A stretch of 64,000 bases of DNA from positions 186,001 through 250,000 of the forward strand of contig JANLFU010000003.1 in NCBI GenBank assembly GCA_024653215.1. The letters are read 5' to 3'. Position 1 is the first letter of the stretch. Every line of letters begins with the position of its first letter. Positions 1 to 64,000 of the stretch are shown in pieces. The DNA is from Candidatus Saccharicenans sp. (lineage in GTDB: Bacteria; Acidobacteriota; Aminicenantia; Aminicenantales; Saccharicenantaceae). The notes beneath the pieces were generated by a model that saw nothing but the letters and a program-made list of their open reading frames with translations, had not been told where the DNA came from and did not search any database. The position numbers were made by a program, and so were the translations under genes.

Positions 1-384
<384 letters not shown>

Positions 385-399
385 GAAGCGATAAAAAGA

Positions 400-1119
400 A
401 TGGACGAGGGCAAGCCAGCTTACAACCGGGTGCTGCTGAAGCTTTCGGGTGAAGCGCTGCTGGGAGAACTGCCCTACGGAATAGATTTCAAGAGAACCCT
501 GGCCATCGCCCGGGAAATCAAGCAGGTTCACGAACTGGGCGTGGATGTGGCCATCATGATCGGCGGCGGAAACATCTTCCGCGGGTCCCGGGGCGTGGCC
601 GAGGGCATGGACCGGGTGGCGGCCGACCATATCGGGCTGCTGTCCACGGTCATCAACGGCCTGGCCCTCCAGGATGCCCTGGAAAAAGAAGGAATCAACA
701 CCCGCCTGATTTCGGCCCTTGAGATCAGGGCCGTGGCCGAGCCCTTCATCAGGCGCCGGGTGCTCCGGCACCTGGATAAGAGGCGGGTGATTATCTTTAC
801 CGCCGGGCTGGGCAGCCCCTATTTCACCACCGATACCGCGGCCGTCCTCAGGGCCCTGGAAATCAAGGCCGAAGTCATCCTGAAAGCCACCAAGGTGGAC
901 GGCGTTTACAGCGCCGACCCCATGGTTGAGGCCGGAGCCACCAGGTTCGATTCCATCAGGTTCCTGGAGGTCATCCAGCAGGAGCTCAAGGTGATGGACA
1001 GCACCGCCATCACCCTCTGCAAGGATAATAACCTGCCGATCATTGTCTTTAACCTGAATGTTCCCGGCAACATCAAGAGAGCCGTTCTGGGCGAGAAAGT
1101 CGGGACCAGGGTATCCTGA
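400..1119 (+). CDS. pyrH: UMP kinase
   Basis: Uridylate kinase, converting UMP to UDP with ATP in pyrimidine nucleotide synthesis. It has 239 residues, the normal size for the hexameric bacterial enzyme of the amino-acid kinase fold. Visible motifs in order: LLKLSGEAL near the N-terminus (phosphate binding), IGGGNIFRG (about 50-60), DRVAADHIGLLSTVINGLAL (about 70-90, UMP site), GLGSPYFTTDTAA (about 135-147) and ATKVDGVYSADP (about 168-179). The ATG at 400 is 15 bases after the tsf stop, so it is very likely co-transcribed with tsf and frr. Confidence 0.96.
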   Translation: MDEGKPAYNRVLLKLSGEALLGELPYGIDFKRTLAIAREIKQVHELGVDVAIMIGGGNIFRGSRGVAEGMDRVAADHIGLLSTVINGLALQDALEKEGINTRLISALEIRAVAEPFIRRRVLRHLDKRRVIIFTAGLGSPYFTTDTAAVLRALEIKAEVILKATKVDGVYSADPMVEAGATRFDSIRFLEVIQQELKVMDSTAITLCKDNNLPIIVFNLNVPGNIKRAVLGEKVGTRVS

Positions 1120-1152
1120 AACCCGCTCAAGGCTCAATCAAGGAGGAGCTTC

Positions 1153-1710
1153 ATGGTGAGAGATGTCCTGAAAGACCTGGAAAAAAATTTGAAAACCTCC
1201 ATCGAGCATTTCCGGAAGGAAATAAGCAAACTCCGCACCGGACGGGCCAACATCAGCATCTTCGAGGATATCAAGGTCATGTACTACGGGACACCGACCC
1301 CGGTCAACCAGGTGGCCACCATCGGGGTGCCCGACCCGACCCTGATCACCGTGCAGCCCTGGGACCCGACCCTGATGGAGGCCGTGGAAAAGGCCATCCG
1401 CTCCTCAGATTTTGGCTTCAATCCCATCAACGACGGCCGGGTGATCAAGGTCCCGATTCCACCCCTGGACGAAGAAAGGCGCCGGGAGCTGGCCAAGAAA
1501 GTCAGCAAGATGCTGGAAGAAGAAAAGACCACCCTCCGCAATATGCGCCGCGAGAGCAAGGAATACATAGAGAAGCTGGAGAAGGACAAAAAGATTACCG
1601 AGGACGATAAGTTCCAGGGCCTGGAAAAATTGCAGGAGCTGCTGGACCAGTACATCAAGCAGGCCGAGGAAGTAGCCGCGGCCAAGGAAAAGGAAATAAT
1701 GCAGGCCTGA
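1153..1710 (+). CDS. frr: Ribosome recycling factor
   Basis: Ribosome recycling factor, which with EF-G splits post-termination ribosomes. The 185-residue length is exactly that of the family. The sequence has the typical N-terminal helix with ISKLRTGRAN (about 24-33), the VATIGVPDPTLITVQPWD domain (about 53-70), GRVIKVPIPPLDEERR (about 95-110) and a helical C-terminal arm. A perfect AGGAGG at 1141-1146 lies 6 bases before the ATG. Last gene of the tsf-pyrH-frr unit; the next gene is convergent. Confidence 0.97.
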   Translation: MVRDVLKDLEKNLKTSIEHFRKEISKLRTGRANISIFEDIKVMYYGTPTPVNQVATIGVPDPTLITVQPWDPTLMEAVEKAIRSSDFGFNPINDGRVIKVPIPPLDEERRRELAKKVSKMLEEEKTTLRNMRRESKEYIEKLEKDKKITEDDKFQGLEKLQELLDQYIKQAEEVAAAKEKEIMQA

Positions 1711-1828
1711 TGGCCTGTGGTGGTTACGAAATTTTTCCCCGCCGGGTGGACCGCTTTATTTCTGGTTGACCATTCCTGACCGAGCAGCCTGTCGATTTAT
1801 ACGATTCTCTTGATTCTCTTTTGCCTTT

Positions 1829-2785
1829 TCAGGACCGGTTCCGGGCGAGCCAGTTGTCCATGGTCCCGAACCTGGTTCTGATGGCCACTCCCCAGCCGAC
1901 CAGGCTGACCACCAGGGAAAAGATGAAGCCCAGAACCGGGATCAGGCCAAGAAAGGTGACGATGACCAGTCCGATGACCGCGGTCCAGATGACATGCGGC
2001 ATTCTCTTCACTCCCACGGCCCTGAGGAATGATTCGCCGAAGAAATAGGAAAAGGCCGTTCCTCCAAAAACCTTGAGCACCAGGCCGGCCAGGATGGCCA
2101 TGAACAGAATCGGGATGCCTATGATTACAAAGAGGAGGAGGACTGACAGCATGATCAGGCCGGCGTAGATTATCATGGCCAGAAAACCCGTGCCCAGGGT
2201 CGGCCAGAAATCGGTGCGTATCTTGCCGGCGGCAAAGTAAACCTGCCTGGGGAAGATGCCGGCCACGAAAATGGTCAGCAGGATTCCGAAGAACAGGGAA
2301 ATCAGTTTCAAGGCCAGGAAGATCGTCCCCAGCTGGAAGAAAATTCCCTTGCGGAAAATTTCCGAGGCAAACTTCCCCCCGGTCGGAATGAAGACCGTAT
2401 CCTGGCCGATGGTACAGCCTGGCTCTTTCGCCATGGTTCCTCCCAGAACCACCAGGTCTTCGCGTATGACTGCCGTGGACCTTATAGTTACTTTGCTCCC
2501 GAATCCCACCACCGACCGGCCGACCTCGCCGCTGACCGTAACCTCTCCGCCGAAGACCACGACGCTTTCCTCGACCTTTCCTTCCACCACCACCCGGCTG
2601 CCGAAGGCCAGGATATTTTTCTGGGTTTCCCCGGGCGAGATGATGATTTCTTCCTTGAAGGTGGGCTGGGCGGTCCGGTCGAATTTATACCAGGCGGCCG
2701 GGGCCGTTCCGGCCAGGATTACGGCCATGGTGGCCAGGAGCGCCAGCTTTAGGGTGAAGGTAATATAATTCTTGCCTTTTTTCAT
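1829..2785 (-). CDS. Bactofilin-like/polymer-forming domain membrane protein
   Basis: A 318-residue envelope protein of unknown role. A signal peptide or first membrane segment (about 10-32) is followed by about 100 residues of short repeats rich in V, G and I, with a period like a bactofilin-type right-handed beta-helix (SVVVFGGEVTVSGEV, then SVVGFGSKVTI). The C-terminal half (about 150-305) holds four or five hydrophobic segments. The ATG overlaps the stop of the upstream anti-sigma gene (ATGA), so it is translationally coupled and the third gene of an ECF sigma operon. Its position suggests an envelope-stress target or sensor; this is inference. No enzymatic motif is visible. Confidence 0.75.
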   Translation of the reverse strand: MKKGKNYITFTLKLALLATMAVILAGTAPAAWYKFDRTAQPTFKEEIIISPGETQKNILAFGSRVVVEGKVEESVVVFGGEVTVSGEVGRSVVGFGSKVTIRSTAVIREDLVVLGGTMAKEPGCTIGQDTVFIPTGGKFASEIFRKGIFFQLGTIFLALKLISLFFGILLTIFVAGIFPRQVYFAAGKIRTDFWPTLGTGFLAMIIYAGLIMLSVLLLFVIIGIPILFMAILAGLVLKVFGGTAFSYFFGESFLRAVGVKRMPHVIWTAVIGLVIVTFLGLIPVLGFIFSLVVSLVGWGVAIRTRFGTMDNWLARNRS

Positions 2786-3360
2786 TTCTTCTCTCCTGTC
2801 GGATAGTTCGTCGGCCTGAGCAGCATCCAGATAAGGGCCAGGCTCATGACTCCCCCCAGGACCAGGGCGACCAGGCCCAGGCTGCCGGACGGAAAAACAT
2901 CGGCCAGCAACCTGGTCATTACCCCGGCCAGGATGCGCAGGGCCTTGATGAACCCGTAAGCCTGCTGGATGAGCCTGATGATGAGGTTGCTCAGGTCGGC
3001 GGCCAGGTTAAATATATTCTTAAATATCTGCAGACAGACCGGGAACAGGGCAGTTCTGGTACCCAGGGCCAGGCCCGCCACCATCAGGCTGAACAGAAGG
3101 TAAGCTCCCCCGGCCAGCCACAACCACAGCCTGACCGGAGATTTTAAGGGTGGCAGCCCGGCCATCACCCGCCCGGAAAAGTCGGGGGGCAAATCCAGTT
3201 TGGAGAGGCTGGAACTGGCTTCCAGGAAGAGGCGGCGGTCGGCCACCAACTGCCGGCAGCGGCAGCAGGTTTCCAGATGTTCTTCCAGCCGCAGCCGGTC
3301 CTCTGCCGGAAGCTCCCCGTCAAGGTAGGCGTAGATTTGAGTCAGGTCAGGGCAACTCAT
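2782..3360 (-). CDS. Anti-sigma factor with N-terminal zinc finger (zf-HC2 type)
   Basis: A 192-residue membrane anti-sigma factor for the sigma factor encoded just upstream. The N-terminal domain has the zinc-binding anti-sigma pattern (EEHLETCCRCRQL: His, then Cys-x-x-Cys), after YAYLDGELPAEDRL, the usual start of such domains. One membrane segment follows at about 78-105, and a further hydrophobic segment near the end (about 160-185). The start at 3360 is chosen because its ATG overlaps the sigma-factor stop (ATGA) and is preceded by TGGAGGAAAG; a longer upstream reading would have no such site. It should hold the sigma factor inactive until an envelope signal releases it. Confidence 0.88.
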   Translation of the reverse strand: MSCPDLTQIYAYLDGELPAEDRLRLEEHLETCCRCRQLVADRRLFLEASSSLSKLDLPPDFSGRVMAGLPPLKSPVRLWLWLAGGAYLLFSLMVAGLALGTRTALFPVCLQIFKNIFNLAADLSNLIIRLIQQAYGFIKALRILAGVMTRLLADVFPSGSLGLVALVLGGVMSLALIWMLLRPTNYPTGEKK

Positions 3361-3941
3361 CTTTCCTCCAGTCTGGATCGAAGCCATTCTCTGGCCTGGA
3401 AGACCCGGTTCTTGACCGTGCCCACGGGCAGGTGCTTGATGTCCGCGATCTCTTCATATGAAAAATCGTTCATGTGTCTGAGGACGAACAATTCCCTCAG
3501 GGTTTCCGGGAGCTGGCTTAGGGCCTGCTCGATCCACTCCATCATTTCCTTCTTTTCGTAATTATCTGACACCGACGGCTCGAGGTCAGGTAGTTGCGGC
3601 TGCAGGTGTTCATCATCTTCGGGTTCAGCATCGATAGACACCAGGGGCAACTTCTTCTTTCGCCAGTGGTCGATGAGCAGGTTGGAAGCGATCCGGAAAA
3701 GCCAGGTGGAAAACTGGTATTTTTCTTTGTAGGTGTGGAGAGCGGCATAGGCTTTCAGGAAAACTTCCTGGGTAAAGTCCAGACTCAATTCTCTCTCCTG
3801 TACCAGCCGGCCGAAATAGTTGAACAGCGGCTGCTGGTATTTTTTAACCAGAAGCTCGAAGGCCGACCGGTCACCTTTGAGACTGCGGCGCACCAGAATT
3901 CTGTCCTCATCGGGCACCATGTTTGGCTTCTGTTTATTCAT
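3357..3941 (-). CDS. ECF-family RNA polymerase sigma factor
   Basis: A 194-residue group 4 sigma factor of the RpoE/SigW type. Region 2 is at about 25-95 (LLVKKYQQPLFNYFGRL; FTQEVFLKAYAAL; FSTWLFRIASNLLIDHWRKK). An acidic linker (about 100-130) is followed by region 4 at about 135-190 (LSQLPETLRELFVLRH; FSYEEIADIKHLPVGTVKNR, a helix-turn-helix). It overlaps its anti-sigma gene by 4 bases. A lolA-like gene ends 38 bases upstream on the same strand. The ATG at 3941 has no clear ribosome binding site; the ATG at 3920 is an alternative. Confidence 0.93.
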   Translation of the reverse strand: MNKQKPNMVPDEDRILVRRSLKGDRSAFELLVKKYQQPLFNYFGRLVQERELSLDFTQEVFLKAYAALHTYKEKYQFSTWLFRIASNLLIDHWRKKKLPLVSIDAEPEDDEHLQPQLPDLEPSVSDNYEKKEMMEWIEQALSQLPETLRELFVLRHMNDFSYEEIADIKHLPVGTVKNRVFQAREWLRSRLEER

Positions 3942-3979
3942 ACGAAAAACCGGCGGACGGGTTTAAGGAAAATTGCCGG

Positions 3980-4729
3980 TCACTTAATGGCACCGGCCTC
4001 GATTATTTCACAGTCAGGGGGGAGGCGCAGGTCAAATATTTCGTCGGATATTTTCCGGCCGGTTACCATCCGGCTGAAGTGGTATTCGAGCTTGCCGCCA
4101 GCCGGCTCAAAGAACACGGCCTTGGTGATGAGCCAGGTCTGCCGGTCGATTTCCAGGAGGATATAGGAGAACTGGCCTTCCTCCACGGGCTGGAGACGGA
4201 GCTGGTAGACATTTTTTCGGTCGCTGGGGAAAGAGTTGAACTCTATCCGGTAGCGTTCAGACAGGGAAAAATTCCCCGAGAGGAGTCCCAGGACTTCCGA
4301 TTCCAGGACCTCGGACTGGGCGGCGTTTTTTATAAGTTGCTTGTCCTCGGGAAAGTAGAGCCAGAAATTGTTATCCTTCAGGAGGAAAATCTGTTTTTCC
4401 GGGGTGCTGTATTCCCAGCGCATCCGGTTGGGGCGGCGGATAAAAACCTGTCCCTGTCCTTTCATTGGCTCGGGCGAGCTATTGGAGTAGTAGAACTGCC
4501 TGAAGTCAGCCCTGAGGGTGGTAACGGATTTCAGCCTGCTTTCCAGCCGGCGGGCAACCTCGTCGGCGGTCAATTCTGCGGCGGTGGCTATCAAACCCAG
4601 AGAACCGAGCCAGGTCAGGAGCAGAAAGAACCGGAGCGCCTTCCAGACTAATCGGCCGGGCCTTTTCCCGGCCGGGACTGCTTTTCTGCTTGCGGTCATG
4701 GGGCCTCGTTTGATCAGGGTGTTGCCCAT
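3980..4729 (-). CDS. lolA: Outer-membrane lipoprotein carrier protein, LolA family
   Basis: Periplasmic chaperone of the LolA/LolB fold, 249 residues, expected to carry lipoproteins across the periplasm. The N-terminus is unusually long and basic (about 30 residues) before the hydrophobic signal segment (about 31-50). The mature part starts near AELTADEVARRLESRL and has the LolA-type pattern: LRADFRQFY (about 75), GQGQVFIRRPNRMRWEY (about 95-111), then QIFLLKDNNFWLYFPEDKQ. The ATG at 4729 has AAGGA upstream; the ATG at 4699 would give a more normal signal peptide. It precedes the ECF sigma operon on the same strand, which hints at regulation of lipoprotein traffic by that sigma factor. Confidence 0.85.
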   Translation of the reverse strand: MGNTLIKRGPMTASRKAVPAGKRPGRLVWKALRFFLLLTWLGSLGLIATAAELTADEVARRLESRLKSVTTLRADFRQFYYSNSSPEPMKGQGQVFIRRPNRMRWEYSTPEKQIFLLKDNNFWLYFPEDKQLIKNAAQSEVLESEVLGLLSGNFSLSERYRIEFNSFPSDRKNVYQLRLQPVEEGQFSYILLEIDRQTWLITKAVFFEPAGGKLEYHFSRMVTGRKISDEIFDLRLPPDCEIIEAGAIK

Positions 4730-5003
4730 ATTTTCCTTGAGCGGGCTCTTGATGTCAACTCGCCGCTTCCCGGATGATGGGGTTAACAGGCGGGCCCGCT
4801 GTGGGAAAATTTCCCCGGTTCGCCTTCAGTAACAGTTACTCTTCTGGCTTGCTTTGGCCAAGCTGTTAATTTGTCGGTCGGGCACCTTTTACTGCCCGTG
4901 ATGGACCTTGTTTTTAATGGTCCTGATCATGAATTTCTATCCCGGGGTAACGGTTGGGGTTTGGGGTCAGAACCTACTGCCGGAGAACAAGGGCAGGGGA
5001 AAG

Positions 5004-5060
5004 CGCCGGGGGCCTCCCCCATGACGCGGGAAGACGGGGGGCCCGGGTCTTGGGCCGGCG
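5004..5060 (+). other. GC-rich self-complementary segment in the lolA-TPR gap
   Basis: The 421-base gap between the divergent lolA-like and TPR genes holds no convincing gene. This piece can fold: CGCCGG (5004-5009) pairs with CCGGCG (5055-5060); inside are GGGGG-CCT-CCCCC (5008-5020) and GGCCC (5040-5044) with GGGCC (5052-5056). Some of these pairings exclude each other. I recognise no RNA family. It lies upstream of the promoter candidate at 5085, so it need not be transcribed with the TPR gene. Confidence 0.25.
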
Positions 5061-5084
5061 GTTTCCGGTAAAGATGAATTTCCC

Positions 5085-5113
5085 TTGACAAGGAAGGAGA
5101 AAGTGGATACAAG
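5085..5113 (+). promoter_or_regulatory. Candidate sigma-70 promoter of the TPR gene
   Basis: TTGACA at 5085-5090, 17 bases, then TACAAG at 5108-5113. The -35 is perfect and the -10 matches four of six. It lies about 40 bases before the ATG at 5151. Confidence 0.4.
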
Positions 5114-5150
5114 ATTAAAGCATCTCTCACAATATTCAAGGAGGGAATGG

Positions 5151-5957
5151 ATGCAAGCCAGAAATCACGGGTTAATTTTTCTGGTGATTCTGGGGCTCAG
5201 CCTCCTGGCTGGACCCGGCCTGAGCCAGACGGCCGAGGAATTCATCAAGAGCGGCGATGAATATTATTCCAAGTGGGAAGACCAGAAGGCGCTGGATGAG
5301 TACCTGAAAGCGCTTGAAGTTGAACCCAAAAATTATGAAGCTCTCTGGAAGGCAGCCAGGGGTTACGTGGACGTGGCCGACCTGATGACCGGCACGGGAA
5401 AGGAAGTGGAAAAGCAGAAGTTTGAGATGTACGCCAAGGCCGAGCGGTATGCCAGGCAGGCCATCTCGGTTAACCCCAACGATACCTGGGGGCATTTCTT
5501 CCTGTCGGCAGCCCTGGGCAAGAAAGTCCTGATGCTGGGGAAAAAGGAGCAGATCGACGCCTCCAAGCAGGTCAGGACGGCCGTGGATAAAGCCATAGAG
5601 CTCGACCCCAATAACGACCTGGCCTACCATGCTCTCGGCCGCTGGCACCGCCGGATGGCCGAAATCGGCGGGGCCAAGAGGGCCCTGGGCAGCCTGATTT
5701 ATGGCTCCATACCCAAGGGCTCAATGGAAGAATCGGAGAAATGGCTCAAAAAGGCAGTGGAGCTCAAACCCGATTACATTAACCATCACCTGGAACTGGG
5801 GCGGACCTATGTGGCCATGAAGAAATATGACCTGGCCCGCCAGGAATTCAACCGGTGCCTGGAACTGCCCGAGGCCTCGGCCAAGGATAAGCAGCTTAAA
5901 GAAGAAGCCAGAGAAGAGCTGGCCAACCTCGCCAAGAAAAGCTCGAAAGAAGATTAA
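5151..5957 (+). CDS. Exported TPR-repeat protein (RMD1-like)
   Basis: A 268-residue exported protein made mostly of tetratricopeptide repeats, probably a periplasmic protein-interaction scaffold. A signal peptide (about 1-26, hydrophobic core IFLVILGLSLLAG) ends near LSQ. TPR-like units follow: AEEFIKSGDEYYSKWEDQKA, YLKALEVEPKNYEALWKAA, then YARQAISVNPNDTW, VDKAIELDPNNDLAYHALGR and WLKKAVELKPDYINHHLELG. The stretch IYGSIPKGSMEESEKWLKKA resembles the eukaryotic/bacterial 'regulator of microtubule dynamics' TPR family. The ATG at 5151 is chosen because AAGGAGGG ends 6 bases upstream and it places the signal peptide at the N-terminus. Partner unknown. Confidence 0.82.
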   Translation: MQARNHGLIFLVILGLSLLAGPGLSQTAEEFIKSGDEYYSKWEDQKALDEYLKALEVEPKNYEALWKAARGYVDVADLMTGTGKEVEKQKFEMYAKAERYARQAISVNPNDTWGHFFLSAALGKKVLMLGKKEQIDASKQVRTAVDKAIELDPNNDLAYHALGRWHRRMAEIGGAKRALGSLIYGSIPKGSMEESEKWLKKAVELKPDYINHHLELGRTYVAMKKYDLARQEFNRCLELPEASAKDKQLKEEAREELANLAKKSSKED

Positions 5958-5998
5958 TCAGGGCTCTATCCTGGAACCGATCCGGGGGCCGGGCTGAT

Positions 5999-6565
5999 TC
6001 AGTCCGTTTCTTCTTCCGAAAAAACCTGGGCCTCGAAAACTTCAAGGTTGACACCGCGCCGCCACTCGTCGGCCGGCAGGCCGGCCTTGAGGCAGCCGTG
6101 GTTAAGGTAGGTTTCCAGGTCCCAGCCATACTCCAGGGGGACCTGGGGCAGAAGCAACCCCTTGTTAAAACCCTTGCTGACGATAATGCCGTGGCGCCCG
6201 ACGACGACCTCTTCCGGCTTGTTTACCTTCCGGGGCAGGGTCAGGACCGAGATCTCAATCTTGAGATCGTTGAGCTCCTCCTGGAGCAGCGGTGGAAAGC
6301 GGTAATCTTCGGTGGCCGCGGCCACGGCCATCTCGATTATTGTCTGGTACAGAGGTTTATAGGGAAGCGGATAACCGATGCAGCCCCGCAGCTCACCGTT
6401 GACTTTCAGAGTGACAAAAGCTCCCTGCTTCTGCCTTAGCCTGGGGTTCTCGACTTCCTCTTCCAGCATCCGGTGATTTTTAAGAAAATGAACTATCGAG
6501 CGCCGGGCTAACTGTAACAGATACTTCTTCTCTTCTTCCGTCAGGTATTCGGATTTTTCAGCCAT
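5999..6565 (-). CDS. AMMECR1-domain protein (AmmeMemoRadiSam system protein A)
   Basis: A 188-residue AMMECR1-family protein. The hallmark LRGCIGYPLP is at about 59-68, followed by AAATEDYRFPPL (about 83-94), LKIEISVLTLP and the C-terminal LLLPQVPLEYGWDLETYL. In many bacteria and archaea this protein occurs with a Memo-like dioxygenase and a radical SAM enzyme; neither is beside it here. Biochemical function is not established. It overlaps by 8 bases the end of an upstream MPN-like gene, so the two are co-transcribed. Confidence 0.9.
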   Translation of the reverse strand: MAEKSEYLTEEEKKYLLQLARRSIVHFLKNHRMLEEEVENPRLRQKQGAFVTLKVNGELRGCIGYPLPYKPLYQTIIEMAVAAATEDYRFPPLLQEELNDLKIEISVLTLPRKVNKPEEVVVGRHGIIVSKGFNKGLLLPQVPLEYGWDLETYLNHGCLKAGLPADEWRRGVNLEVFEAQVFSEEETD

Positions 6566-6959
6566 CTTCGGTCTCCACCTCCAGGATAATCCGGCTCAGG
6601 GGCTTAAAGTAGAATTGGCGGTTAAACTCAATCAACCTGGCCCGGGGTTTGATTTCTCCGCGAGAGTTAACGGTGATGGATAGAAAGACCTTGCCAGCAA
6701 AAAGTGGTCGGAGAAGTTTCCTGCGGCTCTCCGGGCGGGAATTCAGGCTGAACACCCCCAGCACGTCCAGGCCCTGGTTCTGCTCCACCAGTACCAGGGT
6801 TTCCGGTTTAAGGAGTTCGTTCCAGGTCAGCGGCATAACTTTTTCCACGAACAGTCCCGGCCCGGTCTGCCGGCCAAGCAAGTAGCCCTGGGCCGGGCGG
6901 CCGGAGCCAGCCCGCAACAGGAGTTCTTTCCGGGCTTCCTGGAGAATTACCAGTTCCAT
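6558..6959 (-). CDS. MPN/JAB-like small protein lacking metal ligands
   Basis: A 133-residue protein. The N-terminal pattern (helix ILQEARKELLLRAGSGRPAQ, then GYLLGRQ, then FVEKVMPLTWNE) resembles the start of MPN/JAB domains. Where a JAMM protease would have HxHP, this protein has LGVFSLNSRPESRR, with no histidines, so a catalytic deubiquitinase-like role is unlikely. The ATG at 6959 is chosen over a longer in-frame start because the domain begins there and a TATAAT box (complement of 6973-6978) lies just upstream, which would give a leader of only a few bases. It is followed by the AMMECR1 gene with overlap. The family assignment is tentative. Confidence 0.55.
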   Translation of the reverse strand: MELVILQEARKELLLRAGSGRPAQGYLLGRQTGPGLFVEKVMPLTWNELLKPETLVLVEQNQGLDVLGVFSLNSRPESRRKLLRPLFAGKVFLSITVNSRGEIKPRARLIEFNRQFYFKPLSRIILEVETEDG

Positions 6960-6972
6960 AGCTCTGGCCAGG

Positions 6973-6978
6973 ATTATA
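6973..6978 (-). promoter_or_regulatory. Candidate -10 box of the MPN-like/AMMECR1 pair
   Basis: A perfect TATAAT on the minus strand, 13 bases before the ATG at 6959. Transcription would start about 6 bases before the start codon, so the message would be nearly leaderless; no Shine-Dalgarno is seen. The -35 is poor. Confidence 0.35.
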
Positions 6979-7010
6979 ACACAGCTTTTTCCCGGGCTGC
7001 AAAAATTCGC

Positions 7011-7039
7011 TTGACGCCCGTTCCTGGTTGACATAATAT
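7011..7039 (+). promoter_or_regulatory. Candidate promoter of the metallo-hydrolase/xer unit
   Basis: TTGACG at 7011-7016, a 17-base spacer and TAATAT at 7034-7039, ending 23 bases before the ATG at 7063. It is divergent from the promoter of the MPN-like gene. Confidence 0.5.
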
Positions 7040-7062
7040 TAGCCCATCGGGGTGGCAGCGGA

Positions 7063-7683
7063 ATGAATTATCAGCTGGTGATCGTCGGGCCTCTGGAAAC
7101 AAATTGCTACGTTTATTTCTGCCCCGAGACCAGGGAATGCGCGGTGATTGACCCGGGGGCCGAGGCTGACCAGATCTTTCCCCTGATCACCCACCTTAAC
7201 CTGAAACCGGTCATAATTCTCAACACCCACGGCCATGTGGACCACACCGGGGCCAACGTCGAAATCAAGGACAGGTACCGGGCCCCGATTGCCATGCACC
7301 AGGACGACCTGCCCCTGCTCGAAGAAAACATCCAGCTGGAGTTCGGACTGATGCTGGGAGCCAAACCAACCCCGCGGCCGGACCGCTTGCTGATGGACGG
7401 GGACGAGGTCAGGGTCGGCCAGACCAGCCTTAAAGTCATTCATACCCCGGGTCACAGCCCGGGCAGCGTCTGTTTTTATACTCCCGGAATTCTTTTTTCC
7501 GGCGACACCCTGTTCTGCGGCGGAGTGGGCCGGACAGACCTGCCGGGGGGATCCTGGAAGGACCTGATCCGGTCGCTTCGGACCAGGGTTTTAACCTACC
7601 CCGAAGAGACCGTGGTCCTGCCGGGGCACGGTCCGAGAACCACCATCGGAGAAGAAAAAGAAAATAATCCCTTTCTTGAATAA
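7063..7683 (+). CDS. MBL-fold metallo-hydrolase (glyoxalase II-like)
   Basis: A 206-residue cytosolic metallo-beta-lactamase-fold hydrolase of the short glyoxalase II-like group. The binuclear metal motif NTHGHVDHTGAN (THxHxDH) is at about 65-76. Further ligands follow in the family order: HTPGHSPGSVCFY (about 127-139), FSGDTLFCGGVGRTD (about 147-161) and LPGHGPRTT near the C-terminus. The N-terminal LETNCYVY is also typical. The substrate is not determined; hydroxyacyl-glutathione or another thioester is possible. xerC/D follows 17 bases downstream. Confidence 0.88.
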   Translation: MNYQLVIVGPLETNCYVYFCPETRECAVIDPGAEADQIFPLITHLNLKPVIILNTHGHVDHTGANVEIKDRYRAPIAMHQDDLPLLEENIQLEFGLMLGAKPTPRPDRLLMDGDEVRVGQTSLKVIHTPGHSPGSVCFYTPGILFSGDTLFCGGVGRTDLPGGSWKDLIRSLRTRVLTYPEETVVLPGHGPRTTIGEEKENNPFLE

Positions 7684-7700
7684 GAACAAAGTCATTAACC

Positions 7701-8594
7701 ATGCCCAAGTACCAGGAAGAGCTGCTGAAGATTTACTGCGACTACCTGGCCGTGGAAAAGGGGCTGTCGGCCAACAGCCTGAGCTCCTATGCCCTGGACA
7801 TCAGGAAACTGTTTGACTTCCTGGACCGGGGTAAAAAGGGCCTCCTCAAGCTGAAAGAGCAGGACCTGGTGGAGTTCATACATCTCCAGGCCCAGTCGGG
7901 CCTGTCGCCGCGTTCGCTGGCCAGGCTGGTGAGTTCCCTGAAATCCTTTTTCCGTTTCCTGTTGCTGGAAAACCACATCAAAAAGAACCCGGCCGAGGGC
8001 CTGACTTCTCCCTCCCTGTGGCTGACCCTGCCCAGGGTGCTGTCGCTGGAAGAGGTGGAAAGCCTGCTGGAAAAACCAGACCTTAAAAAGCCTCAGGGAA
8101 TAAGAGACCGGGCCGTGCTGGAAGTGCTCTACGGTTGCGGCCTGCGGGTTTCCGAGCTGGTCTCGCTGGAGCTCAAGGATGTGCGCCTGGCCCAGGGGTT
8201 CTTGATCTGCAGGGGAAAAGGCAACAAGGAAAGAATAGTACCGGTTGGCCGGGCCGCCACTCGCTGGTTAAAAACCTACCTGAAGGAAGTTCGACCGCAG
8301 TGGGACAGGCGGGGTTCGACCGCGATTTTCCTCACCCGCCGCGGGCAGCCCTTCACCAGGCAGGGCATCTGGAAAATTCTCAAGGCCTATGGCCAGCAGG
8401 CCGGGCTGCGGGACAAGATTCATCCCCACGTCCTGCGCCATTCTTTTGCCACCCACCTTCTGGAAAGGGGAGCCGACCTGCGGTCGGTGCAGATGCTGCT
8501 GGGTCACAGCCAGATTACCACCACCCAAATTTACACCCACGTCAGCCGGGACCGGCTGAAACAGATCTACGACCGCTTCCATCCCCGGGCCTGA
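7701..8594 (+). CDS. xerD: Tyrosine recombinase XerC/XerD
   Basis: A 297-residue tyrosine recombinase, the normal size for the Xer proteins that resolve chromosome dimers at dif. The N-terminal SAM-like DNA-binding domain (YCDYLAVEKGLSANSLSSYA) is followed by the catalytic domain with all expected residues: Arg in YGCGLRVSELVSL, Lys in CRGKGNKERIVP, HVLRHSFATH (HxxR), LLGHSQITTTQ (His) and the nucleophile Tyr in IYTHV. XerD is favoured over XerC by size and by the LGHSQITTTQIYTHV form, but this is not certain. No integrase-associated genes or attachment sites are beside it, so a housekeeping role is likely. Its last 53 bases overlap the convergent gene at 8542-9270. Confidence 0.9.
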   Translation: MPKYQEELLKIYCDYLAVEKGLSANSLSSYALDIRKLFDFLDRGKKGLLKLKEQDLVEFIHLQAQSGLSPRSLARLVSSLKSFFRFLLLENHIKKNPAEGLTSPSLWLTLPRVLSLEEVESLLEKPDLKKPQGIRDRAVLEVLYGCGLRVSELVSLELKDVRLAQGFLICRGKGNKERIVPVGRAATRWLKTYLKEVRPQWDRRGSTAIFLTRRGQPFTRQGIWKILKAYGQQAGLRDKIHPHVLRHSFATHLLERGADLRSVQMLLGHSQITTTQIYTHVSRDRLKQIYDRFHPRA

Positions 8595-9270
8595 GAGCCG
8601 GTGGCTGCTGGCACCTGGTCAGCTCCAGGAAAATTTTTACCCGGCTTCTCTGGGAGACGGTTAACTGGCTGGACTCCTGGAAGCTCGTTTCTTCTATCCA
8701 GTTGAATTCTTTCCGTATTTCCTTACCTGTCAGCTGGCTTCTCTGGAGTTCGATGGTCCTCTGGCCGCTGATGGTTTTTCTCTTAAACCAGAGCATTTTT
8801 TCCAGGACCCGGGACCAGGGCACGTCGGGCAGAACCAGCTTAATCCGGTGTCCGGCCGGGTCTGCCGGGCAATCTATAACTTCCGGGTCGAAGCTATAGT
8901 AGAAGTTGATTTCTTCTTCCTTCCCCTCCACGTAATCCAGCTTTAATCCGGGCGACAGGATAGGGCCGGGGAAGGGCTGGCCATCAGCGGTGCGGACTTC
9001 CCAGCGGAATAACTGAGAACCCAGGTGGTAGATGATGAAGTCCGGGCCGTCCTCTTCCAGGAAACCGGAACAGCCCGCTTCCAGCAAGTAGAGGCCGCTT
9101 TTCTCGGTGGCCGGACCGGTCCGGAAATCACCCTGGACCTGCAGCCTCAGGGTCACCTGCCAGAACTGCCCCTGTTCCCGGGCCGGCAGCCCGGTCGAGA
9201 AAGAGAGGAGGACGAGGAAGATGATGGCGACGGTCGACAAGCCTGAAAACTTAAAATTCTTGAAACCCAA
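8542..9270 (-). CDS. Exported protein of unknown function
   Basis: Not recognised. A 242-residue protein with a signal peptide (hydrophobic core VAIIFLVLLSFSTGLPA, about 14-30). The mature part looks beta-rich (FWQVTLRLQVQGDF; LDYVEGKEEEINFYYSF), followed by a charged region with many R, E and K residues. The reading frame begins at TTG; a second TTG ten codons in is an alternative. The last 18 residues, rich in P, G, R and S, are antisense to the xer tail, so the C-terminus may be a late extension. It is divergent from the TetR regulator of the efflux operon (about 145 bases apart). Confidence 0.6.
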   Translation of the reverse strand: MGFKNFKFSGLSTVAIIFLVLLSFSTGLPAREQGQFWQVTLRLQVQGDFRTGPATEKSGLYLLEAGCSGFLEEDGPDFIIYHLGSQLFRWEVRTADGQPFPGPILSPGLKLDYVEGKEEEINFYYSFDPEVIDCPADPAGHRIKLVLPDVPWSRVLEKMLWFKRKTISGQRTIELQRSQLTGKEIRKEFNWIEETSFQESSQLTVSQRSRVKIFLELTRCQQPPALRPGDGSGRRSVSAGPG

Positions 9271-9366
9271 AGCCCTGGCCTTTCGTATATATTGTAAACA
9301 CGGTCCGGTCTATTGACAAGCGACTATTCCAGTGGTAGATTATATGAACTATTCAGGCTACAAAAT

Positions 9367-9392
9367 AAACTAATCAGTTTAAGCATTAAACT
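9367..9392 (+). promoter_or_regulatory. Palindromic operator candidate for the TetR regulator
   Basis: AGTTTAA (9376-9382), GCA, TTAAACT (9386-9392) is a perfect 7-3-7 inverted repeat. A third half-site, AAACT (9367-9371), forms a second palindrome with AGTTT across AATC. The site ends 24 bases before the regulator's ATG, the usual position for TetR-family self-regulation. Sequence observation is firm; the binding partner is inferred. Confidence 0.6.
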
Positions 9393-9416
9393 CAAAAGTA
9401 AACCATGGAGGTCAGA

Positions 9417-10100
9417 ATGGCCGAAGGCCGTATAAATAAGAAAGAAATAATCCAGGCCGAATACAAGAGACTGATGCTCCTGGCCGCGGAAAGGGTTATC
9501 ATCCGCCGCGGTTTCAGGTCGGCCACCATGGATGAGATTGCCAGGGAAGCCAATTTTTCCAAGGCTACCCTGTACAAGTACTTCCATAACAAGGGACAGA
9601 TTCTCCTGGAAATCATCCTGCAGTACATCGACGAGATAAAGGAGCGCCTGAGAGAAATTCAGCAATCCGACCGCTCCCCGGACGAGAAACTGAAACAGAT
9701 GATCCTGTCGGTGCTGGACATCCAGACCAAAAAAGAAAACATCTCCAGGCTGTTTGTCCAGGACAAGAGCCTGCGTGATTTCATCCACCGGATTTTTGCC
9801 CCCAGCCGAAAGGAAGATAACCGGGAATTCCAGCAAGCCTTGAAACTCTTCAAGGCCAGGCGGGAAGAGATATCTCAATCGGGTTGCCTGGTGCTGACCG
9901 AAGGCATGGACCGGGGCCTGTTCGTGGCCACCGACCCCGAAAAGCTTCTCCGCTACGTCTGGGCCCTGATCGAAGGGCTGATCCATACCCGGTACTGGCA
10001 GGAAGAAAAAGTTTCTCCGGAGGACGAGACCGAACAGATCTTCGAATTCTTGATGACAGGCATTGCCGGAAAGTCTGTTCAGAAAGGAGCGACCGAATGA
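9417..10100 (+). CDS. TetR/AcrR-family transcriptional repressor of efflux operon
   Basis: A 227-residue TetR-family regulator. The N-terminal helix-turn-helix is clear (RGFRSATMDEIAREANFSKA, then TLYKYFHNKGQIL). The C-terminal part is a helical ligand/dimerisation domain with no family-specific motif that I can name. The ATG at 9417 is chosen because GGAGG at 9407-9411 sits 5 bases upstream; the ATG at 9405 would include that site in the coding part. The stop overlaps the ATG of the TolC gene (ATGA), so the regulator is the first gene of the efflux operon and probably represses it through the palindrome at 9367-9392. The inducer is unknown, likely a pump substrate. Confidence 0.9.
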   Translation: MAEGRINKKEIIQAEYKRLMLLAAERVIIRRGFRSATMDEIAREANFSKATLYKYFHNKGQILLEIILQYIDEIKERLREIQQSDRSPDEKLKQMILSVLDIQTKKENISRLFVQDKSLRDFIHRIFAPSRKEDNREFQQALKLFKARREEISQSGCLVLTEGMDRGLFVATDPEKLLRYVWALIEGLIHTRYWQEEKVSPEDETEQIFEFLMTGIAGKSVQKGATE

Positions 10101-11458
10101 AAGCCGCAAGATTCTGGTTTTTGGCCTTAATTGTCTTTCTGGCCGCGGGCTGGACTGCCCTGCCGGCCCAGGAAAAAACCGTTAACAAACTGGAACTGAC
10201 TCTTGATGATTGCCTCAAGCTGGCCCTGGAACAAAATCCCTTTTACCTGGCCAGCCTGGAGAAAGAGAGCGAAGCCAGGGCCCAGGTCCACCGGGCAGTA
10301 GCCGGGTTCCTGCCAACCCTCAATGCCCAGGGCAGCGATATCCTGGATAAGAAGGTCTTCACCGTGGAAATTCCGCCCATGGTCCCGGGGGGACAGCCGC
10401 AGAGAGTCAAGTTTGATTTCACCCGGACCTACCAGATGAGCCTCAATTTTTCCTTTCCCCTCTTTACCGGGGGGCGGCTGACCTCGGCCTACCGCCAGGC
10501 CAACTATAACTACCAGGCCACCCAGGAGTCCATCAAGCAGTCCCGCCAGGAAACCATCCTGAGCGTCAAGCAGGCTTTCTACGGGTACCTTCTGGCCCGC
10601 AGGTTCCTGGAGGTGGCCGAGGAATCGGTCAGCCTGGCCGAAAAGCACCTGAAAAATGTCCGGAACCTGGCCGAGGTGGGTATGGCCACCAAGTTTGACC
10701 TGCTCCGGGCCGAGGTTCAGCTGGCCAACCTGCAGCCCCAGCTGATAAGGGCCAGGAACGGGTTGCAGATGTCGGAGCTGGCCCTCAAGAACCTCCTGGG
10801 TTTGGACCTTGACCAGCCGGTCGAAATAAAAGGCGAGCTTTCTTTTCAGGAAGTCCAGATAGACCCGGAGGAATCCATTCAGAAGGCCTTGCTCAACCGG
10901 CCTGAAATTCAGCAACTCGGTTATCAGCGGCGGATGGCCGGGGAGATGGTCAAGCTGGCCCGGGCGGCCGACCTGCCGACGGTGGCCATAGGCGGGCAGA
11001 TCAATTACTGGTCCAACTATCTGAATTTCAAGAAAAACAACTGGGAAAATTATTACACCATCAGCCTGGCCCTGAACATTCCCATTTTTAATGGCTTTGC
11101 GGCCCAGGCCCAGGCGGCCCAGGCCAAAGCCCTGGCCCGGCAGCTCGATTATTCGATGAAAGGATTGACCGAGGCTGTCCGGCTGGAAGTGGAACAGGCG
11201 ATTCTGAATTACCAGCAGGCCCGGGAAGCCCTGCTGTCGCAGCAGAAAAACGTGGAACAGGCGGCCGAGGCCGTGCGCCTGGCCGAGCTTAACTTTGCCG
11301 AGGGACTGGCCACCACCCTGGACGTGACCACGGCCCAGGTGGCCCTGAGCCAGGCCAGGACCAATTACGCCCAGGCCCAGTATGAATGCCTGATGGCTCT
11401 GGCCCAGCTGGAGAAGGCTACCGGCGAATCGGTATCCGGATATAAGTCCGACAGGTGA
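10097..11458 (+). CDS. TolC-family outer-membrane efflux channel
   Basis: A 453-residue outer-membrane efflux protein. A signal peptide is at about 1-24 (FWFLALIVFLAAGWTALPAQ). The mature part has the duplicated TolC architecture: LTLDDCLKLALEQNP at the start of the first repeat, long coiled-coil helices rich in A, Q, E and L, and the second-repeat ending AEGLATTLDVTTAQVALSQA. The ATG at 10097 overlaps the TetR stop and has AAGGAGC about 8 bases upstream. It forms the outer channel of the tripartite pump with the adaptor and RND transporter encoded next. Confidence 0.92.
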   Translation: MKAARFWFLALIVFLAAGWTALPAQEKTVNKLELTLDDCLKLALEQNPFYLASLEKESEARAQVHRAVAGFLPTLNAQGSDILDKKVFTVEIPPMVPGGQPQRVKFDFTRTYQMSLNFSFPLFTGGRLTSAYRQANYNYQATQESIKQSRQETILSVKQAFYGYLLARRFLEVAEESVSLAEKHLKNVRNLAEVGMATKFDLLRAEVQLANLQPQLIRARNGLQMSELALKNLLGLDLDQPVEIKGELSFQEVQIDPEESIQKALLNRPEIQQLGYQRRMAGEMVKLARAADLPTVAIGGQINYWSNYLNFKKNNWENYYTISLALNIPIFNGFAAQAQAAQAKALARQLDYSMKGLTEAVRLEVEQAILNYQQAREALLSQQKNVEQAAEAVRLAELNFAEGLATTLDVTTAQVALSQARTNYAQAQYECLMALAQLEKATGESVSGYKSDR

Positions 11459-11492
11459 GAATAAATCACTGGCAGTCGAATAGGAGGACAAC

Positions 11493-12602
11493 ATGTTCTT
11501 GAGAGGAAAAGCCAAATACGCGGTTTATGGAGCAATTTTCCTTTTTCTGGTTTCCTGTCAGAAACCGGTGGAGAAAAAGGTAGCGGACGACGGCCTCAAG
11601 CCGGCACCCGTAAAAGTTTACAAGGTCAAAAAACAGAGAATATCGGAAAAGTTAACCTATACAGCCACCCTGGAAGCCTGGAAAAGGCAGGCCATAACCC
11701 CCGACATTTCAGGGAAGGTGGCGAGGATATACGTCAACGAAGGCGAAAGGGTTAAACGGGGGCAGTTGCTGGCCGAGCTTGACACCCGGTCCATAAGGTT
11801 GCAACTGGAACAGGCTGAAGCAGCCCTGGCCATGGCCCGGGCCAATTTTGAGGACGCCAGCCGTAACCTGGAAAGGATGGAGAGGCTTTACAAGGAAAAG
11901 GCCGTTTCCGACCAGCAGTACGAGAAAGTCCGGCTGGCCTTCGAAGCGGCCAAGGCCCAGAGAGAGCAGGCCGAAGCCGCGGTCAACCTGGCCAGGCACG
12001 CCCTGGACGTTTCCATCATGCGGGCTCCGTTTGATGGAGTGATAGCTGCCAAGAACCTGGAGGAGGGTGACATCATCAACCCGATGATGGGCGGATTTTC
12101 CGCCACCTCGGCCGTGCTGACCCTGGTTGATTATTCCAGGATCAAGGTTCGCTTCGATGTCTCCCCGGTTGATGCCTTAAAAATGGCCAGGGGTCAGAAA
12201 GTTTTCCTGGAAAGCTTTGTCCTGCCCGGGCAGCAGTTTGAAGGCCAGGTGACGGTGGTCAACACCAGCGCCGACCCCCAGACCAAGAAATTCCGGGTGG
12301 AAGCGGTGGTCAACAATCCTGAGCTGGCCCTCAAGCCCGGGACTTTCGGGCGGGTAATTCTCGAGGTCAGCACCAGGGAAAATTCGCTGGTCGTGCCCCA
12401 GAAAGCCCTCCTGGAAAATTCTTATGTTCTGGTGGTTGAAGGCAATAAGGCGGTGAGGAAGAACGTCACCACCGGCCTGAAGAATACGGATTTGATTGAG
12501 ATTACCTCGGGTCTGAACGAGGGGGACCTGGTGATTGTCGAAGGAAACTTCGGGCTCATGGACGGCAGCCCGGTTGAGGTGGAAGGCGAGGTGGTAAGAT
12601 GA
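11493..12602 (+). CDS. RND efflux periplasmic adaptor (membrane fusion protein), lipoprotein
   Basis: A 369-residue HlyD/AcrA-type adaptor joining the inner-membrane pump to the TolC channel. The N-terminus is a lipoprotein signal ending in LFLVSCQK (lipobox LVSC). The lipoyl half-motifs are visible (ISGKVARIYVNEGERVKRGQ at about 69-88 and IMRAPFDGVIAAKNLEEGD about 100 residues later), with an alpha-hairpin between them (LEQAEAALAMARANF and AKAQREQAEAAVNLAR). A beta-barrel domain and membrane-proximal domain follow. AGGAGG lies 8 bases before the ATG. The last codon overlaps the ATG of the RND gene (ATGA). Confidence 0.93.
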   Translation: MFLRGKAKYAVYGAIFLFLVSCQKPVEKKVADDGLKPAPVKVYKVKKQRISEKLTYTATLEAWKRQAITPDISGKVARIYVNEGERVKRGQLLAELDTRSIRLQLEQAEAALAMARANFEDASRNLERMERLYKEKAVSDQQYEKVRLAFEAAKAQREQAEAAVNLARHALDVSIMRAPFDGVIAAKNLEEGDIINPMMGGFSATSAVLTLVDYSRIKVRFDVSPVDALKMARGQKVFLESFVLPGQQFEGQVTVVNTSADPQTKKFRVEAVVNNPELALKPGTFGRVILEVSTRENSLVVPQKALLENSYVLVVEGNKAVRKNVTTGLKNTDLIEITSGLNEGDLVIVEGNFGLMDGSPVEVEGEVVR

Positions 12603-15600
12603 AGCTGCCTGAATTTTCGGTCAGAAGAAAAGTTACGGCCTCGATGATCGCCATGATCCTGGTGGTCATCGGGCTGATTGCCTTTTCCCGCCTGGGGCTG
12701 GATTTCTTTCCGGACCTGGAATACCCGACCGTTTCGGTTATTACTACCTACCGCGGTGCTTCCTCCGAGGATATTGAAAAAACCATCACCGAGCCCCTGG
12801 AACAGGTGGTCAGCTCGGTGAGCGGAGTCAAGAAGGTTACCTCCCAGAGTTCTGAGGGAGTCTCGGTCCTGATGGTGGAGTTTGAATGGGGCACCAACCT
12901 GGATTTTGCCGCTCAGGATATCCGCGACCAGATTGGCCTTTACCGCAATTTTCTGCCGACCAACGCTTCCAACCCGCTGGTGGTCAAGTTCAACCTGTCC
13001 CAGTTTCCCGTGGTCTTTTACGGTATCACCGCCAATTCCGGCTATACCACCTATGACCTGAAAAAGATGATAGAAGACGAGGTCAAGCCCAGGTTGGAAC
13101 GGCTGGACGGAGTGGCTTCGGCCGCGGTCTTTTCCACGGACGAAAGAGAAATCAGGGTTGAGGTCGATAAGAATGCCCTGATTTCCTACAACCTCTCCCT
13201 GGACCGGGTGCTGATGGCCCTGGCTGCCGAAAATGTTAACGCCCCGGCCGGGGACGTGGTGGAGCGGCATGAAGACCTGATTGTCAGAACCCTCGGAGAA
13301 TTCCGGAGCGTGGAAGATGTCAGGAACGTGGTCGTGGGTCTTTCCCAGCGCGGTGAGCCAATTTATGTAAGAGATATAGCCGAGGTCAAGGATACATTCA
13401 AGGAAACCCGAAACGTGGCCCGGGTGCAGGAGCAGAAGGGAGTTTACCTGGTAGTGAACAAGCGCTCGGGAGCCAACACTGCCCTGGTTGGTAATGCCGT
13501 TAAAAAAGAAATCAGCAAGATTCAGGCCTCCCTTCCGGGGAATGTCGCGTTTCACATGGCCATGGACCAGGCGGAGATGATCAACATGGTGGCCAGCCGG
13601 ACCTCAAACAACGCCGTGGTTGGAGCCTTCCTGGCCATTGCCCTGATCTTCCTGTTTTTGAGGAACTGGCGGCCGACCATGATTATCGCCATTGCCATTC
13701 CCCTATCTGTTATCACCACGTTCGTGGCCCTCTACGCTGCCGGTTACACCCTGAACCTGATGACCCTGGGCGGGCTGGCCCTTGGTGTCGGCATGCTCGT
13801 GGATAATGCCATCGTCGTCATAGAAAATACCTTCCGGCACATAGAAGAGGGTAAGCACGTGGAAGAGGCTGCGGTCATCGGCGCCAGCGAGGTGGGCATG
13901 GCCATCACCGCCTCCACCCTGACCACCATCATCGTCTTTCTGCCAGTGGTCTTTGCCGGCGGCATTACCGGTAAGCTTACCCAGCCCCTGGCCCTGACCA
14001 TTGTTTTCTCCCTGGTCTCTTCGCTGTTCGTGGCCCTGACCCTGGTTCCGTTGTTTTCCTCGTTGCTGTTCAAGTCCAGGAAGAAGAAAAAGAGTGATGA
14101 AGAGGAATGCGTGGTCAAGGAGCCCCATTTTGCCGCGGCCAGAGCCTTTTACCGCAGACTGCTTACAGGCGCTTTAAGGAAGAGAAAGACCGTTCTGACC
14201 GCGACCGCTGCCCTGTTTGTGGTCTCCCTTGTCGCGGCTGTTTTTCTCGGGACGGAATTCATGCCCCAGTCCGACCGCAATTTCCTGATGGTCCGGGTCA
14301 AGCTTCCGGTTGGCACTTCTTTAGAAGAAACTAACCGGGTGGTCAGCCAGATAGAAAGGTTGTTCAGCCAGCAGCCCGAGGTCACCCTGGTCTCAGCCCA
14401 GGCTGGTTCGCGGGCTGAAGAAGACCCGTCAGACATGGCCAGCGGCATGGGCATTACCGGGACCCACGAGGGGCTGCTGATGATCAGGCTGGTAGACAGG
14501 TCGGAGAGAAAATATACCGATATGGAGATTCTGGAGAGAGTCAGAAAGATGCTGCCGCGGCTTGAGAATTTTAAGTTCGAGCAGATCAACATGGAGGCGG
14601 CCATGATGGGCGGAGCGGCCGCCCCGGTGGAGATAAAGCTGTTCGGGAAAGACCTGGAAACGCTGAGAGAAATTGGAGACACCATAGTCAAGAGAATAAG
14701 CGACGTGGAAGGACTGCGTGACCTGACCCACAGCCTGGCCCAGGGCAAGCCGGAATACCAGTTCTCACTCGACCGGGAAAGGGCGGCCAGGCTGGGACTG
14801 GCCGTGGCCCAGGTTTCCAGCACCATTCAAACCGCGACCCAGGGAACCGTGGTCAGCCGCTACCGCGACGGTTCGGACGAGGTCAACATCAGGGTCATAC
14901 TGGCCAAGCAGTACCGCGATACGCTGGAGGAAATCAGGAAGACCCCGTTGATGTCCGCGGCGGGAAAAATGATTTTCCTGGAACAGATTGCCGACTGGAA
15001 ACGCGGCGAGGGCCCGATCCAGATAACCAGGGAAAACCAGATGCGAAAGATTTCGATAACAGCCAATATCGCCGGCCGGGACCTGGGAACCATCATGCGC
15101 GATATCCGCGGCCGCCTGGGTGATTTTGAAAAGCAATTGCCTCCAGGGTATTTCCTGGAGTATGGCGGGGCCTACGAACAGATGATTGATGCCTTTAAGG
15201 TTCTGGCTGCAGCCCTGGCCCTGGCCGTGCTCCTGGTCTACATGGTCATGGCTTCTCAATTCGAGAACTTTCTCCATCCGTTTGTCATCATGTTCACCAT
15301 TCCCCTGGCCATAATTGGCGTCATTTTCGGCCTGTTTGTATCCGGAAAGCCGGTCAGCCTGCCGGCGCTGATAGGTGTTATCATCCTGGCCGGAATTGCC
15401 GTCAATAACGGCATCGTCATGATCGATTACATCAACCAGCTCATCAGGAGAGGACTGGATAAAAGGGAGGCCATTATCAGGGGGGCGGTCACCAGGTTAA
15501 GACCGGTCCTGCTGACGGCCCTGACCACCATCCTGGGCATGTTGCCGATGGCCGTGGCCGGAGGTTCGGGTGCCGAATTCCGTTCACCCATGGCCGTGGC

Positions 15601-15727
15601 CGTGGTCGGAGGACTGACCGCCACCACCCTGCTGACCCTGTTCATCATTCCTATTGTTTACAGCATTTTCAACCGGATATCCTTTAAGGACTACGTGCCT
15701 CAAGCTGAAGAATTGCCCTGTAAATAA
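12599..15727 (+). CDS. RND-family efflux transporter permease (AcrB/MdtB/SwrC type)
   Basis: A 1042-residue inner-membrane proton-driven multidrug transporter. The N-terminal helix leads to FFPDLEYPTVSVITTYRGAS (porter domain start), with large periplasmic loops after TM1 and TM7 and twelve membrane segments in the standard layout. In TM4 the proton-relay motif reads GMLVDNAIVVIEN, with Asp-Asn in place of the Asp-Asp of AcrB; this is also seen in SwrC/YerP-type pumps, so I do not read it as inactivation. A Met-rich stretch occurs (INMEAAMMGGAAA), but no CusA-type metal pathway is evident. Substrates are probably hydrophobic drugs or detergents. Confidence 0.94.
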   Translation: MKLPEFSVRRKVTASMIAMILVVIGLIAFSRLGLDFFPDLEYPTVSVITTYRGASSEDIEKTITEPLEQVVSSVSGVKKVTSQSSEGVSVLMVEFEWGTNLDFAAQDIRDQIGLYRNFLPTNASNPLVVKFNLSQFPVVFYGITANSGYTTYDLKKMIEDEVKPRLERLDGVASAAVFSTDEREIRVEVDKNALISYNLSLDRVLMALAAENVNAPAGDVVERHEDLIVRTLGEFRSVEDVRNVVVGLSQRGEPIYVRDIAEVKDTFKETRNVARVQEQKGVYLVVNKRSGANTALVGNAVKKEISKIQASLPGNVAFHMAMDQAEMINMVASRTSNNAVVGAFLAIALIFLFLRNWRPTMIIAIAIPLSVITTFVALYAAGYTLNLMTLGGLALGVGMLVDNAIVVIENTFRHIEEGKHVEEAAVIGASEVGMAITASTLTTIIVFLPVVFAGGITGKLTQPLALTIVFSLVSSLFVALTLVPLFSSLLFKSRKKKKSDEEECVVKEPHFAAARAFYRRLLTGALRKRKTVLTATAALFVVSLVAAVFLGTEFMPQSDRNFLMVRVKLPVGTSLEETNRVVSQIERLFSQQPEVTLVSAQAGSRAEEDPSDMASGMGITGTHEGLLMIRLVDRSERKYTDMEILERVRKMLPRLENFKFEQINMEAAMMGGAAAPVEIKLFGKDLETLREIGDTIVKRISDVEGLRDLTHSLAQGKPEYQFSLDRERAARLGLAVAQVSSTIQTATQGTVVSRYRDGSDEVNIRVILAKQYRDTLEEIRKTPLMSAAGKMIFLEQIADWKRGEGPIQITRENQMRKISITANIAGRDLGTIMRDIRGRLGDFEKQLPPGYFLEYGGAYEQMIDAFKVLAAALALAVLLVYMVMASQFENFLHPFVIMFTIPLAIIGVIFGLFVSGKPVSLPALIGVIILAGIAVNNGIVMIDYINQLIRRGLDKREAIIRGAVTRLRPVLLTALTTILGMLPMAVAGGSGAEFRSPMAVAVVGGLTATTLLTLFIIPIVYSIFNRISFKDYVPQAEELPCK

Positions 15728-15753
15728 TTAGATTTATTAGATTTAATGGTAAG

Positions 15754-15779
15754 GGGCAGCCGGAAGGCTGCCCTTTTTT
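15754..15779 (+). terminator. Intrinsic terminator of the efflux operon
   Basis: GGGCAGCC (15754-15761), GGAA loop, GGCTGCCC (15766-15773), then six Ts. Perfect 8-bp stem, 26 bases after the RND stop. Confidence 0.93.
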
Positions 15780-15901
15780 ATTGGCCCCGGCCAATCTCCT
15801 CCCGGGTGCCCCGGCTGTACCTGCAGGAAAAATCCTGATTGCTCGAAGCCCCGGAATTTTATATCCTATTATGAAGCCGAAACTCGTTCAAGGAGGCAGG
15901 G

Positions 15902-18127
15902 GTGAAAAGATTTGGCTCATTCACGCTCGCCTTTCTGGCAATAATCATAACCATGGGGCCAGGCCTTCTGGCCGCTCCCAGGAAGTTGATCTATCTTGAC
16001 GCCTCGGTTCTGCCCGAGGGACGCCTTTCGAGCTGGCGTAACCTGGGGGCGCTGGGTGGAAATTTCATCCCGGTTTTCCGGACACAGCCGACGGTGGAAA
16101 TCATCAAGAACCAAAAAGCGGTCAACCTGACGGCCGTGGATGTCTTGTTACGCTCTACTTTTTCCCCGCCGGCCAGCCTGAACGGTCGGCAGCCGTTCAC
16201 TCTCCTGGTCAGGGTCTTCATTCCTGAACTGGCCCAGAGAAGGACCATCCTGGCCTGGTCACAGCAGCCGGAAGCCGGCGCGGTTTTTGGAGTTGGCAAA
16301 GGACTGGATGCTGCTTTTTATCATTCGGACCGGGTCAAGCTCGGCTACCGGAATGGTTACCCCGATCCCGGGGTCTGGCATCTCCTGGCTTTTGTCTATG
16401 ACGGCAGCTCAATCCGGGTCTACGTGGATGGCTGGTTGAAAACCGAAACCCCGGCCACGCTGTCTATCAAACCTGATAAGTATTTTTATCTCGGTGGGCA
16501 AACCGCTGAACGCTGGCCGCTCCCGGTGGACCCATTCAACGGTTACCTGGCCACCCTGGAGTTACTGGACGCGGCTTACAGCCCGCTGGAAATCTGGAAC
16601 CTGGCCGGGAAAAAGGAAGCCATTCCGGTTTATCCCGGGGAAGGAGAAGTTGTGACCGCCCTGTCCATTTCCTTGAAATGGCAGAAAGGAGATGAAAAAG
16701 CCGCTTCCTTTGCCGTTTATTTCTCCGGCCAGAAAGACGAAGTGGAAAAGGCCAGCAAGAAAGCTCTTAAGGTAACCCTGGCTTCAACCGTTACCAGCTA
16801 CGAGGTTTCTGACCTGAAGCCGGGCCAGGCCTATTTCTGGCGGGTGGACCAGCTGGACGGCAAGGGACAGTTGCTGCAGGCCGGGATAGTCAGGCGGTTT
16901 GTGGTGGATAGCGGGCAGGCCAGGAATCCCGTCCCCCATCACCTGCACGGCAGCGTCAGCCGGGAGCTGAATCGCCTGAGCTGGACTCCTGGCCCCTGGG
17001 CCACCTCCCAGGACGTTTATTTCAGCCAGGACCCGAAAAAGCTGGAGAAAGCCAAACCGGTGGTCAGGGACCTGAAGCCCGGGCTAAATTTCTTATTTGT
17101 CCCGGAAAAGAACCTTAAGTACGGGCAGAATTATTACTGGCGGGTTGACACCAGGAACGGCTCACTGCCGGCTGCGCCGGGTGAGGTCTGGGCCTTCCGG
17201 GTCCAGGACCCGCCCGATGACGGGCTGATAACTTTCCTGGTGGCGGCCGACCTCCACTACGGGGGCTCCATGAATGCCAGGAAGATTAACCGGGAGATGG
17301 TCATGGCCATGAATGCCGTGGCCGGCCAGAGCCTGCCGGAAGAACTGGGACTTAAGGGAAAGGTGAACACCCCCCGCGGGGTGGTTGTTCTTGGCGATAT
17401 CGTCGATGACGGAAGTTCTTCGGAAGTTGAGAAATTCTGGCAGGAGTACGTGGCCGATTTCGGGCTGAAGGGCGACCAGCTTCTGGCCTATCCTGTTTAC
17501 GAGGGCTTCGGCGAGAACGATGGCTCTTCAGGTGGCCTGGTAAGGGCCAACCTCAGGAGCCGCAACCGTCTCCGGCCGGGGGTGAGAAGCATCTCGGCCG
17601 ACGGCCAGCATTATTCCTGGGATTGGGGCAAGGTACACTTTGTTCATCTCAACCTGTATCCGGGAAGCGTGGGAGAAGAATACCTTAACATCTGGCGCCG
17701 GCGGGTCAGCGGCGATGCCCGCTATCCCAAGCACAGCCTGGAGTTCCTGGTTGAAGATTTGAGGAGAAACGTCGGCGGCAGCGGCCGGCCGGTAGTCATT
17801 TTCCAGCACTACGGTTTCGATTCCTGGAGCGAGGCCTGGTGGACCCAGAAGGAACGGGCAGCTTTCCTCCAGGCCGTCCAGTCTTATAACGTCATAGCCA
17901 TATTCTGGGGCCATGCTCACGTGGTCCAGAGCCTGAACTGGAATGATATCCGGACCTGGGGTGTCGGGGCCTTTAACAATGACCCGGAACCCGGGAACTT
18001 TCTGGTGGTCAGCTTAAAGATGGGACGCAGGAACGGGCAGATGATAGTCGCCGTGAAGAAAATGAACGACTGGCTCTCGGCAGAAAAGATCGCCTTTCCG
18101 GTGCGCAAGGTTCCCAGGACCAAATAG
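15902..18127 (+). CDS. Exported LamG-FN3-metallophosphoesterase protein
   Basis: A 741-residue secreted multidomain protein. Signal peptide about 1-25; a concanavalin A/LamG-like domain about 60-240 (HLLAFVYDGSSIRVYVDGWL is the typical strand pair); two fibronectin III-like domains about 245-345 and 350-440, each with the YFWRVD or YYWRVD ending; then a calcineurin-like phosphoesterase at about 443-715. Phosphoesterase motifs seen: AADLHYG (metal Asp/His), GDIVDDG, QHYGFD and GHAHV. The block normally reading GNHD/E is GFGENDG (about 533-539), so the usual Asn-His pair is changed. It starts at GTG with AAGGAGG upstream. The LamG and FN3 parts suggest polysaccharide or surface binding; substrate unknown. 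Confidence 0.82.
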   Translation: MKRFGSFTLAFLAIIITMGPGLLAAPRKLIYLDASVLPEGRLSSWRNLGALGGNFIPVFRTQPTVEIIKNQKAVNLTAVDVLLRSTFSPPASLNGRQPFTLLVRVFIPELAQRRTILAWSQQPEAGAVFGVGKGLDAAFYHSDRVKLGYRNGYPDPGVWHLLAFVYDGSSIRVYVDGWLKTETPATLSIKPDKYFYLGGQTAERWPLPVDPFNGYLATLELLDAAYSPLEIWNLAGKKEAIPVYPGEGEVVTALSISLKWQKGDEKAASFAVYFSGQKDEVEKASKKALKVTLASTVTSYEVSDLKPGQAYFWRVDQLDGKGQLLQAGIVRRFVVDSGQARNPVPHHLHGSVSRELNRLSWTPGPWATSQDVYFSQDPKKLEKAKPVVRDLKPGLNFLFVPEKNLKYGQNYYWRVDTRNGSLPAAPGEVWAFRVQDPPDDGLITFLVAADLHYGGSMNARKINREMVMAMNAVAGQSLPEELGLKGKVNTPRGVVVLGDIVDDGSSSEVEKFWQEYVADFGLKGDQLLAYPVYEGFGENDGSSGGLVRANLRSRNRLRPGVRSISADGQHYSWDWGKVHFVHLNLYPGSVGEEYLNIWRRRVSGDARYPKHSLEFLVEDLRRNVGGSGRPVVIFQHYGFDSWSEAWWTQKERAAFLQAVQSYNVIAIFWGHAHVVQSLNWNDIRTWGVGAFNNDPEPGNFLVVSLKMGRRNGQMIVAVKKMNDWLSAEKIAFPVRKVPRTK

Positions 18128-18145
18128 CCCGCAGGGTCAATCAAA

Positions 18146-18176
18146 GCCGGGAAGGATTTCCGGCCTGGCCTCTTTT
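18146..18176 (+). terminator. Possible terminator between convergent genes
   Basis: GCCGGGAA (18146-18153), GGA, TTTCCGGC (18157-18164): an 8-bp stem with one G-T pair. The T-run begins 8 bases later (18173-18177), so the fit to an intrinsic terminator is imperfect. It lies between the phosphoesterase stop and the stop of the convergent gene. Confidence 0.4.
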
Positions 18177-18191
18177 TCCGCTAATGGTCAT

Positions 18192-19343
18192 CTATCTTGG
18201 TGTTTTGAATTTTAGGAAACCTCCAATGTTCCCGTAGTGTTCCAGCCGGGTGGGCGGGTTAATCTGAGTCAGCGGGACATTCTTGTTAAGGGCAATCTCT
18301 ATGGCTTCATCCACCACGTCGGCCACGGGCTCGGTCTTGACCTTGCAGGTGGGACAGGCCTCCTCATTAAGAAACAGCCCGTGACAGCCTGGGCAGACCC
18401 GGCCGGGCTTGGAAAAGTTGTGGGTTATGAGCAGGTGCCTGATTTCGTGTGAATTCAGCTTTCTTAGAGTATCGGCCAGTCCGGCCACCGCCCGTCCGCC
18501 CCGCTCCAGCTCGGCCACGAAGGCCTTGACCAGGCCAGCTTCCTCTTCTCTCTTGAGTCGATCTTCCAGGTCCAGGCATTCCTGAAGCACCCGGGAGGCT
18601 TCCGTCCCCGGCCTGGCCTTGATCCGGCCTTTGAGTCGGTCTTTAACATAGGTGTGAAACAGGGGTTCAAGCTGGGGGTAGAACTGGTCGTCACAGCCCA
18701 GGAACAGCCAGTCGAAATGATTCTGTTTCAGGATTTCAAATGTTCTTTGGGCGGCTTTCTTGAAGTGCTCCAGCAGCAGGGCATCTATATGACGTTCGAT
18801 CCTTTTGGATTCGTAACCTTCAAATCCGCCTTTCTTGACCTTCTTGGGAACATCGCTGGTCAGGCTATCCAGCAGCCTGATCTCACCCATACGAATTTCG
18901 TACCAGAAAGCCTCCCGTCGGTTTACCAGGAAGGCGCAAAGTTTCTTGAATTTTTCCAGGATGGCCGACAGGGGCCTGGTGTAGAAATCAAAGTCCTGGA
19001 TGAGCCTGTTTCTCGGTCCGTGGGGCAGTTCCAGCTCCTGCCAGAGGTTCCTGGCTGAACAGCAAAAAATGGCCAGCCCGGGCGCTTTCCAGGAGTTCAG
19101 CCGGTTGGTACAGAACTGGGAGATCTTTTCCAGGTCCTCCAGCAGAGATTTCTTGACTTCACGGGACAGGTCTCTTGTTTCCAGTGTCAGCCTGGCCTGA
19201 TTCAGGAGCCCCTTGTAGGCGGCATTGATCGCCTTGAGGGGCTGCCGGCTCTTGTCGGTGTCGAGGTAAAAACTGGTGGCCTGGTAAGGATGGGTTTTCA
19301 CCTGGGCCAGGGTCTCGGCCTGGGCAGGGCTGGTAAATTTCAT
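18192..19343 (-). CDS. Bacterial eRF1/aRF1-like protein (baeRF family)
   Basis: A 383-residue cytosolic protein with the layout of bacterial homologs of the archaeo-eukaryotic release factor. It has an N-terminal domain (ATSFYLDTDKSRQPLKAINA), a middle eRF1 domain-2-like part (RIERHIDALLLEHFKKAAQR at about 195-215, then DWLFLGCDD), and a C-terminal L7Ae-like part carrying a zinc ribbon (VCPGCHGLFLNEEACPTCK) and a hydrophobic end with VADVVDEAIEIALNKN. No GGQ motif is seen, so it is not a standard peptide-release factor. The ATG at 19343 has AAAGGAGG 4-5 bases upstream and is preferred to a longer in-frame start. Related families are thought to act on stalled ribosomes; the role here is not known. 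Confidence 0.75.
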   Translation of the reverse strand: MKFTSPAQAETLAQVKTHPYQATSFYLDTDKSRQPLKAINAAYKGLLNQARLTLETRDLSREVKKSLLEDLEKISQFCTNRLNSWKAPGLAIFCCSARNLWQELELPHGPRNRLIQDFDFYTRPLSAILEKFKKLCAFLVNRREAFWYEIRMGEIRLLDSLTSDVPKKVKKGGFEGYESKRIERHIDALLLEHFKKAAQRTFEILKQNHFDWLFLGCDDQFYPQLEPLFHTYVKDRLKGRIKARPGTEASRVLQECLDLEDRLKREEEAGLVKAFVAELERGGRAVAGLADTLRKLNSHEIRHLLITHNFSKPGRVCPGCHGLFLNEEACPTCKVKTEPVADVVDEAIEIALNKNVPLTQINPPTRLEHYGNIGGFLKFKTPR

Positions 19344-19668
19344 TTGACCTCCTTTCAGAAGGTTAGAAGAGAAAAAAAATGGAGAAATATAAAAACCCAC
19401 GCCGGATTGAAAAATTTTGGTTCCTGCTAACGGCTCTGATAAAAGCCACTGATTAAAAATTAATCTTCCCGCCAGGCTTTGTCAAGGAAAATCTGGCCCT
19501 TCCCCGGAAACCTGGCCGGCCGGAGCATCGAGACAGACCGATTAAGGTCTCAGTAAATGACAGGAAACAGGCAGCGGCTTTCCCGGGATTGTTGACCGGC
19601 TCCTTTAGCCGGCGGCCCCCAGACTTTCCTGCCAGGGATTCCGGGGGATTGAATTGGCCGGGTAGAAC

Positions 19669-20451
19669 TCAGGCCTTTTCTGGCCTTTCTTGAACCCTTT
19701 CTTTGGTGGGTTTCCCCTTGCTGGTCCCGGGTGACCTGGGCCAGCGGATAACCGTGGTGTCAGCAATCTTGTCATGCATGGTCAGGCCATGCCTGTCCCA
19801 TAAGACCTGCCAGAAACCGAGAGAAGCAAACAGCCCGGAGCAGACATACCCGTGGGCCCGCTCGAAGCACTGGTACCAGCCCAGGCGTGGTTTTCCTTCC
19901 AGGTCGATAACCTTCAAGCCGAAGAGCCTCTTGCCGGGGGTGCGTCCGCCAAACCTGAAAAACAGGACGAAATACAACATGGTAATTATGTATTCCTTGA
20001 TAACCTTATAAGCCCGGTTTTCTGAGAGTTCCTCGCTCCCCCCAGCCAATTTCTCCCCGGCCCTGGAGAGCCTGGCTCTGGCCAGGGCTGATTTATAATT
20101 CTTTTCAATTTCCTCAGCCGTCATGGCCGAGGCCCTCTGGAATTCTTCAGCCGGGAGGCGATCTTTTAAGAGCTCAAGATATTCCTGTTTCTTATCCGGA
20201 CCGGTCTGCAGGCCCTTCTGCGGCGACCAAGTGGCGCTTTCTCCTTCTCTTATGGCCTGGACAGTCCTGGAGACAGGAGAAGGTTCGTGCCTGATCCTGG
20301 CCATCAAATCGGAGTACCCTGAATAGATTATGGAAGACAGGACGGCTATTATCAGGGCATCCAGTCCAAAGGCCAGGCCGCGGCGGATGAAACCAGCTTG
20401 CGAGGGATGGGCCTTATTTCTTGGGAAAATGGTGGCCAGTCTTCTTTTCAA
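19669..20451 (-). CDS. RDD-family membrane protein
   Basis: A 260-residue inner-membrane protein of the RDD family. The first membrane helix carries the family residues (GFIRRGLAFGLDALIIAVLS, Arg and Asp). A cytoplasmic or periplasmic insert (about 60-140, charged) is followed by YIITMLYFVLFFRFGGRTPG and KRLFGLKVIDLEGKP, the RDD signature, and a last hydrophobic region near GLFASLGFWQVLW. The C-terminal tail is basic. It begins at TTG with no strong ribosome binding site, so the start is uncertain, but no later start would keep the first helix. Function of RDD proteins is mostly unknown; some have been linked to ion exchange. The 325-base gap (19344-19668) before it holds no further gene that I can support. 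Confidence 0.82.
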   Translation of the reverse strand: MKRRLATIFPRNKAHPSQAGFIRRGLAFGLDALIIAVLSSIIYSGYSDLMARIRHEPSPVSRTVQAIREGESATWSPQKGLQTGPDKKQEYLELLKDRLPAEEFQRASAMTAEEIEKNYKSALARARLSRAGEKLAGGSEELSENRAYKVIKEYIITMLYFVLFFRFGGRTPGKRLFGLKVIDLEGKPRLGWYQCFERAHGYVCSGLFASLGFWQVLWDRHGLTMHDKIADTTVIRWPRSPGTSKGKPTKERVQERPEKA

Positions 20452-20734
20452 ATTATTCTCTTTTCAGTCACTTATCTTATATTTTTTACCTGGTGATTTC
20501 CACTGTTTTGAATAAGCGGGCTATACCTGACCCGATTAGGTCCCCCGGTGTCTTTCGGTCTTAACAGATAACAGTTCGTGCCAGCTTTGGTAACAATTGT
20601 TTAAATCACGCAGTGCCCGGTACTAAGGGATTTATGTTGAGCAGTCTCTCTTGAGATGCCTGGCCTTTTATCATTATTGAAACCAGAAACGGATTGAGAT
20701 TAAAAATGGCTTTTTTTCTTAACCGACACCAATA

Positions 20735-20772
20735 ACAAAAGGGCCCCGCTCGAGGCCTGCCGAGCAGGGCCC
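20735..20772 (-). terminator. Intrinsic terminator of the FadL-like gene
   Basis: On the minus strand GGGCCCTGCTCG, an 8-base loop, CGAGCGGGGCCC (12-bp stem with one T-G pair; 20741-20772), then TTTTGTT. It lies 24 bases past the stop at 20796. The rest of 20452-20734 shows no gene that I can support. Confidence 0.88.
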
Positions 20773-20795
20773 TGTTCCTGCTGGTCAAACCGGAA

Positions 20796-22136
20796 TTAAA
20801 TCTTGTAGTTAATCCCCACGGCCAGGGTGAAGGTGTTCCGGTCGAAAGTTCTCTGGTAAGTTCCGAGGATGTTATGATAGAAGTTTCTGGTGTACGACTT
20901 GTAAAAAACGTAAAGGGCGCCGACATCCAGGCTGGCATTTTCGCTGATTTTTAATCTGGCTCCACCGCCTATGGTGTCGCTGCTCAGTTCATGTCCCAGG
21001 TCGTCCTGATAATATTCGCTAAGATTGAAGGCGGTCCTGAGATAACCGAGACTCAGGGTAATAGTCTGATTAAGGTCATATTCCGTGCCCAGCCCGAGTT
21101 CGAAGGTGTTTTTCTGAACCAGGTTTTCTGCCCCTTCCCAGTTGGCATCCCTATCGAAGAAATAGTTGAAAGAGGCATAGAAGCGGAGAGCAGGCAGGGC
21201 AGAGTATCTTAGGCCACCAGAAAGAATGGCCGGTACGTCGTAACGATAGACGAGGCCGTCCGGGAACAGATAGCCAAAATCGTCAACCGTGGTTTTGGTT
21301 TTAAGCTCCATCTTGGTTCTAAATTCATACTTAAGCGAGAAGGTGAGGGATTCCCAGGGGGAGACATTCAAGCTCAGAATGGGAGTCCAGCCGGTTCCGG
21401 TTTCCCGGGCCTTAACATCCTTATCGGCAAAGCCGTTGGCCATTTCGTGATAACCCATGCTCATGAATAAATCGTAGGCATAGACCCAGCCCATGCCTAT
21501 TATGTTATATCTGATATCATACATATGTCCTTCGTAATCATTCCTGGCCTGCAGAAAACGAAGACCGGCACCGACCGATAGCCAGTCAGTGACAGAATAG
21601 GCCGCGTTAAACTGATAACCAAGATAGACCGATTTGCCCTTAAAGAAGATATCCACATCATACCCCGAGGTGGGCAGGTCCCAGGATTCCAGATTGAGTC
21701 TGACCGAAGCTATGGGCTCCTCGAAGCTGGGTAGCCCGGTCCTGTACTTGGCGGAACCACCGCCGGCATTGGGTCCAAATCCAAAGGACAGGGCCAGCCG
21801 GTTTTTCTTGTAGACGGCGTATAGATTTGGATAGACAGGAACTCTTATTGTGCCAACGTAATCAGGATTGTTTAGAAGAGGAAAGGAACTGTTTATCTTT
21901 TTGTCCTGGAAGATAACCTGATTATGAAGAGCAAAATGCCAACCGTCGGAAAGCCTGACCAGTCCGGCCGGGTTATAGTAGACAGCGTCAACATCGAGGG
22001 AAGCATTTCTCGATAACATCCTGATATAAGCCGCACTTTGATTGGTGTTGGTCAGGATGCTGGCTTCGACCGAAGCAACCATAACCAGGCCCAGCAGACC
22101 AACAAGCAGACCAGCAATAGACAATTTTCTTGTCAT
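20796..22136 (-). CDS. OmpP1/FadL/TodX-family outer-membrane transport protein
   Basis: A 446-residue outer-membrane beta-barrel. A signal peptide (about 1-26) ends near VEA. The N-terminal hatch region contains the FadL-type stretch MLSRNASLDVDAVYYNPAGL (normally NPA/G after about 40 residues). Many amphipathic strands follow with alternating aromatics and end in AVGINYKI. The family takes up hydrophobic compounds such as long-chain fatty acids or aromatic hydrocarbons. AAGGAGGT lies 7 bases before the ATG, and a promoter candidate is at 22170-22198. It is transcribed alone. Confidence 0.88.
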   Translation of the reverse strand: MTRKLSIAGLLVGLLGLVMVASVEASILTNTNQSAAYIRMLSRNASLDVDAVYYNPAGLVRLSDGWHFALHNQVIFQDKKINSSFPLLNNPDYVGTIRVPVYPNLYAVYKKNRLALSFGFGPNAGGGSAKYRTGLPSFEEPIASVRLNLESWDLPTSGYDVDIFFKGKSVYLGYQFNAAYSVTDWLSVGAGLRFLQARNDYEGHMYDIRYNIIGMGWVYAYDLFMSMGYHEMANGFADKDVKARETGTGWTPILSLNVSPWESLTFSLKYEFRTKMELKTKTTVDDFGYLFPDGLVYRYDVPAILSGGLRYSALPALRFYASFNYFFDRDANWEGAENLVQKNTFELGLGTEYDLNQTITLSLGYLRTAFNLSEYYQDDLGHELSSDTIGGGARLKISENASLDVGALYVFYKSYTRNFYHNILGTYQRTFDRNTFTLAVGINYKI

Positions 22137-22169
22137 ATAAATGACCTCCTTAAAAAAAAAATAGCCGAT

Positions 22170-22198
22170 ATTCTATAAAATACAAAAAAAGCAATCAA
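22170..22198 (-). promoter_or_regulatory. Promoter candidate of the FadL-like gene
   Basis: Minus strand TTGATT (complement of 22193-22198), 17 bases, TAGAAT (complement of 22170-22175). An A/T-rich leader of about 25 bases follows to the Shine-Dalgarno. Confidence 0.55.
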
Positions 22199-22281
22199 CC
22201 CTGTTTTTGTTTTCACCCCGGGCGGAATTCCTGCCGGCAATATCCCTTATCCCTGGCCTGATTTTGATGTCCGGCTCGGTC

Positions 22282-22310
22282 TTTACAGAAGGCTCTTAAA
22301 TATATATAAT
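22282..22310 (+). promoter_or_regulatory. Promoter candidate of tRNA-Leu
   Basis: TTTACA at 22282-22287, 17 bases, TATAAT at 22305-22310. The tRNA starts 23 bases after the -10. Confidence 0.65.
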
Positions 22311-22333
22311 TATCCTGCTTACCGAGGCTGGTT

Positions 22334-22420
22334 GCGGAAGTGGCGGAATTGGCAGACGCGTAAGCCTCAGGAGTTTATGGCCGAAAGGCTGTGTGGGTTC
22401 GAGTCCCACCTTCCGCACCA
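22334..22420 (+). tRNA. tRNA-Leu (anticodon CAG)
   Basis: An 87-base class II tRNA. The acceptor arms GCGGAAG (22334-22340) and CTTCCGC (22410-22416) pair fully; discriminator A and an encoded CCA follow. The anticodon loop CTCAGGA gives CAG, reading CUG, the commonest Leu codon in this window. The long variable arm and the T-loop GGTTCGAGTCC are present. Confidence 0.95.
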
Positions 22421-22432
22421 CCTTTTTTATTT

Positions 22433-23806
22433 ATGCCTCATAAAAAACGCGTCCTTCTCATCAATCCCTGGATATATGATTTCACCGCATGTGATTTCTG
22501 GCTGAGACCACTGGGGTTGCTTTACCTGGCCTCTATCATCAGGGAGCAAACCAACCTTGACATAGATTTCCTGGACCTCCTGGACTGCAGCCGTGTCGGA
22601 AGTGGATACGGTTTTCGGAGCAGGGTAAAACCCGACGGCCGGGCCTCCTTTTACAAGGAAGAAGTCCAGAAGCCAGACCTGTTCCGTCATATTCCCCGAA
22701 GGTTTTCCAGGTACGGCTGGCCCCTGGCCCAGGCCGAGGATTTCCTGAAAAGGCTGCCGTCACCCGAAGCAGTGCTCCTGACCTGCACCATGACCTACTG
22801 GTACCCCGGGGTGCAGACGGCCATCGAGCTGGTCAGAAAGGTCTTCGGCCGAGTCCCGGTGATACTCGGAGGCATTTATCCCACCCTCTGCCCGGAACAT
22901 GCCCGCAGCCAGTCGGGAGCCGAGGTGGTGGTGACCGGGACCGGTGAGAACCGGGTACTGCCCCTGCTGGAAGAAACCTGCGGCCCGGAGGTGCTCAAGC
23001 CAGGTTCGGATGAGGTCAGATTTTCCGGGCTTGATTCGCTGCCGTTTCCGGCCTATGACCTCTATCCGGATAGGTCCACAGTCTGCCTGCTTACTTCCAG
23101 GGGCTGTCCGCTTAATTGCAGTTACTGCGCCAGTCGCCTTCTGCATCCAGGTTTTGAGCAAAGGCAGCCGGAGCGGGTGGTCTCCGAGATCCTGCATTTT
23201 CGCCGCCTGGGAGCCTTGAATATTGCCTTTTATGACGATGCCCTGCTGCTCAACCGGGAGCGGCACCTGTCGAAAATCCTGGAGGCGGTGGCCAGGCTCC
23301 AGCCCGGCCTTAATTTTCACACCCCCAATGGTCTTTCTCCCCGGGCAATCGACCTGAAGCTGGCCGCCCTCATGAAAAAGGCGGGATTTTCTTCGATTTT
23401 TCTCAGCCTGGAAAATTCCGACCCGGACTGGCTCCGACAGACCGGGCCAAAGGTGGATGTTTCCGATCTGGAAAGAGCCATAGACTGCTTGGAAAAAGCC
23501 GGCTTCCATCGAGGAGAAATTTCTGTTTACATCCTGGTCGGTCAGCCTTTGCAGACCCGTCACCAGGTGCTGGACAGTCTGAAGCTAATCAGGGAGCTCG
23601 GGACCCGGCCTCGCCTGGCCTATTACTCTCCTGTTCCCGGAACCAGAGACTGGAAACTGCTGCTGGAAGCCGGGAGGCTCAAACCCAATTCTGACCCCCT
23701 TCTTCACAACAAGCTGGTTTTTCCCTATTTCTGGGGAAGCCTTACTCCCGAGGAGCTGGAAGAAATCAAGCACAATAGCCGCCGAAGCCGGCCCGGGTTG
23801 ATTTAA
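22433..23806 (+). CDS. B12-binding domain radical SAM protein
   Basis: A 457-residue radical SAM enzyme with an N-terminal cobalamin-binding-like domain. The first 140 residues look like the B12-binding fold (KRVLLINPWIYDF; WLRPLGLLYLASIIRE; later VPVILGGIYPTLCPEHA). The radical SAM cluster motif is SRGCPLNCSYCASR (Cys-x3-Cys-x2-Cys) near residue 220-233, followed by AFYDDALLLNR and LENSDPDWLRQTG, typical of the BchE/HpnJ-like class. It may do a methyl transfer or ring closure; substrate unknown. The ATG at 22433 is only 12 bases past the tRNA CCA and has no Shine-Dalgarno; a longer in-frame start would lie inside the tRNA and is rejected. Confidence 0.85.
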   Translation: MPHKKRVLLINPWIYDFTACDFWLRPLGLLYLASIIREQTNLDIDFLDLLDCSRVGSGYGFRSRVKPDGRASFYKEEVQKPDLFRHIPRRFSRYGWPLAQAEDFLKRLPSPEAVLLTCTMTYWYPGVQTAIELVRKVFGRVPVILGGIYPTLCPEHARSQSGAEVVVTGTGENRVLPLLEETCGPEVLKPGSDEVRFSGLDSLPFPAYDLYPDRSTVCLLTSRGCPLNCSYCASRLLHPGFEQRQPERVVSEILHFRRLGALNIAFYDDALLLNRERHLSKILEAVARLQPGLNFHTPNGLSPRAIDLKLAALMKKAGFSSIFLSLENSDPDWLRQTGPKVDVSDLERAIDCLEKAGFHRGEISVYILVGQPLQTRHQVLDSLKLIRELGTRPRLAYYSPVPGTRDWKLLLEAGRLKPNSDPLLHNKLVFPYFWGSLTPEELEEIKHNSRRSRPGLI

Positions 23807-23845
23807 TCGACCCAGAAGGGTAATTTATACGTGGAGATAGGCTAG

Positions 23846-24787
23846 ATGCGAAAAATATTTCTTGTTATTTTCCCTCTGTTCATTCTTAGTCTTCTGGTCA
23901 ATTCCTGCCTGATGAGCCGGCTCGAAAGGAAACTGAAACCGGCCGACCAGGACTGGCTGTCCGAGGTTCGTTACATTATCACCCCGGAGGAACGCAAGAT
24001 CTTTCTGGAGCTTCCAGAAGCCGAGCGGGAGAAGTTCAAGGAGGATTTCTGGGCCCGGCGGGATCCGGACCCTGATACCGAGAAAAACGAGTATAAGGAC
24101 GAGTACTACCAACGCCTGTACCGAGCTAACCAGTTATTTATGGGGGAAGGTCGCCCGGGCTGGCTGACCGACCGGGGCCGGATCTACATCCTCTTCGGGC
24201 CACCCACCGAGCGTCATACCTACCCGATGGAGGCCGCGGGTTACTGCCGGGAAATCTGGTATTATGGCAGTTTCCCGGTCATTTTTATCGATGAGCACTG
24301 CTCGGGCAACTTTATTCTCTCGGCCATCAACCTGGAGCACCTGCAGGACCTGAACCTGGCCCAGGGGTATTTCCAGAGTACCATCACCCAGGAGAGAAGC
24401 GTTTTTGATTACGACCTGAAGCTGGCTCGCAGCCAGCGGACCGGAAACAGCCTGAAAGCCAGGTTAGCCTTCAGCATGAAGTATGAACAGATCTGGTTCG
24501 AAACCAGGGATGATGCCAGCCTGGAAACGCAGCTTTACCTCACGGTTGAGATCAAGAACCGGGCCGGAGAGACAATCTGGAGTGGCCAGAAAACTGCCAA
24601 CCTGTCCTTTACCGACGAAAATGAATTGAAAAAAATGAGGGGGCTCAAGTTCGCTATGGATTTAGAAATAAACCTGCCAGATGAAAAATATCCGCTGCCC
24701 CCGCCCGGGAAGTACCTGATGTATTCAACCCTTAAACAGAGAACCGAAGGCAAAGAGCTCAAGAAGGTAGCCGAAATCAAGCTCTGA
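23846..24787 (+). CDS. GWxTD-domain lipoprotein
   Basis: A 313-residue lipoprotein (signal ending LLVNSCLMSR). The GWxTD domain fills residues 30-150: LSEVRYIITPEERKIFLELP, FWARRDPDPDTEKNEYKDEY and the name-giving GRPGWLTDRGRIYILFGPP. The C-terminal half is beta-rich. The family is frequent in Acidobacteriota, Aminicenantes and related phyla; function unknown. It is convergent with the TonB receptor gene, with only 25 bases between stops. Confidence 0.88.
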   Translation: MRKIFLVIFPLFILSLLVNSCLMSRLERKLKPADQDWLSEVRYIITPEERKIFLELPEAEREKFKEDFWARRDPDPDTEKNEYKDEYYQRLYRANQLFMGEGRPGWLTDRGRIYILFGPPTERHTYPMEAAGYCREIWYYGSFPVIFIDEHCSGNFILSAINLEHLQDLNLAQGYFQSTITQERSVFDYDLKLARSQRTGNSLKARLAFSMKYEQIWFETRDDASLETQLYLTVEIKNRAGETIWSGQKTANLSFTDENELKKMRGLKFAMDLEINLPDEKYPLPPPGKYLMYSTLKQRTEGKELKKVAEIKL

Positions 24788-24812
24788 AACGGGAACAGGA
24801 CGGAGAAACCGC

Positions 24813-27800
24813 TCAGAACTTCAGGCTGAGGATCAACTGGCCGGACCGCGTGCCGTAAAGGGCCAGGATTTTCTGGTAGGAGGGGCTGTAAATCCTGGTA
24901 CCCCCGGAGCTGCCTTCACCATCCGGGTACCAGTAGCCTCCGTCGTTTAAGTCTTTAAGACCGTACTTTTTACCAAGCACGTTGAGGACGTCAATCGCCA
25001 CGTTGAGTCGCGTTTTCTGGCCGATCCTGAAACTCCGTTCCAGCCTGAGATCAAGGCTGTGGAAGTCGGGCCATCTCCTGGAGCCAGGCTCTTCCAGGTA
25101 GACCGTGGCCGGAATATTCTGAGCCTGGTGGCTTTCCAGCCAGCTGGCCGGGGGCACAATAGTTACGGTCCTGGCCCAGGGAGTTCCACTCAGGTACTGG
25201 AAGAGGGCGCTCAGGTAGAAATCACGGGGCAGGCGGTAGGTGCCCATGACCTTGATAATCCAGGGGCGATCGAGGTCCAGGAGGCTGCCGGTGGTAACAT
25301 TGACCAGGGAATTGGGAGAGTTGGCCAGCTGGGTCAGGGTGGTAGCGTTCAGCCGGCTCAGCCCGGCATTACCCTCAGCCCGGCTCCAGGTGGCCGAAGC
25401 CAGGAGCTGCCAGTTATCGCTCATTTTCTTTCTGGCCACCAGCTGGAAAGCGGAATATCTTTGCTTAAGGCCTTCGACGTTGCTGAGCCGGGTGAAGAAA
25501 GCCGGAGCACCGGATGAGGGAAAATAAACTGTGACCGGGACCTCTCCATAACCTGACTGGCCGGGTACAACTGTGGAAAAAGGTATCCAGAGTCCACTGG
25601 CTTGGTCCACCATATGCCATTCCAGGTCAGCATCCGGGTCATAGAGCACATCTTCTATGATCCTGGTCCGGGTTCTGGAGATGTATGACAGCGACAGGGT
25701 AAAAACTTCTGACAGTTGCTGTTCAAGCGTAGCCGTCCATTCCGTGGTCACCGGGGCCTTTAATTCAGGAGAAACCCTCTTTAGGAAGTAATTTTTCAGG
25801 TGAATCCGGTAGTCTTCGGGCAGGGGCAAGAAGGTATCGTCGATGTCGGCCGCTCCATCTTCATTTTCGTCATACCAGTAGAAATTGTGATAACCGGTGG
25901 CCCAGCCCGGACTGAAGTTCATAAGGTAGCTCAAGTTTAGGTTATCCGGGTAGCGGCCGAATGTCCACTTGACCAGGGTTTTCCCGGTGCCCAACAGGTC
26001 GAAAACCAGTCCCAGCCGCGGGGATAGGTTGTACCAGATTACCATGTTATCCCAGGAGGGGTAGTTTATCGCGCTGTAGGGATTGACTCCATAAACCGGC
26101 CTGATAGTAGCCTCGCCAACATAGAAAGAAATGCTGGTGCCGCTTATGCCTTTGTAAACTGCGGCCAGGCCCGACTGAATTCTTTCAAACTTCAGACCCA
26201 ATGAAAAATTCAGCCGCCGGCCGAGGTTAAAAGTGTCGTGGAGATAGAGGGTGAGGCGGTGCGAGGTGGCTCTTTGCAGCAATCCATCCCGGGCCGCGCT
26301 GGCCAGGTAGAAACCCACCAGCCCCTTTCCGACCAGGTTACCGGTTTCGGGAGAAACTCCGGACCCATAATAATATGGGTTTCCGTTCAGGTAATAATAA
26401 ATCAGGTTGCTGGCTTTCCATACCGAATCGTCAGCCCTCGTGCTCTGGTACTCGGCTCCGGCCACCAGTTCATGGAAGGTTTTCAGGAAGGTCTGGAACC
26501 TGGTGATGGAAGCCCCGGCCCTGAAAATTTCACCGATCTGGTCCCGGTTGAAAGGACCGCTGCCCCAGCTGTAACCAGTGCCGAGGTCCTGGTAACGAGG
26601 ATTATTTTCTCCCTTGACATCCAGGCGCCTGGGCAGAAAATCGCGGGTGTAGAAAAGGAACAGGCTAGCCTGGGTGGCCTGGTTTAACTTGTAACCACCG
26701 CTGGCACTCAGCAGGAAGAGATTCTGACCGGCTATGTTCAGCGTGGCTATCTGCGGGTTAAAGGGCGTCAGGAACTCGGGGTCCACGGTCTGCCTGTTCT
26801 TGTTGAAGCTCAGCATAATCGAAGCATTGATTTCGGCCGTAACCTGGGAAGTGAAACGGATAACGGAAGTGAAATCGCCAGACTTCCAGCTGTACATCGG
26901 GTAGGGCACGTTTTTGGGATCTCGCCAGGGAGCAAAGGGCGTTGACCTGGCCCGGCGGTTGTACCTGAAATTGGTGAAATACCAGACCCGGTCCGGCAGG
27001 ATTGACCCTTCCAGGCTGAGGTCGAAATCGAGGTTATAACGGTCCTTGACCACCGGCGGCGATCCCATCTGGTTCAGCTCGTCCTGGCTCCAGAGGCTTC
27101 CGGTTAAGTTGCCGCCGGTGCCCAGAAATTGAAGCTGACCGGAGGAACGATTTTGCCCGTTGCGGGGGATGATTTTTATGAAGGCGCCGGGAGTCGAGTA
27201 GTTCTCCACCGGGTTTCCGGCGTTAACGATTTCGATTTCCTCAACGGACTCAGGGGTTATGTTCCGGGCCGGGGTCAGGTTCAGGGGATGGTTGAGTTCA
27301 TTGCCCGAGAAGGTGACCAGGCTGGAGCCGACCGCAGAGCCGTTGACCGAAAAGTTCAGGTCGCGGGGTGGGGTTTCGGGGTTCAAGCCCGGGGCGAGTT
27401 CCAGAAGCCCGGCCAGGTCCTTGGTGCGGGGGATATGATTCAAGATATCTCTATCTAGAACATATGATATTCCCGGGTTTTCTTTATCCAGGGCGGGCAG
27501 CGGATAGAGAAGGACTCTTTCCTCTTCCTGGTCTTCGGCTGCTTCCAGGTTGACCGGCAGGGTGAGGGTCTTGCCGGTTTCTACCATTATGTCGTTGATT
27601 ATGGCTGTGTGAAAGCCCGGAGTTTCGACGGCTAGCTTGTAGCTGCCGGAAGGGAGATTCAGGAAGTAATAATACCCGTTCTTGCCGGTGAGGAAATAAC
27701 GGAGGCCCACCAGGCTGGGGGAGGATAGGTAGATGTAAGCACCTTCCACCGGCTGGCCTGATTTGTCGGTGACGCGGCCCTTGATAGACCCACCGAGCTT

Positions 27801-27899
27801 AACCACAGCTTGGAGGCTGACGGTGGCGGTCAGTAGCAGAATTATTAACAGTGATAAGCTGGTTATGGTTAAGGAAAGCTTGGTTTTCATCCTGACCAC
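24813..27899 (-). CDS. TonB-dependent receptor with carboxypeptidase-regulatory-like N-domain (Oar-like)
   Basis: A 1028-residue outer-membrane receptor. After a signal peptide (about 8-31), a carboxypeptidase D regulatory-like domain (about 35-115; GSIKGRVTDKSGQPVEGAYI, SGSYKLAVETPGFH) is followed by a plug domain (about 145-245; TKDLAGLLELAPGLNPETPP; VEEIEIVNAGNPVE) and a long barrel ending in LILSLKF. No SusD partner is adjacent, which favours the Oar-like group over SusCD glycan uptake. GTG at 27899 is preferred: AGGAGG ends 5 bases upstream; the ATG at 27890 would be 14 bases away. A TATAAT (complement of 27994-27999) lies about 95 bases upstream. Ligand unknown. Confidence 0.87.
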   Translation of the reverse strand: MVRMKTKLSLTITSLSLLIILLLTATVSLQAVVKLGGSIKGRVTDKSGQPVEGAYIYLSSPSLVGLRYFLTGKNGYYYFLNLPSGSYKLAVETPGFHTAIINDIMVETGKTLTLPVNLEAAEDQEEERVLLYPLPALDKENPGISYVLDRDILNHIPRTKDLAGLLELAPGLNPETPPRDLNFSVNGSAVGSSLVTFSGNELNHPLNLTPARNITPESVEEIEIVNAGNPVENYSTPGAFIKIIPRNGQNRSSGQLQFLGTGGNLTGSLWSQDELNQMGSPPVVKDRYNLDFDLSLEGSILPDRVWYFTNFRYNRRARSTPFAPWRDPKNVPYPMYSWKSGDFTSVIRFTSQVTAEINASIMLSFNKNRQTVDPEFLTPFNPQIATLNIAGQNLFLLSASGGYKLNQATQASLFLFYTRDFLPRRLDVKGENNPRYQDLGTGYSWGSGPFNRDQIGEIFRAGASITRFQTFLKTFHELVAGAEYQSTRADDSVWKASNLIYYYLNGNPYYYGSGVSPETGNLVGKGLVGFYLASAARDGLLQRATSHRLTLYLHDTFNLGRRLNFSLGLKFERIQSGLAAVYKGISGTSISFYVGEATIRPVYGVNPYSAINYPSWDNMVIWYNLSPRLGLVFDLLGTGKTLVKWTFGRYPDNLNLSYLMNFSPGWATGYHNFYWYDENEDGAADIDDTFLPLPEDYRIHLKNYFLKRVSPELKAPVTTEWTATLEQQLSEVFTLSLSYISRTRTRIIEDVLYDPDADLEWHMVDQASGLWIPFSTVVPGQSGYGEVPVTVYFPSSGAPAFFTRLSNVEGLKQRYSAFQLVARKKMSDNWQLLASATWSRAEGNAGLSRLNATTLTQLANSPNSLVNVTTGSLLDLDRPWIIKVMGTYRLPRDFYLSALFQYLSGTPWARTVTIVPPASWLESHQAQNIPATVYLEEPGSRRWPDFHSLDLRLERSFRIGQKTRLNVAIDVLNVLGKKYGLKDLNDGGYWYPDGEGSSGGTRIYSPSYQKILALYGTRSGQLILSLKF

Positions 27900-28033
27900 C
27901 TGGTCCTCCTTTATCTGCTAAGAAACTGATATAGTTCACCTTCAGGCTGAATGTTCAAGAAGCAGGGCCCTCCGGGCCGAAAACAAGGTAAACATTATAG
28001 CTTTTTTTAACCTTATTTGTATCAAATTATTAA

Positions 28034-28057
28034 AACTTTTTGAAGGGGCAAAAAGTT
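28034..28057 (-). terminator. Possible terminator after the ROK gene
   Basis: AACTTTTTG / CAAAAAGTT, a perfect 9-bp inverted repeat with a 6-base loop, 23 bases past the ROK stop. On the minus strand it is followed by a T-rich stretch. The stem has only two G-C pairs, so efficiency is doubtful. Confidence 0.4.
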
Positions 28058-28080
28058 ACCTGGCTGCCGCCTGCGGCCGC

Positions 28081-29022
28081 TCATGGGGTCAGTTTCCCGG
28101 CTTCCATCTTGTGCCTGGCCCAGGCGGCCGCCCCCATCAGGCCGGCATCGTTGCCCAGGCTGGCTCGCCTTATCTCACAGGTGGCAAAGGCCGGGGCGAT
28201 TGACCTCTTCCTGGCCTCGGCCACGGCCGGTCTGAGCAGCCAGCGGCCGGCCTTCATCACCCCGCCGCCGATTATTATTTTCTCGGGGTTTAAGAAGTTC
28301 ATAACGATTCCCAGGGCAATCCCCAGGAAATAGCCGCAGCGGTCGAAGCTCTTCCTGGCGGCTTCATCGCCGGCCCTGGCCCGGAGGTAGATGTCCCGGG
28401 CCGAGAGCGTGTCTTTATTTCCCGATTTTCCCGAAAATTCCAGGTAATTTCGCACCAGGGCCGGGGCCGAAACTTCAGTTTCCAGGCAGCCGATATTGCC
28501 ACAGCCGCACCTGAGTCCTTCAGGGTTAACGGTGATATGACCCAGCTCTCCGGCAAACCCACCCTTTCCCTGCCACAGTTCGCCTTCCAGGATGATTCCC
28601 GAGCCCAGCCCGGTGCCAACCGTCAGGAAGACCAGGCTGTGGGCCCGGCGAGCGCTGCCATAGAGATATTCTCCGTAAGCGGCCAGGTTGGCATCATTGT
28701 GGACCGCGAAGGGAACGGGAATTATCTTTTTCAAGGCCGGGAAGAGAGGGAAATTGTCCAGGGCCGGGTAGTTCGGCGACTGCATTATTCTCTTACGCTT
28801 GAGGCTGAAGAAGCCGGCAAAACCGAACCCGGCGGACTTTATCCGTTTCGGGTACCTTCGGTCAAGCTCAGCCCAGATTCTCTGAATCAGGTCCATTAGG
28901 GACTTGATATCCGGAGGGCTGGGGGCCTGGCTCTTATAGATTATCCGCCCGGAAGAGTTAATCAGGCCGTACTTGAGCTGGGTTCCGCCTAAATCAAACC
29001 CGGCGTACAGATTTTCGGGCAT
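28081..29022 (-). CDS. ROK-family sugar kinase (glucokinase-like)
   Basis: A 313-residue ROK protein without an N-terminal DNA-binding domain, so a kinase rather than a repressor. ATP-binding GFDLGGTQLKYGLI is at about 8-21; the active-site region reads FAVHNDANLAAYGEYL (catalytic Asp in ND); TVGTGLGSGIILEGEL follows; the zinc site is CGCGNIGCLE with the ligand His in GELGHITV. It probably phosphorylates glucose or a related hexose, or N-acetylmannosamine, in the cytosol. The next gene upstream is tatA, 24 bases away on the same strand. Confidence 0.9.
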   Translation of the reverse strand: MPENLYAGFDLGGTQLKYGLINSSGRIIYKSQAPSPPDIKSLMDLIQRIWAELDRRYPKRIKSAGFGFAGFFSLKRKRIMQSPNYPALDNFPLFPALKKIIPVPFAVHNDANLAAYGEYLYGSARRAHSLVFLTVGTGLGSGIILEGELWQGKGGFAGELGHITVNPEGLRCGCGNIGCLETEVSAPALVRNYLEFSGKSGNKDTLSARDIYLRARAGDEAARKSFDRCGYFLGIALGIVMNFLNPEKIIIGGGVMKAGRWLLRPAVAEARKRSIAPAFATCEIRRASLGNDAGLMGAAAWARHKMEAGKLTP

Positions 29023-29046
29023 TGCTCAGGTTTCAGAAATGCGTCT

Positions 29047-29238
29047 TCAACTGGCGGCTGGCGGCTTGGTCTGGTTATCAGAGGGGTGTTCTTCCTTGCC
29101 GCTGCTGACGGCTTTCTTAAAGTTCTTTATGCCTTCACCCAGGGATTTGCCGAGGTCCGGAAGCTTTCTGGCTCCGAAGATGATGATGACGATAAGCAGG
29201 ATTAGTAAGAGTTCGGTCGGTCCGATTGAACCTAACAT
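29047..29238 (-). CDS. tatA: Sec-independent translocase subunit TatA/E
   Basis: A 63-residue pore-forming component of the twin-arginine translocation system. One membrane helix ([14 protein letters not shown], about 7-20), then the hinge [20 protein letters not shown] with the conserved Phe-Gly, and a short charged tail. The ATG at 29238 has AAGGAGG 5 bases upstream; an earlier ATG in frame would contain this site. tatB and tatC are not in the window. Confidence 0.92.
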
Positions 29239-29455
29239 GCAAGCCTCCTTCCGGAGTTTACTCAAACTGGTTGAGGTGTCTCCGATTCCAGGTAAAAAGG
29301 TACTCTATGCCCGGGAAAAAGTCAAGGAAAGACTGCTCTGGTTGGCCCGGCCGGGCAGTTGTCAGGGCCGTCTTTTTCCACTAAAATACCGGTTCAGCCT
29401 GCCACTTTTCTGGCTGAATGCGGCCGGTCATCCGGATAATTGAGCGGTGGAAATA

Positions 29456-31249
29456 ATGCAGGAAAGAATACGCAATTTCTCGATCATTGCCCACGTCGAC
29501 CACGGCAAGAGCACCCTGGCCGACCGATTTATCGAGCTGACCGGGGCCCTGTCGCCCCGCGAGCTCAAGGAACAGGTCCTGGACACCATGGACCTGGAAC
29601 GGGAAAGGGGCATCACCATCAAGGCCCAGACGGCCAGGCTGACCTACCGCAGCCGGTCGGGCGAAGAATACATCCTGAACCTGATTGATACGCCAGGGCA
29701 CGTGGATTTCTCCTACGAGGTATCACGCAGCCTGGCCGCCTGCGAGGGGGCGGTCCTGGTCATAGACGCTTCCCAGGGAGTAGAGGCCCAGACCCTGGCC
29801 AACGCCTACCTGGCCATCCAGAATGACCTGCTGATCATCCCCGTCATTAACAAGATTGACCTGCCCCAGGCTGACGTGGAAATGACCCTGGAACAGCTGG
29901 AACACATCGTCGGGCTGAAGCGGGAAGAGGCAGTCCTGGTCTCGGCCAAGAAAGGAACCGGGGTGGAAGAAGTGCTCGAAGCCGTGGTCCGGAGAATTCC
30001 CCCGCCGCGGGGGAGTGCCGCCTCGCCACTCAAGGCCCTGCTCTTTGACTCCTGGTTTGACCCCTACCGCGGGGTGGTGGTCCTGGTCAGGGTGGTTGAT
30101 GGAACCATTAAGACCGGGGACCGGATTGTATTGATGGCCACCGGCGCCGAGTACCAGGTGGAAGAAATCGGTTACCTGACCCCAAAGCCGGTCCGGGTGG
30201 AGTCGCTTTCTACCGGCGAGGTCGGATACCTGATTGCCGGGATAAAAAACCTGGCCCACGCCCGGATTGGCGAGACCATAACCCACAAGCTGAGGCCGGC
30301 GGAGCAGCCGCTACCCGGTTTCAAGGAAGCCAAGCCCATGGTTTTCTGCGGGCTCTACCCGGCCGGGGAAAGCAGCATCGAGGACCTGCGCGATGCCCTG
30401 GAAAAGCTCAGGCTCAACGATGCTTCCTTCCACTTTGAACCGGAAAATTCCCCGGCCCTGGGCTTCGGTTTCCGGGCCGGCTTCCTCGGCCTGCTCCACC
30501 GCGAGATTATACAGGAGAGGCTGGAGCGAGAGTTCAACCTGAGCCTGATCACCACCGCTCCCAGCGTCAGTTACCGGGTAGTAACCACCAGGGGCGAGGT
30601 GCTGGAAGTTCACAACCCCTCGGAACTGCCCGAGCCCCAGTACCTGGACCGGATTGAAGAACCGATTATCGAGGCCCTGATCCTGACTCCCGACCGCTAC
30701 CTGGGCAACCTGCTGCAGCTCCTGGATGAACGGCGCGGCGTGCAGAAAAAGATGGAGTACATCTCCACCAGCCGGGTGTTGCTGGATTACCTGGTCCCGC
30801 TGAACGAAGTCGTCTTTGATTTTTACAACCAGCTCAAGTCGCTCTCCCAGGGCTATGCTTCCATGGATTACGAGCTGGCCGGTTATAAGGAAGCCCCGCT
30901 GGTCAAGCTGGACATCCTGGTCAACTATGAAGAGGTCGACGCCCTGTCGGTTATAGTCCACAAGGACAAGGCCTACCGCGTCGGCCGGTCACTGGTGGAG
31001 AGGCTCCGCCAGGCCATACCGCGGCAGCAGTTCGAGGTGGTGCTTCAGGCGGCCATCGGCAAGAGGGTCATCGCCCGGGAGACTGTCAAGCCTTTCCGGA
31101 AGGATGTCCTGGCCAAGCTCTACGGCGGCGATTACACCCGGAAGATGAAAGTCCTGGAAAAGCAGAAGGAAGGCAAGAAGAGGATGAAAAGGGTCGGCCG
31201 GGTGGACATTCCCCAGGAAGCCTTTCTGGCCATTCTGGAAGTCAAGTAG
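29456..31249 (+). CDS. lepA: Elongation factor 4 (LepA)
   Basis: A 597-residue ribosome back-translocase GTPase. G1 [10 protein letters not shown]2 region [12 protein letters not shown]3 DTPGHVDF, G4 NKIDLP and G5 SAKKG are all present in the first 180 residues. The EF-4-specific C-terminal domain is complete ([20 protein letters not shown], then [14 protein letters not shown]). The ATG at 29456 is chosen by comparison with the family start (M-x(3-5)-IRNFSIIAH); the in-frame GTG at 29447 would add only three residues. Confidence 0.96.
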
Positions 31250-31345
31250 AATTTTCGTCTATAATAGCCGGAGTGTCGAGATGTAACCGGGTCTTGCCCG
31301 ACTGGAATTTTTTCATGGCCCGCAGGAAGAACTGGAGGGGGTGGC

Positions 31346-31915
31346 ATGGACGAAAAAAAGCTGGTCGCATTTCTAAAGCAGTCCAGGGAAATCATCGGCG
31401 ATTTTTTCACGGCCGGTTCTCTGGCCCTGCTGCCGGTCATTTTTTCCTCCCTGGTCTGGGCGGTTAACCGGCGAGGAGAAGTTAAAAAGAAAATCCTGGA
31501 AGTGAAGGTCTGGCTGGAACCGGAGACCCTCAAGAACAAGCCGGCTGAGTTTGTCCTGGATTTTTTTGAAAACAACCCTGAGCTCAGGGCTGCCTACGAG
31601 GACGAAATCAGGAACAGGGATTTCCGGGTCCTGAGGCCAGCCTTCCGGGCCTTATACCCGGTGCTCGGGCTGCAGGACCCCTTCCTGGAAAAGCTGTTCT
31701 CCTCGGAGCTGAAAAATCATGATTACCGCCGGCTGGTGGCCGAGTTTAGAACCAGGCTGGAGAGCGCCCTGTCGGAGATACGGGCGGCTGGAAAACGGGA
31801 GAATTTCTGGAAGGCCGTGGACCGGGTCTGCGGGGAATTCTTAAACCTGGGCTGGACCCTGCTCACCGAAGATGAGGTTCGGGAGCTTTTGAAAAAGGCC
31901 ATGGAAAAAATGTAG
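31346..31915 (+). CDS. Conserved hypothetical, single membrane segment
   Basis: Not recognised. A 189-residue mostly helical, charged protein with one likely membrane helix near the N-terminus (FTAGSLALLPVIFSSLVWAV, about 21-40) and a soluble rest rich in E, R, K and L. GGAGGGG lies 5-6 bases before the ATG. A TATAAT-like hexamer is at 31260-31265 but without a good -35. It is followed 25 bases later by a TPR lipoprotein and then mtnA, all in one direction, so these may form an operon. Confidence 0.65.
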   Translation: MDEKKLVAFLKQSREIIGDFFTAGSLALLPVIFSSLVWAVNRRGEVKKKILEVKVWLEPETLKNKPAEFVLDFFENNPELRAAYEDEIRNRDFRVLRPAFRALYPVLGLQDPFLEKLFSSELKNHDYRRLVAEFRTRLESALSEIRAAGKRENFWKAVDRVCGEFLNLGWTLLTEDEVRELLKKAMEKM

Positions 31916-31940
31916 CAGAAATTGCGGCGGGAGAAAGGTA

Positions 31941-32801
31941 ATGACTCCAAAGGGTAAAAACACAGCGCTTAGCAAGGGGATATTGCCCGGGGTGGTGGTC
32001 GTCCTGTTCCTGAGCCTGCTTTTTTCGAGCTGCGCTTCTTCCCTGCAGAAAGCCAAGCTTAACCTGGCCGGGGCCCAGGACCGCGAGAAGTCATTCCGGA
32101 CGGAAGAGGCAGTTGCCCTTTACCAGAAGTCTCTGGAAGAGGCCGAGCGAGAGATCAGGAAGAGACCCTCGTCCCAGGCTTATATGATCAAGGGCCTGGC
32201 CGAGGTCAAGCTGGCCAGGTGGCCTGAAGCCAGCCGCAGTTTCAGCCAGGCTGCAGCCCTGGGTGACGAAAAGGCCGAGGCCTGGGCCCGTGAAGTCAGC
32301 CTCCTCGGACTGGCCATTTCCCTCCAGGAACAGGGGCTGGCCGGCCCGGCCCTGCGTCTTTATTCTATTCTGAGCGAGAAGGGAAAATTTTCCCCGGTGG
32401 TCCAGGCCGCCCTGGGCCGGCTGGTGGACAGCCAGCTTGAGTTGCTGCCCGCCCTGCCGGAAAGAGAATGGGAAAAAATTATCACTAAATCTATCGGGAT
32501 GGTAGAGAAAGCCTTGGATTCCGACCCGGCCTGCGGCTATTACCATTACCTTCTGGCCCAGCTGCTCGGCCACGGGGGAAAATACCGCGAGAGCTTCGAG
32601 GAAGCGGTCATGGCCCGGGAGCTGGGATTGCCAAAGCTGGAGCTCCAGCGCGATAACGACAACCAGATTGTCTTCTGCTACCGGCGACTCAAGGAATCCC
32701 TGGCCGGGGAGGAATGGGCAAAGTTCAGCCGCAACTACCGGCTCTGGATAAATAAATGGAAATGGCCGGACGAGGAGACTCCGGACTGGAAAAGGAGGTA
32801 A
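31941..32801 (+). CDS. TPR-like lipoprotein
   Basis: A 286-residue lipoprotein (signal [17 protein letters not shown], lipobox FSSC). The mature part is alpha-helical with degenerate TPR units: [40 protein letters not shown] and [20 protein letters not shown]. Likely a periplasmic scaffold at a membrane; partner unknown. Its stop lies inside the Shine-Dalgarno of mtnA (AGGAGGTAA), so translation of the two is probably coupled, although no functional link is obvious. Confidence 0.75.
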
Positions 32802-32803
32802 CG

Positions 32804-33838
32804 ATGCTGCCGGCAATAGCCTGGAAAAACGGGGCCCTGGTCATGGTTGACCAGCGTCGGCTGCCGTGGAAGGAAGAGTATCTTACCCTGAAGACCGTGG
32901 AAGAGGTGGCCCGGGCCATCGAAGACATGGTGATTCGGGGAGCCCCGGCCATCGGCATAGCCGCGGCCTACGGTCTGGCCCTGGGAATCCTGAACCTCGG
33001 GCCAGGTGATAACGCGGAAAGAGCTTTCGATAAATTTTACCGGCGCCTGTGGCGTACCCGTCCGACCGCCCGCAACCTGTTCTGGGCCCTGGAGCGGATG
33101 AAAAGGGTCTATGAAGAAAATAGGGGCCGCAAACTGGCGGAACTCAAAAGGGTTCTTCTGGCTGAAGCCCGGGCCATAGAAAAAGAAGACCTGGAAATAA
33201 ACAGGAAAATAGGAGAGAATGGAGCCAGTCTGGTTCCCGAAGGAGCGACCATCCTGACCCACTGCAACGCCGGAGCCCTGGCCACGGCCGGTTATGGTAC
33301 AGCCCTGGGCGTCATCAGGTCGGCCTTTGCCCGTAGAAAGAAGATTCGGGTCCTGGCCTGCGAAACCAGGCCTTTTCTCCAGGGGGCCAGGCTGACCGTC
33401 TGGGAGCTTACGAAGGATAAGATTCCGGTTACCCTGATTACTGACAACATGGCCGGCTGGTTGATGAGGCGGGGAGAAGTAGGACTGGTGATTGTGGGAG
33501 CCGACCGCATTGCCCGTAATGGCGATACCGCCAATAAAATAGGGACATATTCGCTGGCCGTGCTGGCCCGCCAGCATCGCCTTCCCTTCTACGTGGCCGC
33601 CCCGCTCAGCACCTTTGATTTCAGCCTGAAGAGTGGCCAGGATATTCCCATCGAGGAAAGGAGGGCGGAGGAAGTCCGCAGAATCGGCGGGCAGTTGATA
33701 ACTGTGCCTGAGGTCCCGGTTAAAAACCCGGCCTTTGACGTCACCCCGGGTCGGCTGATTTCGGCCATCATCACCGAAAAAGGAATAATCCGTCCACCCT
33801 TTACCCCGGCCATAGCGAAGCTGAAGCTTCGGGGATAA
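32804..33838 (+). CDS. mtnA: S-methyl-5-thioribose-1-phosphate isomerase
   Basis: A 344-residue enzyme that converts methylthioribose-1-phosphate to methylthioribulose-1-phosphate in methionine salvage (eIF2B-like fold). Visible motifs: [16 protein letters not shown] at about 42-57, [19 protein letters not shown] with the catalytic Cys at about 149-167, and [19 protein letters not shown] at about 227-245, holding the catalytic Asp. The ATG at 32804 follows AAAGGAGGT; an in-frame ATG upstream would overlap the previous gene. No other methionine-salvage gene lies nearby. Confidence 0.95.
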
Positions 33839-33983
33839 TAAGCCTGATCAAGGTTAGAGTAAGAGGCGCGTTATCACAGCTGGTGGCATCACATTGCACT
33901 TTGAAAAAACAGCCAGGAGATAAAATGTAAATATTCGGGGTTTTTAGAGTTGTGAGTCACCCCGTATATCTTAAGAAAGATCG

Positions 33984-34053
33984 CTGTCCCGGAATTTCCA
34001 GAGTGCCGTTTCTGGACAGGCGACCGAGGTAGCCAGAAAAGCCCTGATGGGCT
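33984..34053 (+). other. Foldable leader between mtnA and tsaD
   Basis: The 249-base gap before tsaD contains CTGTCC (33984-33989) pairing with GGACAG (34014-34019), an alternative CCAGA (33998-34002) with TCTGG (34011-34015) that shares bases with it, and the hairpin AGCCC-TGAT-GGGCT (34040-34053). The start codon is 35 bases further on. No family recognised; may be accidental. Confidence 0.25.
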
Positions 34054-34087
34054 AAAATGTCATTTCCCGGGATTTTCGGAGAAGCAT

Positions 34088-35104
34088 ATGGCTGGAAAAA
34101 AGAAGCCCAGGTTTCTGCTGGCGGTGGAGACTTCCTGCGACGAGACCTCGGCCGCGGTCCTGGAGCGCGGCCGGATTCTAAGCAACGTCATTCTGTCCCA
34201 GGATGAAATCCATTCGCCCTACGGCGGGGTGGTGCCCGAGCTGGCTTCCCGCCAGCACATAAAGTCCATAGATTACGTGATAGGCGAAAGCCTGACCCAG
34301 GCCGGGGTGGGCCTCGGCGAGATTGACCTTTACGCGGTGACCCAGGGGCCGGGTCTGATCGGCTCGCTCCTGGTCGGTTTGACCTTTGCCAAGGGTCTGG
34401 CCTTCTATTTTAAGAAGCCCCTCATTGGCGTGGACCACCTGCAGGCCCACATTGAAGCTCCTTTCCTGGAAAACGACCGGATAGAATTCCCGGTGCTGGC
34501 CCTGCTGGTTTCCGGGGGCCACACCTCTCTTTATTTCCTGGAAAAGCCGCTGGACTACCGGTTGCTTGGTAAAACCCGTGACGATGCCGCCGGCGAGTGC
34601 CTGGACAAGGTGGCCAAGTTCCTGAAGCTGGGTTATCCGGGAGGCCCGGTTATTGAACGCCTGGCCCGGGGCGGCGACAGTTCCCGCTTCCATTTTTCCC
34701 TGCCCCGGATGAAAACGGCCGGCTATGATTTCAGCTTCTCCGGGCTCAAGACGGCTGCCCTGAAAATAATACGTGAAAATGGACTGAGCGCCGAGCACCC
34801 GGCCCTCAGGGATTTCCTGGCCAGCTTTGAGGAAACGGTGGCCAGGGCCCTTTTAGAAAATATGCATAAGGCCCTGGAAGAATTCCGTCCGGCCTCGCTG
34901 ATCCTCTGCGGGGGCGTGGCCCGCAATACCAGGCTGCGGACCAGGTTTTCCGAACTGGCTGAGGGCTACCGGCTGCCGTCCTATGTCCCGTCCCCTCGCC
35001 TCTGCACCGATAACGCTGGTATGGTTGGGGCCCTGGCCTGGAAAAAATACCAGGCTTCACCCGTTACCAGCACCGACCTGGACCTGGATGCCTACCCGAG
35101 ATAA
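34088..35104 (+). CDS. tsaD: tRNA N6-adenosine threonylcarbamoyltransferase
   Basis: A 338-residue TsaD/Kae1/Qri7 protein that attaches threonylcarbamoyl to A37 of ANN-decoding tRNAs. VETSCDETSAAVLE is at about 14-27, the metal ligands lie in GVDHLQAHIEAP (H-x3-H, about 116-127), then LVSGGHTSLYFL (about 138-149), KTRDDAAGECLDKVAK and the ASKHA-fold ending LCTDNAGMVGALAW. ATG at 34088 with CGGAGAAG upstream. TsaB, TsaC and TsaE are not in the window. Confidence 0.95.
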   Translation: MAGKKKPRFLLAVETSCDETSAAVLERGRILSNVILSQDEIHSPYGGVVPELASRQHIKSIDYVIGESLTQAGVGLGEIDLYAVTQGPGLIGSLLVGLTFAKGLAFYFKKPLIGVDHLQAHIEAPFLENDRIEFPVLALLVSGGHTSLYFLEKPLDYRLLGKTRDDAAGECLDKVAKFLKLGYPGGPVIERLARGGDSSRFHFSLPRMKTAGYDFSFSGLKTAALKIIRENGLSAEHPALRDFLASFEETVARALLENMHKALEEFRPASLILCGGVARNTRLRTRFSELAEGYRLPSYVPSPRLCTDNAGMVGALAWKKYQASPVTSTDLDLDAYPR

Positions 35105-35378
35105 AGAATAAGACCACCCGAGTTTTTCTGGCCGGCTTTTCTGAAACATCAGAGAAAATAATGTTGGTCTCGGCCCGGTCAGTTTCTGTTGAGATGGCGA
35201 ACACTTAGAGCTGGCGGTCTAAATCTTTTTTCCGGGCGCCTTCGTTCTCTTTTGCCGTCAGGCCCGGGAGATACGATTTGAATAGAATCGAACGGGAAAA
35301 TTCGTAGGCATCTTCCGTCTCTTCTTAGGAAGCCCCGGTCGTAACTTTCTCCCTCTTGGATCGTATTATTAATGGAGA

Positions 35379-35423
35379 GAATTAAGTTTGCTTTATCCGA
35401 AGTGCTTCTGTTAAACTTAATTC
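35379..35423 (+). repeat. Perfect 11-bp inverted repeat before TolC homolog
   Basis: GAATTAAGTTT (35379-35389) and AAACTTAATTC (35413-35423) are exact reverse complements separated by 23 bases, which hold a small GAAG-TG-CTTC hairpin. The right arm region contains TTAAACT (35411-35417), the same heptamer as the TetR operator arm at 9386-9392. It lies 36 bases before the GTG at 35460. It may be an operator or a leader hairpin. The rest of the 355-base gap 35105-35459 holds no gene that I can support. Confidence 0.55.
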
Positions 35424-35459
35424 AAGACTGGCAACGGGAACAATGTCAGGAGGCTTGAG

Positions 35460-37052
35460 GTGATAAACATGGCCAGAAGATCGAACCTTACAAATATTTT
35501 TATTTTAACCTTTATTTTCATTTTTGCCCTGGCTTGCGGGCTTTATGCCCAGGAATCTAAACCAAGGGAGATTTCCCTGAGTCTGGACGAGGCCATCTAC
35601 CGGGCCCTGAAACACAACCTAAACCTGATAGCCGAGGTCTATTCCACCGAGAAAGCCAGCGAGAACATTTCCGTGGCCAGGGAAGTTTTTCTGCCCAGCC
35701 TGGAGATGAGCTACGGCAGCACCCGTATGGCCCAGCGGTCAACCTGGTGGATCCAGGGAACGGGCACTTATATAAACTCCAGCCAGAATTATAATGCCAC
35801 GCTCCTGCAGCGGCTGCCGATCGGGGGGAGTTTATCGATAGCCATGTCGAATAACAAGACCGACACCAACCAGCTCTTCCAGCTTTTCAATCCATATTAC
35901 ACCACCCAGTTGCGTTTTGACTTCAGCCAGCCATTGCTCCGAAATTTCGGGCCGCGGGTGGCCAAGCGGGAGATCATAATCGCCCGCCAGAACTATGCCA
36001 TCTCCGAGGCCCAGCTCAAGAGCCAGGTAATGGAGACCATCTACCAGGTGGAGGAAGCCTACTGGAACCTGGTGCTGGCCCGGGAAAACCTGAAGGTTAA
36101 ACAGCAGTCTTTGCAGCTGGCCCGGGACCAGCTCACCAAGACCAGGAAAGAAATTGAGGTCGGGCAGCAGGCGGCCATCGAAATTCTCAACGTCCAGGCG
36201 GCCGTCTCCCAGAGAGAAGCCGACATAGTCCAGGCGGAAGCTTCGGTCCGGACGGCCGAGGACCGGCTCAAGGTCATGTTGAACCTGGCCAGCGGTCCCG
36301 ACCTGGGCTCGGTGGCCCTGGTTCCCACGGAACGGCCGGAATTCAAGCCGGTCAGGGTTGACCTGAACGAAGCCCTGCGCACGGCCCTGATGATGCGCCC
36401 TGACCTGCAGATTGACGGCCTGACCATCGAGAGCAAGAAACTGGATTACGATTTCGTCCGGAACCAGATGCTGCCCCAGCTTGACCTGAATGTTTCTTAC
36501 TGGAGCCCCGGGATTTCCGGCGACCAGATCATTTACCGCGATAACGATCCTTTTAGCGGGGAAGTCGTCGGCAGGATCCCCGGCAGCCTCTGGGATTCTT
36601 TTCGCGATGCCTCCAAGTTTCTCTACAACAACTGGTCGGTCAATTTTACCCTGACCATACCGCTGGCCGATTATCTCAGCCGGTCGAAGCTGGCCCTGGC
36701 CCGGGTGGAACTGGCTGCGGCCGAGGCCAAGCAGAAGGCCCGGGAGCAGCAGGCCATGCTGGAGGTCAGCGAAGCGGTAAATAACATTGAGACCCTGGCC
36801 AAGAGTGTTGAAGCCTACCGGGTGGCCAGGGAGTACGCCGAAAAGCTCCTGGAAGCCGAGACCAAGAAGCTGGCCGTGGGACTGACCACCAACTATTTTG
36901 TGCTGGAGGCCCAGGACAAGCTGGCGAACGCCCGCTCGGCCGAGCTCAAGGCCCTGGTTGACTACAACCTGGCCCAGGCCAGGCTGGACAAGGTCCTGGG
37001 GACCATCCTGGAAAACAAGAAGGTCAGTCTGAGCCAGGTCGGCCGGCAGTAA
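35460..37052 (+). CDS. TolC-family outer-membrane protein (orphan)
   Basis: A 530-residue outer-membrane efflux protein with no pump gene beside it. Signal peptide about 10-30. SLSLDEAIYRALKHNLNLIA starts the first TolC repeat; coiled-coil segments such as EEAYWNLVLARENLKVKQQS and LQLARDQLTKTRKEIEVGQQ follow; the second repeat ends in TNYFVLEAQDKLANARSAEL. It is longer than the operon TolC (453) through insertions in the barrel or equatorial region (QGTGTYINSSQNYNATLLQR; WSPGISGDQIIYRDNDPFSG). GTG at 35460 is preferred, AGGAGG being 6 bases upstream; ATG at 35469 is possible. Confidence 0.87.
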   Translation: MINMARRSNLTNIFILTFIFIFALACGLYAQESKPREISLSLDEAIYRALKHNLNLIAEVYSTEKASENISVAREVFLPSLEMSYGSTRMAQRSTWWIQGTGTYINSSQNYNATLLQRLPIGGSLSIAMSNNKTDTNQLFQLFNPYYTTQLRFDFSQPLLRNFGPRVAKREIIIARQNYAISEAQLKSQVMETIYQVEEAYWNLVLARENLKVKQQSLQLARDQLTKTRKEIEVGQQAAIEILNVQAAVSQREADIVQAEASVRTAEDRLKVMLNLASGPDLGSVALVPTERPEFKPVRVDLNEALRTALMMRPDLQIDGLTIESKKLDYDFVRNQMLPQLDLNVSYWSPGISGDQIIYRDNDPFSGEVVGRIPGSLWDSFRDASKFLYNNWSVNFTLTIPLADYLSRSKLALARVELAAAEAKQKAREQQAMLEVSEAVNNIETLAKSVEAYRVAREYAEKLLEAETKKLAVGLTTNYFVLEAQDKLANARSAELKALVDYNLAQARLDKVLGTILENKKVSLSQVGRQ

Positions 37053-37058
37053 TTTCGT

Positions 37059-37088
37059 TTGAGCGCCGGGCCGGGGTTGTGCTAATAT
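37059..37088 (+). promoter_or_regulatory. Promoter candidate giving a leaderless message
   Basis: TTGAGC at 37059-37064, 18 bases, TAATAT at 37083-37088. The GTG start at 37095 is only 6 bases after the -10, and no Shine-Dalgarno is seen, so transcription would begin about at the start codon. Confidence 0.35.
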
Positions 37089-37094
37089 TGACCC

Positions 37095-37874
37095 GTGAAA
37101 ATCACGGCGGTTGTTGTAACCTACAATAACGAAAAAAAGATAATTGACTGCCTGGAATCTCTGCAGGGCGTGGTCGATGAAATCGTGGTGGTGGACAGCC
37201 ACAGCACCGACCTGACCAGGAAAGTTGCCGCCTATTTTACCGATAAGGTCTACCGGCACAGCTCCGCCGATTACGCCGCGCTTAAAAACTTTGGCCAGGA
37301 GAAGGCCTCTTTCAACTGGATACTCTCCCTGGAGCCGGACGAGAGGCTGTCGCGCGGGTTGAAGCTGGAGCTGCTCAAGGTCAAGCAGAAACCTGATGAG
37401 GCCGAGGGCTACCTCGTTCCCCGCCGTAGCTTCTATCTCGGGCGCTGGATCCGTCACTCTGGCTGGTATCCCAACCGCAGGATAAGGTTATACCGGAAAG
37501 ATAAGGGTTCGTGGGTCCGGGACCGGTTTCGGGTGTCCCTTAATTTTACGGGCAGTTCCGGCCGGCTGAAAAACCCGGTCGAGCACCTGGCCTTTGCTTC
37601 CATTTCGGAGCACCTGAATTATCTTAACCGGGTTACCGAGAGGCGGGCCCAGGAATTATATCTGAAAAGAAAAAAGGCTCGTTTTTACCATTTCTGGGTG
37701 TCTCCGGCCGCCAGGTTTCTGGCCACGTATCTCGGCCAGGGGGGCTGGCTTGACGGTTTTCCCGGGCTGGTGATTTCTGCCCTGGCCGCATATTCAGTTT
37801 TTCTGAAGTATGCCAAGCTGAAAGAGGTCTGGAAAAAAGGAGAGAGAATTGAGCCTGTGTCTCATAGCCAGTGA
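37095..37874 (+). CDS. Family 2 glycosyltransferase (WaaE/KdtX-like)
   Basis: A 259-residue GT2 glycosyltransferase, GT-A fold, cytosolic face of the membrane. KITAVVVTYNNEKKIIDCLE at the N-terminus, then EIVVVDSHSTDLT (about 30-42) and the DxD-like ILSLEPDERLS (about 75-85). The stretch RRSFYLGRWIRHSGWYPNRR and the following IRLYRKDKGSW are typical of the LPS inner-core WaaE/KdtX-like group. Probably acts in LPS core or surface glycan synthesis. GTG start without a Shine-Dalgarno. It overlaps the following glycosyltransferase gene by 26 bases. Confidence 0.87.
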   Translation: MKITAVVVTYNNEKKIIDCLESLQGVVDEIVVVDSHSTDLTRKVAAYFTDKVYRHSSADYAALKNFGQEKASFNWILSLEPDERLSRGLKLELLKVKQKPDEAEGYLVPRRSFYLGRWIRHSGWYPNRRIRLYRKDKGSWVRDRFRVSLNFTGSSGRLKNPVEHLAFASISEHLNYLNRVTERRAQELYLKRKKARFYHFWVSPAARFLATYLGQGGWLDGFPGLVISALAAYSVFLKYAKLKEVWKKGERIEPVSHSQ

Positions 37875-38943
37875 TCCACAGGATGAACTGGAGCTCAAGC
37901 AATTATTTTTAATTTCCCAGGAACTCAAGAAGAAGAACTATCCCTTTTTTATCCTGACCAGTCCCGGCAGTAAGCTCTCGGCCCAGGCCAGGTTGCAGGG
38001 AATCAGGGTTCTTAACCACCGCCTGGACGGGAGTTCTGGCTGGCTGTCTTCCTGGAAACTGCAGCGGCTTTTCAAGAAGAACGAGATACAGGTCGTCCAT
38101 TTCTTCGACCGGGCCGCGACCGGTTCTGCCTGGAAAGCAGCCCAGAAGGCCGCGGTCAAGGTCCGGCTGGCTTCCTGGAAACCCGACTGGAACCTGAAAG
38201 AAGCCCTCGGGCTTCTGGGCCAGGTTGATTCGGTTATCTGCCATAACGATGAAAGCAAGAGGCTTCTCTTAAAGCATAACCTGGGGCAAGGGAAACTGGA
38301 AATCATTCCGCCAGGACTTGATTTTTCGCAGTTTCAGAACGCCAAAAAGGACTTCTTGCGACAGGAACTCAATCTCCAGCCTGACCATTTCCTGGTAGGA
38401 CTACTCTGCCCGCTGGAAGACCTGAAAACGTTAAAGAACCACCTGGAGGCGGTCAGGATTCTTGACCAGGAAGCACCCAGGTTGAAGGTGGTCATACTGG
38501 GGGTGGGTGCCCTGAACCTGGAGAGGTTACGCCAGGAACAGGCCATGGAATTTGAAAACCTGTATTTTTACCTGGGCTTTAACGAGCAGCTGGCCGAGGT
38601 CATCTCGGCCCTGGACCTGTTCGTCTTCGGGGCCTATTCTCTGCCCGAAGAATACATTCTAAAGTCCATGGTCTGGAAAGTGCCGGTCATCGGGGTGATG
38701 GCTACCGGAATGACCGGGCTGATCATCCAGCGCGAGACCGGCTTCCTGGTGCCGCCGGGCGACCCGGCCGCCCTGGCCCAGGCCATACTGAAGCTCTATT
38801 TAGACCGCAGCCTGGCCCAGAGCCTGAGCTCCCGGGCCTACGAGCTGGTCGCCAGCAAGCATTCCGGCGAGGCCATGGCCCAGAAGATGGTTAACCATTA
38901 CGAGTTCCTGGCCTTGCAGAAAGGAGTCAAGCTTGGTCGGTAA
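37849..38943 (+). CDS. Family 4-type glycosyltransferase
   Basis: A 364-residue GT-B fold enzyme of the GT4/WaaG-like kind. The C-terminal nucleotide-sugar domain is clear (LEIIPPGLDFSQFQNA; LYFYLGFNEQLAEVISALDL; MATGMTGLIIQRETGFLVPP, then GDPAALAQAILKL). The N-terminal acceptor domain is less conserved. It begins with TTG at 37849, AAGGAGAG just upstream, inside the end of the previous gene. The following GNAT gene also starts with TTG and overlaps by 11 bases, so this is a tight three-gene unit. Acceptor unknown; likely cell-surface polysaccharide or LPS core. Confidence 0.85.
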   Translation: MSLCLIASDPQDELELKQLFLISQELKKKNYPFFILTSPGSKLSAQARLQGIRVLNHRLDGSSGWLSSWKLQRLFKKNEIQVVHFFDRAATGSAWKAAQKAAVKVRLASWKPDWNLKEALGLLGQVDSVICHNDESKRLLLKHNLGQGKLEIIPPGLDFSQFQNAKKDFLRQELNLQPDHFLVGLLCPLEDLKTLKNHLEAVRILDQEAPRLKVVILGVGALNLERLRQEQAMEFENLYFYLGFNEQLAEVISALDLFVFGAYSLPEEYILKSMVWKVPVIGVMATGMTGLIIQRETGFLVPPGDPAALAQAILKLYLDRSLAQSLSSRAYELVASKHSGEAMAQKMVNHYEFLALQKGVKLGR

Positions 38944-39769
38944 GGTTTCAATCCGCAGGTTAACGGACAGGGGGGAATTTGCGGGATTGATCGACATCCA
39001 GCGGGCGGTCTGGAAGCATCCGGACCTGGACCTGACTCCGGTCCACCAGTTCTGCATCTCGACTTTCATGGGCGGGCTGGTGCTGGGTGCCTTCGTGGAT
39101 GAGGAGCTGGCCGGTTTCGTCTATTCTTTTCCGGCCATCTATAACGGCAAGTTCTGTCATCATTCCCACCTGCTGGCGGTGCTGCCGCAGTTCCAGGGAT
39201 ACGGCCTGGGCAAGAAGCTGAAGTGGGCCCAGCGCCGGGAAGTGCTGAAGATGGGCCTGGACCTGGTCACCTGGACCTACGACCCCATGCAGAGCCGGAA
39301 CGCCAACCTTAATTTTCACACGCTCGGGGTTATCTGCCGGCGTTACCTCCCCGATTTTTACGGGGAAACGCCGCAGCTCAAACTTGGCCCGGGAATCCCC
39401 ACCGACCGGCTGCTGGTGGAATGGCCCATAAAGTCAGCCAGGGTCCAGAAAAAGGCTGAAGAAAAGGAAGAAAAAACCATCGACCTGGGTTTTCTTCCCA
39501 AGGCCCTGGAGGGTTACGGCGCGGAAGATGGAAGTTACCATCCTGGCCCGGTCAACCTGAAGCTGGCCGCCCCGGTCTTCCTGGCTGAAACGATAAGAGA
39601 TGTGAAGTCGCTTCAGGCCCGTCCCGAGCTGATCGCTCAGTGGCAGGCGGCCCTGCGAGAAGTGCTGACCCATTATTTTGGCCGGGGCTACGCCGTAATC
39701 GATTTTATTTTTGGCGAGCGATGTTATTATCTGTTAAAGAAAATGCCGGCCGGAAAAATGAAAAAGTAG
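38933..39769 (+). CDS. GNAT-family acetyl/acyltransferase (COG3375-like)
   Basis: A 278-residue protein with an N-terminal GNAT domain: VSIRRLTDRGEFAGLIDIQR, VLGAFVDEELAGFVYSFPAI and the acyl-CoA loop HLLAVLPQFQGYGLGKKLKW (QxxGxG form). The middle part LVTWTYDPMQSRNANLNFH and the C-terminal extension match what I recall of predicted acyltransferases often coded beside OSBS/NSAR enzymes, where they were proposed to succinylate D-amino acids. Such an enolase-superfamily gene is the next gene, 205 bases downstream. TTG start with AAAGGAG 6-7 bases upstream, overlapping the glycosyltransferase. Confidence 0.8.
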   Translation: MVGKVSIRRLTDRGEFAGLIDIQRAVWKHPDLDLTPVHQFCISTFMGGLVLGAFVDEELAGFVYSFPAIYNGKFCHHSHLLAVLPQFQGYGLGKKLKWAQRREVLKMGLDLVTWTYDPMQSRNANLNFHTLGVICRRYLPDFYGETPQLKLGPGIPTDRLLVEWPIKSARVQKKAEEKEEKTIDLGFLPKALEGYGAEDGSYHPGPVNLKLAAPVFLAETIRDVKSLQARPELIAQWQAALREVLTHYFGRGYAVIDFIFGERCYYLLKKMPAGKMKK

Positions 39770-39974
39770 GCAGAGCTACTTTCAGTTCGGAAAGAAAAAG
39801 AATCACTGGAAAAAGTGAGTACGCAAGACCAGCAAGACAAAAGAGCTGTTTCAGTTCAAGGGCAGCGGAGCAGGGGGCTGATTTCTGAGAAAAGAACCGA
39901 GCTTATCAGAAATTAGAAAATAGAAAAATCATAACCGGGCTCATTTTACGGCCGGTTGAGAAGGCAGGTGTCAG

Positions 39975-41084
39975 ATGGCTATCGAAAGAATTGAACTGAA
40001 TTTGTTAAGGCTTCCTTACGTTCATTTTTTTGAGACCAGCTTCGGCCGGGCCTACGACCGCACTTTCATCATCATCCGGGTTTACGAAGACGGGGTGGTG
40101 GGGTACGGCGAATGCGTGGCCGAGGAAAAGCCGCTTTACAGCGGTGAGACCACCGAAACCGCCTGGCACATAACCAGGGATTTCCTGGTTCCGCTGGTTT
40201 TCAGCCGGGGGATAATTGAACCCGAGGATTACTATGAAGCGGCCAGAGTTTTTCGCGGCAACCAGATGGCCAAGGCCGGGCTGGAACTGGCCCTCTGGGA
40301 TCTCAAAGCCAAGAAACAGGGGCTGCCCCTGAACCGGCTCTGGGGTGGGGTCAGGGAGGAAATCCCGGCCGGGGTCAGTGTCGGCATAGAGGACTCGGTG
40401 CCCGAGCTCCTGGCCCGGATAGAGAACTATCTCGGCCAGGGTTACGAGCGGATAAAGATTAAAATCAAGCCGGGCTGGGACGTGGATGTCTGCCAGGCCA
40501 TCAGGGAGAAATATCCGGACCTCCTGCTCCAGGCCGATGCCAACGGGGCTTACAGCATCGAGCAGGCCGAGCACCTGAGGAAGCTGGATGCCTTTAAACT
40601 GCTGATGGTGGAACAACCTTTCCCCCCTTACGACCTCTGGGACCACAGCCAGCTCCAGAGGAAAATGACCACGCCGCTCTGCCTGGACGAGAGCATCATC
40701 TCTTTTGACTCGGCCCGGGCGGCCCTGGAAATGGGCAGTTGCCGGATTGTCAACATCAAGGTGGGCCGGGTCGGGGGGATAATTGAGGCCAGGCGGATAC
40801 ATGATTACTGCCAGCGGTATGGAGTCGGGGTCTGGTGCGGGGGCATGCTGGAGAGCGGAATCGGCCGGGCCCACAATCTCCATATAGCCACCCTGCCCAA
40901 TTTCAAGTACCCGAACGACCTGTCGGCCAGCGCCCGCTATTACCAGGAAGACCTGATCGAGCCACCCATCAGCCTGAGCCGGCCGGGTTATATCCGGGTG
41001 CCGGAGGGCCCGGGCCTTGGCGTCAACCCGGTCGAGGAGCGCATCGAGAAGGCCACCGTAAGGAAGGAAGTTCTCAAGCCCTGA
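39975..41084 (+). CDS. o-Succinylbenzoate synthase / N-succinylamino acid racemase-like enolase-superfamily enzyme
   Basis: A 369-residue muconate-lactonising-enzyme subgroup protein. The catalytic Lys pair and metal ligands are in place: YERIKIKIKPGWD (KxK), LLQADANGAYS (Asp), LMVEQPF (Glu), CLDESI (Asp) and VNIKVGRVGG (second catalytic Lys). The end GMLESGIGRAHNLHIATLPN and the following FKYPNDLSASARYY are typical of the OSBS/NSAR family. With no other menaquinone gene nearby and a COG3375-like GNAT upstream, an N-succinylamino acid racemase role (D- to L-amino acid conversion) is as likely as menC; this is inference. No desuccinylase is obvious in the window. Confidence 0.88.
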   Translation: MAIERIELNLLRLPYVHFFETSFGRAYDRTFIIIRVYEDGVVGYGECVAEEKPLYSGETTETAWHITRDFLVPLVFSRGIIEPEDYYEAARVFRGNQMAKAGLELALWDLKAKKQGLPLNRLWGGVREEIPAGVSVGIEDSVPELLARIENYLGQGYERIKIKIKPGWDVDVCQAIREKYPDLLLQADANGAYSIEQAEHLRKLDAFKLLMVEQPFPPYDLWDHSQLQRKMTTPLCLDESIISFDSARAALEMGSCRIVNIKVGRVGGIIEARRIHDYCQRYGVGVWCGGMLESGIGRAHNLHIATLPNFKYPNDLSASARYYQEDLIEPPISLSRPGYIRVPEGPGLGVNPVEERIEKATVRKEVLKP

Positions 41085-41162
41085 ACTGAGGGCGGCGATT
41101 TTTAGCGGGTAAAATTATTCTGCCATAAGCTCAACCGGAGCCAGAAAGGATATAGTGAAATA

Positions 41163-41828
41163 ATGGCGGCCAGAAGGGAAAAGCTGTATCCGGCCTCAAA
41201 AATTGAGCTTTCTCCTTTTGTGGCCCGGCATTATGACCGGTTGCTGGACCTGTTCACCCTGGGTGGCTATGCTCGATTCATCAGGAAAGCCATAGAAGAC
41301 TTGGGAATAGAACCCGGGGATTCCATACTTGACCTGGGCTGTGGCACAGGACGGAATGCGGCCCTGATGATGAAATACCTGGGGCCGGCAGGGAAAATCA
41401 CCGGCCTGGATTTGCTGCCGGAGATGAAAGAACAATTCGAAAAGAGGTTTAGAGAAGAACGTAGAGCCTTGTTCCACCAGCAACGGATTGACATCCCTTT
41501 TGACCTTGGAGAGAAATATGATGTAGCCTTTGTAAGTTTCGTGCTTCATGGCTTTCCTCAACAAACAAGAGAGGTGATTTTAGAAAATATCAGGCGCCAT
41601 CTTAAGCCGGGTGGCCGGCTGGCCATCCTGGATTACGATGAATTCAGGCTATCTGAAAGGTCATGGCTTTTCCGCTGGATTTTCAGGACCTTCGAGTGCC
41701 GGCCTGCCCTGGATTTTATCGAGTATGACTGGAAGGAAATTCTGGAGAATTTTAGCTTCCGGGTGGAAGGTGAAAAATTCTATTTCCGGGAAGCTATTCG
41801 CCTGCTCACCTCCAGGTTGAAAAGTTAG
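41163..41828 (+). CDS. Class I SAM-dependent methyltransferase
   Basis: A 221-residue UbiE/Methyltransf_11-type enzyme. Motif I is ILDLGCGTGRNAALMM (about 55-70), followed by ITGLDLLPEM, the motif IV region YDVAFVSFVLHGFP (about 119-132) and LKPGGRLAILDYDEF (about 148-162). The substrate is unknown; N-terminal FVARHYDRLLDLFTLGGY is like quinone or small-molecule methyltransferases. AAAGGA lies upstream of the ATG. It stands between the OSBS/NSAR-like gene and an SQR-like oxidoreductase, so a quinone link is possible but unproved. Confidence 0.86.
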   Translation: MAARREKLYPASKIELSPFVARHYDRLLDLFTLGGYARFIRKAIEDLGIEPGDSILDLGCGTGRNAALMMKYLGPAGKITGLDLLPEMKEQFEKRFREERRALFHQQRIDIPFDLGEKYDVAFVSFVLHGFPQQTREVILENIRRHLKPGGRLAILDYDEFRLSERSWLFRWIFRTFECRPALDFIEYDWKEILENFSFRVEGEKFYFREAIRLLTSRLKS

Positions 41829-41974
41829 AAAGCGTTATTTACGGGCCTTAAGTTGTAAGCTAAAGTTTTAAGGTTATTTTTTTCTGATGCGAGTAGAATT
41901 AGGATATAATTAACCGTCCACGCAATTATCCTTTAATGATTGAAAAATCGGCAGGTTGATTTTAGGAGTGAGGC

Positions 41975-43219
41975 ATGAAAAACTTGGTGATACTCGGAGC
42001 CGGGACCGGCGGTACCATCATGGCCAACAAGCTGGCCGGGCCGCTCAGGCGACGTGGCTGGAAAATTACGGTTATTGACCGGGACGATAGCCATTATTAC
42101 CAGCCTGGCTTTCTGCTGGTTCCTTTTGGGATCTACCATCCGGAAGACCTGGTCAGGCGTCGTTCGAGCTTGCTTCCGAAGTCAGTCGATTTCCTGACCG
42201 CGGGGGTGGAGGAGGTCAAGCCCCGGAGCAAAAAGGTGGTGCTGACGGACGGCCGGGAAATAAATTACGACCTGCTGCTCGTCGCCACCGGTACCCATCC
42301 CCGGCCGGAAGAGACCCCGGGGATGCTGGACGGCTGGCGGAAAAACATCTTTGATTATTATTCCATAGATGGGGCTACCGCCCTGGCCGAGAAATTGAAA
42401 GAATTCAGGGAGGGGACCCTGGTTGTCCACGTTAACGAAATACCCATCAAGTGCAACGTTTCCCCGCTGGAGTTTGCCTTCCTGGCCGACTGGTATTTCA
42501 GAAAAAAGGGGGTCAGGGAAAATATCCGGCTGGTATACGTAACACCCATTTCCGGCGCCTTCACCAAGCCCGTGGCCACCCGCTACCTGGGCGATCTGCA
42601 GGCCAAAAAGAAAATTGAGGTGGAGACCTTCTTCCTGACCGAGAGGATAGAGGCGGCAGCCGGCAAGGTGGTCTGCTACGACGGCCGCGAAGTATCCTTC
42701 GACCTGCTGGTTACCATCCCGACCAACATGGGTTCTGAAGTCATCAAGCGCTCCGGACTCGGTGACGAGATGAATTATGTGCCGGTTGATAGATCCGGTT
42801 TCCGTTCGGAACAGTATGCCGATATTTTCGTTATCGGCGATGCGGCCGGAAACGACTGGACCAAGGCCGGGTCGGTGGTCCATTTCGAGTCCGAAGTGCT
42901 TGAGGAAATTATCCTGGGTGAGATTGATGGCCGGAAGACTGAGGTAGCCTTTGATGGTCACGCCAATTGCTTCATAGAAACCGGGTTTGGCCGGGCCGTG
43001 GTGATTGATTATAACCACGAGGTTGAGCCTCTCCCGGGAAAGTTTCCTTTGCCTCTGCTCGGCCCGATGTCGCTGCTGAAAGAAACGCGTCTCAACCACT
43101 GGTCCAAGCTGGCCTTTGAATGGGTTTACTGGCACTGGCTGCTCAAGGGGCGAGCCGTGCCTTTCGTTCCGGCCCGGATGTCCATGAAGGGGAAAAAAGA
43201 CGTCCGGCCGCAGCCATAG
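41975..43219 (+). CDS. Sulfide:quinone oxidoreductase-like flavoprotein
   Basis: A 414-residue FAD-dependent pyridine nucleotide-disulfide oxidoreductase of the SQR-like group. The N-terminal Rossmann motif is NLVILGAGTGGTIMANKLAG; the second FAD contact is IFVIGDAAG (about 285-293). Two cysteines sit where SQR has redox Cys: IPIKCNVSPLE (about 158) and HANCFIETGFG (about 332). The C-terminus NHWSKLAFEWVYWHWLLKGR could be the membrane-bound quinone-site helices. Probably oxidises sulfide or another sulfur species at the cytoplasmic membrane, but related proteins of unknown activity exist. RBS TTAGGAGTGAGG before the ATG. Confidence 0.78.
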   Translation: MKNLVILGAGTGGTIMANKLAGPLRRRGWKITVIDRDDSHYYQPGFLLVPFGIYHPEDLVRRRSSLLPKSVDFLTAGVEEVKPRSKKVVLTDGREINYDLLLVATGTHPRPEETPGMLDGWRKNIFDYYSIDGATALAEKLKEFREGTLVVHVNEIPIKCNVSPLEFAFLADWYFRKKGVRENIRLVYVTPISGAFTKPVATRYLGDLQAKKKIEVETFFLTERIEAAAGKVVCYDGREVSFDLLVTIPTNMGSEVIKRSGLGDEMNYVPVDRSGFRSEQYADIFVIGDAAGNDWTKAGSVVHFESEVLEEIILGEIDGRKTEVAFDGHANCFIETGFGRAVVIDYNHEVEPLPGKFPLPLLGPMSLLKETRLNHWSKLAFEWVYWHWLLKGRAVPFVPARMSMKGKKDVRPQP

Positions 43220-43435
43220 CCGGCATTCCACGTTCGGGACACGGCCCGCGGCGTTTCCACCCTGCCCGGATCGTACCTATATCCCCTGATAAGCTGTGTC
43301 CGGTACTGCCCTCTTCATTCGACAGGGATCCTTAAGTCCCCGGGAATAACCATAAGGTCCTGTATCTGGGTTGAGGCCATCCTGGTCGGTACCTTTTTTA
43401 TTTGAAGCAGTTATTCATCAAGATATCGGCTCACC

Positions 43436-43460
43436 AAAAAAAATAGCCTTATCTGGCTAT
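43436..43460 (-). terminator. Terminator-like hairpin facing the minus strand
   Basis: On the minus strand ATAGCC, 6-base loop, GGCTAT, then eight Ts (A-run at 43436-43443). It has intrinsic-terminator form, but no minus-strand gene ends here. It lies in the 479-base gap 43220-43698, where I see no coding gene. It may end antisense transcription or an unseen small RNA. Confidence 0.4.
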
Positions 43461-43610
43461 AAAATTCATTTCCAGCAATCGCCAATAAATCGTTTCCGGT
43501 TCTTGATTTTCGGGCTGGAGTCGTGGCAGGCAACTACCCTGTATAAAATTAAAGATTTGTTTACCCCTGCCATGATCATTTCCGAAGATTGTTAAATCTG
43601 AAAAAAGTTG

Positions 43611-43639
43611 TTGAACAATAAATTTAATTTTTATATCTT
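43611..43639 (+). promoter_or_regulatory. Promoter candidate of the small barrel gene
   Basis: TTGAAC at 43611-43616, 17 A/T-rich bases, TATCTT at 43634-43639. The ATG at 43699 is 59 bases downstream. Confidence 0.5.
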
Positions 43640-43698
43640 GTTAAAAAGCAGCCAGTTCGCCTCGGGGAGGCATAAATTAAATTAACAGGAGGTAATTG

Positions 43699-44355
43699 AT
43701 GCAAAAGACTGGAAGAAGCCTGATTCTGGCCCTGACTTTGGCCTTTATGTTCAGCCTGGCCGCCAGCCCGGCCCTGGCCGGTATCAAGTCCGGAATAAAG
43801 GGTGGGATCACCCTGGCCAACGTTAAGTCAGTGCCCGAAACTTTTGAGGGTTACAATTGGGAAACCAAGACGGGCCTGGCCGGGGGTGTTTTCCTGGAGA
43901 TTGGCCTTCCGGGACCTATATCCATCCAGCCCGAAGTCCTGTATGTTCAGAAGGGAGCCAAGATTACGGTCACCGAAGGGGAGGTCACCGGAACCTTCAG
44001 CGCTAATATCGATTACATCGAAGTTCCCCTACTCCTGAAATTTAACCTGGTTTCCGGCGGGTTGACCATTCCCTCGGTTTATGCCGGGCCTTATTTCGGC
44101 TTCAATACCAAGGCAGAATTTGTTACGAAGGCAGAAGGATATCCGGAGATAAAAGAAGATGTCAAGGACGACATAAAAAATACGGAATTTGGAGTTACCT
44201 TCGGCCTGGGCCTGACCCAGAAGCTGGGCGTGATAAAAGTCACCCTCGATGCTCGCTATGACCTGGGCATTTCCAATATCATCGAAGAGACTGTGGTCGA
44301 GCCTTCATCGATTAAGACCAGGACCTGGCTGTTCATGGCCGGTATTTCTTTCTGA
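43699..44355 (+). CDS. Outer-membrane beta-barrel protein (PorT/OMP_b-brl type)
   Basis: A 218-residue outer-membrane beta-barrel. Signal peptide about 1-27 (ILALTLAFMFSLAASPALA). The mature part starts GIKSGIKGGITLANV, typical of the small porin/PorT-like barrels, with ISIQPEVLYVQKGAKI (about 75-90), IDYIEVPLLLKFNL (about 104-117) and a C-terminal aromatic ending WLFMAGISF, the outer-membrane insertion signal. About eight strands are expected. ATG at 43699 follows AGGAGGT by 5 bases; a TTG one codon earlier is less likely. Function unknown. It has its own promoter and terminator. Confidence 0.85.
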   Translation: MQKTGRSLILALTLAFMFSLAASPALAGIKSGIKGGITLANVKSVPETFEGYNWETKTGLAGGVFLEIGLPGPISIQPEVLYVQKGAKITVTEGEVTGTFSANIDYIEVPLLLKFNLVSGGLTIPSVYAGPYFGFNTKAEFVTKAEGYPEIKEDVKDDIKNTEFGVTFGLGLTQKLGVIKVTLDARYDLGISNIIEETVVEPSSIKTRTWLFMAGISF

Positions 44356-44386
44356 TAAAAAGCAGGTTCGGATTGACACCAAACGG

Positions 44387-44414
44387 GGGAAGGGCGGAAG
44401 CCCTTCCCTTTTTT
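44387..44414 (+). terminator. Intrinsic terminator of the barrel gene
   Basis: GGGAAGGGC (44387-44395), GGAA, GCCCTTCCC (44400-44408), six Ts. Same GGAA loop as the terminator at 15754. Confidence 0.93.
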
Positions 44415-44564
44415 ATTTTGGCTGATTGTCCGCCGGCCAATACCTTCTCCCGCGCTCAACCCCGCCGTTCCTGCTGGTAAGCCGGGCGGACCGGCTAAAA
44501 AAACTAAAGCTGGGAAGGAAGAAAAGACCTTTACCCTGATCTCGGGCCGAGCTTATTTCAAATT

Positions 44565-45446
44565 TTAAATGTCAGCTGGACCGGGCTTCAATTTATAATT
44601 CCTGTGCACGTAAACAAAGCCGAAGATTATGATCAGGGCGAGGATGGAGAAGACCACCAGGTCACGCAGGGCAAAGGCCGGGTCGTGGCGTATGAACATC
44701 ATCCAGCCCATGGCGTTGACGGCCAGGATCTGGGTGAAGAAAAAGCCATAGAACATGTAGATCAGGGGATAGGCCCTGGCCGCCCTGGTCCAGAGAAGGT
44801 AAACGCTCAGCAGGCCCAGGGGTATGGAAAAGCCAAGGTCAAACACCCGGACCAGCCAGAAAGCCGTCGGCGCAAGGTCGTAGCCGCGGGTGGTACCGGT
44901 CTTTATGACTTCGATTACCTCTTTTATCCACATCCCGGCAAAGACCAGGAGGAACAGGACAAAAAGAATGGAATAGATGAGCAGGGACTTTTTCTTGAAG
45001 GTACTGGCCACGTTCTTGGGGAAAACAGACAGGCAGTAGAGCATTATCAGCAGGGCCGCAATCAGGATGAAAAGGAAGTAAAAGAAGTACCGCTCGTTGT
45101 TCCCCGAGTACCGGGGCGAGCTCCATTCCCAGCCGATGGTGTAACTTATGGCATAGTAAATTAAAAACAACGGCGTGGCCAGCAGCAGGTATTTGGCCGT
45201 GCTCTTTCTTCTCAGCAGCAGGACGCCGCCGGCTATGAGTATGGAGGCCAGGACCACCAGGTTGACCAGGTCCTGCCCGATGAGCTGGTTATTTATGTCC
45301 TCGGCCGTCTTGTATTTGATAGTCCCTGTTATGAGCGGGCCCATGACCGCCAGGTAGATGAGGATGACTCCAGCCAGGATGGCCACCAGCCCGATAAAAA
45401 TCCTTTCGAAATCGGTCCCGAAATCATTATATGAATGGTTGTTCAT
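44565..45446 (-). CDS. Polytopic membrane protein of unknown function
   Basis: Not recognised. A 293-residue protein with about eight hydrophobic segments (for example FIGLVAILAGVILIYLAVMG, LVNLVVLASILIAGGVLLL, FLFILIAALLIMLYCLSVF and LVVFSILALIIIFGFVYVHR). Loops contain WEWSSPRYSGNNERYF. No transporter or enzyme motif is evident. AAGGAGA lies just before the ATG. It follows the amidohydrolase gene by only 9 bases on the same strand, so the two form an operon; it may help export or anchor that enzyme or serve its substrate transport. Confidence 0.7.
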   Translation of the reverse strand: MNNHSYNDFGTDFERIFIGLVAILAGVILIYLAVMGPLITGTIKYKTAEDINNQLIGQDLVNLVVLASILIAGGVLLLRRKSTAKYLLLATPLFLIYYAISYTIGWEWSSPRYSGNNERYFFYFLFILIAALLIMLYCLSVFPKNVASTFKKKSLLIYSILFVLFLLVFAGMWIKEVIEVIKTGTTRGYDLAPTAFWLVRVFDLGFSIPLGLLSVYLLWTRAARAYPLIYMFYGFFFTQILAVNAMGWMMFIRHDPAFALRDLVVFSILALIIIFGFVYVHRNYKLKPGPADI

Positions 45447-45455
45447 ATGTTCTCC

Positions 45456-46781
45456 TTAAAACCTGTAAATTTTGCCGCGAAGGATGACCGTTTCCGGGCT
45501 GCCCAGGTTATCGAAGGACCTGAGCGGGTCGCTCTTTAATATCTGCAGGTCGGCGGCCTTGCCGGCCTCAACTGTTCCCAGCTCGTCTTCCAGACCCAGG
45601 ATGCGGGCCCCGTTTTTCGTGGCGCAGACGATGACCTCCATCGGGCTCATCCCCAGGCGCTGAAAATATTTCATCTCCTCGAAGTAAATCTGAGGGTAGA
45701 GCTCCCGGTACTCTCCGTTGGCATCGGTGCCGATGCCCATGACGATTTTCCTCTGGTAGGCCTTCTTGAATAGCGTCTCGTGCATGGCCATCGACCAGCC
45801 GCGCTTTTCTACCAGGAAGCGGCTGATGTCGTCGCGCTGGTAGCTAGCATAATAAGTCATAAGCGTCGGCACGTCAAAGACACCACGTTCAGCCATCAGG
45901 TCCAGGACGTCATCAGTCATTTCATTCAAGTGCTCGATGCATGCCACTCCGGCCTCGACGGCTATCCTGGTCATGGTGGTCGGGATGGTATCGGAAAACC
46001 CGCCGCCATGGGCGGTGATATGCAGGCCCAGCATTTTGGCTTCTTCCACCGCGGCCCTGGCCTCTTCCAGGGTGAACTGCGGCGAGATCTTGATGTACTT
46101 GAAGCCGGCGGCGTACATCTGGCGCACGGCCTTCCGCCATTCCCAGGGACCGTCAACGGCCATCGAGCCGTGCATGCCGTAGCCGTGCCCGCCGGTTATG
46201 GTGATGAGGTTGCCGCAGGGGTAAAGCCGGATGCTGTCGATGTAGCCTGCTCTCTGGGCCCGCAGCAGTGCCTGCATGGCTTCCACGTGCGAGCCAACGT
46301 CCCGGACCGCGGTCACGCCACACCGCAGGTAGGTATTCATGAGCTGCAGGGCTCTCAGGGTGGCCAGGCTGTTTGAGTCGCGGTAGTATTCCAGGTCTGA
46401 CGTTTCTGATGACAGGTGGATGTGACAGTCTATGAAGCCGGGCAATATCCACCGGCCGGAAGCGTCAATTTTCTGCGCTTCCTTTGGAATCTTAACCTTA
46501 CCTACCAACCCGACTTCCTTGATTTTATCGCCTTCGATGATGATAACCGTGTTGGCCACCGGCTCTTTCCCGGTGCCGTCGATGAGCGTTCCACCGATGA
46601 CCGCCACCACCGGTTTTTCTTCAGGTGGGGTGGCCTTATTTTGAGCAGCCAGCAGAGTTATGGAGGAAAAAATTATGGCCAGCAGCAAAACTGATTTAAT
46701 AAGAAAGGAGCCAGCGGGGATTAATAAGCTTCTTAATACCAATCTGGGTCCATTAATCTTAAAAGAACCGTTGCCTGTCAT
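45456..46781 (-). CDS. Exported amidohydrolase (imidazolonepropionase-like/prolidase-like)
   Basis: A 441-residue amidohydrolase-superfamily enzyme with a long N-terminal signal/anchor (about 25-47). The metal-dependent hydrolase ligands are all seen: FIDCHIHLS (HxH, about 115-123), YIKISPQ (bridging Lys), LHITAHGGG and ACIEHLNEM (His ligands), and MGIGTDANGEY (Asp). The C-terminal GTVEAGKAADLQILKSDPLR is the usual beta-domain ending. Secreted members of this group act on dipeptides or N-acyl amino acids. Good RBS (TAGGAGG). It heads an operon with the membrane protein that follows. Confidence 0.86.
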   Translation of the reverse strand: MTGNGSFKINGPRLVLRSLLIPAGSFLIKSVLLLAIIFSSITLLAAQNKATPPEEKPVVAVIGGTLIDGTGKEPVANTVIIIEGDKIKEVGLVGKVKIPKEAQKIDASGRWILPGFIDCHIHLSSETSDLEYYRDSNSLATLRALQLMNTYLRCGVTAVRDVGSHVEAMQALLRAQRAGYIDSIRLYPCGNLITITGGHGYGMHGSMAVDGPWEWRKAVRQMYAAGFKYIKISPQFTLEEARAAVEEAKMLGLHITAHGGGFSDTIPTTMTRIAVEAGVACIEHLNEMTDDVLDLMAERGVFDVPTLMTYYASYQRDDISRFLVEKRGWSMAMHETLFKKAYQRKIVMGIGTDANGEYRELYPQIYFEEMKYFQRLGMSPMEVIVCATKNGARILGLEDELGTVEAGKAADLQILKSDPLRSFDNLGSPETVILRGKIYRF

Positions 46782-46907
46782 TGGCGCCTCCTAAAAAGGT
46801 CTATCGAGATCGATATACCAATATCATCCACTTGCCTCTATCAAGTCAACCAGATTGAACAGGCGAAGCAGGTCCAGGTTTCCGGTGGGATTGGGTTAGC
46901 GGATTTT

Positions 46908-47912
46908 TCAAGGTATGAATTCAGCGGTTACGCCGGGCACCACCCAGTCGATGTGGACCGGGACGTCGTTCTGTCCGCCCATGCCCTTGCTGTTGCCGTT
47001 TGCGAAGTGAATGGAACCATAGATTTTTTCGGCCACCAGGGTGTTCCAGCCTTTCTTCTGCACGTACTCTCCGGTGATGTTGGGGTTGGTGCCGATTCCC
47101 AGCTCGGCCAGGATGTCAAAATCTTTTCCGCCAAAAATATGCGGCTTGACTTCCTTATCAATGTATTCCTGGGCCTCAAGAGTTTCGCCAAAAACCGCCA
47201 CAAACCTTCCTCTTTCTACGAAAAATTTTGCCCGGTATTTAAGCGGGCCGGTGCCGCCCCAGCCGGCGGGCACGGTGAAATAGCCGCTGGAATTGCCCTC
47301 GTGAACCGGCACGACGTAAGCTTCCGCTCCCGGCAGGTTGCCGAATTTTCCGGGCTTGGTCAGCACCCCGCTGGAGACATGGACGAGCGTCGGGTCTATT
47401 TCCACGGTTATGTCGGTGTCTTCAGCCAGCACCCGGACGTAGCGGCAATTTCTCAGTTTTTCGGCCTGGGCTTCGGTCTGCTGATGGAGCAGGCTGTAAT
47501 CCACGTCCATGGGACCGCCCTCTTCAAACATTTCCATGGTAAACCCGGGCATGCTGGCCACCCTGGAGCCTTTTTCCGTCTGTGTTTTCCGGAATCTGGT
47601 GTGGGTCAGGGAAAAAACCGTGGGCATGAAGATAATTTCCCTGAAGCCGATTTTTTCGTAGAGTTCCGGCGTGGCATCAACGCCGCTCCGGGCTTCGGGC
47701 GGCACGTAGCTCAGAAGTTCCACGTCCACGCCGGCCTGCCTGAAAACTTCGTACATCGCATGGCACAGGGCCGTGGCCAGTTCAAACTTGCGGAGATGCT
47801 TTTCTTCGAACGCAGGGTTCCAGGCCTGCATCACGATGGCTACCTTTTCGCCATCTTTATAGCCCATGTTGACTTTGAGAGAATTCAGTATGGCCTGTTC
47901 AATCTTGTTCAT
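46908..47912 (-). CDS. M29-like aminopeptidase/NicX-fold protein
   Basis: A 334-residue cytosolic protein related to thermophilic M29 aminopeptidases and to NicX-type dioxygenases, which share the fold. The end is most telling: LAELGIGTNPN, then EKIYGSIHFANGNSKGMGGQ and VPVHIDWVVPG, containing candidate metal ligands His and Asp. The middle part RVLAEDTDITVEIDPT is also typical. It is somewhat shorter than classic M29 enzymes (about 370-410). GGGGAGG lies 6 bases before the ATG. Substrate unknown. Divergent from the aminotransferase gene. Confidence 0.75.
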   Translation of the reverse strand: MNKIEQAILNSLKVNMGYKDGEKVAIVMQAWNPAFEEKHLRKFELATALCHAMYEVFRQAGVDVELLSYVPPEARSGVDATPELYEKIGFREIIFMPTVFSLTHTRFRKTQTEKGSRVASMPGFTMEMFEEGGPMDVDYSLLHQQTEAQAEKLRNCRYVRVLAEDTDITVEIDPTLVHVSSGVLTKPGKFGNLPGAEAYVVPVHEGNSSGYFTVPAGWGGTGPLKYRAKFFVERGRFVAVFGETLEAQEYIDKEVKPHIFGGKDFDILAELGIGTNPNITGEYVQKKGWNTLVAEKIYGSIHFANGNSKGMGGQNDVPVHIDWVVPGVTAEFIP

Positions 47913-48061
47913 GAGGCCTCCCCATTTTCATTGTTGGCCATAAGTATTTTACAGGATTTGGCTTTAATCAGATAGAATATTGTCAGTTTCATGCCGCAGC
48001 AATTATGCATGTTAAAAAGCAATTGCTGAAATGATAGAATAGCCAGCTCCGGAGAAACGCC

Positions 48062-49207
48062 ATGCATATCTTGAGATGTCACGAAATTATAAAAACTGAT
48101 TTTACCAGGGCGGAGAATTGTTACCTGTACGATTCTCAGGGCAACAGGTATATGGATTTTGAATCCGGCATCTGGTGCACGGTTCTCGGTCATAATCATC
48201 CGCGGATAAATCGAGTCATAGAATCCCAGCTAGGAAAGGTGGCTCACCTCGGGACTCGATACCTCAGCAGAATTACGGAAGAGGCCGCGGTAGAAGTCCT
48301 GAACATTTCAGGCCTGGAGGGTGGCAAGTGCGTTTTCCTGAGCTCCGGGAGTGAGGCCGTTGAATTTGGGGTGCAGGTTGCCAGGCGCCTCAGCGGAAAG
48401 CCTTTATGGCTGACGTTTGCCAGGTCCTACCTGGGGGCCTACGGTTCTGCCGGAAGGAAAAACACCTCTGAAGCCTGGCTTCTTGACTGGGAGAAGAGCC
48501 GGGAACAGAATTCGGAAGCATATCTGGACCAGATTCCCTTTGAACAGATTGGTGCCTTTGTCTTTGAGCCCGGGGGCAGTGGTTCGGGCTTTGTAAAGTT
48601 CCCGCCCCGGCAAATCGTTAAGGCCATTTACGACAGGATTAAACGGGCTGGGGGTCTGGTGGTTGTTAACGAGGTTACCACCGGAATCGGCCGGACCGGT
48701 AAATGGTTCGGATTTCAGCACTATGACCTTGAGCCGGATATCGTGGCCATGGGCAAAGGCCTGGGCAACGGCTATCCGGTTAGCGCCGTGGCCATGAAGA
48801 AGGAGCTGGCTGAAGAGCTTGAAGCTGGCGGCTTCTATTACGCCCAATCTCACCAGAATGACCCTCTGGGCGCGGCCGTGGCCAGGGAAGTTATTGTCAC
48901 CCTAAGGGAAGAAAACTGGATAGAAAAGGGTCGCGAAAAGGGCGAATATTTTCTGGCCGGGCTGAAGCAGCTGGAGGGAGAATGTGAGCTGGCCAAGGAA
49001 GCCCGGGGCCGGGGTATGCTTCTCGGGCTGGAGCTCCGGCCCGATGAACAGAGGAGCGTTCAGAATATCTACAGAAGGCTGCTGGACCGCGGCTTCCTGG
49101 TCGGATATTATTCCGCCGGGAATATGTTGCGCTTCGACCCAGCGCTGACCATTGATCATGAAGATATCGCCCGCCTGCTCGAAGTCCTTCATGAAATTTT
49201 AAGCTGA
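48062..49207 (+). CDS. Class III PLP aminotransferase with Asn at the PLP-N1 position
   Basis: A 381-residue fold-type I, class III (ornithine/acetylornithine type) aminotransferase. Recognised parts: YLYDSQGNRYMDFESGIWCT, VLGHNHPRINRVIESQL, FLSSGSEAVEFGVQVAR (PLP phosphate loop) and the Lys loop VAMGKGLGNGYPVSAVAMK. The block usually DExxTGxGRTG is VVVNEVTTGIGRTGKW, so Asn stands for the Asp that pairs with the PLP ring nitrogen. It may still bind PLP but with changed chemistry, or belong to a subfamily where this is normal. Substrate unknown. CGGAGAA lies before the ATG. Confidence 0.82.
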   Translation: MHILRCHEIIKTDFTRAENCYLYDSQGNRYMDFESGIWCTVLGHNHPRINRVIESQLGKVAHLGTRYLSRITEEAAVEVLNISGLEGGKCVFLSSGSEAVEFGVQVARRLSGKPLWLTFARSYLGAYGSAGRKNTSEAWLLDWEKSREQNSEAYLDQIPFEQIGAFVFEPGGSGSGFVKFPPRQIVKAIYDRIKRAGGLVVVNEVTTGIGRTGKWFGFQHYDLEPDIVAMGKGLGNGYPVSAVAMKKELAEELEAGGFYYAQSHQNDPLGAAVAREVIVTLREENWIEKGREKGEYFLAGLKQLEGECELAKEARGRGMLLGLELRPDEQRSVQNIYRRLLDRGFLVGYYSAGNMLRFDPALTIDHEDIARLLEVLHEILS

Positions 49208-49292
49208 CCTGCTTTCTAAAGACCTGGCTTGACAGACTGCGGCGGCCGGGGGTATCAATGGGGGAGGCAAAGCTGCTCTGAAGGAGGTTTCC

Positions 49293-49823
49293 ATGAAAGC
49301 GATTCGGCTGGTAATAATAATCCTGGCGATTTTTGCGGCTGGAGTGGTCTGGGGAAGGATTTCGAAGGGAGCACCCACCGGACCCCTGGGCACCGACCAG
49401 GTTGTCCAGGTTGGAATCGTGGTAAAGGATATCGAGAAGGCTTCCCGGGCTTATGCTGAAATTCTTGGCCTGGACGTTCCTCAATGGTTCCTGACCGACA
49501 CGGTTGATAAAGCTCACACCGAATTCAGGGGCAAACCCTCGGAAGCCCGGGCCAAGCTGGCCTTCTTACAGCTCAAGAACATCACCATTGAGCTGATCGA
49601 GCCGGTCGGCGGGCCGAGTACCTGGCGCGAGTTCCTGGACCAGCATGGCGAGGGTGTCCATCACCTGGCCTTTGAGGTTAAAGGGATGGATGAGAAACTC
49701 AAGCTGCTGGCAGGACGTGGCATCCCGCTTATCCAGAAAGGCGATTATGAAGGCGGCCGCTATGCCTATGTGGATGGCACCGGGAACCTGGCCATCATCC
49801 TGGAACTCCTGGAGAACTTTTAG
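49293..49823 (+). CDS. VOC/glyoxalase-fold protein with N-terminal membrane anchor
   Basis: A 176-residue protein with an N-terminal hydrophobic helix (RLVIIILAIFAAGVVW, about 5-20) and then one vicinal-oxygen-chelate domain: VVQVGIVVKDIEKASRAYAE, ITIELIEPVGGPSTWREFLD, HGEGVHHLAFEVKGMDE and YAYVDGTGNLAIILELLENF. Ligand positions (first His replaced by Gln in VVQVG; His in VHHLAF; Glu in LELLE) resemble methylmalonyl-CoA epimerase, but an exported location would not suit a CoA substrate. Function unknown. GAAGGAGG is 5-6 bases before the ATG. Confidence 0.75.
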   Translation: MKAIRLVIIILAIFAAGVVWGRISKGAPTGPLGTDQVVQVGIVVKDIEKASRAYAEILGLDVPQWFLTDTVDKAHTEFRGKPSEARAKLAFLQLKNITIELIEPVGGPSTWREFLDQHGEGVHHLAFEVKGMDEKLKLLAGRGIPLIQKGDYEGGRYAYVDGTGNLAIILELLENF

Positions 49824-49848
49824 GAGCAATATAATTTAAGGAATTAAA

Positions 49849-50364
49849 ATGCCGGATGATAAATTCATAATTTACGCAGCTTATGGCTCTAATATGCTAA
49901 AAGAAAGGTTCATGTTCTATATAAATGGTGGGAAGTTCAAGGGCATATCTCACAGAGGTTGTAATGATAAGACAGAGCCGGAAGACCTGGGATGGCAACA
50001 GATACCATACCGTTTATATTTTGCAAAGCAATCATCACGTTGGGAGAATAAAGCAGTTGCTTTTCTAACGTCTAACAAAGAACCAAGGCCTGATTACCAG
50101 GCAGTGGCAAGGCTATGGAAAGTTAAGGAAAGCCAGTTTAATGAAATCAAAGAGCAGGAAGGGAGCTGGTACGATAAGATCTTAGAACTGGGCGAAAGAG
50201 ATGGGTTCTTAATCAAGACTGTTACCGGCGATCATGAGGATGATATTAAAGAGCCTTCTGATAGTTATCTGGAAACCATCAGGTCAGGATTAAAGGAAAC
50301 AACAGGATGGGATAAATCCAAAATTGAAGAATATCTGAATAGATTCTTGAAAAAACAGGATTAA
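49849..50364 (+). CDS. Gamma-glutamylcyclotransferase-like fold protein, low GC
   Basis: A 171-residue protein starting IIYAAYGSNMLKERFMFYI, the YGSNM motif of the gamma-glutamylcyclotransferase/AIG2-like fold. The middle has QIPYRLYFAKQSSRWENKAV and the end is helical and acidic. A catalytic Glu usually comes near residue 80; ARLWKVKESQFNEIKEQEGS is the matching region. The gene has clearly lower GC than its neighbours, suggesting recent acquisition. Starts 25 bases after the VOC gene, so it may share its transcript. Confidence 0.65.
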   Translation: MPDDKFIIYAAYGSNMLKERFMFYINGGKFKGISHRGCNDKTEPEDLGWQQIPYRLYFAKQSSRWENKAVAFLTSNKEPRPDYQAVARLWKVKESQFNEIKEQEGSWYDKILELGERDGFLIKTVTGDHEDDIKEPSDSYLETIRSGLKETTGWDKSKIEEYLNRFLKKQD

Positions 50365-50446
50365 AAATTAAAGTTATCGGCCTGTTGATTCCTGATCCAT
50401 CGCGGTCTTAAAAGATTCATGTTCCGTGGTAAACTTTATTAGGCTA

Positions 50447-51328
50447 TTATGAGCGGCAAAGGGGGCGGGTGAGGCAGGTGGGGCCGCCCGAACCCTTGAA
50501 GGCGATTTCGGAGCCGGGTAGTTCATAGACAAAGCAGCCGGCCTGGCGCAGGCGCCCGGCAGTGATGGGGTTGCCTTCGAGGATAACCACGCGGCGCGGG
50601 CTGATGGCCAGCACATTACAGCCCTGGGTCGGGAATTCCTCTTCTGGGATTTCCACAAGCTGGAAGCCGCGTTCCATAAGAAGCCAATAAAAAGCTACGG
50701 GCAAGAGCCTCTTATAGACTACGGCCAGGTCCACATCCAGCAGGCTTATGAAGCTCATCAGGTGCAGGACTTCACCGGGCCCGTTCCAGTAGGGCAAATC
50801 GAAGGCGATTACCTTGACTCCAAGCGGCTGCAGTATCTCCTGAAGCTGCTCAATGCCCTCCTAGTTGGTCCGGAAGCCGCGTCCGGCAATAAGCGTCTTT
50901 TCATCCAGCCAGAGCAGGTCGCCACCTTCGGCCGTGGCCTTTCCGCTGAGCCTTCCAAGAATCGGCACGCCCCAGCTTTTCAGAGCATCTTCAAAAGCCG
51001 CCGGTTCACCCGCTCTATCCCTTTTCCCCATCTGCAGTATGATGGCCCCGGCCCCAGTTATGAGCACCGGGTCATGAGTGTAGATGGAATCGAGGGTGGT
51101 GCGCTCGTCAGCCGGAAGGTAGAGTATTTCAATGCCTTCCTGTCGCAGGATTTCTTCCAGCCGGCTGAATTCCTGGCTGGCGCGCTTGAGGTCTGGTGCC
51201 GCCGTGAAGCCCAGCTGCCGCCATTCCCGCTCGATTTTCTCCGCGCAAACAAAAGCCTCGGCCGGCCGCTTGACCACCACCCTGGTCATCCGGCCGACCA
51301 TGCTCTGCGCCCCGTAATTCTTGTCCAT
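50447..51328 (-). pseudogene. Amidinotransferase/DDAH-fold hydrolase, interrupted by an in-frame amber codon
   Basis: The reading frame encodes about 293 residues of a dimethylarginine dimethylaminohydrolase/arginine deiminase-like protein, but a TAG at 50861-50863 splits it after 155 residues. Both parts are in the same frame. The N-terminal part has the usual DSIYTHDPVLITGAGAIILQ and ATAEGGDLLWLDEKTLIAGR. The codons around the stop read GFRTN-stop-EGIEQL, where the family commonly has Arg (one-base change from AGG or CGG). The C-terminal part keeps the catalytic His (GEVLHLMSFISLLDVD) and the nucleophile Cys (SGGPTCLTRP). Nothing else is damaged, so this is a fresh nonsense mutation, a sequence error or read-through. 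Confidence 0.8.
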
Positions 51329-51436
51329 GATAAGGGCATTTTAAGATAAAGACCTTCAGGTAGCAATCAGGCCGCGCTCATTCAAAATCGATATTGGCTT
51401 GGTGTCACCGTGATTTGTTCTATCTATGATGAACTT

Positions 51437-51465
51437 GACCAGAAAATTTGAAAGATGTTATCTTC
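51437..51465 (+). promoter_or_regulatory. Promoter candidate of the beta-propeller gene
   Basis: TTGACC at 51437-51442, 17 bases, TTATCT at 51460-51465; GTG start at 51512. Confidence 0.5.
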
Positions 51466-51511
51466 ATCCTGGTAACAAAGCCAGGCTCAATAAATTATTG
51501 GAGGGTTAAAA

Positions 51512-52642
51512 GTGAAAACTTTCCTTTCCAGGAAAAGCTTTCTTTTTATCCTCTTGATGCTTCCTTTTCTCTTTTTTGTGACCTGTAAGAAAGGCGAAAA
51601 GATAGAAATAAGAACAGAAGAAGGCGTCATAGTTGTTATCAATCCCAAGGAGCCGGCGCCGCCCCGCGGCCTTCCTACCGCTTTATCCATAAAAGAGGAC
51701 CTGGTACTTGGGGCCAGGGCGGAGAGCGAAGAGTCGATGCTGGCCATGCCAGTTGCTGTCGATGCCGACGCTTCTGGAAATATCTATGTCCTTGACCGTA
51801 AGGCTGCGCAAATAAAGGTCTTTGACCCCCAGGGGAAGTTCATCAGGGCCATCGGCCGACAGGGCCAGGGGCCCGGCGAGTTCCAGGGCCCTTTATATTT
51901 CCAGATTACGTCGGGGAACAACATCGTGGTTACCGATGTTGCTTTGCGGCGGGTGAGTCTACTCGGCCTTGATGGGCAGCTTTTCAGGAACCTGTCCGCA
52001 GGTAAGATGTGGATGCTTACGCAGGCGAAAATGGACGATAGCGGGAACATTGTTGGAAGCCACACAGTGATGGACCAGGAACCCAGGACCGAGCTGGTCC
52101 GCTTCAATGCTGAGCTGGAACCACTTCACACTATTGCCAGTGTGCCGATTGCCCGAAACCAGGTTTTTAACCCATATTTTCCCCGGATTATTTTTGACCT
52201 GACCCCGGAAGGGAATGTCGTCTGGGGAATTACCACCGAGTATGAATTCAGGGTGGTTAATCGAGAAGGGAAGACTGTTAAGAGGATTGTGAAGAAGTAT
52301 GAGCCTGAAATTCTTACCAAGGCCGATAGGGACAAGAGAGCGAAAGAACTTTGGGGTGAAGAGGGGCCATCTGCAGATATGAAGGTAGAGTGGCCCGAGC
52401 ATTTTCCACCGGTCCAGGATTTCATCCTGGATGACCGCGGCTGGCTGTTTGTCAGGCCGTTCGTGAAAGAGAGACAGGCCCAAGGTGTCCTCTACGATGT
52501 TTTTGACGCTGAAGCTCGCTATGTAGCCAGGGTTCTTCTGCCGGCTGTGGCTCGAAGGATAAAGGCTGGTAAGCTCTACACCATCGAAGAAGACGCCGAA
52601 GGCCTCCTCCAAGTCAAGCGTTATTCGATGGAATGGAAGTGA
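51512..52642 (+). CDS. 6-bladed beta-propeller lipoprotein (NHL-like)
   Basis: A 376-residue exported protein, probably a lipoprotein (signal ending LFFVTCKKGE). The mature part is a beta-propeller of NHL-like blades: AVDADASGNIYVLDRKAAQI (first blade), KVFDPQGKFIRAIGRQGQGP, then GEFQGPLYFQIT and VVTDVALRRVSLLGLDGQLF. The form with QGPGEFxxP is typical of the 6-bladed propeller lipoproteins common in Aminicenantes and Bacteroidetes genomes. No catalytic motif; binding role assumed. GTG start with GGAGGG 6 bases upstream. Confidence 0.82.
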   Translation: MKTFLSRKSFLFILLMLPFLFFVTCKKGEKIEIRTEEGVIVVINPKEPAPPRGLPTALSIKEDLVLGARAESEESMLAMPVAVDADASGNIYVLDRKAAQIKVFDPQGKFIRAIGRQGQGPGEFQGPLYFQITSGNNIVVTDVALRRVSLLGLDGQLFRNLSAGKMWMLTQAKMDDSGNIVGSHTVMDQEPRTELVRFNAELEPLHTIASVPIARNQVFNPYFPRIIFDLTPEGNVVWGITTEYEFRVVNREGKTVKRIVKKYEPEILTKADRDKRAKELWGEEGPSADMKVEWPEHFPPVQDFILDDRGWLFVRPFVKERQAQGVLYDVFDAEARYVARVLLPAVARRIKAGKLYTIEEDAEGLLQVKRYSMEWK

Positions 52643-52930
52643 ATCTGATATAAAAGGTTCTAAATCTTCTCAAGACCGCGGACACTGACCTGGGATACAC
52701 TCCACCGGGGTCACCTTCCGGCAATTTGCCTGTTATTCCCTTGTCCTGTGTAAATTGATATTAATTGTTCGAGAAATGTGTTAGAGTTTGCCTCGTGGAT
52801 TCAGTTCGGAAAATCTTATTTCAAGATTCAAGAGCAATGGGTCGATTTCTTAATTGCGTTCCAGGTCAAGAGTGGTTACCGGGCAACTTATGATAACATC
52901 GGCTATGAAGGCAGTGATGGAGTCAATAAA

Positions 52931-53518
52931 ATGAAAAAATATTTTCTGCTTCTGGTGGTTAGTGTGCTCTTATTGCTGACCGGTTTTGCGGGCATAGCGG
53001 GCGCCCAACAGGAGATTCCCAAGGCCACATCCCCGGGTTTCCCGACCGTCGGAATGCTTGAGCAGCACATGAGCGAAGGCATAGGAAATTTTGTCGAGGT
53101 GGATAGAATCTGGAATGACAGCGGGGACCTTGTCCGTTTTTATTTTAATTCGCATTACGTTAAGCATGACGTGGATAAAAAAATCATAACCGTCTGGTTC
53201 CTCGAGGAATACACCCCGCAGGGGCGGGATATCTCTATTGCTAACTGGAAATCGCAGGGTATCGATGTTGAATCACTAAAGGATTTCAAGTTCAGGTATT
53301 TCCAGGTTTCCCTGTCTTACGCCGATCCCTGGGGCCAGGCCTATGAATACCCCCAGCAATATGAGTTCGCCATAGCTGCCGGCGGGGAAGTGTGTGACTC
53401 TAAGATGAAAGTTGTTTACCTTATGCAATCCACCCCGTTTCAGAAGCTGACTTTGGAAGAAAATATGCATTTCATTCACCTGGGCGAAAAATTGCAGGAC
53501 TGGTACAATTTGAAGTGA
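52931..53518 (+). CDS. Exported protein of unknown function
   Basis: Not recognised. A 195-residue protein with a clear signal peptide (YFLLLVVSVLLLLTGFAGIA, cleavage near GAQ). The mature part is about 170 residues with mixed alpha/beta character (VEVDRIWNDSGDLVRFYFNS, then ITVWFLEEYTPQGRDISIAN and QYEFAIAAGGEVCDSKMKVV). One Cys. The ATG at 52931 is chosen because it starts the signal peptide; an in-frame ATG 51 codons earlier would put the signal inside the protein. The 344-base gap to purM (53519-53862) holds no gene that I can support. Confidence 0.65.
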   Translation: MKKYFLLLVVSVLLLLTGFAGIAGAQQEIPKATSPGFPTVGMLEQHMSEGIGNFVEVDRIWNDSGDLVRFYFNSHYVKHDVDKKIITVWFLEEYTPQGRDISIANWKSQGIDVESLKDFKFRYFQVSLSYADPWGQAYEYPQQYEFAIAAGGEVCDSKMKVVYLMQSTPFQKLTLEENMHFIHLGEKLQDWYNLK

Positions 53519-53780
53519 GCGGGCTGCCGGAATTTATCGAGTTGTCCGTGGATTGTTAGCGGAGCTCTGGCCTTCCTGGGGGGCGATCAAACTGGAATAT
53601 AATTATTAATCCGACTTGTTCACGATAAGAGTGAATGAACGGTGCCAGAACACCTTTTGAGGTAACGGTTCTGATCGGTCATAGGTTCTTTATCAGATTT
53701 CAGGTATCAGGAATCACAGGTCAAATTTATTCGACGTTTTGCCCGAAATCTGTTCATGGGTTACGGACTAGTATCCGGGT

Positions 53781-53809
53781 TTGACTTGACCTGGCAGGGG
53801 TGATAATTT
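53781..53809 (+). promoter_or_regulatory. Promoter candidate of purM
   Basis: TTGACT at 53781-53786, 17 bases, TAATTT at 53804-53809; purM ATG at 53863 with AAGGAG upstream. Confidence 0.45.
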
Positions 53810-53862
53810 TAAGCAGAGGATGAAAGTCTGAATTAAAACCAAAAAACCGGAAAGGAGCTATC

Positions 53863-54861
53863 ATGGGTCTGACTTATAAAAAAGCTGGCGTCAACATCGA
53901 CGAAGCCGATTCTTTTGTTCAGAAGATAAAACCGCTCATCAAGATGACCGAGCGGGCGGAAGTGCTGGGCTCTATCGGCGGGTTTGGCGGGCTGTTTGCC
54001 CCGCGGCTTAAGGGAATGAAAAGACCGGTTCTGGTCTCCTCCACCGATGGAGTGGGAACCAAGCTCATCGTCGCCGACCTGCTCAAAAAATATGATACCG
54101 TGGGCATAGACCTGGTGGCCATGAACGTGGATGACGTGGTGGTGCTGGGAGCAGAGCCGCTCTTTTTCCTGGATTACATCGCCACCGGCCGGCTGGATAA
54201 AGAACAGATGGTGGAAGTGGTCCGCGGTATTGTGCGCGGCTGCCGTGAAGCTAACTGCGCCTTGATCGGCGGCGAGACGGCCGAGCTTCCGGGCCTGTAT
54301 GAACCCGGCAAGTGGGACCTGGCCGGCTTCTGCGTGGGCATCGTTGACGCCGATAAAATCGTCGACGGCCGGAATTGCCGCGCCGGCGATAAGGTCATCG
54401 GGCTGGCTTCCTCCGGCCTTCACAGCAACGGTTTCTCGCTGGCCCGCCGGGTCTTCTCTGAAGAGGAGATCAAGAGCAAGTGGGGCAAAGAACTGCTCAA
54501 GCCCACGAAAATATACACCGCGGTTATCCTTGAAGCCCTGAAGAAAATTAAAATCAAGGCCATGGCCCACATCACCGGCGGTGGCTTTTATGACAACATC
54601 CCGCGGGTCATTCCGGACGATCTCCAAGTGGTTATCAAAAAGGGCACCTGGCCGGTTCTTCCCATCTTCAATGAAATTCAACACCGGGGCCAGGTGGCCG
54701 AGCGCGAGATGTTCCGCACCTTCAACATGGGAATCGGGATGACCCTGGTGGTCAGCCCGAAGGATGTTGAGCCTGCCCTAAAGCTCTTCCAGAAGCTCGG
54801 CCAGAAAGCCTACCTCGTCGGCGAGCTGGTCAAAGGTCCCCATGAAGTGGTGATTGGTTAG
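53863..54861 (+). CDS. purM: Phosphoribosylformylglycinamidine cyclo-ligase
   Basis: A 332-residue AIR synthetase, fifth step of de novo purine synthesis, ATP-dependent. Family blocks: YKKAGVNIDEADSFVQKIKP (N-terminus), GGFGGLF, VSSTDGVGTKLIVAD (about 58-72), GIDLVAMNVDDVVVLGAEPL (about 87-106), CALIGGETAELPGLY (about 135-149), IGLASSGLHSNGFSLARRVF and ITGGGFYDNIPRV. ATG with AAAGGAG 6-7 bases upstream. It stands alone; the other pur genes are not in the window. Confidence 0.96.
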   Translation: MGLTYKKAGVNIDEADSFVQKIKPLIKMTERAEVLGSIGGFGGLFAPRLKGMKRPVLVSSTDGVGTKLIVADLLKKYDTVGIDLVAMNVDDVVVLGAEPLFFLDYIATGRLDKEQMVEVVRGIVRGCREANCALIGGETAELPGLYEPGKWDLAGFCVGIVDADKIVDGRNCRAGDKVIGLASSGLHSNGFSLARRVFSEEEIKSKWGKELLKPTKIYTAVILEALKKIKIKAMAHITGGGFYDNIPRVIPDDLQVVIKKGTWPVLPIFNEIQHRGQVAEREMFRTFNMGIGMTLVVSPKDVEPALKLFQKLGQKAYLVGELVKGPHEVVIG

Positions 54862-55120
54862 CGAGCCAGCCCGGTCGATCTTAACAACTCATTATTTATC
54901 AGATAGTTAGGCTGATCCTATTCAAAGTTTTGTCGGAAAGGATTATTAAACTGGCGAGATTCTCCAAGCTTGGATCTTATGACCAGGGTGCATCTGGATC
55001 AGAATTCTCTGTTTCTATTAAAAACAGGTGCAGTGCTCCTTTCTTACCTCGTTAAATTCCGCCGTCAGTGGAAAAATAGCCCGTTTAATGGTAAATTTTA
55101 GGTGATTTTAGCGGGTCTGT

Positions 55121-55196
55121 GGGCGGTTAGCTCAGCTGGGAGAGCGCGGCGTTCGCAACGCTGAGGTCGGGGGTTCGAGTCCCCTACCGTCCACCA
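55121..55196 (+). tRNA. tRNA-Ala (anticodon CGC)
   Basis: A 76-base tRNA. Acceptor GGGCGGT (55121-55127) pairs with ACCGTCC, including the G3-U70 pair that marks alanine tRNAs. The anticodon stem CGGCG/CGCTG holds loop TTCGCAA, anticodon CGC, reading GCG. Encoded CCA at 55194-55196. The 259-base gap upstream holds nothing else that I can support. Confidence 0.95.
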
Positions 55197-55229
55197 TTTA
55201 TGTTTGCTCTGTTTTAAGAGAGGAAATTG

Positions 55230-55952
55230 ATGCAGAACATCTGGCTCTTGGCCGGGACGGCCGCCACCCTGGGCTTTGTGCATACCCTGATTGGTCCGGA
55301 CCATTACCTGCCCTTTATTGTTATCAGCCGGGCCAGGAAATGGAAGTTCGGGAAGACGCTGTGGGTTTCATTCCTGTGCGGGCTGGGGCATGTTCTGAGC
55401 TCGGTCGTTCTGGGCTTTCTGGGAATTGCCCTGGGAATGACTGTCGGTCACCTGGAAAAGGTGGAATCAACCCGGGGCAATATCGCTTCCTGGCTGCTTA
55501 TCGGTTTCGGGCTAGCTTACCTGGTCTGGGGCTTGAGGAAAGCTTACCGTTCCCGGTCCCATGAGCATGTCCATTACCATCCGGACGGAGAAGTCCATGT
55601 CCATACCCATACCCATGAAGATGGCCACCTTCACCTGCACGAAGAGGGCGAGCCGGCCGGCAGCAGGAAGAACATCACTCCTTGGGTGCTTTTCCTGATC
55701 TTTGTCTTTGGCCCCTGCGAGCCGCTGATTCCCCTGGTGATGTATCCGGCAGCTCAGCATTCCACCAGCGGGGTTATCCTGGTGACCGCGGCCTTCGGAC
55801 TGACCACCATCCTGACCATGCTGACCATCATTGCCCTGTCGGCCTGGGGCTTGAGCTTTGTGCGTCTCGGTGTTCTGGAGCGCTACTCTCACGCCCTGGC
55901 CGGCGGCCTGATTCTCATCTCCGGCCTGGCCGTTCAGTTCCTCGGCCTTTAA
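55230..55952 (+). CDS. UreH/NicO-like nickel/cobalt-type membrane transporter with His-rich loop
   Basis: A 240-residue protein with about six hydrophobic segments in two halves. TM1 carries GFVHTLIGPDHYLPFIVISR (HxxxGPDH, like the HX4DH motif of NiCoT/UreH-type metal transporters). The central loop (about 110-142) holds 11 histidines (HEHVHYHPDGEVHVHTHTHE and the next few residues), a likely metal buffer. The second half has VFGPCEPLIPLVMYPAAQHS, again typical. Probably exports or imports Ni2+ or Co2+ at the cytoplasmic membrane. ATG at 55230 (GAGAGGAAA upstream), 33 bases after tRNA-Ala; a TTG one codon earlier is less likely. Confidence 0.8.
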   Translation: MQNIWLLAGTAATLGFVHTLIGPDHYLPFIVISRARKWKFGKTLWVSFLCGLGHVLSSVVLGFLGIALGMTVGHLEKVESTRGNIASWLLIGFGLAYLVWGLRKAYRSRSHEHVHYHPDGEVHVHTHTHEDGHLHLHEEGEPAGSRKNITPWVLFLIFVFGPCEPLIPLVMYPAAQHSTSGVILVTAAFGLTTILTMLTIIALSAWGLSFVRLGVLERYSHALAGGLILISGLAVQFLGL

Positions 55953-56273
55953 GGCGGGGAATCAAGGCCTCTAAAAAGGGAAACGATACTCATTCCCCAG
56001 ATTTTCTGTGGATTCTGATGGCTACCAGCAGGATAAAAATTGAGTTAACCTGAAGGAATAGGGAAGATCTTTATCATAAATATTTGAGCCTGCCGATTGA
56101 AATCTAATCTTAATGATCCCGGTTTCTGATCGGTTTCCTTTCTGTCTGTTAGCCTCTTTATTTTCCTGAAATAGGCGTGGTTGTATAATAAACTAAGAGG
56201 CCGGATTGACGCTTCCGAATGAATGACCTTATGGTTGCCGCAAAATTGGCTGAAAGCTACCTTTGGTAAAGCG

Positions 56274-56753
56274 ATGAAATTCATTGCCGACTGCATGGTG
56301 GGGAAGCTGGCCCGCTGGCTGCGCATTCTCGGGTTTGATGTCAGCTATTATAAAAAGATTGAGGACGAGGATTTAATTCGGCTAGCCGCCCGCGAAAGGC
56401 GTATCCTCCTGACCCGAGACCACGAGCTCATAAAGAAGGCCATAAAGAAGAAATCGCTTAAGCAAAGGACGTTGCTTATCGAGAGCGAGCGCTGGGAAGA
56501 GCAGGTCAACCAGGTGCTTGGCCATTTCAAGCTCCGCAAAAAAATTGACCCAAACTCCCGCTGTCTGGAATGCAATGAGAAGTTGAAATATTTGCCCAAA
56601 TCCAGGGCCAAGAATCTGGTTCCGCCCTTTGTCTTCGAAAAGGCCGATTTCTTTGCCCTTTGTCCTTCTTGTGGCCGGGTTTTTTGGAAGGGCACTCACT
56701 TCAAGGACATGGAAAAGAAATTAGCCCGCTTTACCAAGAGAAATAAGACATAA
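56274..56753 (+). CDS. Mut7-C RNase-domain (PIN-like) protein
   Basis: A 159-residue Mut7-C domain protein, a PIN-fold-like predicted RNase with a C-terminal zinc ribbon. FIADCMVGKLARWLRILGFD is the N-terminal signature; acidic residues EDEDLIRLAARE and LLTRDHELIKKA complete the PIN-like site; the zinc ribbon has CLECNEKL and CPSCGRVFWKG. Role is unknown in bacteria; RNA turnover is assumed. The ATG at 56274 is selected because the family starts here (M-K-F-I-A-D); a longer in-frame start adds 17 residues with no similarity. The 220-base gap after it (56754-56973) shows nothing that I can support. Confidence 0.87.
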   Translation: MKFIADCMVGKLARWLRILGFDVSYYKKIEDEDLIRLAARERRILLTRDHELIKKAIKKKSLKQRTLLIESERWEEQVNQVLGHFKLRKKIDPNSRCLECNEKLKYLPKSRAKNLVPPFVFEKADFFALCPSCGRVFWKGTHFKDMEKKLARFTKRNKT

Positions 56754-56973
56754 AAGTTTTCCCGGATATGAGAGGAAGTATCTTATTGCTTCTTTAATAC
56801 AGAAATTCATGAGTTTCGTGATAAAGAGTGTTCTTTGGCAGGCCATGGCCGTTAGTCCAATAGGCTTAATTATATTGGCAATTGCCAGAAAGTAGCGTTA
56901 ATTATCTCCGTTCTTTAATCTAGTCTGAAAATTAAGTTTCCATCCGGACCGTGGCCCGGATAAAAAGAAACGG

Positions 56974-58035
56974 TTAGAGCGGACGGCTAATATTGCTGCG
57001 GTTAATGATGATATCTTTAATGGCCTTGACGGAACGGTCGGAGAAAAAATCCATGGCCATAAAGACGGCAAACCGGCCGCCATCTTGGTTCGTCTTATCA
57101 TAGAGAAGGGCTTCAAGGAAATCGTTTCTGTTAAACAGTTCGGATACGGAATAAACCGCCCGGTAACCGTCTGCCCCGACGATAATTATGTATCCTGCTC
57201 TTAGGTATTCCTGGTCCGGCTGGAAATACTTGCCAACAGTTTGTCTCAACGAGACGCCCGAAAAAAATTTAAGGCCATGAAAACCGCGGCCTCGGCCAAA
57301 AAAGACCGTCGGCAAAACAAGCACAGGCAGATTTCCGGGCAGAGATCCAATCTTGGCTAATTCCTGCTCGGCCCTGATCAACTTGATATTTTCTGAGTAC
57401 AGGCGGGATTTTCCCTTCAAGACGGGTTTGGATAGTGGGCAGGAATGAACGATAATCCGGACCGGACTCTGGATGTTCCTTTCCGCATAGAGGTCGTTGG
57501 CGGCCACCACTTTGCTTTCCTCAGGCAGGGGCCAGGTTTCCCCGGTGGCTGAAGGAATGATGGGTGCAACCCGGGCCGCAATAATAATCCGGTGCAAGTT
57601 AATGGGATAAAAAACTTCGCCCCAGCTAAAGATTACTTTTTCGCCTGCTTTGTTTTCAATTATTATTAACAAGTCGATGGGAGAAGAAAACTCCTTTTCA
57701 TTCTGTTTTTGAATAATCTGATCCTTAAGGATGTCGAATAGAGAATATCCCTGATAGACATAGGCCCCAATAAAAATAGTCTTATTTTTGTCTAACTTGG
57801 CCTCGCGCACCTGGACCTGGTGAAGAGGCATCTGGCTTAAATCGGCCAGTCCCGGTTTGGATACTTCTCCGGTTATTTCGATTTGGTTAATGGGTAGGGC
57901 TTTGAAAGGAACGTTGTCGTAAAAATCATTGTTTTCCGGCACCGGGGCTTTTTGAGCTAATAAACCGGGAGCCTGCAATAAGACTGAAAGGATAACTGTA
58001 AACCAGATTGGTCTTAAACCTGAATTGTGTTTCAT
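56974..58035 (-). CDS. Exported tandem sulfite-oxidase (molybdopterin)-fold-like protein
   Basis: A 353-residue protein with a signal peptide (FTVILSVLLQAPGLLAQ). The mature protein looks like two copies of the oxidoreductase molybdopterin-binding (SUOX) fold. First, INQIEITGEVSKPGLADLSQ with MPLHQVQV, YQGYSLFDILKDQI and the later FSWGEVFYPINL. Second, FFSGVSLRQTVGKYFQ, GADGYRAVYSVSEL and an ending with RSVKAIKDIII. The Cys that binds molybdenum in sulfite oxidases is not at its usual place; one Cys occurs in VHSCPLSKP. So a binding rather than redox role is likely. It lies 34 bases after the TonB receptor gene on the same strand. ATG at 58035 follows AGGGAGA. Assignment by pattern only. Confidence 0.6.
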   Translation of the reverse strand: MKHNSGLRPIWFTVILSVLLQAPGLLAQKAPVPENNDFYDNVPFKALPINQIEITGEVSKPGLADLSQMPLHQVQVREAKLDKNKTIFIGAYVYQGYSLFDILKDQIIQKQNEKEFSSPIDLLIIIENKAGEKVIFSWGEVFYPINLHRIIIAARVAPIIPSATGETWPLPEESKVVAANDLYAERNIQSPVRIIVHSCPLSKPVLKGKSRLYSENIKLIRAEQELAKIGSLPGNLPVLVLPTVFFGRGRGFHGLKFFSGVSLRQTVGKYFQPDQEYLRAGYIIIVGADGYRAVYSVSELFNRNDFLEALLYDKTNQDGGRFAVFMAMDFFSDRSVKAIKDIIINRSNISRPL

Positions 58036-58069
58036 ATCATTTCTCCCTAATTGGCGAGTCATTTGTTAT

Positions 58070-60022
58070 TCAGAGTCCAGTATGAAAACCAAAGCCTATT
58101 TCAATCCTCCGGGAGGAAACAGGATATCCGGGTTCGGTGAAATAAGCTCTGTTGAAAAGATTTTCCACCTTTAAGAATATTGAGCCGGACCTGAAGAATT
58201 TTTCAAAAGATAGATTGGCAGTTACATAAGCCGGAACATTGACCATTTCATTGCTTATGACAATCTCAGCCTTGGAAGCGCCGATCAGCCATACAGCCAG
58301 AGCAATGTTTTCTGCCCTGAAGTAGTTCAGAAGCAAGCTAACCTGGGAAGTGGGGATCAGATCCAGCTTTCTATTTTCGGTCAGATTCCTGGCTTTAAGA
58401 TAAGTATATTGAAGCTGAATATTAAAATCGCCGATTGATTTATCGGTCTCAAGCTCCAGACCCCGAATCCTGGCCTTGCCCACATTAACATATAGTCTGG
58501 TGCCGTCAGGCTGGCGGATAACGCTGATAAAATCGCGGTAATTTGAGGTGAATAAGGCCAGGCAGGAGTCAACCCAACCATGATAGGCGGTTCCAAACTC
58601 AAAGGTACGGCCAACTTCATCTTTAAGGTCAGGGTTGCCGCTAGTTGAACTATAAAGGGAACGCATCGACGGAAAGCGCGATTTTTGGGCATAGGAAAGA
58701 TGAAACTCAATAGGGGGCTGTGGCCTGAATTTTAAGCCAATTATCGGGTTCAGAGAGGTTCGATGGCCTCCCGCCTGTTTTTGCAGGTAATCAAGGCTTA
58801 GACCCCCGAGGAGATGCCATCTGGGCGTCAATTTCCATTCGTCTTCCAGGCCGAACGAATAAGTATTGTGTTTATAGTATTCCCAGGGTGAAGTCTCAGA
58901 GGCCTGTTGCTTGACCTTATCCAAACGACCGTTGAGGCTGAATCGCAGCTCATGATTTGTCCTGGGATTAACGGTTGCAAGGAAAAAGGCACCAGCTGAG
59001 TAGTTCTTATATATTGATTCCCAGTTTAGTATGCTGTAGGTAGCGTCTGTGTAGGCATCGAGGACATTGTAGTAGTTGATATAATATGTTCTGATTTTAA
59101 GAGTTCCGGACTTAAATAGAGGGAAGGTGCCGCCCAGGCCAAGAATGAATCTCTGCCAATCCTTAAATCTCCAATATCGGGGTGAATAATAGGCAGTGGC
59201 CACCGGCACACCATAAGCGGAATCGTAAAAAGAAGTCTGTAAGAGGATTTCGCTCCTTTGCCCGGGGAAAAAGTAAACCTTTCCACTGAAATAATTGTTC
59301 CGGTAATCAGTATTTGGAAAGAGCTGAGTTGCTCCAGAATCTTTGAATTTATAGCCCTCTGTTTCCTCGTGGGAGGTAGCCAGCTTGAGGCTGAAGTGCT
59401 GACTCACGTAGGTTCCGCTTCCTGAAAAGCTGAAGCTTGAGGTTGGGCCCAGTCTGGTACGCAGCTCCAGGCTGTTTTCCTGCGGCCTTCGGGTCAGAAC
59501 CTCCACGATTCCCCCCATGGTGTTGGCCCCGTATAAGACCGAGGAAGGGCCTTTGGTTACCTGGGCATATTCAACCTCGAGGCTGGGGATGGTTCTTAAA
59601 TTGTACAGATTAAAATAAGGTTCATAAATGGGAATTCCATCCAGCAACAGGGTAGATTTGTCATTGTCCAGGCCCCTGATTTTTACATGCGCTTCGGCTT
59701 TGGAACCGGTGGTAACATAGGTTCCAGGGGCGAAAGAAAGCACCTCGGCAATATTCTTTGATTTAAAAAGCTCAAGAACATCAGGACGAATGACGAAAAC
59801 CGAAGCCAAAGGTTTTTGTTCAGGGGAAGGAGCGGTTACCAGGATTCCTTCGGTTCTGACCCTGGCCGGCTTTTCTTCCTCTTTTGTCTGTCCCTTTTTC
59901 TGACTGGTAGATTGTTCCTGGCCGCCTTCAGTCGTGGCTGGCAAAAAAGAAACTGAAAAAAAGAAAAATAAGAAAAGAAAAACAAGAGAGATTAAAAAAT
60001 GGGATCTGGATTGGTAGGGCAT
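58070..60022 (-). CDS. TonB-dependent outer-membrane receptor (BtuB/siderophore-type)
   Basis: A 650-residue TonB-dependent receptor without the carboxypeptidase-like domain. Signal peptide about 8-30 (FLISLVFLFLFFFFSVSFLP), a charged linker, then the plug (about 60-175): SVFVIRPDVLELFKSKNIAE, VLSFAPGTYVTTGSKAEAHV, KIRGLDNDKSTLLLDGIPIY and VLYGANTMGGIVEVLTRRPQ. The barrel ends with RRIEIGFGFHTGL. The substrate might be a metal chelate or cofactor. ATG at 60022 follows AAAGGAGA; an in-frame ATG at 60109 is rejected, as it would place the structured RNA inside the coding part. Its leader holds a strong candidate riboswitch. Confidence 0.87.
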   Translation of the reverse strand: MPYQSRSHFLISLVFLFLFFFFSVSFLPATTEGGQEQSTSQKKGQTKEEEKPARVRTEGILVTAPSPEQKPLASVFVIRPDVLELFKSKNIAEVLSFAPGTYVTTGSKAEAHVKIRGLDNDKSTLLLDGIPIYEPYFNLYNLRTIPSLEVEYAQVTKGPSSVLYGANTMGGIVEVLTRRPQENSLELRTRLGPTSSFSFSGSGTYVSQHFSLKLATSHEETEGYKFKDSGATQLFPNTDYRNNYFSGKVYFFPGQRSEILLQTSFYDSAYGVPVATAYYSPRYWRFKDWQRFILGLGGTFPLFKSGTLKIRTYYINYYNVLDAYTDATYSILNWESIYKNYSAGAFFLATVNPRTNHELRFSLNGRLDKVKQQASETSPWEYYKHNTYSFGLEDEWKLTPRWHLLGGLSLDYLQKQAGGHRTSLNPIIGLKFRPQPPIEFHLSYAQKSRFPSMRSLYSSTSGNPDLKDEVGRTFEFGTAYHGWVDSCLALFTSNYRDFISVIRQPDGTRLYVNVGKARIRGLELETDKSIGDFNIQLQYTYLKARNLTENRKLDLIPTSQVSLLLNYFRAENIALAVWLIGASKAEIVISNEMVNVPAYVTANLSFEKFFRSGSIFLKVENLFNRAYFTEPGYPVSSRRIEIGFGFHTGL

Positions 60023-60033
60023 AACACTTCTCC

Positions 60034-60130
60034 TTTCCAAAATGGGAGGCAAAGCCGTTTCCAGCTTTACCCTATCGGCCCAGTGGCTTGGCTGAAAAGC
60101 TGTAGCCATCAGGACTCGGAGTCATGGAAA
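60034..60130 (-). promoter_or_regulatory. Structured leader RNA of the TonB receptor, Moco/Tuco riboswitch-like
   Basis: Read on the minus strand. The outer stem pairs TTTCCA (complement of 60125-60130) with TGGAAA (complement of 60034-60039), and the latter overlaps the Shine-Dalgarno AAAGGAG. Inside are hairpin TGGCT/AGCCA (60104-60108 with 60089-60093) and a 10-bp hairpin closed by a GAAA tetraloop (60062-60071 with 60048-60057), followed by GCCTCCC. The stretches CTCCGAG, GCCACTGGGCCGATAGG, CTGGAAACGG and GCCTCCC match what I remember of the Moco RNA motif (Rfam RF01055). The pairing is seen in the sequence; family and ligand are inferred and no model was run. Cobalamin riboswitch is a weaker alternative. 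A closed stem would block translation. Confidence 0.6.
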
Positions 60131-60432
60131 TTATATTTTCTTTTCACCAAGAGTCAATAAAAAAAATTTAGCAGCCTTGATTACTGTGATGGCTTCTCAC
60201 TTGCATGGGGCCTGGTGGACCTAATTTCAGTATCGTAACAATCCGGAGGAACTTATTAATTGGTCAACCATTCTGGCAGGAAAAAGGCATGCCGATAAGA
60301 GGTAATCGGACCTGGCCTGATAATAGCCCATATATATTCAAACCGATCAAAGCACCGTTTGTTCATAAGAGGCCGGGTCTGAACTTAAACTCGGGAAATT
60401 GACCCTCGGAGTCCCACTGCCGATGAGGTCAA

Positions 60433-60461
60433 TTGAGTATTATTAGATAAAAAATTATCAT
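60433..60461 (+). promoter_or_regulatory. Promoter candidate of the GH116 gene
   Basis: TTGAGT at 60433-60438, 17 A/T-rich bases, TATCAT at 60456-60461; ATG at 60496. The rest of 60131-60432 shows no gene that I can support. Confidence 0.45.
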
Positions 60462-60495
60462 AATAGACATGATCTAGCTTTGCGTGGAGGGGAAT

Positions 60496-63231
60496 ATGGA
60501 GAAACTAATTAGCCAGGCTGAAAAAATAAGATCCTTTATTATTAATTATGGCTTGCTGTTTATTGTTCTTGTTATCGGCCTTGATCTAATGGCAACGGGT
60601 TTGGAAAGTTCAGAAAGTCCTGACGCCGGCCCCGAAAATATTCAAGCAAGGCTCGATGCTTCATATACTGATGATGAGCTTTTCAGAATCGGAAGACCAG
60701 GGATATACCGCGGTGAACAGCTCAGGGAGATAGCTTTTCCGCTTGGGGGCATAGGCACCGGTACAGTTTCTCTCGGCGGTCGTGGAAATCTTCGCGACTG
60801 GGAAATCTTCAATCGCCCGGGCAAAGGAGTAAATTTTCCATTTACGTTCTTTGCCATATACGTCGAGAGCGACGGCAAGAAATTCAGTCGGGTGCTGGAA
60901 GGACAGATTACTCCTCCTTACTCTGCTGGCTTTGGCTATCGCCGTGAGGAAGTGCCGGGATTGCCTCGCTTCAGGACCGCTCTCTTCCGCGGTGAATATC
61001 CAATGGCTGAAGTCGAACTCAGCGATCCCGATTTGCCCGTAATAGTGACTGTTGAAGCCTTTAATCCTTTTATCCCCGGCGATGCCGAAAATTCCGGGTT
61101 ACCGGTGGTCGTGCTCAAGTACCGGGTTAAAAATCTTACAGATAAAGAAATTAAGGTAACGCTGGCCGGTTCCGTGGCCAATCCAGTTGGGTTTGACGGC
61201 CAGGGGGAATTCAATTCCCTTTTCAATGCTGCCTTCGGCCAGAACGTAAACCGCCTGGTGAAAGGTCCGGTTTCAGGCCTTTATTTTTTTTCAAAGAAAG
61301 TCCAGCCTGACTCGCCGGCTTATGGCACCCTGGCCCTGGCTACTACCTGGACGGATCTAACGTATGTCACCCACTGGGTTCGCGGTGAGTGGTGGGATGA
61401 CCTGCATATTTTCTGGGATGATTTTTCCGACGATGGCCAGCTTAATAATTTCGACGCTGAGGAACCATCACCCGATGGCCGTACCGATGTCGGCAGTCTC
61501 GGGCTTAAGGCCACCATCCCGGCTGGCGACGAAACGGTTCTGCCCCTGGTCATAAGCTGGCATTATCCCAACCTGGTTGATTACTTTGACGTGGTACGCG
61601 AACAGCGTGGCCGCCTCTATCATCCTTATTACACCAAAAAATTCAAGGACGCCTGGCAGGTGACTGAATATCTTTTCCAGAATCTGAACGAGCTGGAGCA
61701 GGAAACCCGGCATTTCAGGGCAGTCTTTTTTTCCTCCAACTTGCCGGCTTCTGTCCTCGATGCTGTTTCCAGCCAGGCCTCCATCATCCGCACACCTACC
61801 TGCCTCTGGCTGGATGATGGCAGGTTTTTTGCCTTTGAAGGTTGCAGCGACCGCTCGGGCTGCTGCCCGCTCAACTGTGCCCATGTCTGGAACTATGCCC
61901 AGAGCCTGGCCTTCCTTTTTCCGGAGCTCGAGCGCTCGATGCGGGAGACCGATTTCCTGGTTAACGTCAGGCCTGACGGGGCCATGGTCTTCCGCACCAG
62001 CCTTCCTCTTGGCGAGAAATACTGGAACTTCAAGCCGGCGGCTGACGGTCAGCTCGGCCGTCTCATCAACCTTTACCGGGACTGGCAGATAAGCGGCGAC
62101 TTGAGCTTCCTCAAAAAGCTCTGGCCCCAGGCCAGAAAGGCGCTCGAATATGCCTGGGTTGGCTGGGATAAAGACCGCGATGGACTGCTGGAAGACGAGC
62201 AGCACAACACCTATGACATCGAATTCTTCGGGCCCAACAGCATGCTCAGCGGTTTTTACCTGGGAGCGCTGGAGGCGGGGGCCAGGATGGCTCAAGCTGT
62301 GGGCGATAAAAGGGCTGCGGCCGAATATCGCAAAATCTTAGATAAGGGAAAGAAGAATTACGAGACCCTGCTCTGGAACGGCGAATTCTTTATTCAAAAA
62401 TACGACCGAGCCCTTCAAAAAAAATACCAGTACGGAGAGGGCTGTCTTTCCGACCAGCTCCTCGGCCAGTGGCTGGCCATGGTGGCCGGGGTTGGTCGCT
62501 TTCTGGATGAGGCCAGAATCAAAAAGACCCTGGAATCCATTTACCGCTACAATTTCCGGGAAAATTTCTATGACTTTGCCAATGTCCAGAGAACCTACGC
62601 CCTGGCCGACGAAAAAGGCCTGCTTCTCTGCACCTGGCCGCGGGGCGGGCGTCCGCCACTCCCATTCCCTTATTCTGACGAAGTCTGGACCGGTATCGAG
62701 TATCAAGTGGCCAGCCACCTGATTTATGAAGGGATGGTAAGGGAAGGGTTGTCAATTGTTAAGGCGGTCCGCGACCGCTATGACGGTCGGCGCCGTAACC
62801 CCTGGAACGAGGTGGAATGCGGCCATCACTACGCCCGGGCCATGTCTTCCTGGGGGGTACTGCTGGCCCTTTCTGGGTTTAGCTATTCATTGCCTGAAGG
62901 GCGGCTGGGTTTTGCTCCGGCCATGAACCAGGATGATTTTCGCACCTTCTGGTCACTCGGCTCAACCTGGGGTACCTACGAACAGCGCTTCGACCGAGAC
63001 AAAGTTTTCACCTGCGAACTTAGATTAGAAGAGGGGAGTCTCGACCTGCGCGAACTGGACGTCGAATTGCCGACCGGCCTGTCACCAGTCTTTGAGTCGG
63101 TGAGTTGTCGCCTCGGGGGAAAGGACGTAAAACCAGGTGTTGGATTGAGCGGGAAAAGGCTAAGCCTGAAATTCAAGCAGCCAGTCCGGCTGAAAGGTGG
63201 CGAGGTATTTCTGCTTAAAATGGTGTCGTGA
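60496..63231 (+). CDS. GH116 glycoside hydrolase (GBA2/beta-glucosidase-like), exported
   Basis: A 911-residue family GH116 enzyme, the family of human GBA2 and archaeal/bacterial beta-glucosidases/xylosidases. An N-terminal hydrophobic helix (FIINYGLLFIVLVIGLDLMA) is a signal or anchor. The beta-sandwich domain (about 60-370) starts AFPLGGIGTGTVSLGGRGNL. The alpha/alpha barrel follows with HNTYDIEFFGPNSMLSGFYL (candidate nucleophile Glu576) and YSDEVWTGIEYQVA (candidate acid/base Asp728). The 152-residue distance equals that of E441 and D593 in TxGH116, as I recall them. ECGHHYARAMSSWGVLLALS also matches. It probably removes beta-glucosyl units from exported or external glycosides. ATG at 60496 has GGAGG 5 bases upstream. 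Confidence 0.92.
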   Translation: MEKLISQAEKIRSFIINYGLLFIVLVIGLDLMATGLESSESPDAGPENIQARLDASYTDDELFRIGRPGIYRGEQLREIAFPLGGIGTGTVSLGGRGNLRDWEIFNRPGKGVNFPFTFFAIYVESDGKKFSRVLEGQITPPYSAGFGYRREEVPGLPRFRTALFRGEYPMAEVELSDPDLPVIVTVEAFNPFIPGDAENSGLPVVVLKYRVKNLTDKEIKVTLAGSVANPVGFDGQGEFNSLFNAAFGQNVNRLVKGPVSGLYFFSKKVQPDSPAYGTLALATTWTDLTYVTHWVRGEWWDDLHIFWDDFSDDGQLNNFDAEEPSPDGRTDVGSLGLKATIPAGDETVLPLVISWHYPNLVDYFDVVREQRGRLYHPYYTKKFKDAWQVTEYLFQNLNELEQETRHFRAVFFSSNLPASVLDAVSSQASIIRTPTCLWLDDGRFFAFEGCSDRSGCCPLNCAHVWNYAQSLAFLFPELERSMRETDFLVNVRPDGAMVFRTSLPLGEKYWNFKPAADGQLGRLINLYRDWQISGDLSFLKKLWPQARKALEYAWVGWDKDRDGLLEDEQHNTYDIEFFGPNSMLSGFYLGALEAGARMAQAVGDKRAAAEYRKILDKGKKNYETLLWNGEFFIQKYDRALQKKYQYGEGCLSDQLLGQWLAMVAGVGRFLDEARIKKTLESIYRYNFRENFYDFANVQRTYALADEKGLLLCTWPRGGRPPLPFPYSDEVWTGIEYQVASHLIYEGMVREGLSIVKAVRDRYDGRRRNPWNEVECGHHYARAMSSWGVLLALSGFSYSLPEGRLGFAPAMNQDDFRTFWSLGSTWGTYEQRFDRDKVFTCELRLEEGSLDLRELDVELPTGLSPVFESVSCRLGGKDVKPGVGLSGKRLSLKFKQPVRLKGGEVFLLKMVS

Positions 63232-63281
63232 TTTTCTTTCCGAGCCAGTGATAGACACCAGTACCTGAAAACCTGGAACTC

Positions 63282-63740
63282 TTACTTTATCAGTTCTAAC
63301 AATCGAGTCAGGCGATTCAGGTGGTCCCGGTCTTCTCCGGCCAGCCTCTGGAAGAGCTTTTTCAGGCTCTCATCGTGAATTTCAACCAGGGTGTGCAGGT
63401 GAATTTTTTCAAACCGCCCTTCTAGTTCTAATAATTCACCCAGAATCTGGGGCAGGAGAAGCTTCTTATTTTCGATCCTGGCCAGTAGATCCTGGGCGGC
63501 CTTTATACCTTCCAGCAGCTCTTCTTTAGAGATCCTGGCCTGGCCAAAGGCCTCGGGGGCCCTGGCCTGGTAGTTCCGGCCGGCCCGAAGGAGGTTGGCG
63601 TGGTCGCGCTCTTCCCCGGACAGGCTGACCAGTTCCTTGGCAATGTTTTCGCTTGGGGCCAACTCCGCGGTCTGCTGGTAAATTTCGGCCACCAGGTTTT
63701 CCAGGTCGATAGCCTCGATGATAAGTGCTGTTATGCTCAT
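63282..63740 (-). CDS. Rubrerythrin/ferritin-like diiron protein
   Basis: A 152-residue four-helix protein of the ferritin-like superfamily. Helices carry the diiron pattern: AIDLENLVAEIYQQTAELAP (Glu), LVSLSGEERDHANLLRAGRN (ExxH), LGELLELEGRFEKIHLHTLV (Glu; E-x-x-H type) and LAGEDRDHLNRLTRLLEL (ExxxH). No rubredoxin domain follows, so a short rubrerythrin-like or YciE-type form. Likely in oxidative stress or iron handling; the substrate is not known. Convergent with GH116 and divergent from the TetR gene that begins at 63877. Confidence 0.8.
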   Translation of the reverse strand: MSITALIIEAIDLENLVAEIYQQTAELAPSENIAKELVSLSGEERDHANLLRAGRNYQARAPEAFGQARISKEELLEGIKAAQDLLARIENKKLLLPQILGELLELEGRFEKIHLHTLVEIHDESLKKLFQRLAGEDRDHLNRLTRLLELIK

Positions 63741-63814
63741 GCGCTTCCTTAACCTTTCTCAAATGATAATCAAAAAGGATAGGCAAAACCGGTTCCAAAA
63801 TCAAGATCCCGGGC

Positions 63815-63842
63815 TTGACAGTCTGTTTTCCGGGGCTATAAT
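63815..63842 (+). promoter_or_regulatory. Consensus sigma-70 promoter of the terminal TetR gene
   Basis: TTGACA (63815-63820), 16 bases, TATAAT (63837-63842). Both hexamers are perfect. Confidence 0.85.
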
Positions 63843-63864
63843 GTGAGTGAATATTCACTTACAT
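63841..63864 (+). promoter_or_regulatory. 24-bp operator palindrome over the -10 box
   Basis: ATGTGAGTGAATATTCACTTACAT is a palindrome of 24 positions with a single mismatched pair (the 5th and 20th bases); the core AGTGAATATTCACT is perfect. It begins at the end of the TATAAT, so binding should block the promoter. It resembles TGAATATTCA-type sites of TetR-family fatty-acid and efflux regulators. Written here as a whole but read as two half-sites of 12. Confidence 0.7.
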
Positions 63865-63876
63865 AGAGGAAGCCCG

Positions 63877-64000
63877 ATGAAAAGGCCGGCCTTCTTTCAG
63901 ACCCCCGAGTCCCGCAAGGGGGACATCATCACCGCCGCCCTGAGGATAATCGACCAGAGGGGCGTCAAGGGCCTGACCGTGTCTCAGCTGGCCCAGGAAG
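63877..64000 (+). CDS. TetR-family regulator, 5' part (runs off window)
   Basis: The first 41 codons of a TetR-family regulator. After a short lead, SRKGDIITAALRIIDQRGVK leads into GLTVSQLAQE, the first helices of the TetR DNA-binding domain; the recognition helix lies outside. ATG at 63877 with AGAGGAAG upstream. Its own consensus promoter and the 24-bp palindrome over the -10 suggest autorepression. The target operon is beyond the window. Confidence 0.85.
   Translation, partial: MKRPAFFQTPESRKGDIITAALRIIDQRGVKGLTVSQLAQE

What the first reader, a model, noticed from the sequence alone, without database searches (positions are those of the whole stretch)
18192..19343. Bacterial eRF1-like (baeRF) protein with zinc ribbon and no GGQ
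The protein has the layout of archaeo-eukaryotic release factors, with a Cys4 ribbon in the C-terminal domain, but lacks the GGQ peptide-release motif. Such bacterial proteins are suspected to act on stalled ribosomes or in stress. Here it stands alone, without a ribosome-hibernation factor beside it.
Basis: partly seen in the sequence, partly recalled or inferred. Interest (0 to 1): 0.5.

Follow-up and report, generated by a model that had tools for sequence, protein, structure and literature searches.

The report
Bacterial release-factor look-alike, remodelled catalytic loop
This gene makes a bacterial cousin of the archaeal and eukaryotic translation-termination factor that lacks the amino acid used to free finished proteins yet keeps that loop as its most conserved part, so it probably sits in idle or stuck ribosomes rather than cutting proteins loose.

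Summary
It is a three-domain baeRF protein: Pfam baeRF_family10 is above cut-off, and a confident AlphaFold model matches the Balon homologue Msmeg1130 over its whole length, then eRF1/aRF1. The C-domain is L7Ae/Pelota-like with a Cys4 ribbon. NIKS and GGQ are absent. The genome's one HPF hit is on another contig. The orthologue is in 39 of 39 good-quality sampled genomes of its order (Candidatus Aminicenantes, Acidobacteriota).

New here: the PTC loop is not decayed. GGQ is replaced by GG[F/W]xG[Y], of one length in 68 of 70 subfamily rows, and is the protein's most conserved 14-residue window (rank 1 of 370). Other family-10 proteins sampled in the phylum mostly keep the catalytic Gln. A published analysis says Gln-less baeRFs have poorly conserved loops of free length; this subfamily is an exception.

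Best explanation (inferred): a non-hydrolytic, Balon-like A-site/PTC-binding factor for idle or stalled ribosomes. Release by another residue, or Pelota-like rescue, are not excluded. New variant of a known kind; no experiment done.

The parts
18192..19343 (-). baeRF_family10 protein gene, 383 aa, ATG at 19343, stop ends at 18192
19348..19354 (-). ribosome-binding-site-like AAGGAGG just upstream of the ATG
   Evidence: read from the sequence
18954..19343 (-). N-terminal domain, residues 1-130 (eRF1 N-domain fold; no NIKS)
   Evidence: eRF1 N-domain 2lgt Z 12.1 over 2-133; NIKS scan
18549..18953 (-). middle RNase-H-fold domain, residues about 131-265 (eRF1 domain 2 / baeRF_family10)
   Evidence: Pfam 121-256; eRF1 middle domain 2hst Z 12.6 over 129-260
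18789..18830 (-). remodelled catalytic loop and start of the next helix, residues 172-185, GGFEGYESKRIERH, in place of GGQ
   Evidence: (most conserved window, rank 1 of 370)
18192..18548 (-). C-terminal L7Ae/Pelota-like domain, residues about 266-383, and stop
   Evidence: Pelota C-terminal domain 5eo3 Z 12.8 (266-383), L7Ae 5fj4 Z 10.3
18345..18395 (-). Cys4 ribbon inserted in the C-terminal domain, C317-C333
   Evidence: aligned with a Cys-free segment of Msmeg1130

Best explanation
It is a bacterial aRF1-related protein (baeRF family 10 by Pfam) that works like Balon: it enters the ribosomal A site, with the N-domain at the decoding centre, the middle-domain loop at the peptidyl-transferase centre, and the L7Ae-like C-domain towards the factor-binding side. 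There it holds idle or stalled ribosomes without releasing the nascent peptide. The loop GG[F/W]xG[Y]ExKRxxRH would be a PTC- or tRNA-end-contacting element whose job is docking, not water activation, since the glutamine is gone. Shown by computation: predicted fold, family, absence of NIKS and GGQ, conservation and fixed length of the loop, presence across the sampled order. Inferred: A-site binding, lack of hydrolysis, a role in dormancy or stress.
For: Full-length structural match of the model to Msmeg1130 (Foldseek E 4.3e-24, TM 0.76; VIA Z 31.3, rmsd 4.0 over 368 residues) and to Balon itself (Z 25.8). Profile search finds Msmeg1130 over the full length at 4.9e-19. The three NCBIfam Balon-type models match P0001 at 3e-6 to 3e-4 and 18 to 20 of the 20 members of A4 at E 0.001 or better. 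NIKS is absent in 111 of 111 rows other than aRF1. Catalytic Gln is absent by either anchoring of the loop. R184 at the start of the next helix is kept in 70 of 70 subfamily rows; PMC6514570 reads such arginines as LSU-rRNA contacts. RF1-like, RF2-like and a third, short RF-1-domain frame (GGQ present) are in the genome, SmpB too, so release and rescue do not obviously need this protein.
Against: No HPF or recognised stress gene beside it, unlike many Balon genes. Scores to the curated Balon models are far below their cut-offs (27, 26 and 20 bits against 330, 480 and 320). The C-domain carries a Cys4 ribbon where Msmeg1130 has none. The GG pair is retained, which a pure blocker would not obviously need. 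By PMC6514570, Gln-less baeRF loops are poorly conserved; the strict conservation here could mean activity. The better full-length sequence match is aRF1 (4af1, 4.7e-23). The Balon-like domain arrangement is a prediction (pTM 0.79), and the loop block 171-180 is its least certain inner part (mean pLDDT 64).
Confidence: 0.6

Rival explanations
1. Pelota/Dom34-like rescue factor: it enters the A site of stalled ribosomes without cutting the peptide and promotes splitting or recycling, possibly with EF-Tu or another GTPase.
For: Pelota is also a three-domain relative without the glutamine (PMC6514570); Pelota structures match middle and C domains (Z about 10 to 14). NFACT-R (RqcH) was not found in the 91.8% complete own genome, so one other rescue route may be missing.
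Against: The whole-length match to Balon and eRF1 is much stronger than to Pelota. P0001 does not match the NCBIfam pelota model and only 1 of 20 members of A4 does. SmpB is present in the own genome.
Confidence: 0.2
2. A peptidyl-tRNA hydrolase that uses another residue of the GG[F/W]xG[Y]E loop (for example the conserved Tyr177 or Glu178, or the backbone) in place of glutamine.
For: The loop is the most conserved segment of the protein (rank 1 of 370) and has one length in 68 of 70 rows, the pattern that PMC6514570 associates with active families; GG is retained in most rows (G172 62 of 70, G173 68 of 70).
Against: The families that PMC6514570 takes to be active all carry Gln. Y177 is T, N, E or F in 16 of 70 rows and E178 varies in 16 of 70. 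Four rows of the subfamily have decayed motifs. The genome already has RF1-like, RF2-like and a third RF-1-domain frame.
Confidence: 0.12
3. A degenerate release factor drifting towards loss, or a protein that moonlights away from the ribosome.
For: Four of 70 rows have broken loop motifs, and 8 of 66 GxGY-labelled rows depart from Cys4 (6 with one His, 2 with His and Asp).
Against: Orthologue in 39 of 39 good-quality sampled genomes, conserved gene neighbourhood, and loop conservation above the protein's mean (3.73 against 2.71 bits per column).
Confidence: 0.05

Closest known systems
Msmeg1130 / Balon / Rv2629 ribosome hibernation factors (PDB 8v9j, 8v9l, 8v9k, 8rd8, 8rdv, 8rdw; PMC10901736)
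   Same: Three aeRF1-type domains over the full length, no NIKS, no GGQ in the loop; best structural match (Msmeg1130 Z 31.3, rmsd 4.0 over 368 residues).
   Different: Only 12-15% identity; far below NCBIfam cut-offs; Cys4 ribbon where Msmeg1130 has a Cys-free segment; a conserved GG-containing loop; no HPF neighbour.
baeRF family 10 (Pfam PF18854; PMC6514570)
   Same: Above the curated cut-off (51.2 bits against 27.1); three domains, zinc ribbon.
   Different: Sampled members outside this subfamily mostly keep the Gln (SQ) in a span of 16 or 20 residues; here no Gln and a span of 19.
Archaeal release factor aRF1 (PDB 4af1)
   Same: Best sequence-profile match in the PDB (4.7e-23, full length); Cys-bearing insertion at the same site; GG pair aligned.
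   Different: No NIKS, no GGQ; three extra residues after GG; in a bacterium that has its own RF1 and RF2.
VLRF1 peptidyl-tRNA hydrolases (acVLRF1 and others; PMC6514570)
   Same: Same superfamily; the GGF/GGW start of the loop resembles GGxSQ.
   Different: VLRF1 keeps the glutamine; P0001 has no acVLRF1 match; 2 of 20 A4 members match it in Pfam and 1 of 20 in NCBIfam.
Pelota/Dom34
   Same: Three-domain relative without the glutamine; C-domain fold match (5eo3 Z 12.8).
   Different: Weak whole-length match; no match of P0001 to the NCBIfam pelota model.

Membership tests
baeRF family 10 (PF18854) | Score above Pfam's curated cut-off | tested here: met
   51.2 bits against 27.1; 20 of 20 A4 members match at E 0.001 or better
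baeRF family 10 (PF18854) | Well-conserved catalytic glutamine in the loop (as stated for the family in PMC6514570) | tested here: not met
   Loop GGFEGYESKRIERH; Gln missing by both anchorings; in the 70 subfamily rows, positions 172-181 hold Q only at the variable position 175, in 4 rows
baeRF clade (bacterial aeRF1-type, three-domain) | N, RNase-H-fold middle and L7Ae/Pelota-like C domains | tested here: met
Balon/Msmeg1130/Rv2629 hibernation factors | NCBIfam equivalog cut-off | tested here: not met
   27, 26.1 and 20.2 bits against 330, 480 and 320
Balon/Msmeg1130/Rv2629 hibernation factors | Absence of NIKS and of GGQ | tested here: met
Balon/Msmeg1130/Rv2629 hibernation factors | Whole-length Balon fold | tested here: met
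   predicted model: Z 31.3 to Msmeg1130, 25.8 to Balon, 20.4 to Rv2629
Balon/Msmeg1130/Rv2629 hibernation factors | HP motif at the decoding centre | tested here: inconclusive
   The text read gives no residue numbers. An H-P in Msmeg1130 aligns with R123-P124 of the query; whether that H-P is the motif is not known
Balon/Msmeg1130/Rv2629 hibernation factors | bL27 trap loop | not testable with these tools
   position not given in the text read; model coordinates not available
Balon/Msmeg1130/Rv2629 hibernation factors | EF-Tu-contacting beta-hairpin in the C-domain | tested here: inconclusive
   the query has a Cys4 ribbon where the aligned Msmeg1130 segment has no Cys; that this segment is the hairpin is inference
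Balon/Msmeg1130/Rv2629 hibernation factors | Binds the A site of hibernating ribosomes | not testable with these tools
   needs biochemistry or cryo-EM
aRF1/eRF1 release factors | GGQ and NIKS motifs; NCBIfam cut-off | tested here: not met
   50.8 bits against 234.7
Pelota/Dom34 | Match to the NCBIfam pelota model | tested here: not met
   not among the matches of P0001 at E 1 or below; 1 of 20 A4 members at 3.1e-5

The most novel reading that the evidence does not exclude
The GG[F/W]xG[Y]E loop is a dedicated peptidyl-transferase-centre element of a factor that is neither eRF1-like (no glutamine) nor Balon-like: a third kind of aeRF1-type activity, either release by a different residue or a specific plug for the PTC or tRNA 3' end, kept across the Aminicenantes order and in at least seven further acidobacterial families.
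Probability: 0.3. Interest if true: 0.7.

Novelty: new variant of a known kind. Interest (0 to 1): 0.45.

Why it matters
In the published picture (PMC6514570) a baeRF either keeps its glutamine and a loop of constrained length (possible enzyme) or lacks it and has a poorly conserved loop (inert blocker). This subfamily breaks that pairing: glutamine absent, loop conserved above everything else. It is a clean test of what the loop of aeRF1-type proteins does apart from hydrolysis. That it serves dormancy in these mostly uncultured bacteria is expectation, not shown here.

Tried and rejected
Plus-strand reading of the coordinates gives stops. A first alignment of 20 loci mixed strands and was discarded; the redo is. 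Defence-system rival: no PADLOC match at E 1 or below. Mobile or phage origin: no relative of P0001 in the plasmid collection (tblastn); in viral contigs 54 stretches matched a pattern and none was confirmed. A second copy or a Balon-model protein in the own genome: PF18854 gives one place, this gene; NF052287 gives none; the other two Balon models were not searched in the genome. RQC link: no NFACT-R hit in the own genome, 91.8% complete. Promoter- and terminator-like sites were no more than shuffles give (1 found, 0.8 expected; 1 found, 3.1 expected). My first wording 'monocistronic' was dropped: upstream the next ORF is divergent in 38 of 53 loci, but on the same strand in 12, the window's included. 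Distribution of the GxGY loop outside Acidobacteriota could not be tested: the one genome-contig scan used patterns from the order and its 52 loci are mostly titled Aminicenantes or Acidobacteria, and the genome search reached only the window's phylum and 14 control genomes.

Papers: PMC6514570, passages and section 7 in full; PMC10901736, passages and sections 9, 10 and 11 in full; all others seen only as search listings. No paper on this loop variant was noticed in the listings; supplements were not read.

Full report
What is there. The coordinates hold a 383-codon gene on the minus strand, with AAGGAGG just before the ATG. The nearest named relatives by this protein are Candidatus Aminicenantes isolate Ch100 (99%) and Candidatus Saccharicenans subterraneus (96%) (records of the own genome may be left out there), so the window is probably from Candidatus Saccharicenans, Acidobacteriota. 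In the own genome (2.60 Mb, 36 contigs, 91.8% complete) the search with the protein and with PF18854 each find one place, this gene.

Family. Pfam baeRF_family10 matches residues 121-256 at 2.1e-13, above its cut-off; eRF1 domains 2 and 3 match below theirs (0.0033 and 0.046). NCBIfam gives aRF1/eRF1 at 1.1e-13 and three Balon-type hibernation models at 3e-6, 4e-6 and 2.8e-4, all below their cut-offs. With a 20-member alignment (A4) the PDB sequence search gives Halobacterium aRF1 4af1 at 4.7e-23 and Msmeg1130 at 4.9e-19, both nearly full length, then several eRF1 at about 1e-14, Rv2629 at 1.1e-8 and Balon at 2.2e-8. All 20 members of A4 match baeRF_family10.

Structure. AlphaFold on the window protein with 47 relatives gave mean pLDDT 92.1 and pTM 0.79; the loop block 171-180 has mean pLDDT 64. 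Foldseek ranks Msmeg1130 first (4.3e-24, TM 0.76 by query), then aRF1 4af1 (3.5e-23, TM 0.51). VIA-align gives Msmeg1130 Z 31.3, rmsd 4.0 over 368 residues; Balon Z 25.8; eRF1 Z 20.6 with rmsd 10.6 (large most likely from domain orientation, inference); Pelota C-domain 5eo3 Z 12.8; L7Ae 5fj4 Z 10.3.

The loop. In aRF1 the loop reads GGQSA. Here it reads GGFEGYESKRIERH (residues 172-185). Among 112 aligned rows (110 acidobacterial homologues, Msmeg1130 and aRF1) a motif classification gave 66 GxGY (G[FWY]x[GA][YNTF]), 32 SQ, 13 other and aRF1 with GGQ. The SQ rows are mostly the 30 loci that scored best against PF18854, so they are biased towards the core of that family. Every row was then scored with two profiles from which the loop had been cut out; 70 rows (66 GxGY and 4 of the 'other': L064, L089, L090, L091) fall on the GxGY side at more than 60 bits. 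The remaining nine 'other' rows do not: L150 and L152 score slightly higher on that side but at 35-37 bits only; L121, L149 and L155 keep a Q in the loop; L154 and Msmeg1130 have no SQ; L144 matches the NCBIfam MSMEG_1130 model at 2.6e-48; L151 was not identified. The profiles were built from the labelled rows, so the split is in-sample. In the 70 rows the span P166-R184 is 19 residues in 68 and 18 in 2; R184 is 70 of 70, G173 68, G176 67, an aromatic at 174 in 68, Y177 54 (T 8, N 5, E 2, F 1). Within 172-181, Q occurs only at the variable position 175, in 4 rows. SQ rows have spans of 20 (19 rows) or 16 (13 rows), aRF1 16. In the 48-row order alignment A2 the window 172-185 is the most conserved of all 370 windows of 14 residues (3.73 against a mean of 2.71 bits per column). 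The Gln is absent by either anchoring: from the GG side GGW-SQ corresponds to GGF-EG, from the helix side WSQKR corresponds to YESKR.

Tree. On 63 rows, with the loop columns left out, the 28 GxGY rows and three decayed ones form one group of 31 (support 86/60, modest), and one change suffices between SQ and GxGY. For it the order's 56 rows were thinned to 19 and 12 of the 54 other acidobacterial rows (near-duplicates or other baeRF types) were left out. aRF1 and Msmeg1130 are long branches with unsure places. A single origin is likely, not proven, and the tree does not show which state is older: the counts do not depend on the root.

Why this is unusual. PMC6514570 (section 7) states that family 10 contains a well-conserved glutamine and could be active, whereas baeRF families without it show poorly conserved loops with no constraint on length. 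This subfamily is inside family 10 by Pfam, lacks the Gln, and has a conserved loop of fixed length.

Zinc ribbon. C317, C320, C330 and C333 are all Cys in 58 of 66 GxGY rows, Cys-His-Cys-Cys in 6 and Cys-His-Cys-Asp in 2. aRF1 has a Cys-bearing insertion at the same site and Msmeg1130 a Cys-free segment. PMC6514570 notes that many baeRF families have a two-strand insert in place of the ribbon.

Surroundings. Downstream lie a convergent metallophosphoesterase and RND efflux genes; upstream an RDD-family gene 325 bp away on the same strand, an outer-membrane protein and, pointing away, a radical-SAM gene and a GWxTD protein. Over 53 loci (the window and 52 relatives, many cut by contig ends) the single-linkage cluster that holds the window's ACR_tran protein recurs in 47 loci (40 with a member of RND size), the GWxTD cluster in 34 and the radical-SAM cluster in 31; only the window's members were annotated by Pfam. 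So the position is broadly inherited in the order. HPF is in 43 of 44 order genomes. In the 35 genomes with a placed copy of both genes (my count), 34 have them on different contigs and one (G024) about 395 kb apart; contig ends could hide an exception. In the own genome HPF lies between genes that look like rpoN and ptsN (names recalled from the sequence). PF00472 finds three places in the own genome; by the matched domain alone they are closest to prfB, prfA, and, weakly, prfB again for the short third frame, which carries GGQ. SmpB is in 42 of 44 order genomes, the own included. NFACT-R was not found in the own genome.

Distribution. PF18854 was found at E 0.001 or better in 109 of 395 sampled Acidobacteriota genomes, and the order's profile in 56 of 297. 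In the class but outside the order 5 of 37 sampled genomes match A4: three (L141-L143) carry GGWSQ, L144 and L151 carry neither motif. GxGY rows outside the order come from seven family codes (f18, f22, f26, f31, f43, f45, f61).

How it probably works. Predicted fold, the kept arginine after the loop, and homology to Msmeg1130 make A-site binding the most likely activity. Absence of Gln and presence of other release factors argue against peptide release. Whether it protects idle ribosomes (Balon-like) or acts on stalled ones (Pelota-like) cannot be told from sequence. Confidence: 0.6 Balon-like, 0.2 Pelota-like, 0.12 alternative hydrolase, 0.05 decay, rest unassigned.

Noticed in passing
window 60014-60133 (-), with ORF 58070-60109 (-): A molybdenum/tungsten (Moco) riboswitch at 72 bits stands at the start of a TonB-dependent receptor gene: possible metal- or cofactor-controlled outer-membrane uptake. 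The listed ATG lies inside the aptamer, so the true start is probably further in.
   Followed up: partly
window 22334-22420 (+) and ORF 22391-23806 (+): tRNA-Leu(CAG) overlaps the first-listed GTG start of the radical-SAM/B12-binding ORF; the real start is probably downstream.
   Followed up: no
window 29447-31249 (+): LepA/EF4 translation factor gene about 10 kb from the baeRF gene; probably coincidence.
   Followed up: no
window 9405-15727 (+): TetR regulator, an ORF not scanned (9884-11458), HlyD and AcrB-type RND efflux genes in a row, convergent with the baeRF gene; the RND cluster recurs in 47 of 53 loci of the order.
   Followed up: partly
L150 (G036), L151 (G311), L152 (G295): Distant baeRF-like proteins in the phylum with GG-rich stretches near the loop (GISGGQG, GVGGGQA, GAGGGAP) that do not align well with the classical loop. 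Whether the GGQ in two of them means anything is unknown.
   Followed up: no
L144 (G114): A class-level relative matches the NCBIfam MSMEG_1130 hibernation model at 2.6e-48, far better than the window protein does, though still below its cut-off.
   Followed up: no
G018: L017 and L037: Two copies of the gene on two contigs of one assembly, 361 of 383 residues identical: perhaps mixed strains in the MAG.
   Followed up: no

Follow-up and report, generated by a model that had tools for sequence, protein, structure and literature searches.

The 64,000-nucleotide stretch that we analysed (hereafter the window; GCA_024653215.1 JANLFU010000003.1:186001-250000) comes from a 2.6-Mb genome of the Candidatus Aminicenantes / Saccharicenans group of Acidobacteriota. 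It contains on its minus strand a two-gene operon that encodes a TonB-dependent outer-membrane receptor of 650 aa (58070-60022) and, after a gap of 34 bases, an exported protein of 353 aa (56974-58035). A covariance-model search placed a Moco/Tuco riboswitch (RF01055) directly at the start of the receptor gene (60014-60133), with a score of 72.1 bits against a cut-off of 36. The match covers model positions 1-135, with only the P3 stem deleted. In the founding description of this RNA the P3-less form correlates with use of the tungsten cofactor, in 17 of 19 organisms (PMC2408646). Consistent with this architecture, the genome carries a TupA-like gene and three AFOR_C (tungsten aldehyde:ferredoxin oxidoreductase type) genes; it also has two PF00384 genes. 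Its only other RF01055, also without P3, lies at C32:98970-99089 and heads an operon that we read as tupABC, moeA, moaA, moaC, MOSC, mog and mobB.

The 3' strand of aptamer helix P1 contains AAAGGAG (60036-60030), the Shine-Dalgarno of the receptor gene, seven bases before the ATG at 60022. The same AAAGGAG, mostly with 5-8 bases to the start codon, recurs at nearly all receptor-type riboswitches of the class, which points to control of translation. The operon is bounded by a sigma-70-like promoter, TTGACT-16-TATAAT (60157-60130, 11 of 12 consensus matches), and by an intrinsic-terminator-like hairpin of 13 pairs with a T-rich tail (56966-56937), both of them predictions from consensus matches only. 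The receptor has plug (PF07715, 3.3e-19, 69.8 bits) and barrel (PF00593, 1.4e-35, 124.4 bits) domains, and the genome has two PF01618 genes for an ExbB-type energiser. Although the receptor scores moderately against general heme and B12 receptor models, it falls far below the NCBIfam cut-offs of all equivalogs, with 119.7 against 599.7 for the B12 receptor, 132.8 against 316.85 for heme and 45 against 1200 for PqqU, and siderophore receptor models were rejected in the same way. About 1 kb beyond the operon, on the other strand, lies a membrane protein (55227-55952, plus strand) with weak DsbD/NicO-type similarity and a long histidine-rich stretch (HEHVHYHPDGEVHVHTHTHEDGHLHLHEEG), possibly a metal transporter.

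An earlier sequence-only reading had described this receptor, its exported partner and a Moco-like leader RNA, and had likened the partner to two fused sulfite-oxidase folds without the metal-binding Cys; our analysis confirms that observation. It had also taken the low GC of the two genes as a sign of transfer as a unit. The GC of the pair (about 0.42-0.50) is indeed lower than most of the flanks, but equally low stretches occur elsewhere in the window and the receptor groups with others of its genus, so recent transfer as a unit is not supported.

The predicted fold of the exported protein

The 353-aa protein begins with a probable signal peptide (57952-58035, MKHNSGLRPIWFTVILSVLLQAPGLLAQ), read from the sequence, and relatives with CxxCH motifs also point to the periplasm. 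Direct searches with the protein or its profile returned nothing above chance: there was no Pfam family at E up to 1, no NCBIfam hit and only a chance match in the PDB (E 1.6 for the protein alone). PDB searches with two relatives, at loci L276 and L285, likewise gave only chance hits. By contrast, HMM-HMM comparison showed that the first half (57400-57909, residues 43-212) and the second half (56977-57420, residues 206-353) are homologous to each other (E 5.7e-6) and to an MsrP/PF00174 profile, with E 9e-6 for the first half and a weaker E 5.9e-4 for the second. In addition, the relative at L276, from another acidobacterial family, matches the family profile at E 3.6e-56 and hits PF00174 with 49 bits in two stretches. 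The assignment of two diverged SUOX-type (PF00174-like) domains, for which a different fold would have counted against the sequence-only reading, thus survives, but indirectly and from sequence profiles only.

No Cys is found at the metal-ligand position in either half. In the second half, at about the place of the Cys loop of SUOX enzymes, lies a conserved glycine/arginine loop, GRGRGFHG (57274-57297), within a GxGxGFHG pattern. Its Gly residues are nearly invariant in both of our alignments, A1 and A2, although A2 contains one misframed row (L279) and one partly misframed row (L282) and was used only for a rough reading of conserved residues. The protein therefore differs from the SUOX/MsrP family in being a tandem pair without the metal-binding Cys and without a direct Pfam hit.

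Relatives of the protein show that the family is varied. Double-SUOX proteins at L275, L276, L279, L280, L281, L282 and L284 carry a CxxCH heme-binding motif between the two domains, with cytochrome c assembly or ResB-like genes beside two of them (L276 and L280). Those at L274, L275, L277 and L278 are fused to a tetrapyrrole methylase domain (PF00590 in L274), and L275 has a TonB receptor directly upstream. These features leave open that the protein is a periplasmic redox or release factor rather than a binding protein, one that reduces or dismantles an imported complex, with heme in many relatives. We consider this unlikely, as the window protein and its class relatives have no CxxCH and no invariant Cys. 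Single Cys-less PF00174-type domain proteins occur at L285, L286, L287 and L288; in L287 and L288 a TonB receptor of the same broad clade is adjacent, so the pairing may be wider than the double-domain form.

Conservation of the riboswitch linkage

To examine whether the arrangement is conserved, we searched 142 genomes of the class, which are metagenome assemblies, and found 34 homologues of the 353-aa gene (SUOX2) in 32 genomes and the riboswitch in 94 genomes. Of the 34 homologues, 25 have a riboswitch upstream on the same strand, usually at about 2 kb with the receptor between and in three cases directly in front of the SUOX gene; four are cut by contig ends and five lack it. The chance expectation is roughly 0.0007 per gene, although the genomes are related and the 25 are not independent. 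Homologous pairs thus do keep the RNA, whose absence would also have counted against the sequence-only reading. Of 136 riboswitches examined, the first recognised gene is the TonB receptor in 56, tupA in 29, moeA in 15 and the SUOX gene in three, making outer-membrane receptors the commonest target of this riboswitch in the class.

Outside the class, L273 and L280 repeat the order riboswitch, receptor, SUOX gene. At L279 the receptor and SUOX gene lie divergent to tupABC, and L276 has an HTH gene of the LysR/ModE type, the receptor, a cytochrome c assembly gene and the SUOX gene. All these receptors form one clade with support 1.0, apart from the eight other receptors of the window genome. Neighbours across the clade are W/Mo genes, namely tupABC, mobB and AOR. 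Together with the receptor-model scores and the predominance of TonB sites among riboswitch targets, this disfavours the possibility that the receptor imports heme, B12 or a siderophore with only its regulation tied to cofactor status, which we regard as very unlikely. At L088 (genome G024, 599-5971) the riboswitch, a TonB receptor, a sodium:solute symporter (PF00474) and a 605-aa AOR-type gene follow one another in one run on the same strand.

Riboswitch-controlled TonB receptors have been described for B12 and thiamine (an example of both is in PMC5317091). The targets of RF01055 in its founding paper were molybdate/tungstate transporters, cofactor synthesis and cofactor-using enzymes, with a ribosome-binding site inside the aptamer in some members, and no TonB receptor is mentioned there (PMC2408646). 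The genome paper of Pelobacter carbinolicus remarked that TonB-type receptor genes lie near metal-binding or molybdopterin-binding proteins, riboswitches for cobalamin and molybdopterin, c-type cytochromes and tetrapyrrole methylases, and suggested metal transport (PMC3543383). This remark in a genome annotation, which in that passage defines no family, makes no cross-genome test and does not propose cofactor uptake, is the earliest notice that we found. Searches of the open-access literature on molybdate or tungsten and TonB and on cofactor salvage returned no other described system, so that the claim in the sequence-only reading that no such system was known is nearly right.

Uptake of cofactor or of metal

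To distinguish metal from cofactor as the imported compound, we asked which genomes carry the riboswitch. MoaC was found in 80, MoaA in 83 and MoeA in 83 of the 142 genomes, but AFOR_C in 128. Fifty-four genomes have none of the three synthesis genes, and 42 of these keep AFOR_C genes. The riboswitch is present in 21 of those 42 and in none of the 12 without AFOR_C (Fisher p 0.0016, not corrected for shared ancestry). In 20 of the 21 it precedes the receptor, and ten of these 20 genomes are at least 91% complete with low contamination. As would be expected of a cofactor salvage system, the receptor is therefore present and under a cofactor riboswitch in users of the cofactor that lack synthesis genes, as judged by MoaA, MoaC and MoeA alone. 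In six of these genomes (G044, G046, G082, G083, G088 and G089) a second riboswitch precedes genes of a BtuFCD-like importer, comprising a Peripla_BP_2 protein, a FecCD permease and an ABC ATPase where these were scanned. MobB genes sit beside the receptor in several of these genomes.

These results suggest that the receptor family is an uptake route for the metal-pterin cofactor itself. In this view, when Tuco or Moco is scarce the aptamer does not hold its P1 helix, the Shine-Dalgarno is free and the receptor and its partner are made, whereas plentiful cofactor lets P1 hide the Shine-Dalgarno. The receptor, powered by TonB/ExbBD, would bring a metal-pterin compound, most likely Tuco/Moco itself, into the periplasm. 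There the double-SUOX protein, whose fold in enzymes cradles the metal-pterin but which has lost the metal-ligating Cys, would bind and shield the compound and hand it on. The module would supplement synthesis from tupABC-moa in the window genome and be the source of cofactor for aldehyde:ferredoxin oxidoreductases in relatives without moaA, moaC and moeA. Our analysis establishes the riboswitch, the gene order, their conservation and the architecture of the ribosome-binding site. The direction of control is inferred from the E. coli Moco RNA, and ligand sensing by this RNA, transport, the substrate and the binding role of the 353-aa protein are likewise inferences.

That the operon is an uptake module tied to tungsten/molybdenum-cofactor supply is, in our judgement, very likely; within that, uptake of the cofactor is our first choice, with a probability of about 0.45. 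The proposal of the sequence-only reading, a receptor for a Mo/W complex or pterin compound with a periplasmic binding protein, is partly supported: a receptor and periplasmic partner tied to Mo/W or cofactor supply are well supported, whereas the binding role remains inferred.

The main rival, which we rate as possible and somewhat less likely, is uptake of a tungstate or molybdate chelate (metallophore), with the double-SUOX protein stripping or binding the metal and TupABC, an inner-membrane ABC importer for the oxyanion, or ModABC carrying it across the inner membrane. This rival is serious for the subclade of the window. The window genome has a full synthesis operon and places tupABC under the same riboswitch class, and the SUOX gene is found mostly in genomes with synthesis genes (29 of 32). 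Genomes without them usually have the receptor alone, so what is inferred from those genomes may not carry over. The tupABC genes at L279 and the LysR/ModE-type gene at L276 also fit metal uptake, the glycine/arginine-rich loop could bind an oxyanion, and FecCD-type importers can also carry molybdate, as does MolBC of Haemophilus. Free Moco, moreover, is unstable (PMC9793310). However, metal alone is of no use in the 20 AOR-bearing genomes that keep the riboswitch and receptor but have no MoaA, MoaC or MoeA.

The system resembles BtuB-BtuFCD under the B12 riboswitch in having a cofactor riboswitch in front of a TonB receptor, in the riboswitch-controlled BtuFCD-like genes of six relatives and in being found in cofactor makers and non-makers. 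It differs in that the sensor is for Moco/Tuco, the receptor is far below the BtuB equivalog cut-off and the periplasmic partner is SUOX-like in this genome. A broader and still tentative proposal is a bacterial uptake system for the intact tungsten/molybdenum-pterin cofactor, in which a TonB receptor, a Cys-less SUOX-domain pair or BtuF-type protein in the periplasm and, in some relatives, a BtuCD-like importer are all under the Tuco riboswitch, allowing repeated loss of cofactor synthesis in the class. The prevailing view, stated for Moco, is that cells make the cofactor de novo, and dietary uptake in Caenorhabditis elegans, for which no receptor or transporter is named, is a precedent for its passage between organisms, in an animal (PMC9793310). 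A cofactor-sensing riboswitch kept in genomes that use the cofactor but have lost its synthesis genes, and placed almost only before one receptor, makes bacterial cofactor uptake directly testable, names the genes concerned and gives a candidate role for Cys-less SUOX-domain proteins.

Half of the AFOR-bearing genomes without synthesis genes, 21 of 42, have no detected riboswitch. Among these are two single-contig genomes, G003 and G004, with several AFOR_C genes but no MoaA, MoaC, MoeA or RF01055 detected; the neighbourhoods of their AOR genes show no receptor of this clade and no riboswitch. Conversely, in genomes G060 (locus L314) and G071 (L315), full tupABC-moe-moa operons have no detectable RF01055, while the receptor-SUOX operon in the same genomes keeps it.

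Follow-up and report, generated by a model that had tools for sequence, protein, structure and literature searches.

A P3-less Moco-family riboswitch in front of a TonB-dependent receptor gene in Candidatus Saccharicenans, and a possible outer-membrane step in tungsten and molybdenum cofactor supply

The founding description of the Moco riboswitch gives transport, synthesis and enzyme genes as its targets and makes no mention of TonB or the outer membrane (PMC2408646). What, then, would such an RNA do in front of the gene of an outer-membrane receptor? The locus considered here lies in a 64-kb stretch of DNA from Candidatus Saccharicenans sp. (order Aminicenantales, uncultured anaerobic bacteria), referred to as the window, in which a leader RNA, a receptor gene and a second gene behind it all lie on the minus strand. 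A first-pass annotation of these letters had described a Moco/Tuco-like RNA before a TonB receptor, had suggested outer-membrane uptake under pterin-cofactor control, and had named a search with three Rfam models and covariation among orthologous leaders as ways to check the idea.

In an all-Rfam scan, the leader matches RF01055 (Molybdenum/Tungsten riboswitch aptamer) at twice the gathering score, over the full model (1-135) and with an E-value of 1.9e-15 for the 64-kb window (Table 1). Two tRNAs are the only other Rfam matches in the window, and RF00174 and RF01051, the other two models named, score nowhere in it. The sequence blocks quoted at first pass, CTCCGAG and GCCTCCC among them, were all found in the leader, and the fold sketched around them needs some redrawing. 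The outer stem does overlap the Shine-Dalgarno sequence, as proposed, but the consensus P1 has 4 bp (CUCC/GGAG) and not 6; the second hairpin does carry a GAAA cap, on a stem P4 that is one pair longer than the 10 bp described; and the supposed inner 5-bp hairpin is in fact the long interrupted stem P2. The label itself stands and can be sharpened, as the RF01055 alignment shows no P3 stem and places the leader with the P3-less, Tuco-type variant. The GAAA (GNRA) tetraloop on P4 is present in the window and in every aligned relative, and at the position of the tetraloop receptor in P2 the whole-model alignment shows CUACAG in the window against a consensus of CUAag. With its P1, P2, P4 and P5, its tetraloop, a Shine-Dalgarno sequence in P1 as in E. 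coli moaA, and a genome that carries tungsten enzymes, the leader resembles the P3-less subset of the founding paper (PMC2408646) and differs from it in controlling an outer-membrane receptor.

Table 1. Features of the leader and of the two genes behind it (window coordinates).
Feature	Coordinates	Strand	Evidence
Moco-family (RF01055) aptamer, P3-less (Tuco-type)	60014..60133	minus	score 72.1 bits (gathering score 36); 37 orthologous leaders covary
P1, 5' strand CUCC	60118..60121	minus	RF01055 alignment
P1, 3' strand GGAG	60033-60030	minus	RF01055 alignment; 4-bp P1 with CUCC 60121-60118
P2, internal and apical hairpin	60078..60115	minus	RF01055 alignment; two-sided changes at 7/9 outer pairs
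P4, 11 pairs, GAAA tetraloop	60047..60072	minus	RF01055 alignment; two-sided changes at 6/11 pairs, other 5 invariant
P5, 2 bp	60037..60046	minus	RF01055 alignment
Sigma70-like promoter: -35 TTGACT (60157-60152), 16 nt, -10 TATAAT (60135-60130)	60130..60157	minus	11/12 consensus matches
Shine-Dalgarno AAGGAG	60030..60035	minus	sequence; GGAG is the P1 3' strand; overlap shared by orthologous leaders
TonB-dependent receptor, 650 aa, ATG 60022-60020	58070..60022	minus	Pfam Plug 3e-19, TonB_dep_Rec_b-barrel 1e-35; 30-member family alignment
362-aa secreted protein, tandem sulfite-oxidase/PruR-like fold	56974..58062	minus	AlphaFold2 pTM 0.74

Covariation was measured in 37 receptor leaders at the 22 pairs of P2 and P4, of which 92% are standard pairs across the set. 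Cells changed on both sides number 121, against 38.8 +/- 4.9 in shuffles, and the covariation score is 0.425, against 0.166 in shuffles and at most 0.173 in slides; none of 500 shuffles reaches it. Fourteen pairs with two-sided changes were found independently by RNAalifold. P1 is invariant and therefore uninformative for this purpose. Since the folding energy of the leader is unremarkable (z of -1.55) and its minimum-energy fold differs from that of the aptamer, the case for a riboswitch rests on the covariance-model score together with the covariation, and not on the fold energy. Covariance model, covariation and geometry establish the family to which the leader belongs, and we are nearly certain that it is a riboswitch of the Moco class; both checks named at first pass thus came out in favour of the proposal.

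We then ask how such an element would act on the gene that follows. The sigma70-like promoter places the predicted transcription start near 60122, at the 5' edge of the aptamer; its -10 element ends 8 nt before P1, and the corresponding distance is 8-9 nt in 25 of the 40 orthologous leaders. From this placement, the transcript probably begins at the aptamer, and a start that would remove the 5' half of the aptamer, a possibility raised at first pass, is not indicated with so strong a promoter just upstream. The AAGGAG lies 7 nt before the receptor ATG, and orthologous receptor leaders likewise hold their Shine-Dalgarno sequence inside P1. This is the pairing geometry of the OFF element upstream of E. 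coli moa, which also has its Shine-Dalgarno sequence in P1 (PMC2408646). Because P1 pairs the GGAG and the start is predicted at the aptamer edge, ligand-dependent translational OFF control is the best reading and, judged from sequence, a likely one. Transcription attenuation, or an ON switch, would be the alternative. The second RF01055 RNA of the same genome (59.3 bits, before tupABC-moeA-moaA) has a terminator hairpin with a T run behind it, and a receptor-linked RNA from Desulfuromonadales has a terminator as well; at the window leader, however, no terminator is predicted, and the Shine-Dalgarno sequence is itself a strand of P1 both there and in the orthologous leaders, which makes this alternative quite improbable. 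Whatever its direction, control of the TonB-dependent receptor by the riboswitch can be asserted with high confidence. Single-sequence folding was also considered as proof of a switch and set aside as uninformative: no clean ON state is visible, and across 38 leaders folded without ligand the Shine-Dalgarno sequence is mostly engaged in other pairings (a median of 0.14 unpaired).

The linkage of RNA and receptor recurs within the order. RF01055 matches occur in 60 of the 94 Aminicenantales genomes searched (G000-G093), and of the 83 RNAs compared (82 fetched loci and the window) 40 precede the same receptor family, whose members are 35-84% identical to the window receptor; locus L062, where the frame is broken, was counted as receptor-type by hand. 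Most of the other RNAs precede TupABC-type or TupC-like/FecCD-type transporter operons with moeA and moaA, or moeA-moaA. The gene of the 362-aa protein follows the receptor in Ca. Saccharicenans and also in G034. A universal linkage can be rejected: a renewed search of 18 receptor loci without RF01055 found the RNA in none; contig edges truncate a few of these loci. No RF01055 match was seen in the fetched surroundings of receptors from a sister clade (43-46% identical), nor around a few others. Mapped onto a tree of 57 receptors, the presence of the RNA requires 8 changes against 16.6 when labels are shuffled; it is thus clustered on the tree, with losses or gains. Two receptor frames contain a stop (L037 and L062; TAG in G061, TAA in G068), which are errors or pseudogenes.

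Outside the order, a receptor profile search finds distant relatives that are 26-31% identical, and RF01055 lies upstream of the receptor homologue in 4 of the 18 loci examined there. In a deltaproteobacterial locus (L176), the RNA is followed by a terminator-like hairpin and, about 350 nt further on, by the receptor. The Desulfuromonadales locus (L183) has the RNA, a terminator, the receptor, two cytochrome-c-assembly-like genes and a SUOX-type protein that carries a fused tetrapyrrole-methylase domain; the same Desulfuromonadales genome has four such RNAs, two of them before AOR-like genes (AOR read by eye), one before moeA and one before this receptor. In Ignavibacteriae (L173) and Bacteroidetes (L169), the RNA and the receptor are separated by genes of two small membrane proteins, one with a weak Trep_Strep match and one with a weak ECF-T CbiQ match, and the run stands behind molybdenum-enzyme genes. 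This succession of Moco RNA, ECF S/T-like pair and receptor (L173:2741-5848 and L169:2723-5848) could, by its gene content, be a complete route across two membranes.

One objection to all of this would be that the leader resembles a riboswitch by chance, or that it has decayed and does nothing for the receptor. Decay does occur: some receptors have lost the RNA, and in G066, where the receptor is duplicated, one leader (L109:6501-6622, minus) is damaged in its 5' strand, with CCCCCGTTTT in place of CTCCGAG, and is possibly a riboswitch losing function. Against the E-value, the covariation and a linkage repeated across genera and phyla, we regard this objection as negligible for the window leader.

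Further arrangements were seen in these loci. Apparently secreted tetrapyrrole-methylase-like proteins occur in Mo/W-regulated gene runs, free in L077:913-1842 (minus) and fused to SUOX-type domains in L183:7589-9394; the periplasm would be an unusual place for a SAM-type methylase fold. Three deltaproteobacterial receptor homologues (L170, L188, L189) have no Moco RNA and lie near genes for binding proteins of the Peripla_BP_2 type.

Which cofactor would the leader sense? P3-less RNAs have been proposed to bind Tuco, on a correlation with tungsten genes only (PMC2408646). Within the order, P3 is missing in 38 of the 40 receptor leaders, and tungsten enzymes of the AOR family occur in 88 of the 94 genomes; the window genome has four AOR genes besides the tupABC-moeA-moaA operon. 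The receptor gene adjoins a MobB gene in L036 and an AOR gene in L033, and AOR lies within 10 kb of it in 10 genomes, several of which belong to one genus. From these patterns, Tuco is probably the ligand rather than Moco. The RNA could instead sense Moco or an MPT intermediate, with the P3 rule a mere correlation, and two observations lean that way: once P3 was deleted, the E. coli RNA no longer exerted control, with no change in specificity (PMC2408646), and a P3-like stem is present in two of the receptor leaders, which we count against the best explanation. However, six genomes have both types of RNA and divide them, with the P3-containing RNA before a Peripla_BP_2/FecCD/ABC operon and the P3-less RNA before the receptor; AOR enzymes and tup genes predominate in the order; and all four receptor-linked RNAs of other phyla also lack P3. 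We consider sensing of Moco unlikely.

The gene directly behind the leader encodes, as annotated at first pass, a TonB-dependent receptor with plug and beta-barrel domains, and the genome contains a TonB system (five TonB_C and seven Plug matches). In a profile search, the best solved relatives of the receptor are BtuB structures (E of 1e-36), and its score for the BtuB equivalog TIGR01779 is below the cutoff (119.9 against 599.7 bits). The 362-aa protein has a signal-like N-terminus, and its homologues suggest a start at Met10 (58035). It has no Pfam or NCBIfam match and does not reach the cutoff of Oxidored_molyb (PF00174). An AlphaFold2 model built from an alignment of 11 sequences has a mean pLDDT of 74 and the pTM given in Table 1, where a single-sequence model was poor (pLDDT 33). 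In plain Foldseek the leading matches were superantigen-like folds, which were set aside (E > 0.001); a second comparison gave the SUOX/PruR fold at Z of 11-12, with Z of 9-12 to members of the sulfite-oxidase family (SoxC, sulfite dehydrogenase, sulfite oxidase, YedY-type) and of 10-11 to structures of the pterin-binding protein PruR. A homologue in L183 (27% over 322 aa, pairwise E of 4e-20) scores 50 bits for an Oxidored_molyb domain, over the Pfam cutoff; this domain resembles the second half of the 362-aa protein. PruR proteins have no Mo-ligating Cys and bind pterins (PMC13259868). Likewise, the window protein appears to be secreted, is modelled with a SUOX-type fold and has no Mo-ligating Cys, no Cys being invariant among 11 homologues; unlike PruR, a single domain of about 170 aa that acts with DcpA, it would have two such parts and is encoded behind a receptor.

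Taken together, these elements suggest a simple circuit. The P3-less leader would sense the tungsten-pterin cofactor; when bound, P1 would close over the Shine-Dalgarno sequence and block translation of the receptor, and when the ligand is scarce P1 would open, allowing the receptor and the SUOX/PruR-like periplasmic protein downstream to be made. Powered by TonB, the receptor would then carry its substrate through the outer membrane, be it the cofactor (or a pterin precursor) or a W/Mo complex. We give a probability of about 0.8 to this explanation, a Tuco-sensing leader with OFF control over a receptor that serves the supply of W/Mo-pterin cofactor.

The nature of the imported substrate is the most delicate part. 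That it belongs to the tungsten/molybdenum cofactor economy seems very likely from gene context; that, within this economy, it is the cofactor or a pterin precursor stands at close to even odds. MoaC, MoaA (Mob_synth_C) and MoeA were each found in just 44 of the 94 genomes. There are 25 AOR-containing genomes at least 85% complete with no detectable moaA, moaC or moeA, three genes that sit together, such that one missing contig would remove them all; 20 of these genomes have the receptor, 14 an RNA-linked one, and in several of them the receptor is the sole gene with a detected Moco RNA. Lineages of this moa-less kind include those of L033, L041 and L073. By known biochemistry such genomes could not convert imported tungstate, and uptake of the metal alone would not serve them; since their receptor genes retain an RNA that senses the cofactor, import of that cofactor or of a precursor is plausible, which would also fit the pterin-binding-type fold of the partner. 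Among AOR genomes at least 85% complete, any receptor is associated with absence of the MPT pathway (20/25 vs 15/35, p 0.007), whereas the RNA-linked receptor is not (14/25 vs 14/35, p 0.30), both statistics ignoring kinship. The enrichment is weak, and the idea of cofactor import therefore rests on the existence of moa-less genomes and not on this test; 22 AOR genomes combine the receptor with moa/moe genes, which we count against it. MoaE (PF02391), the large MPT synthase subunit, was detected in none of the 94 genomes, even those with moaA, moaC and moeA, and in 11 of 14 control genomes; a replacement for it may exist, or the MPT pathway may be unusual here.

The main competing view is that the receptor imports metal only, as a complex of tungstate or molybdate with a chelator (a 'tungstophore'), cofactor sensing being end-product feedback as for tupABC. 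The sister RNA on tupABC fits this view, and TonB-dependent receptors classically carry metal chelates. It is also favoured by the six P3-containing RNAs mentioned above (L097, L099, L108, L110, L111, L083, in genomes G088, G046, G044, G083, G089, G082), which place operons of a Peripla_BP_2/FecCD importer type under a Moco RNA in related genomes outside the window; H. influenzae HI_1472, known as MolA and a binder of molybdate/tungstate, is a relative of their binding protein (E of 8e-12). However, all six of these genomes lack moaA, moaC and moeA, as do the 14 genomes at least 85% complete that keep both AOR and the RNA-linked receptor. Further points against it are the resemblance of the receptor to BtuB, the modelled pterin-binding-type fold of the partner, and the clustering of the receptor in two phyla with an ECF S/T-like pair, of a type that transports vitamins or metals. 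Metal-only import is possible at clearly less than even odds. The comparative data have strengthened the earlier suggestion of uptake under pterin-cofactor control. In its fullest form, which we advance tentatively and at somewhat below even odds, the receptor, the double SUOX/PruR-like protein and the FecCD- or ECF-type inner-membrane partners of the relatives would make up an import system for intact Mo/W-pterin cofactor (or molybdopterin), with feedback by the Moco-class riboswitch, in an order of which about half would run tungsten enzymes without making the pterin.

Cofactor-sensing RNAs before receptor genes have precedents in the cobalamin riboswitch-BtuB unit and in TPP riboswitch-TonB receptor units, for example in Caldithrix abyssi (PMC5317091), whose receptors take up the cofactor that is sensed. 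The Moco RNA of C. abyssi stands before a moa locus that includes a predicted molybdate transporter, and not before a receptor (PMC5317091), whereas in the window an RNA of the Moco class stands on the receptor itself. Acquisition of dietary Moco by C. elegans likewise draws the cofactor from outside, but in an animal and with no transporter named, and the 2022 paper states that exogenous Moco uptake was neither examined nor observed outside C. elegans (PMC9793310). Among open-access papers, we found no earlier report of a Moco-class riboswitch on a TonB receptor, of TonB-dependent uptake of tungsten, molybdenum (as molybdophore or tungstate) or their cofactor, or of a bacterial importer or uptake of Moco. 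The RNA class is thus known, and the novelty would be the type of target gene, with possibly a new transport function. An outer-membrane step is added to the Moco/Tuco riboswitch regulon and is kept across phyla. Genomes without moa genes that have tungsten enzymes, the switch and the receptor predict a trade of cofactor between microbes, which, if true, would change views of Moco/Tuco auxotrophy and of tungsten-using anaerobes and their ecology; bacterial Moco import can now be tested with a gene and an RNA that are both defined.

Elsewhere in the window, 55227-55952 encodes a membrane protein with DsbD_2 and weak NicO matches and a His-rich loop, adjoining a tRNA gene (55121-55193); from these matches, it is possibly a Ni/Co transporter.
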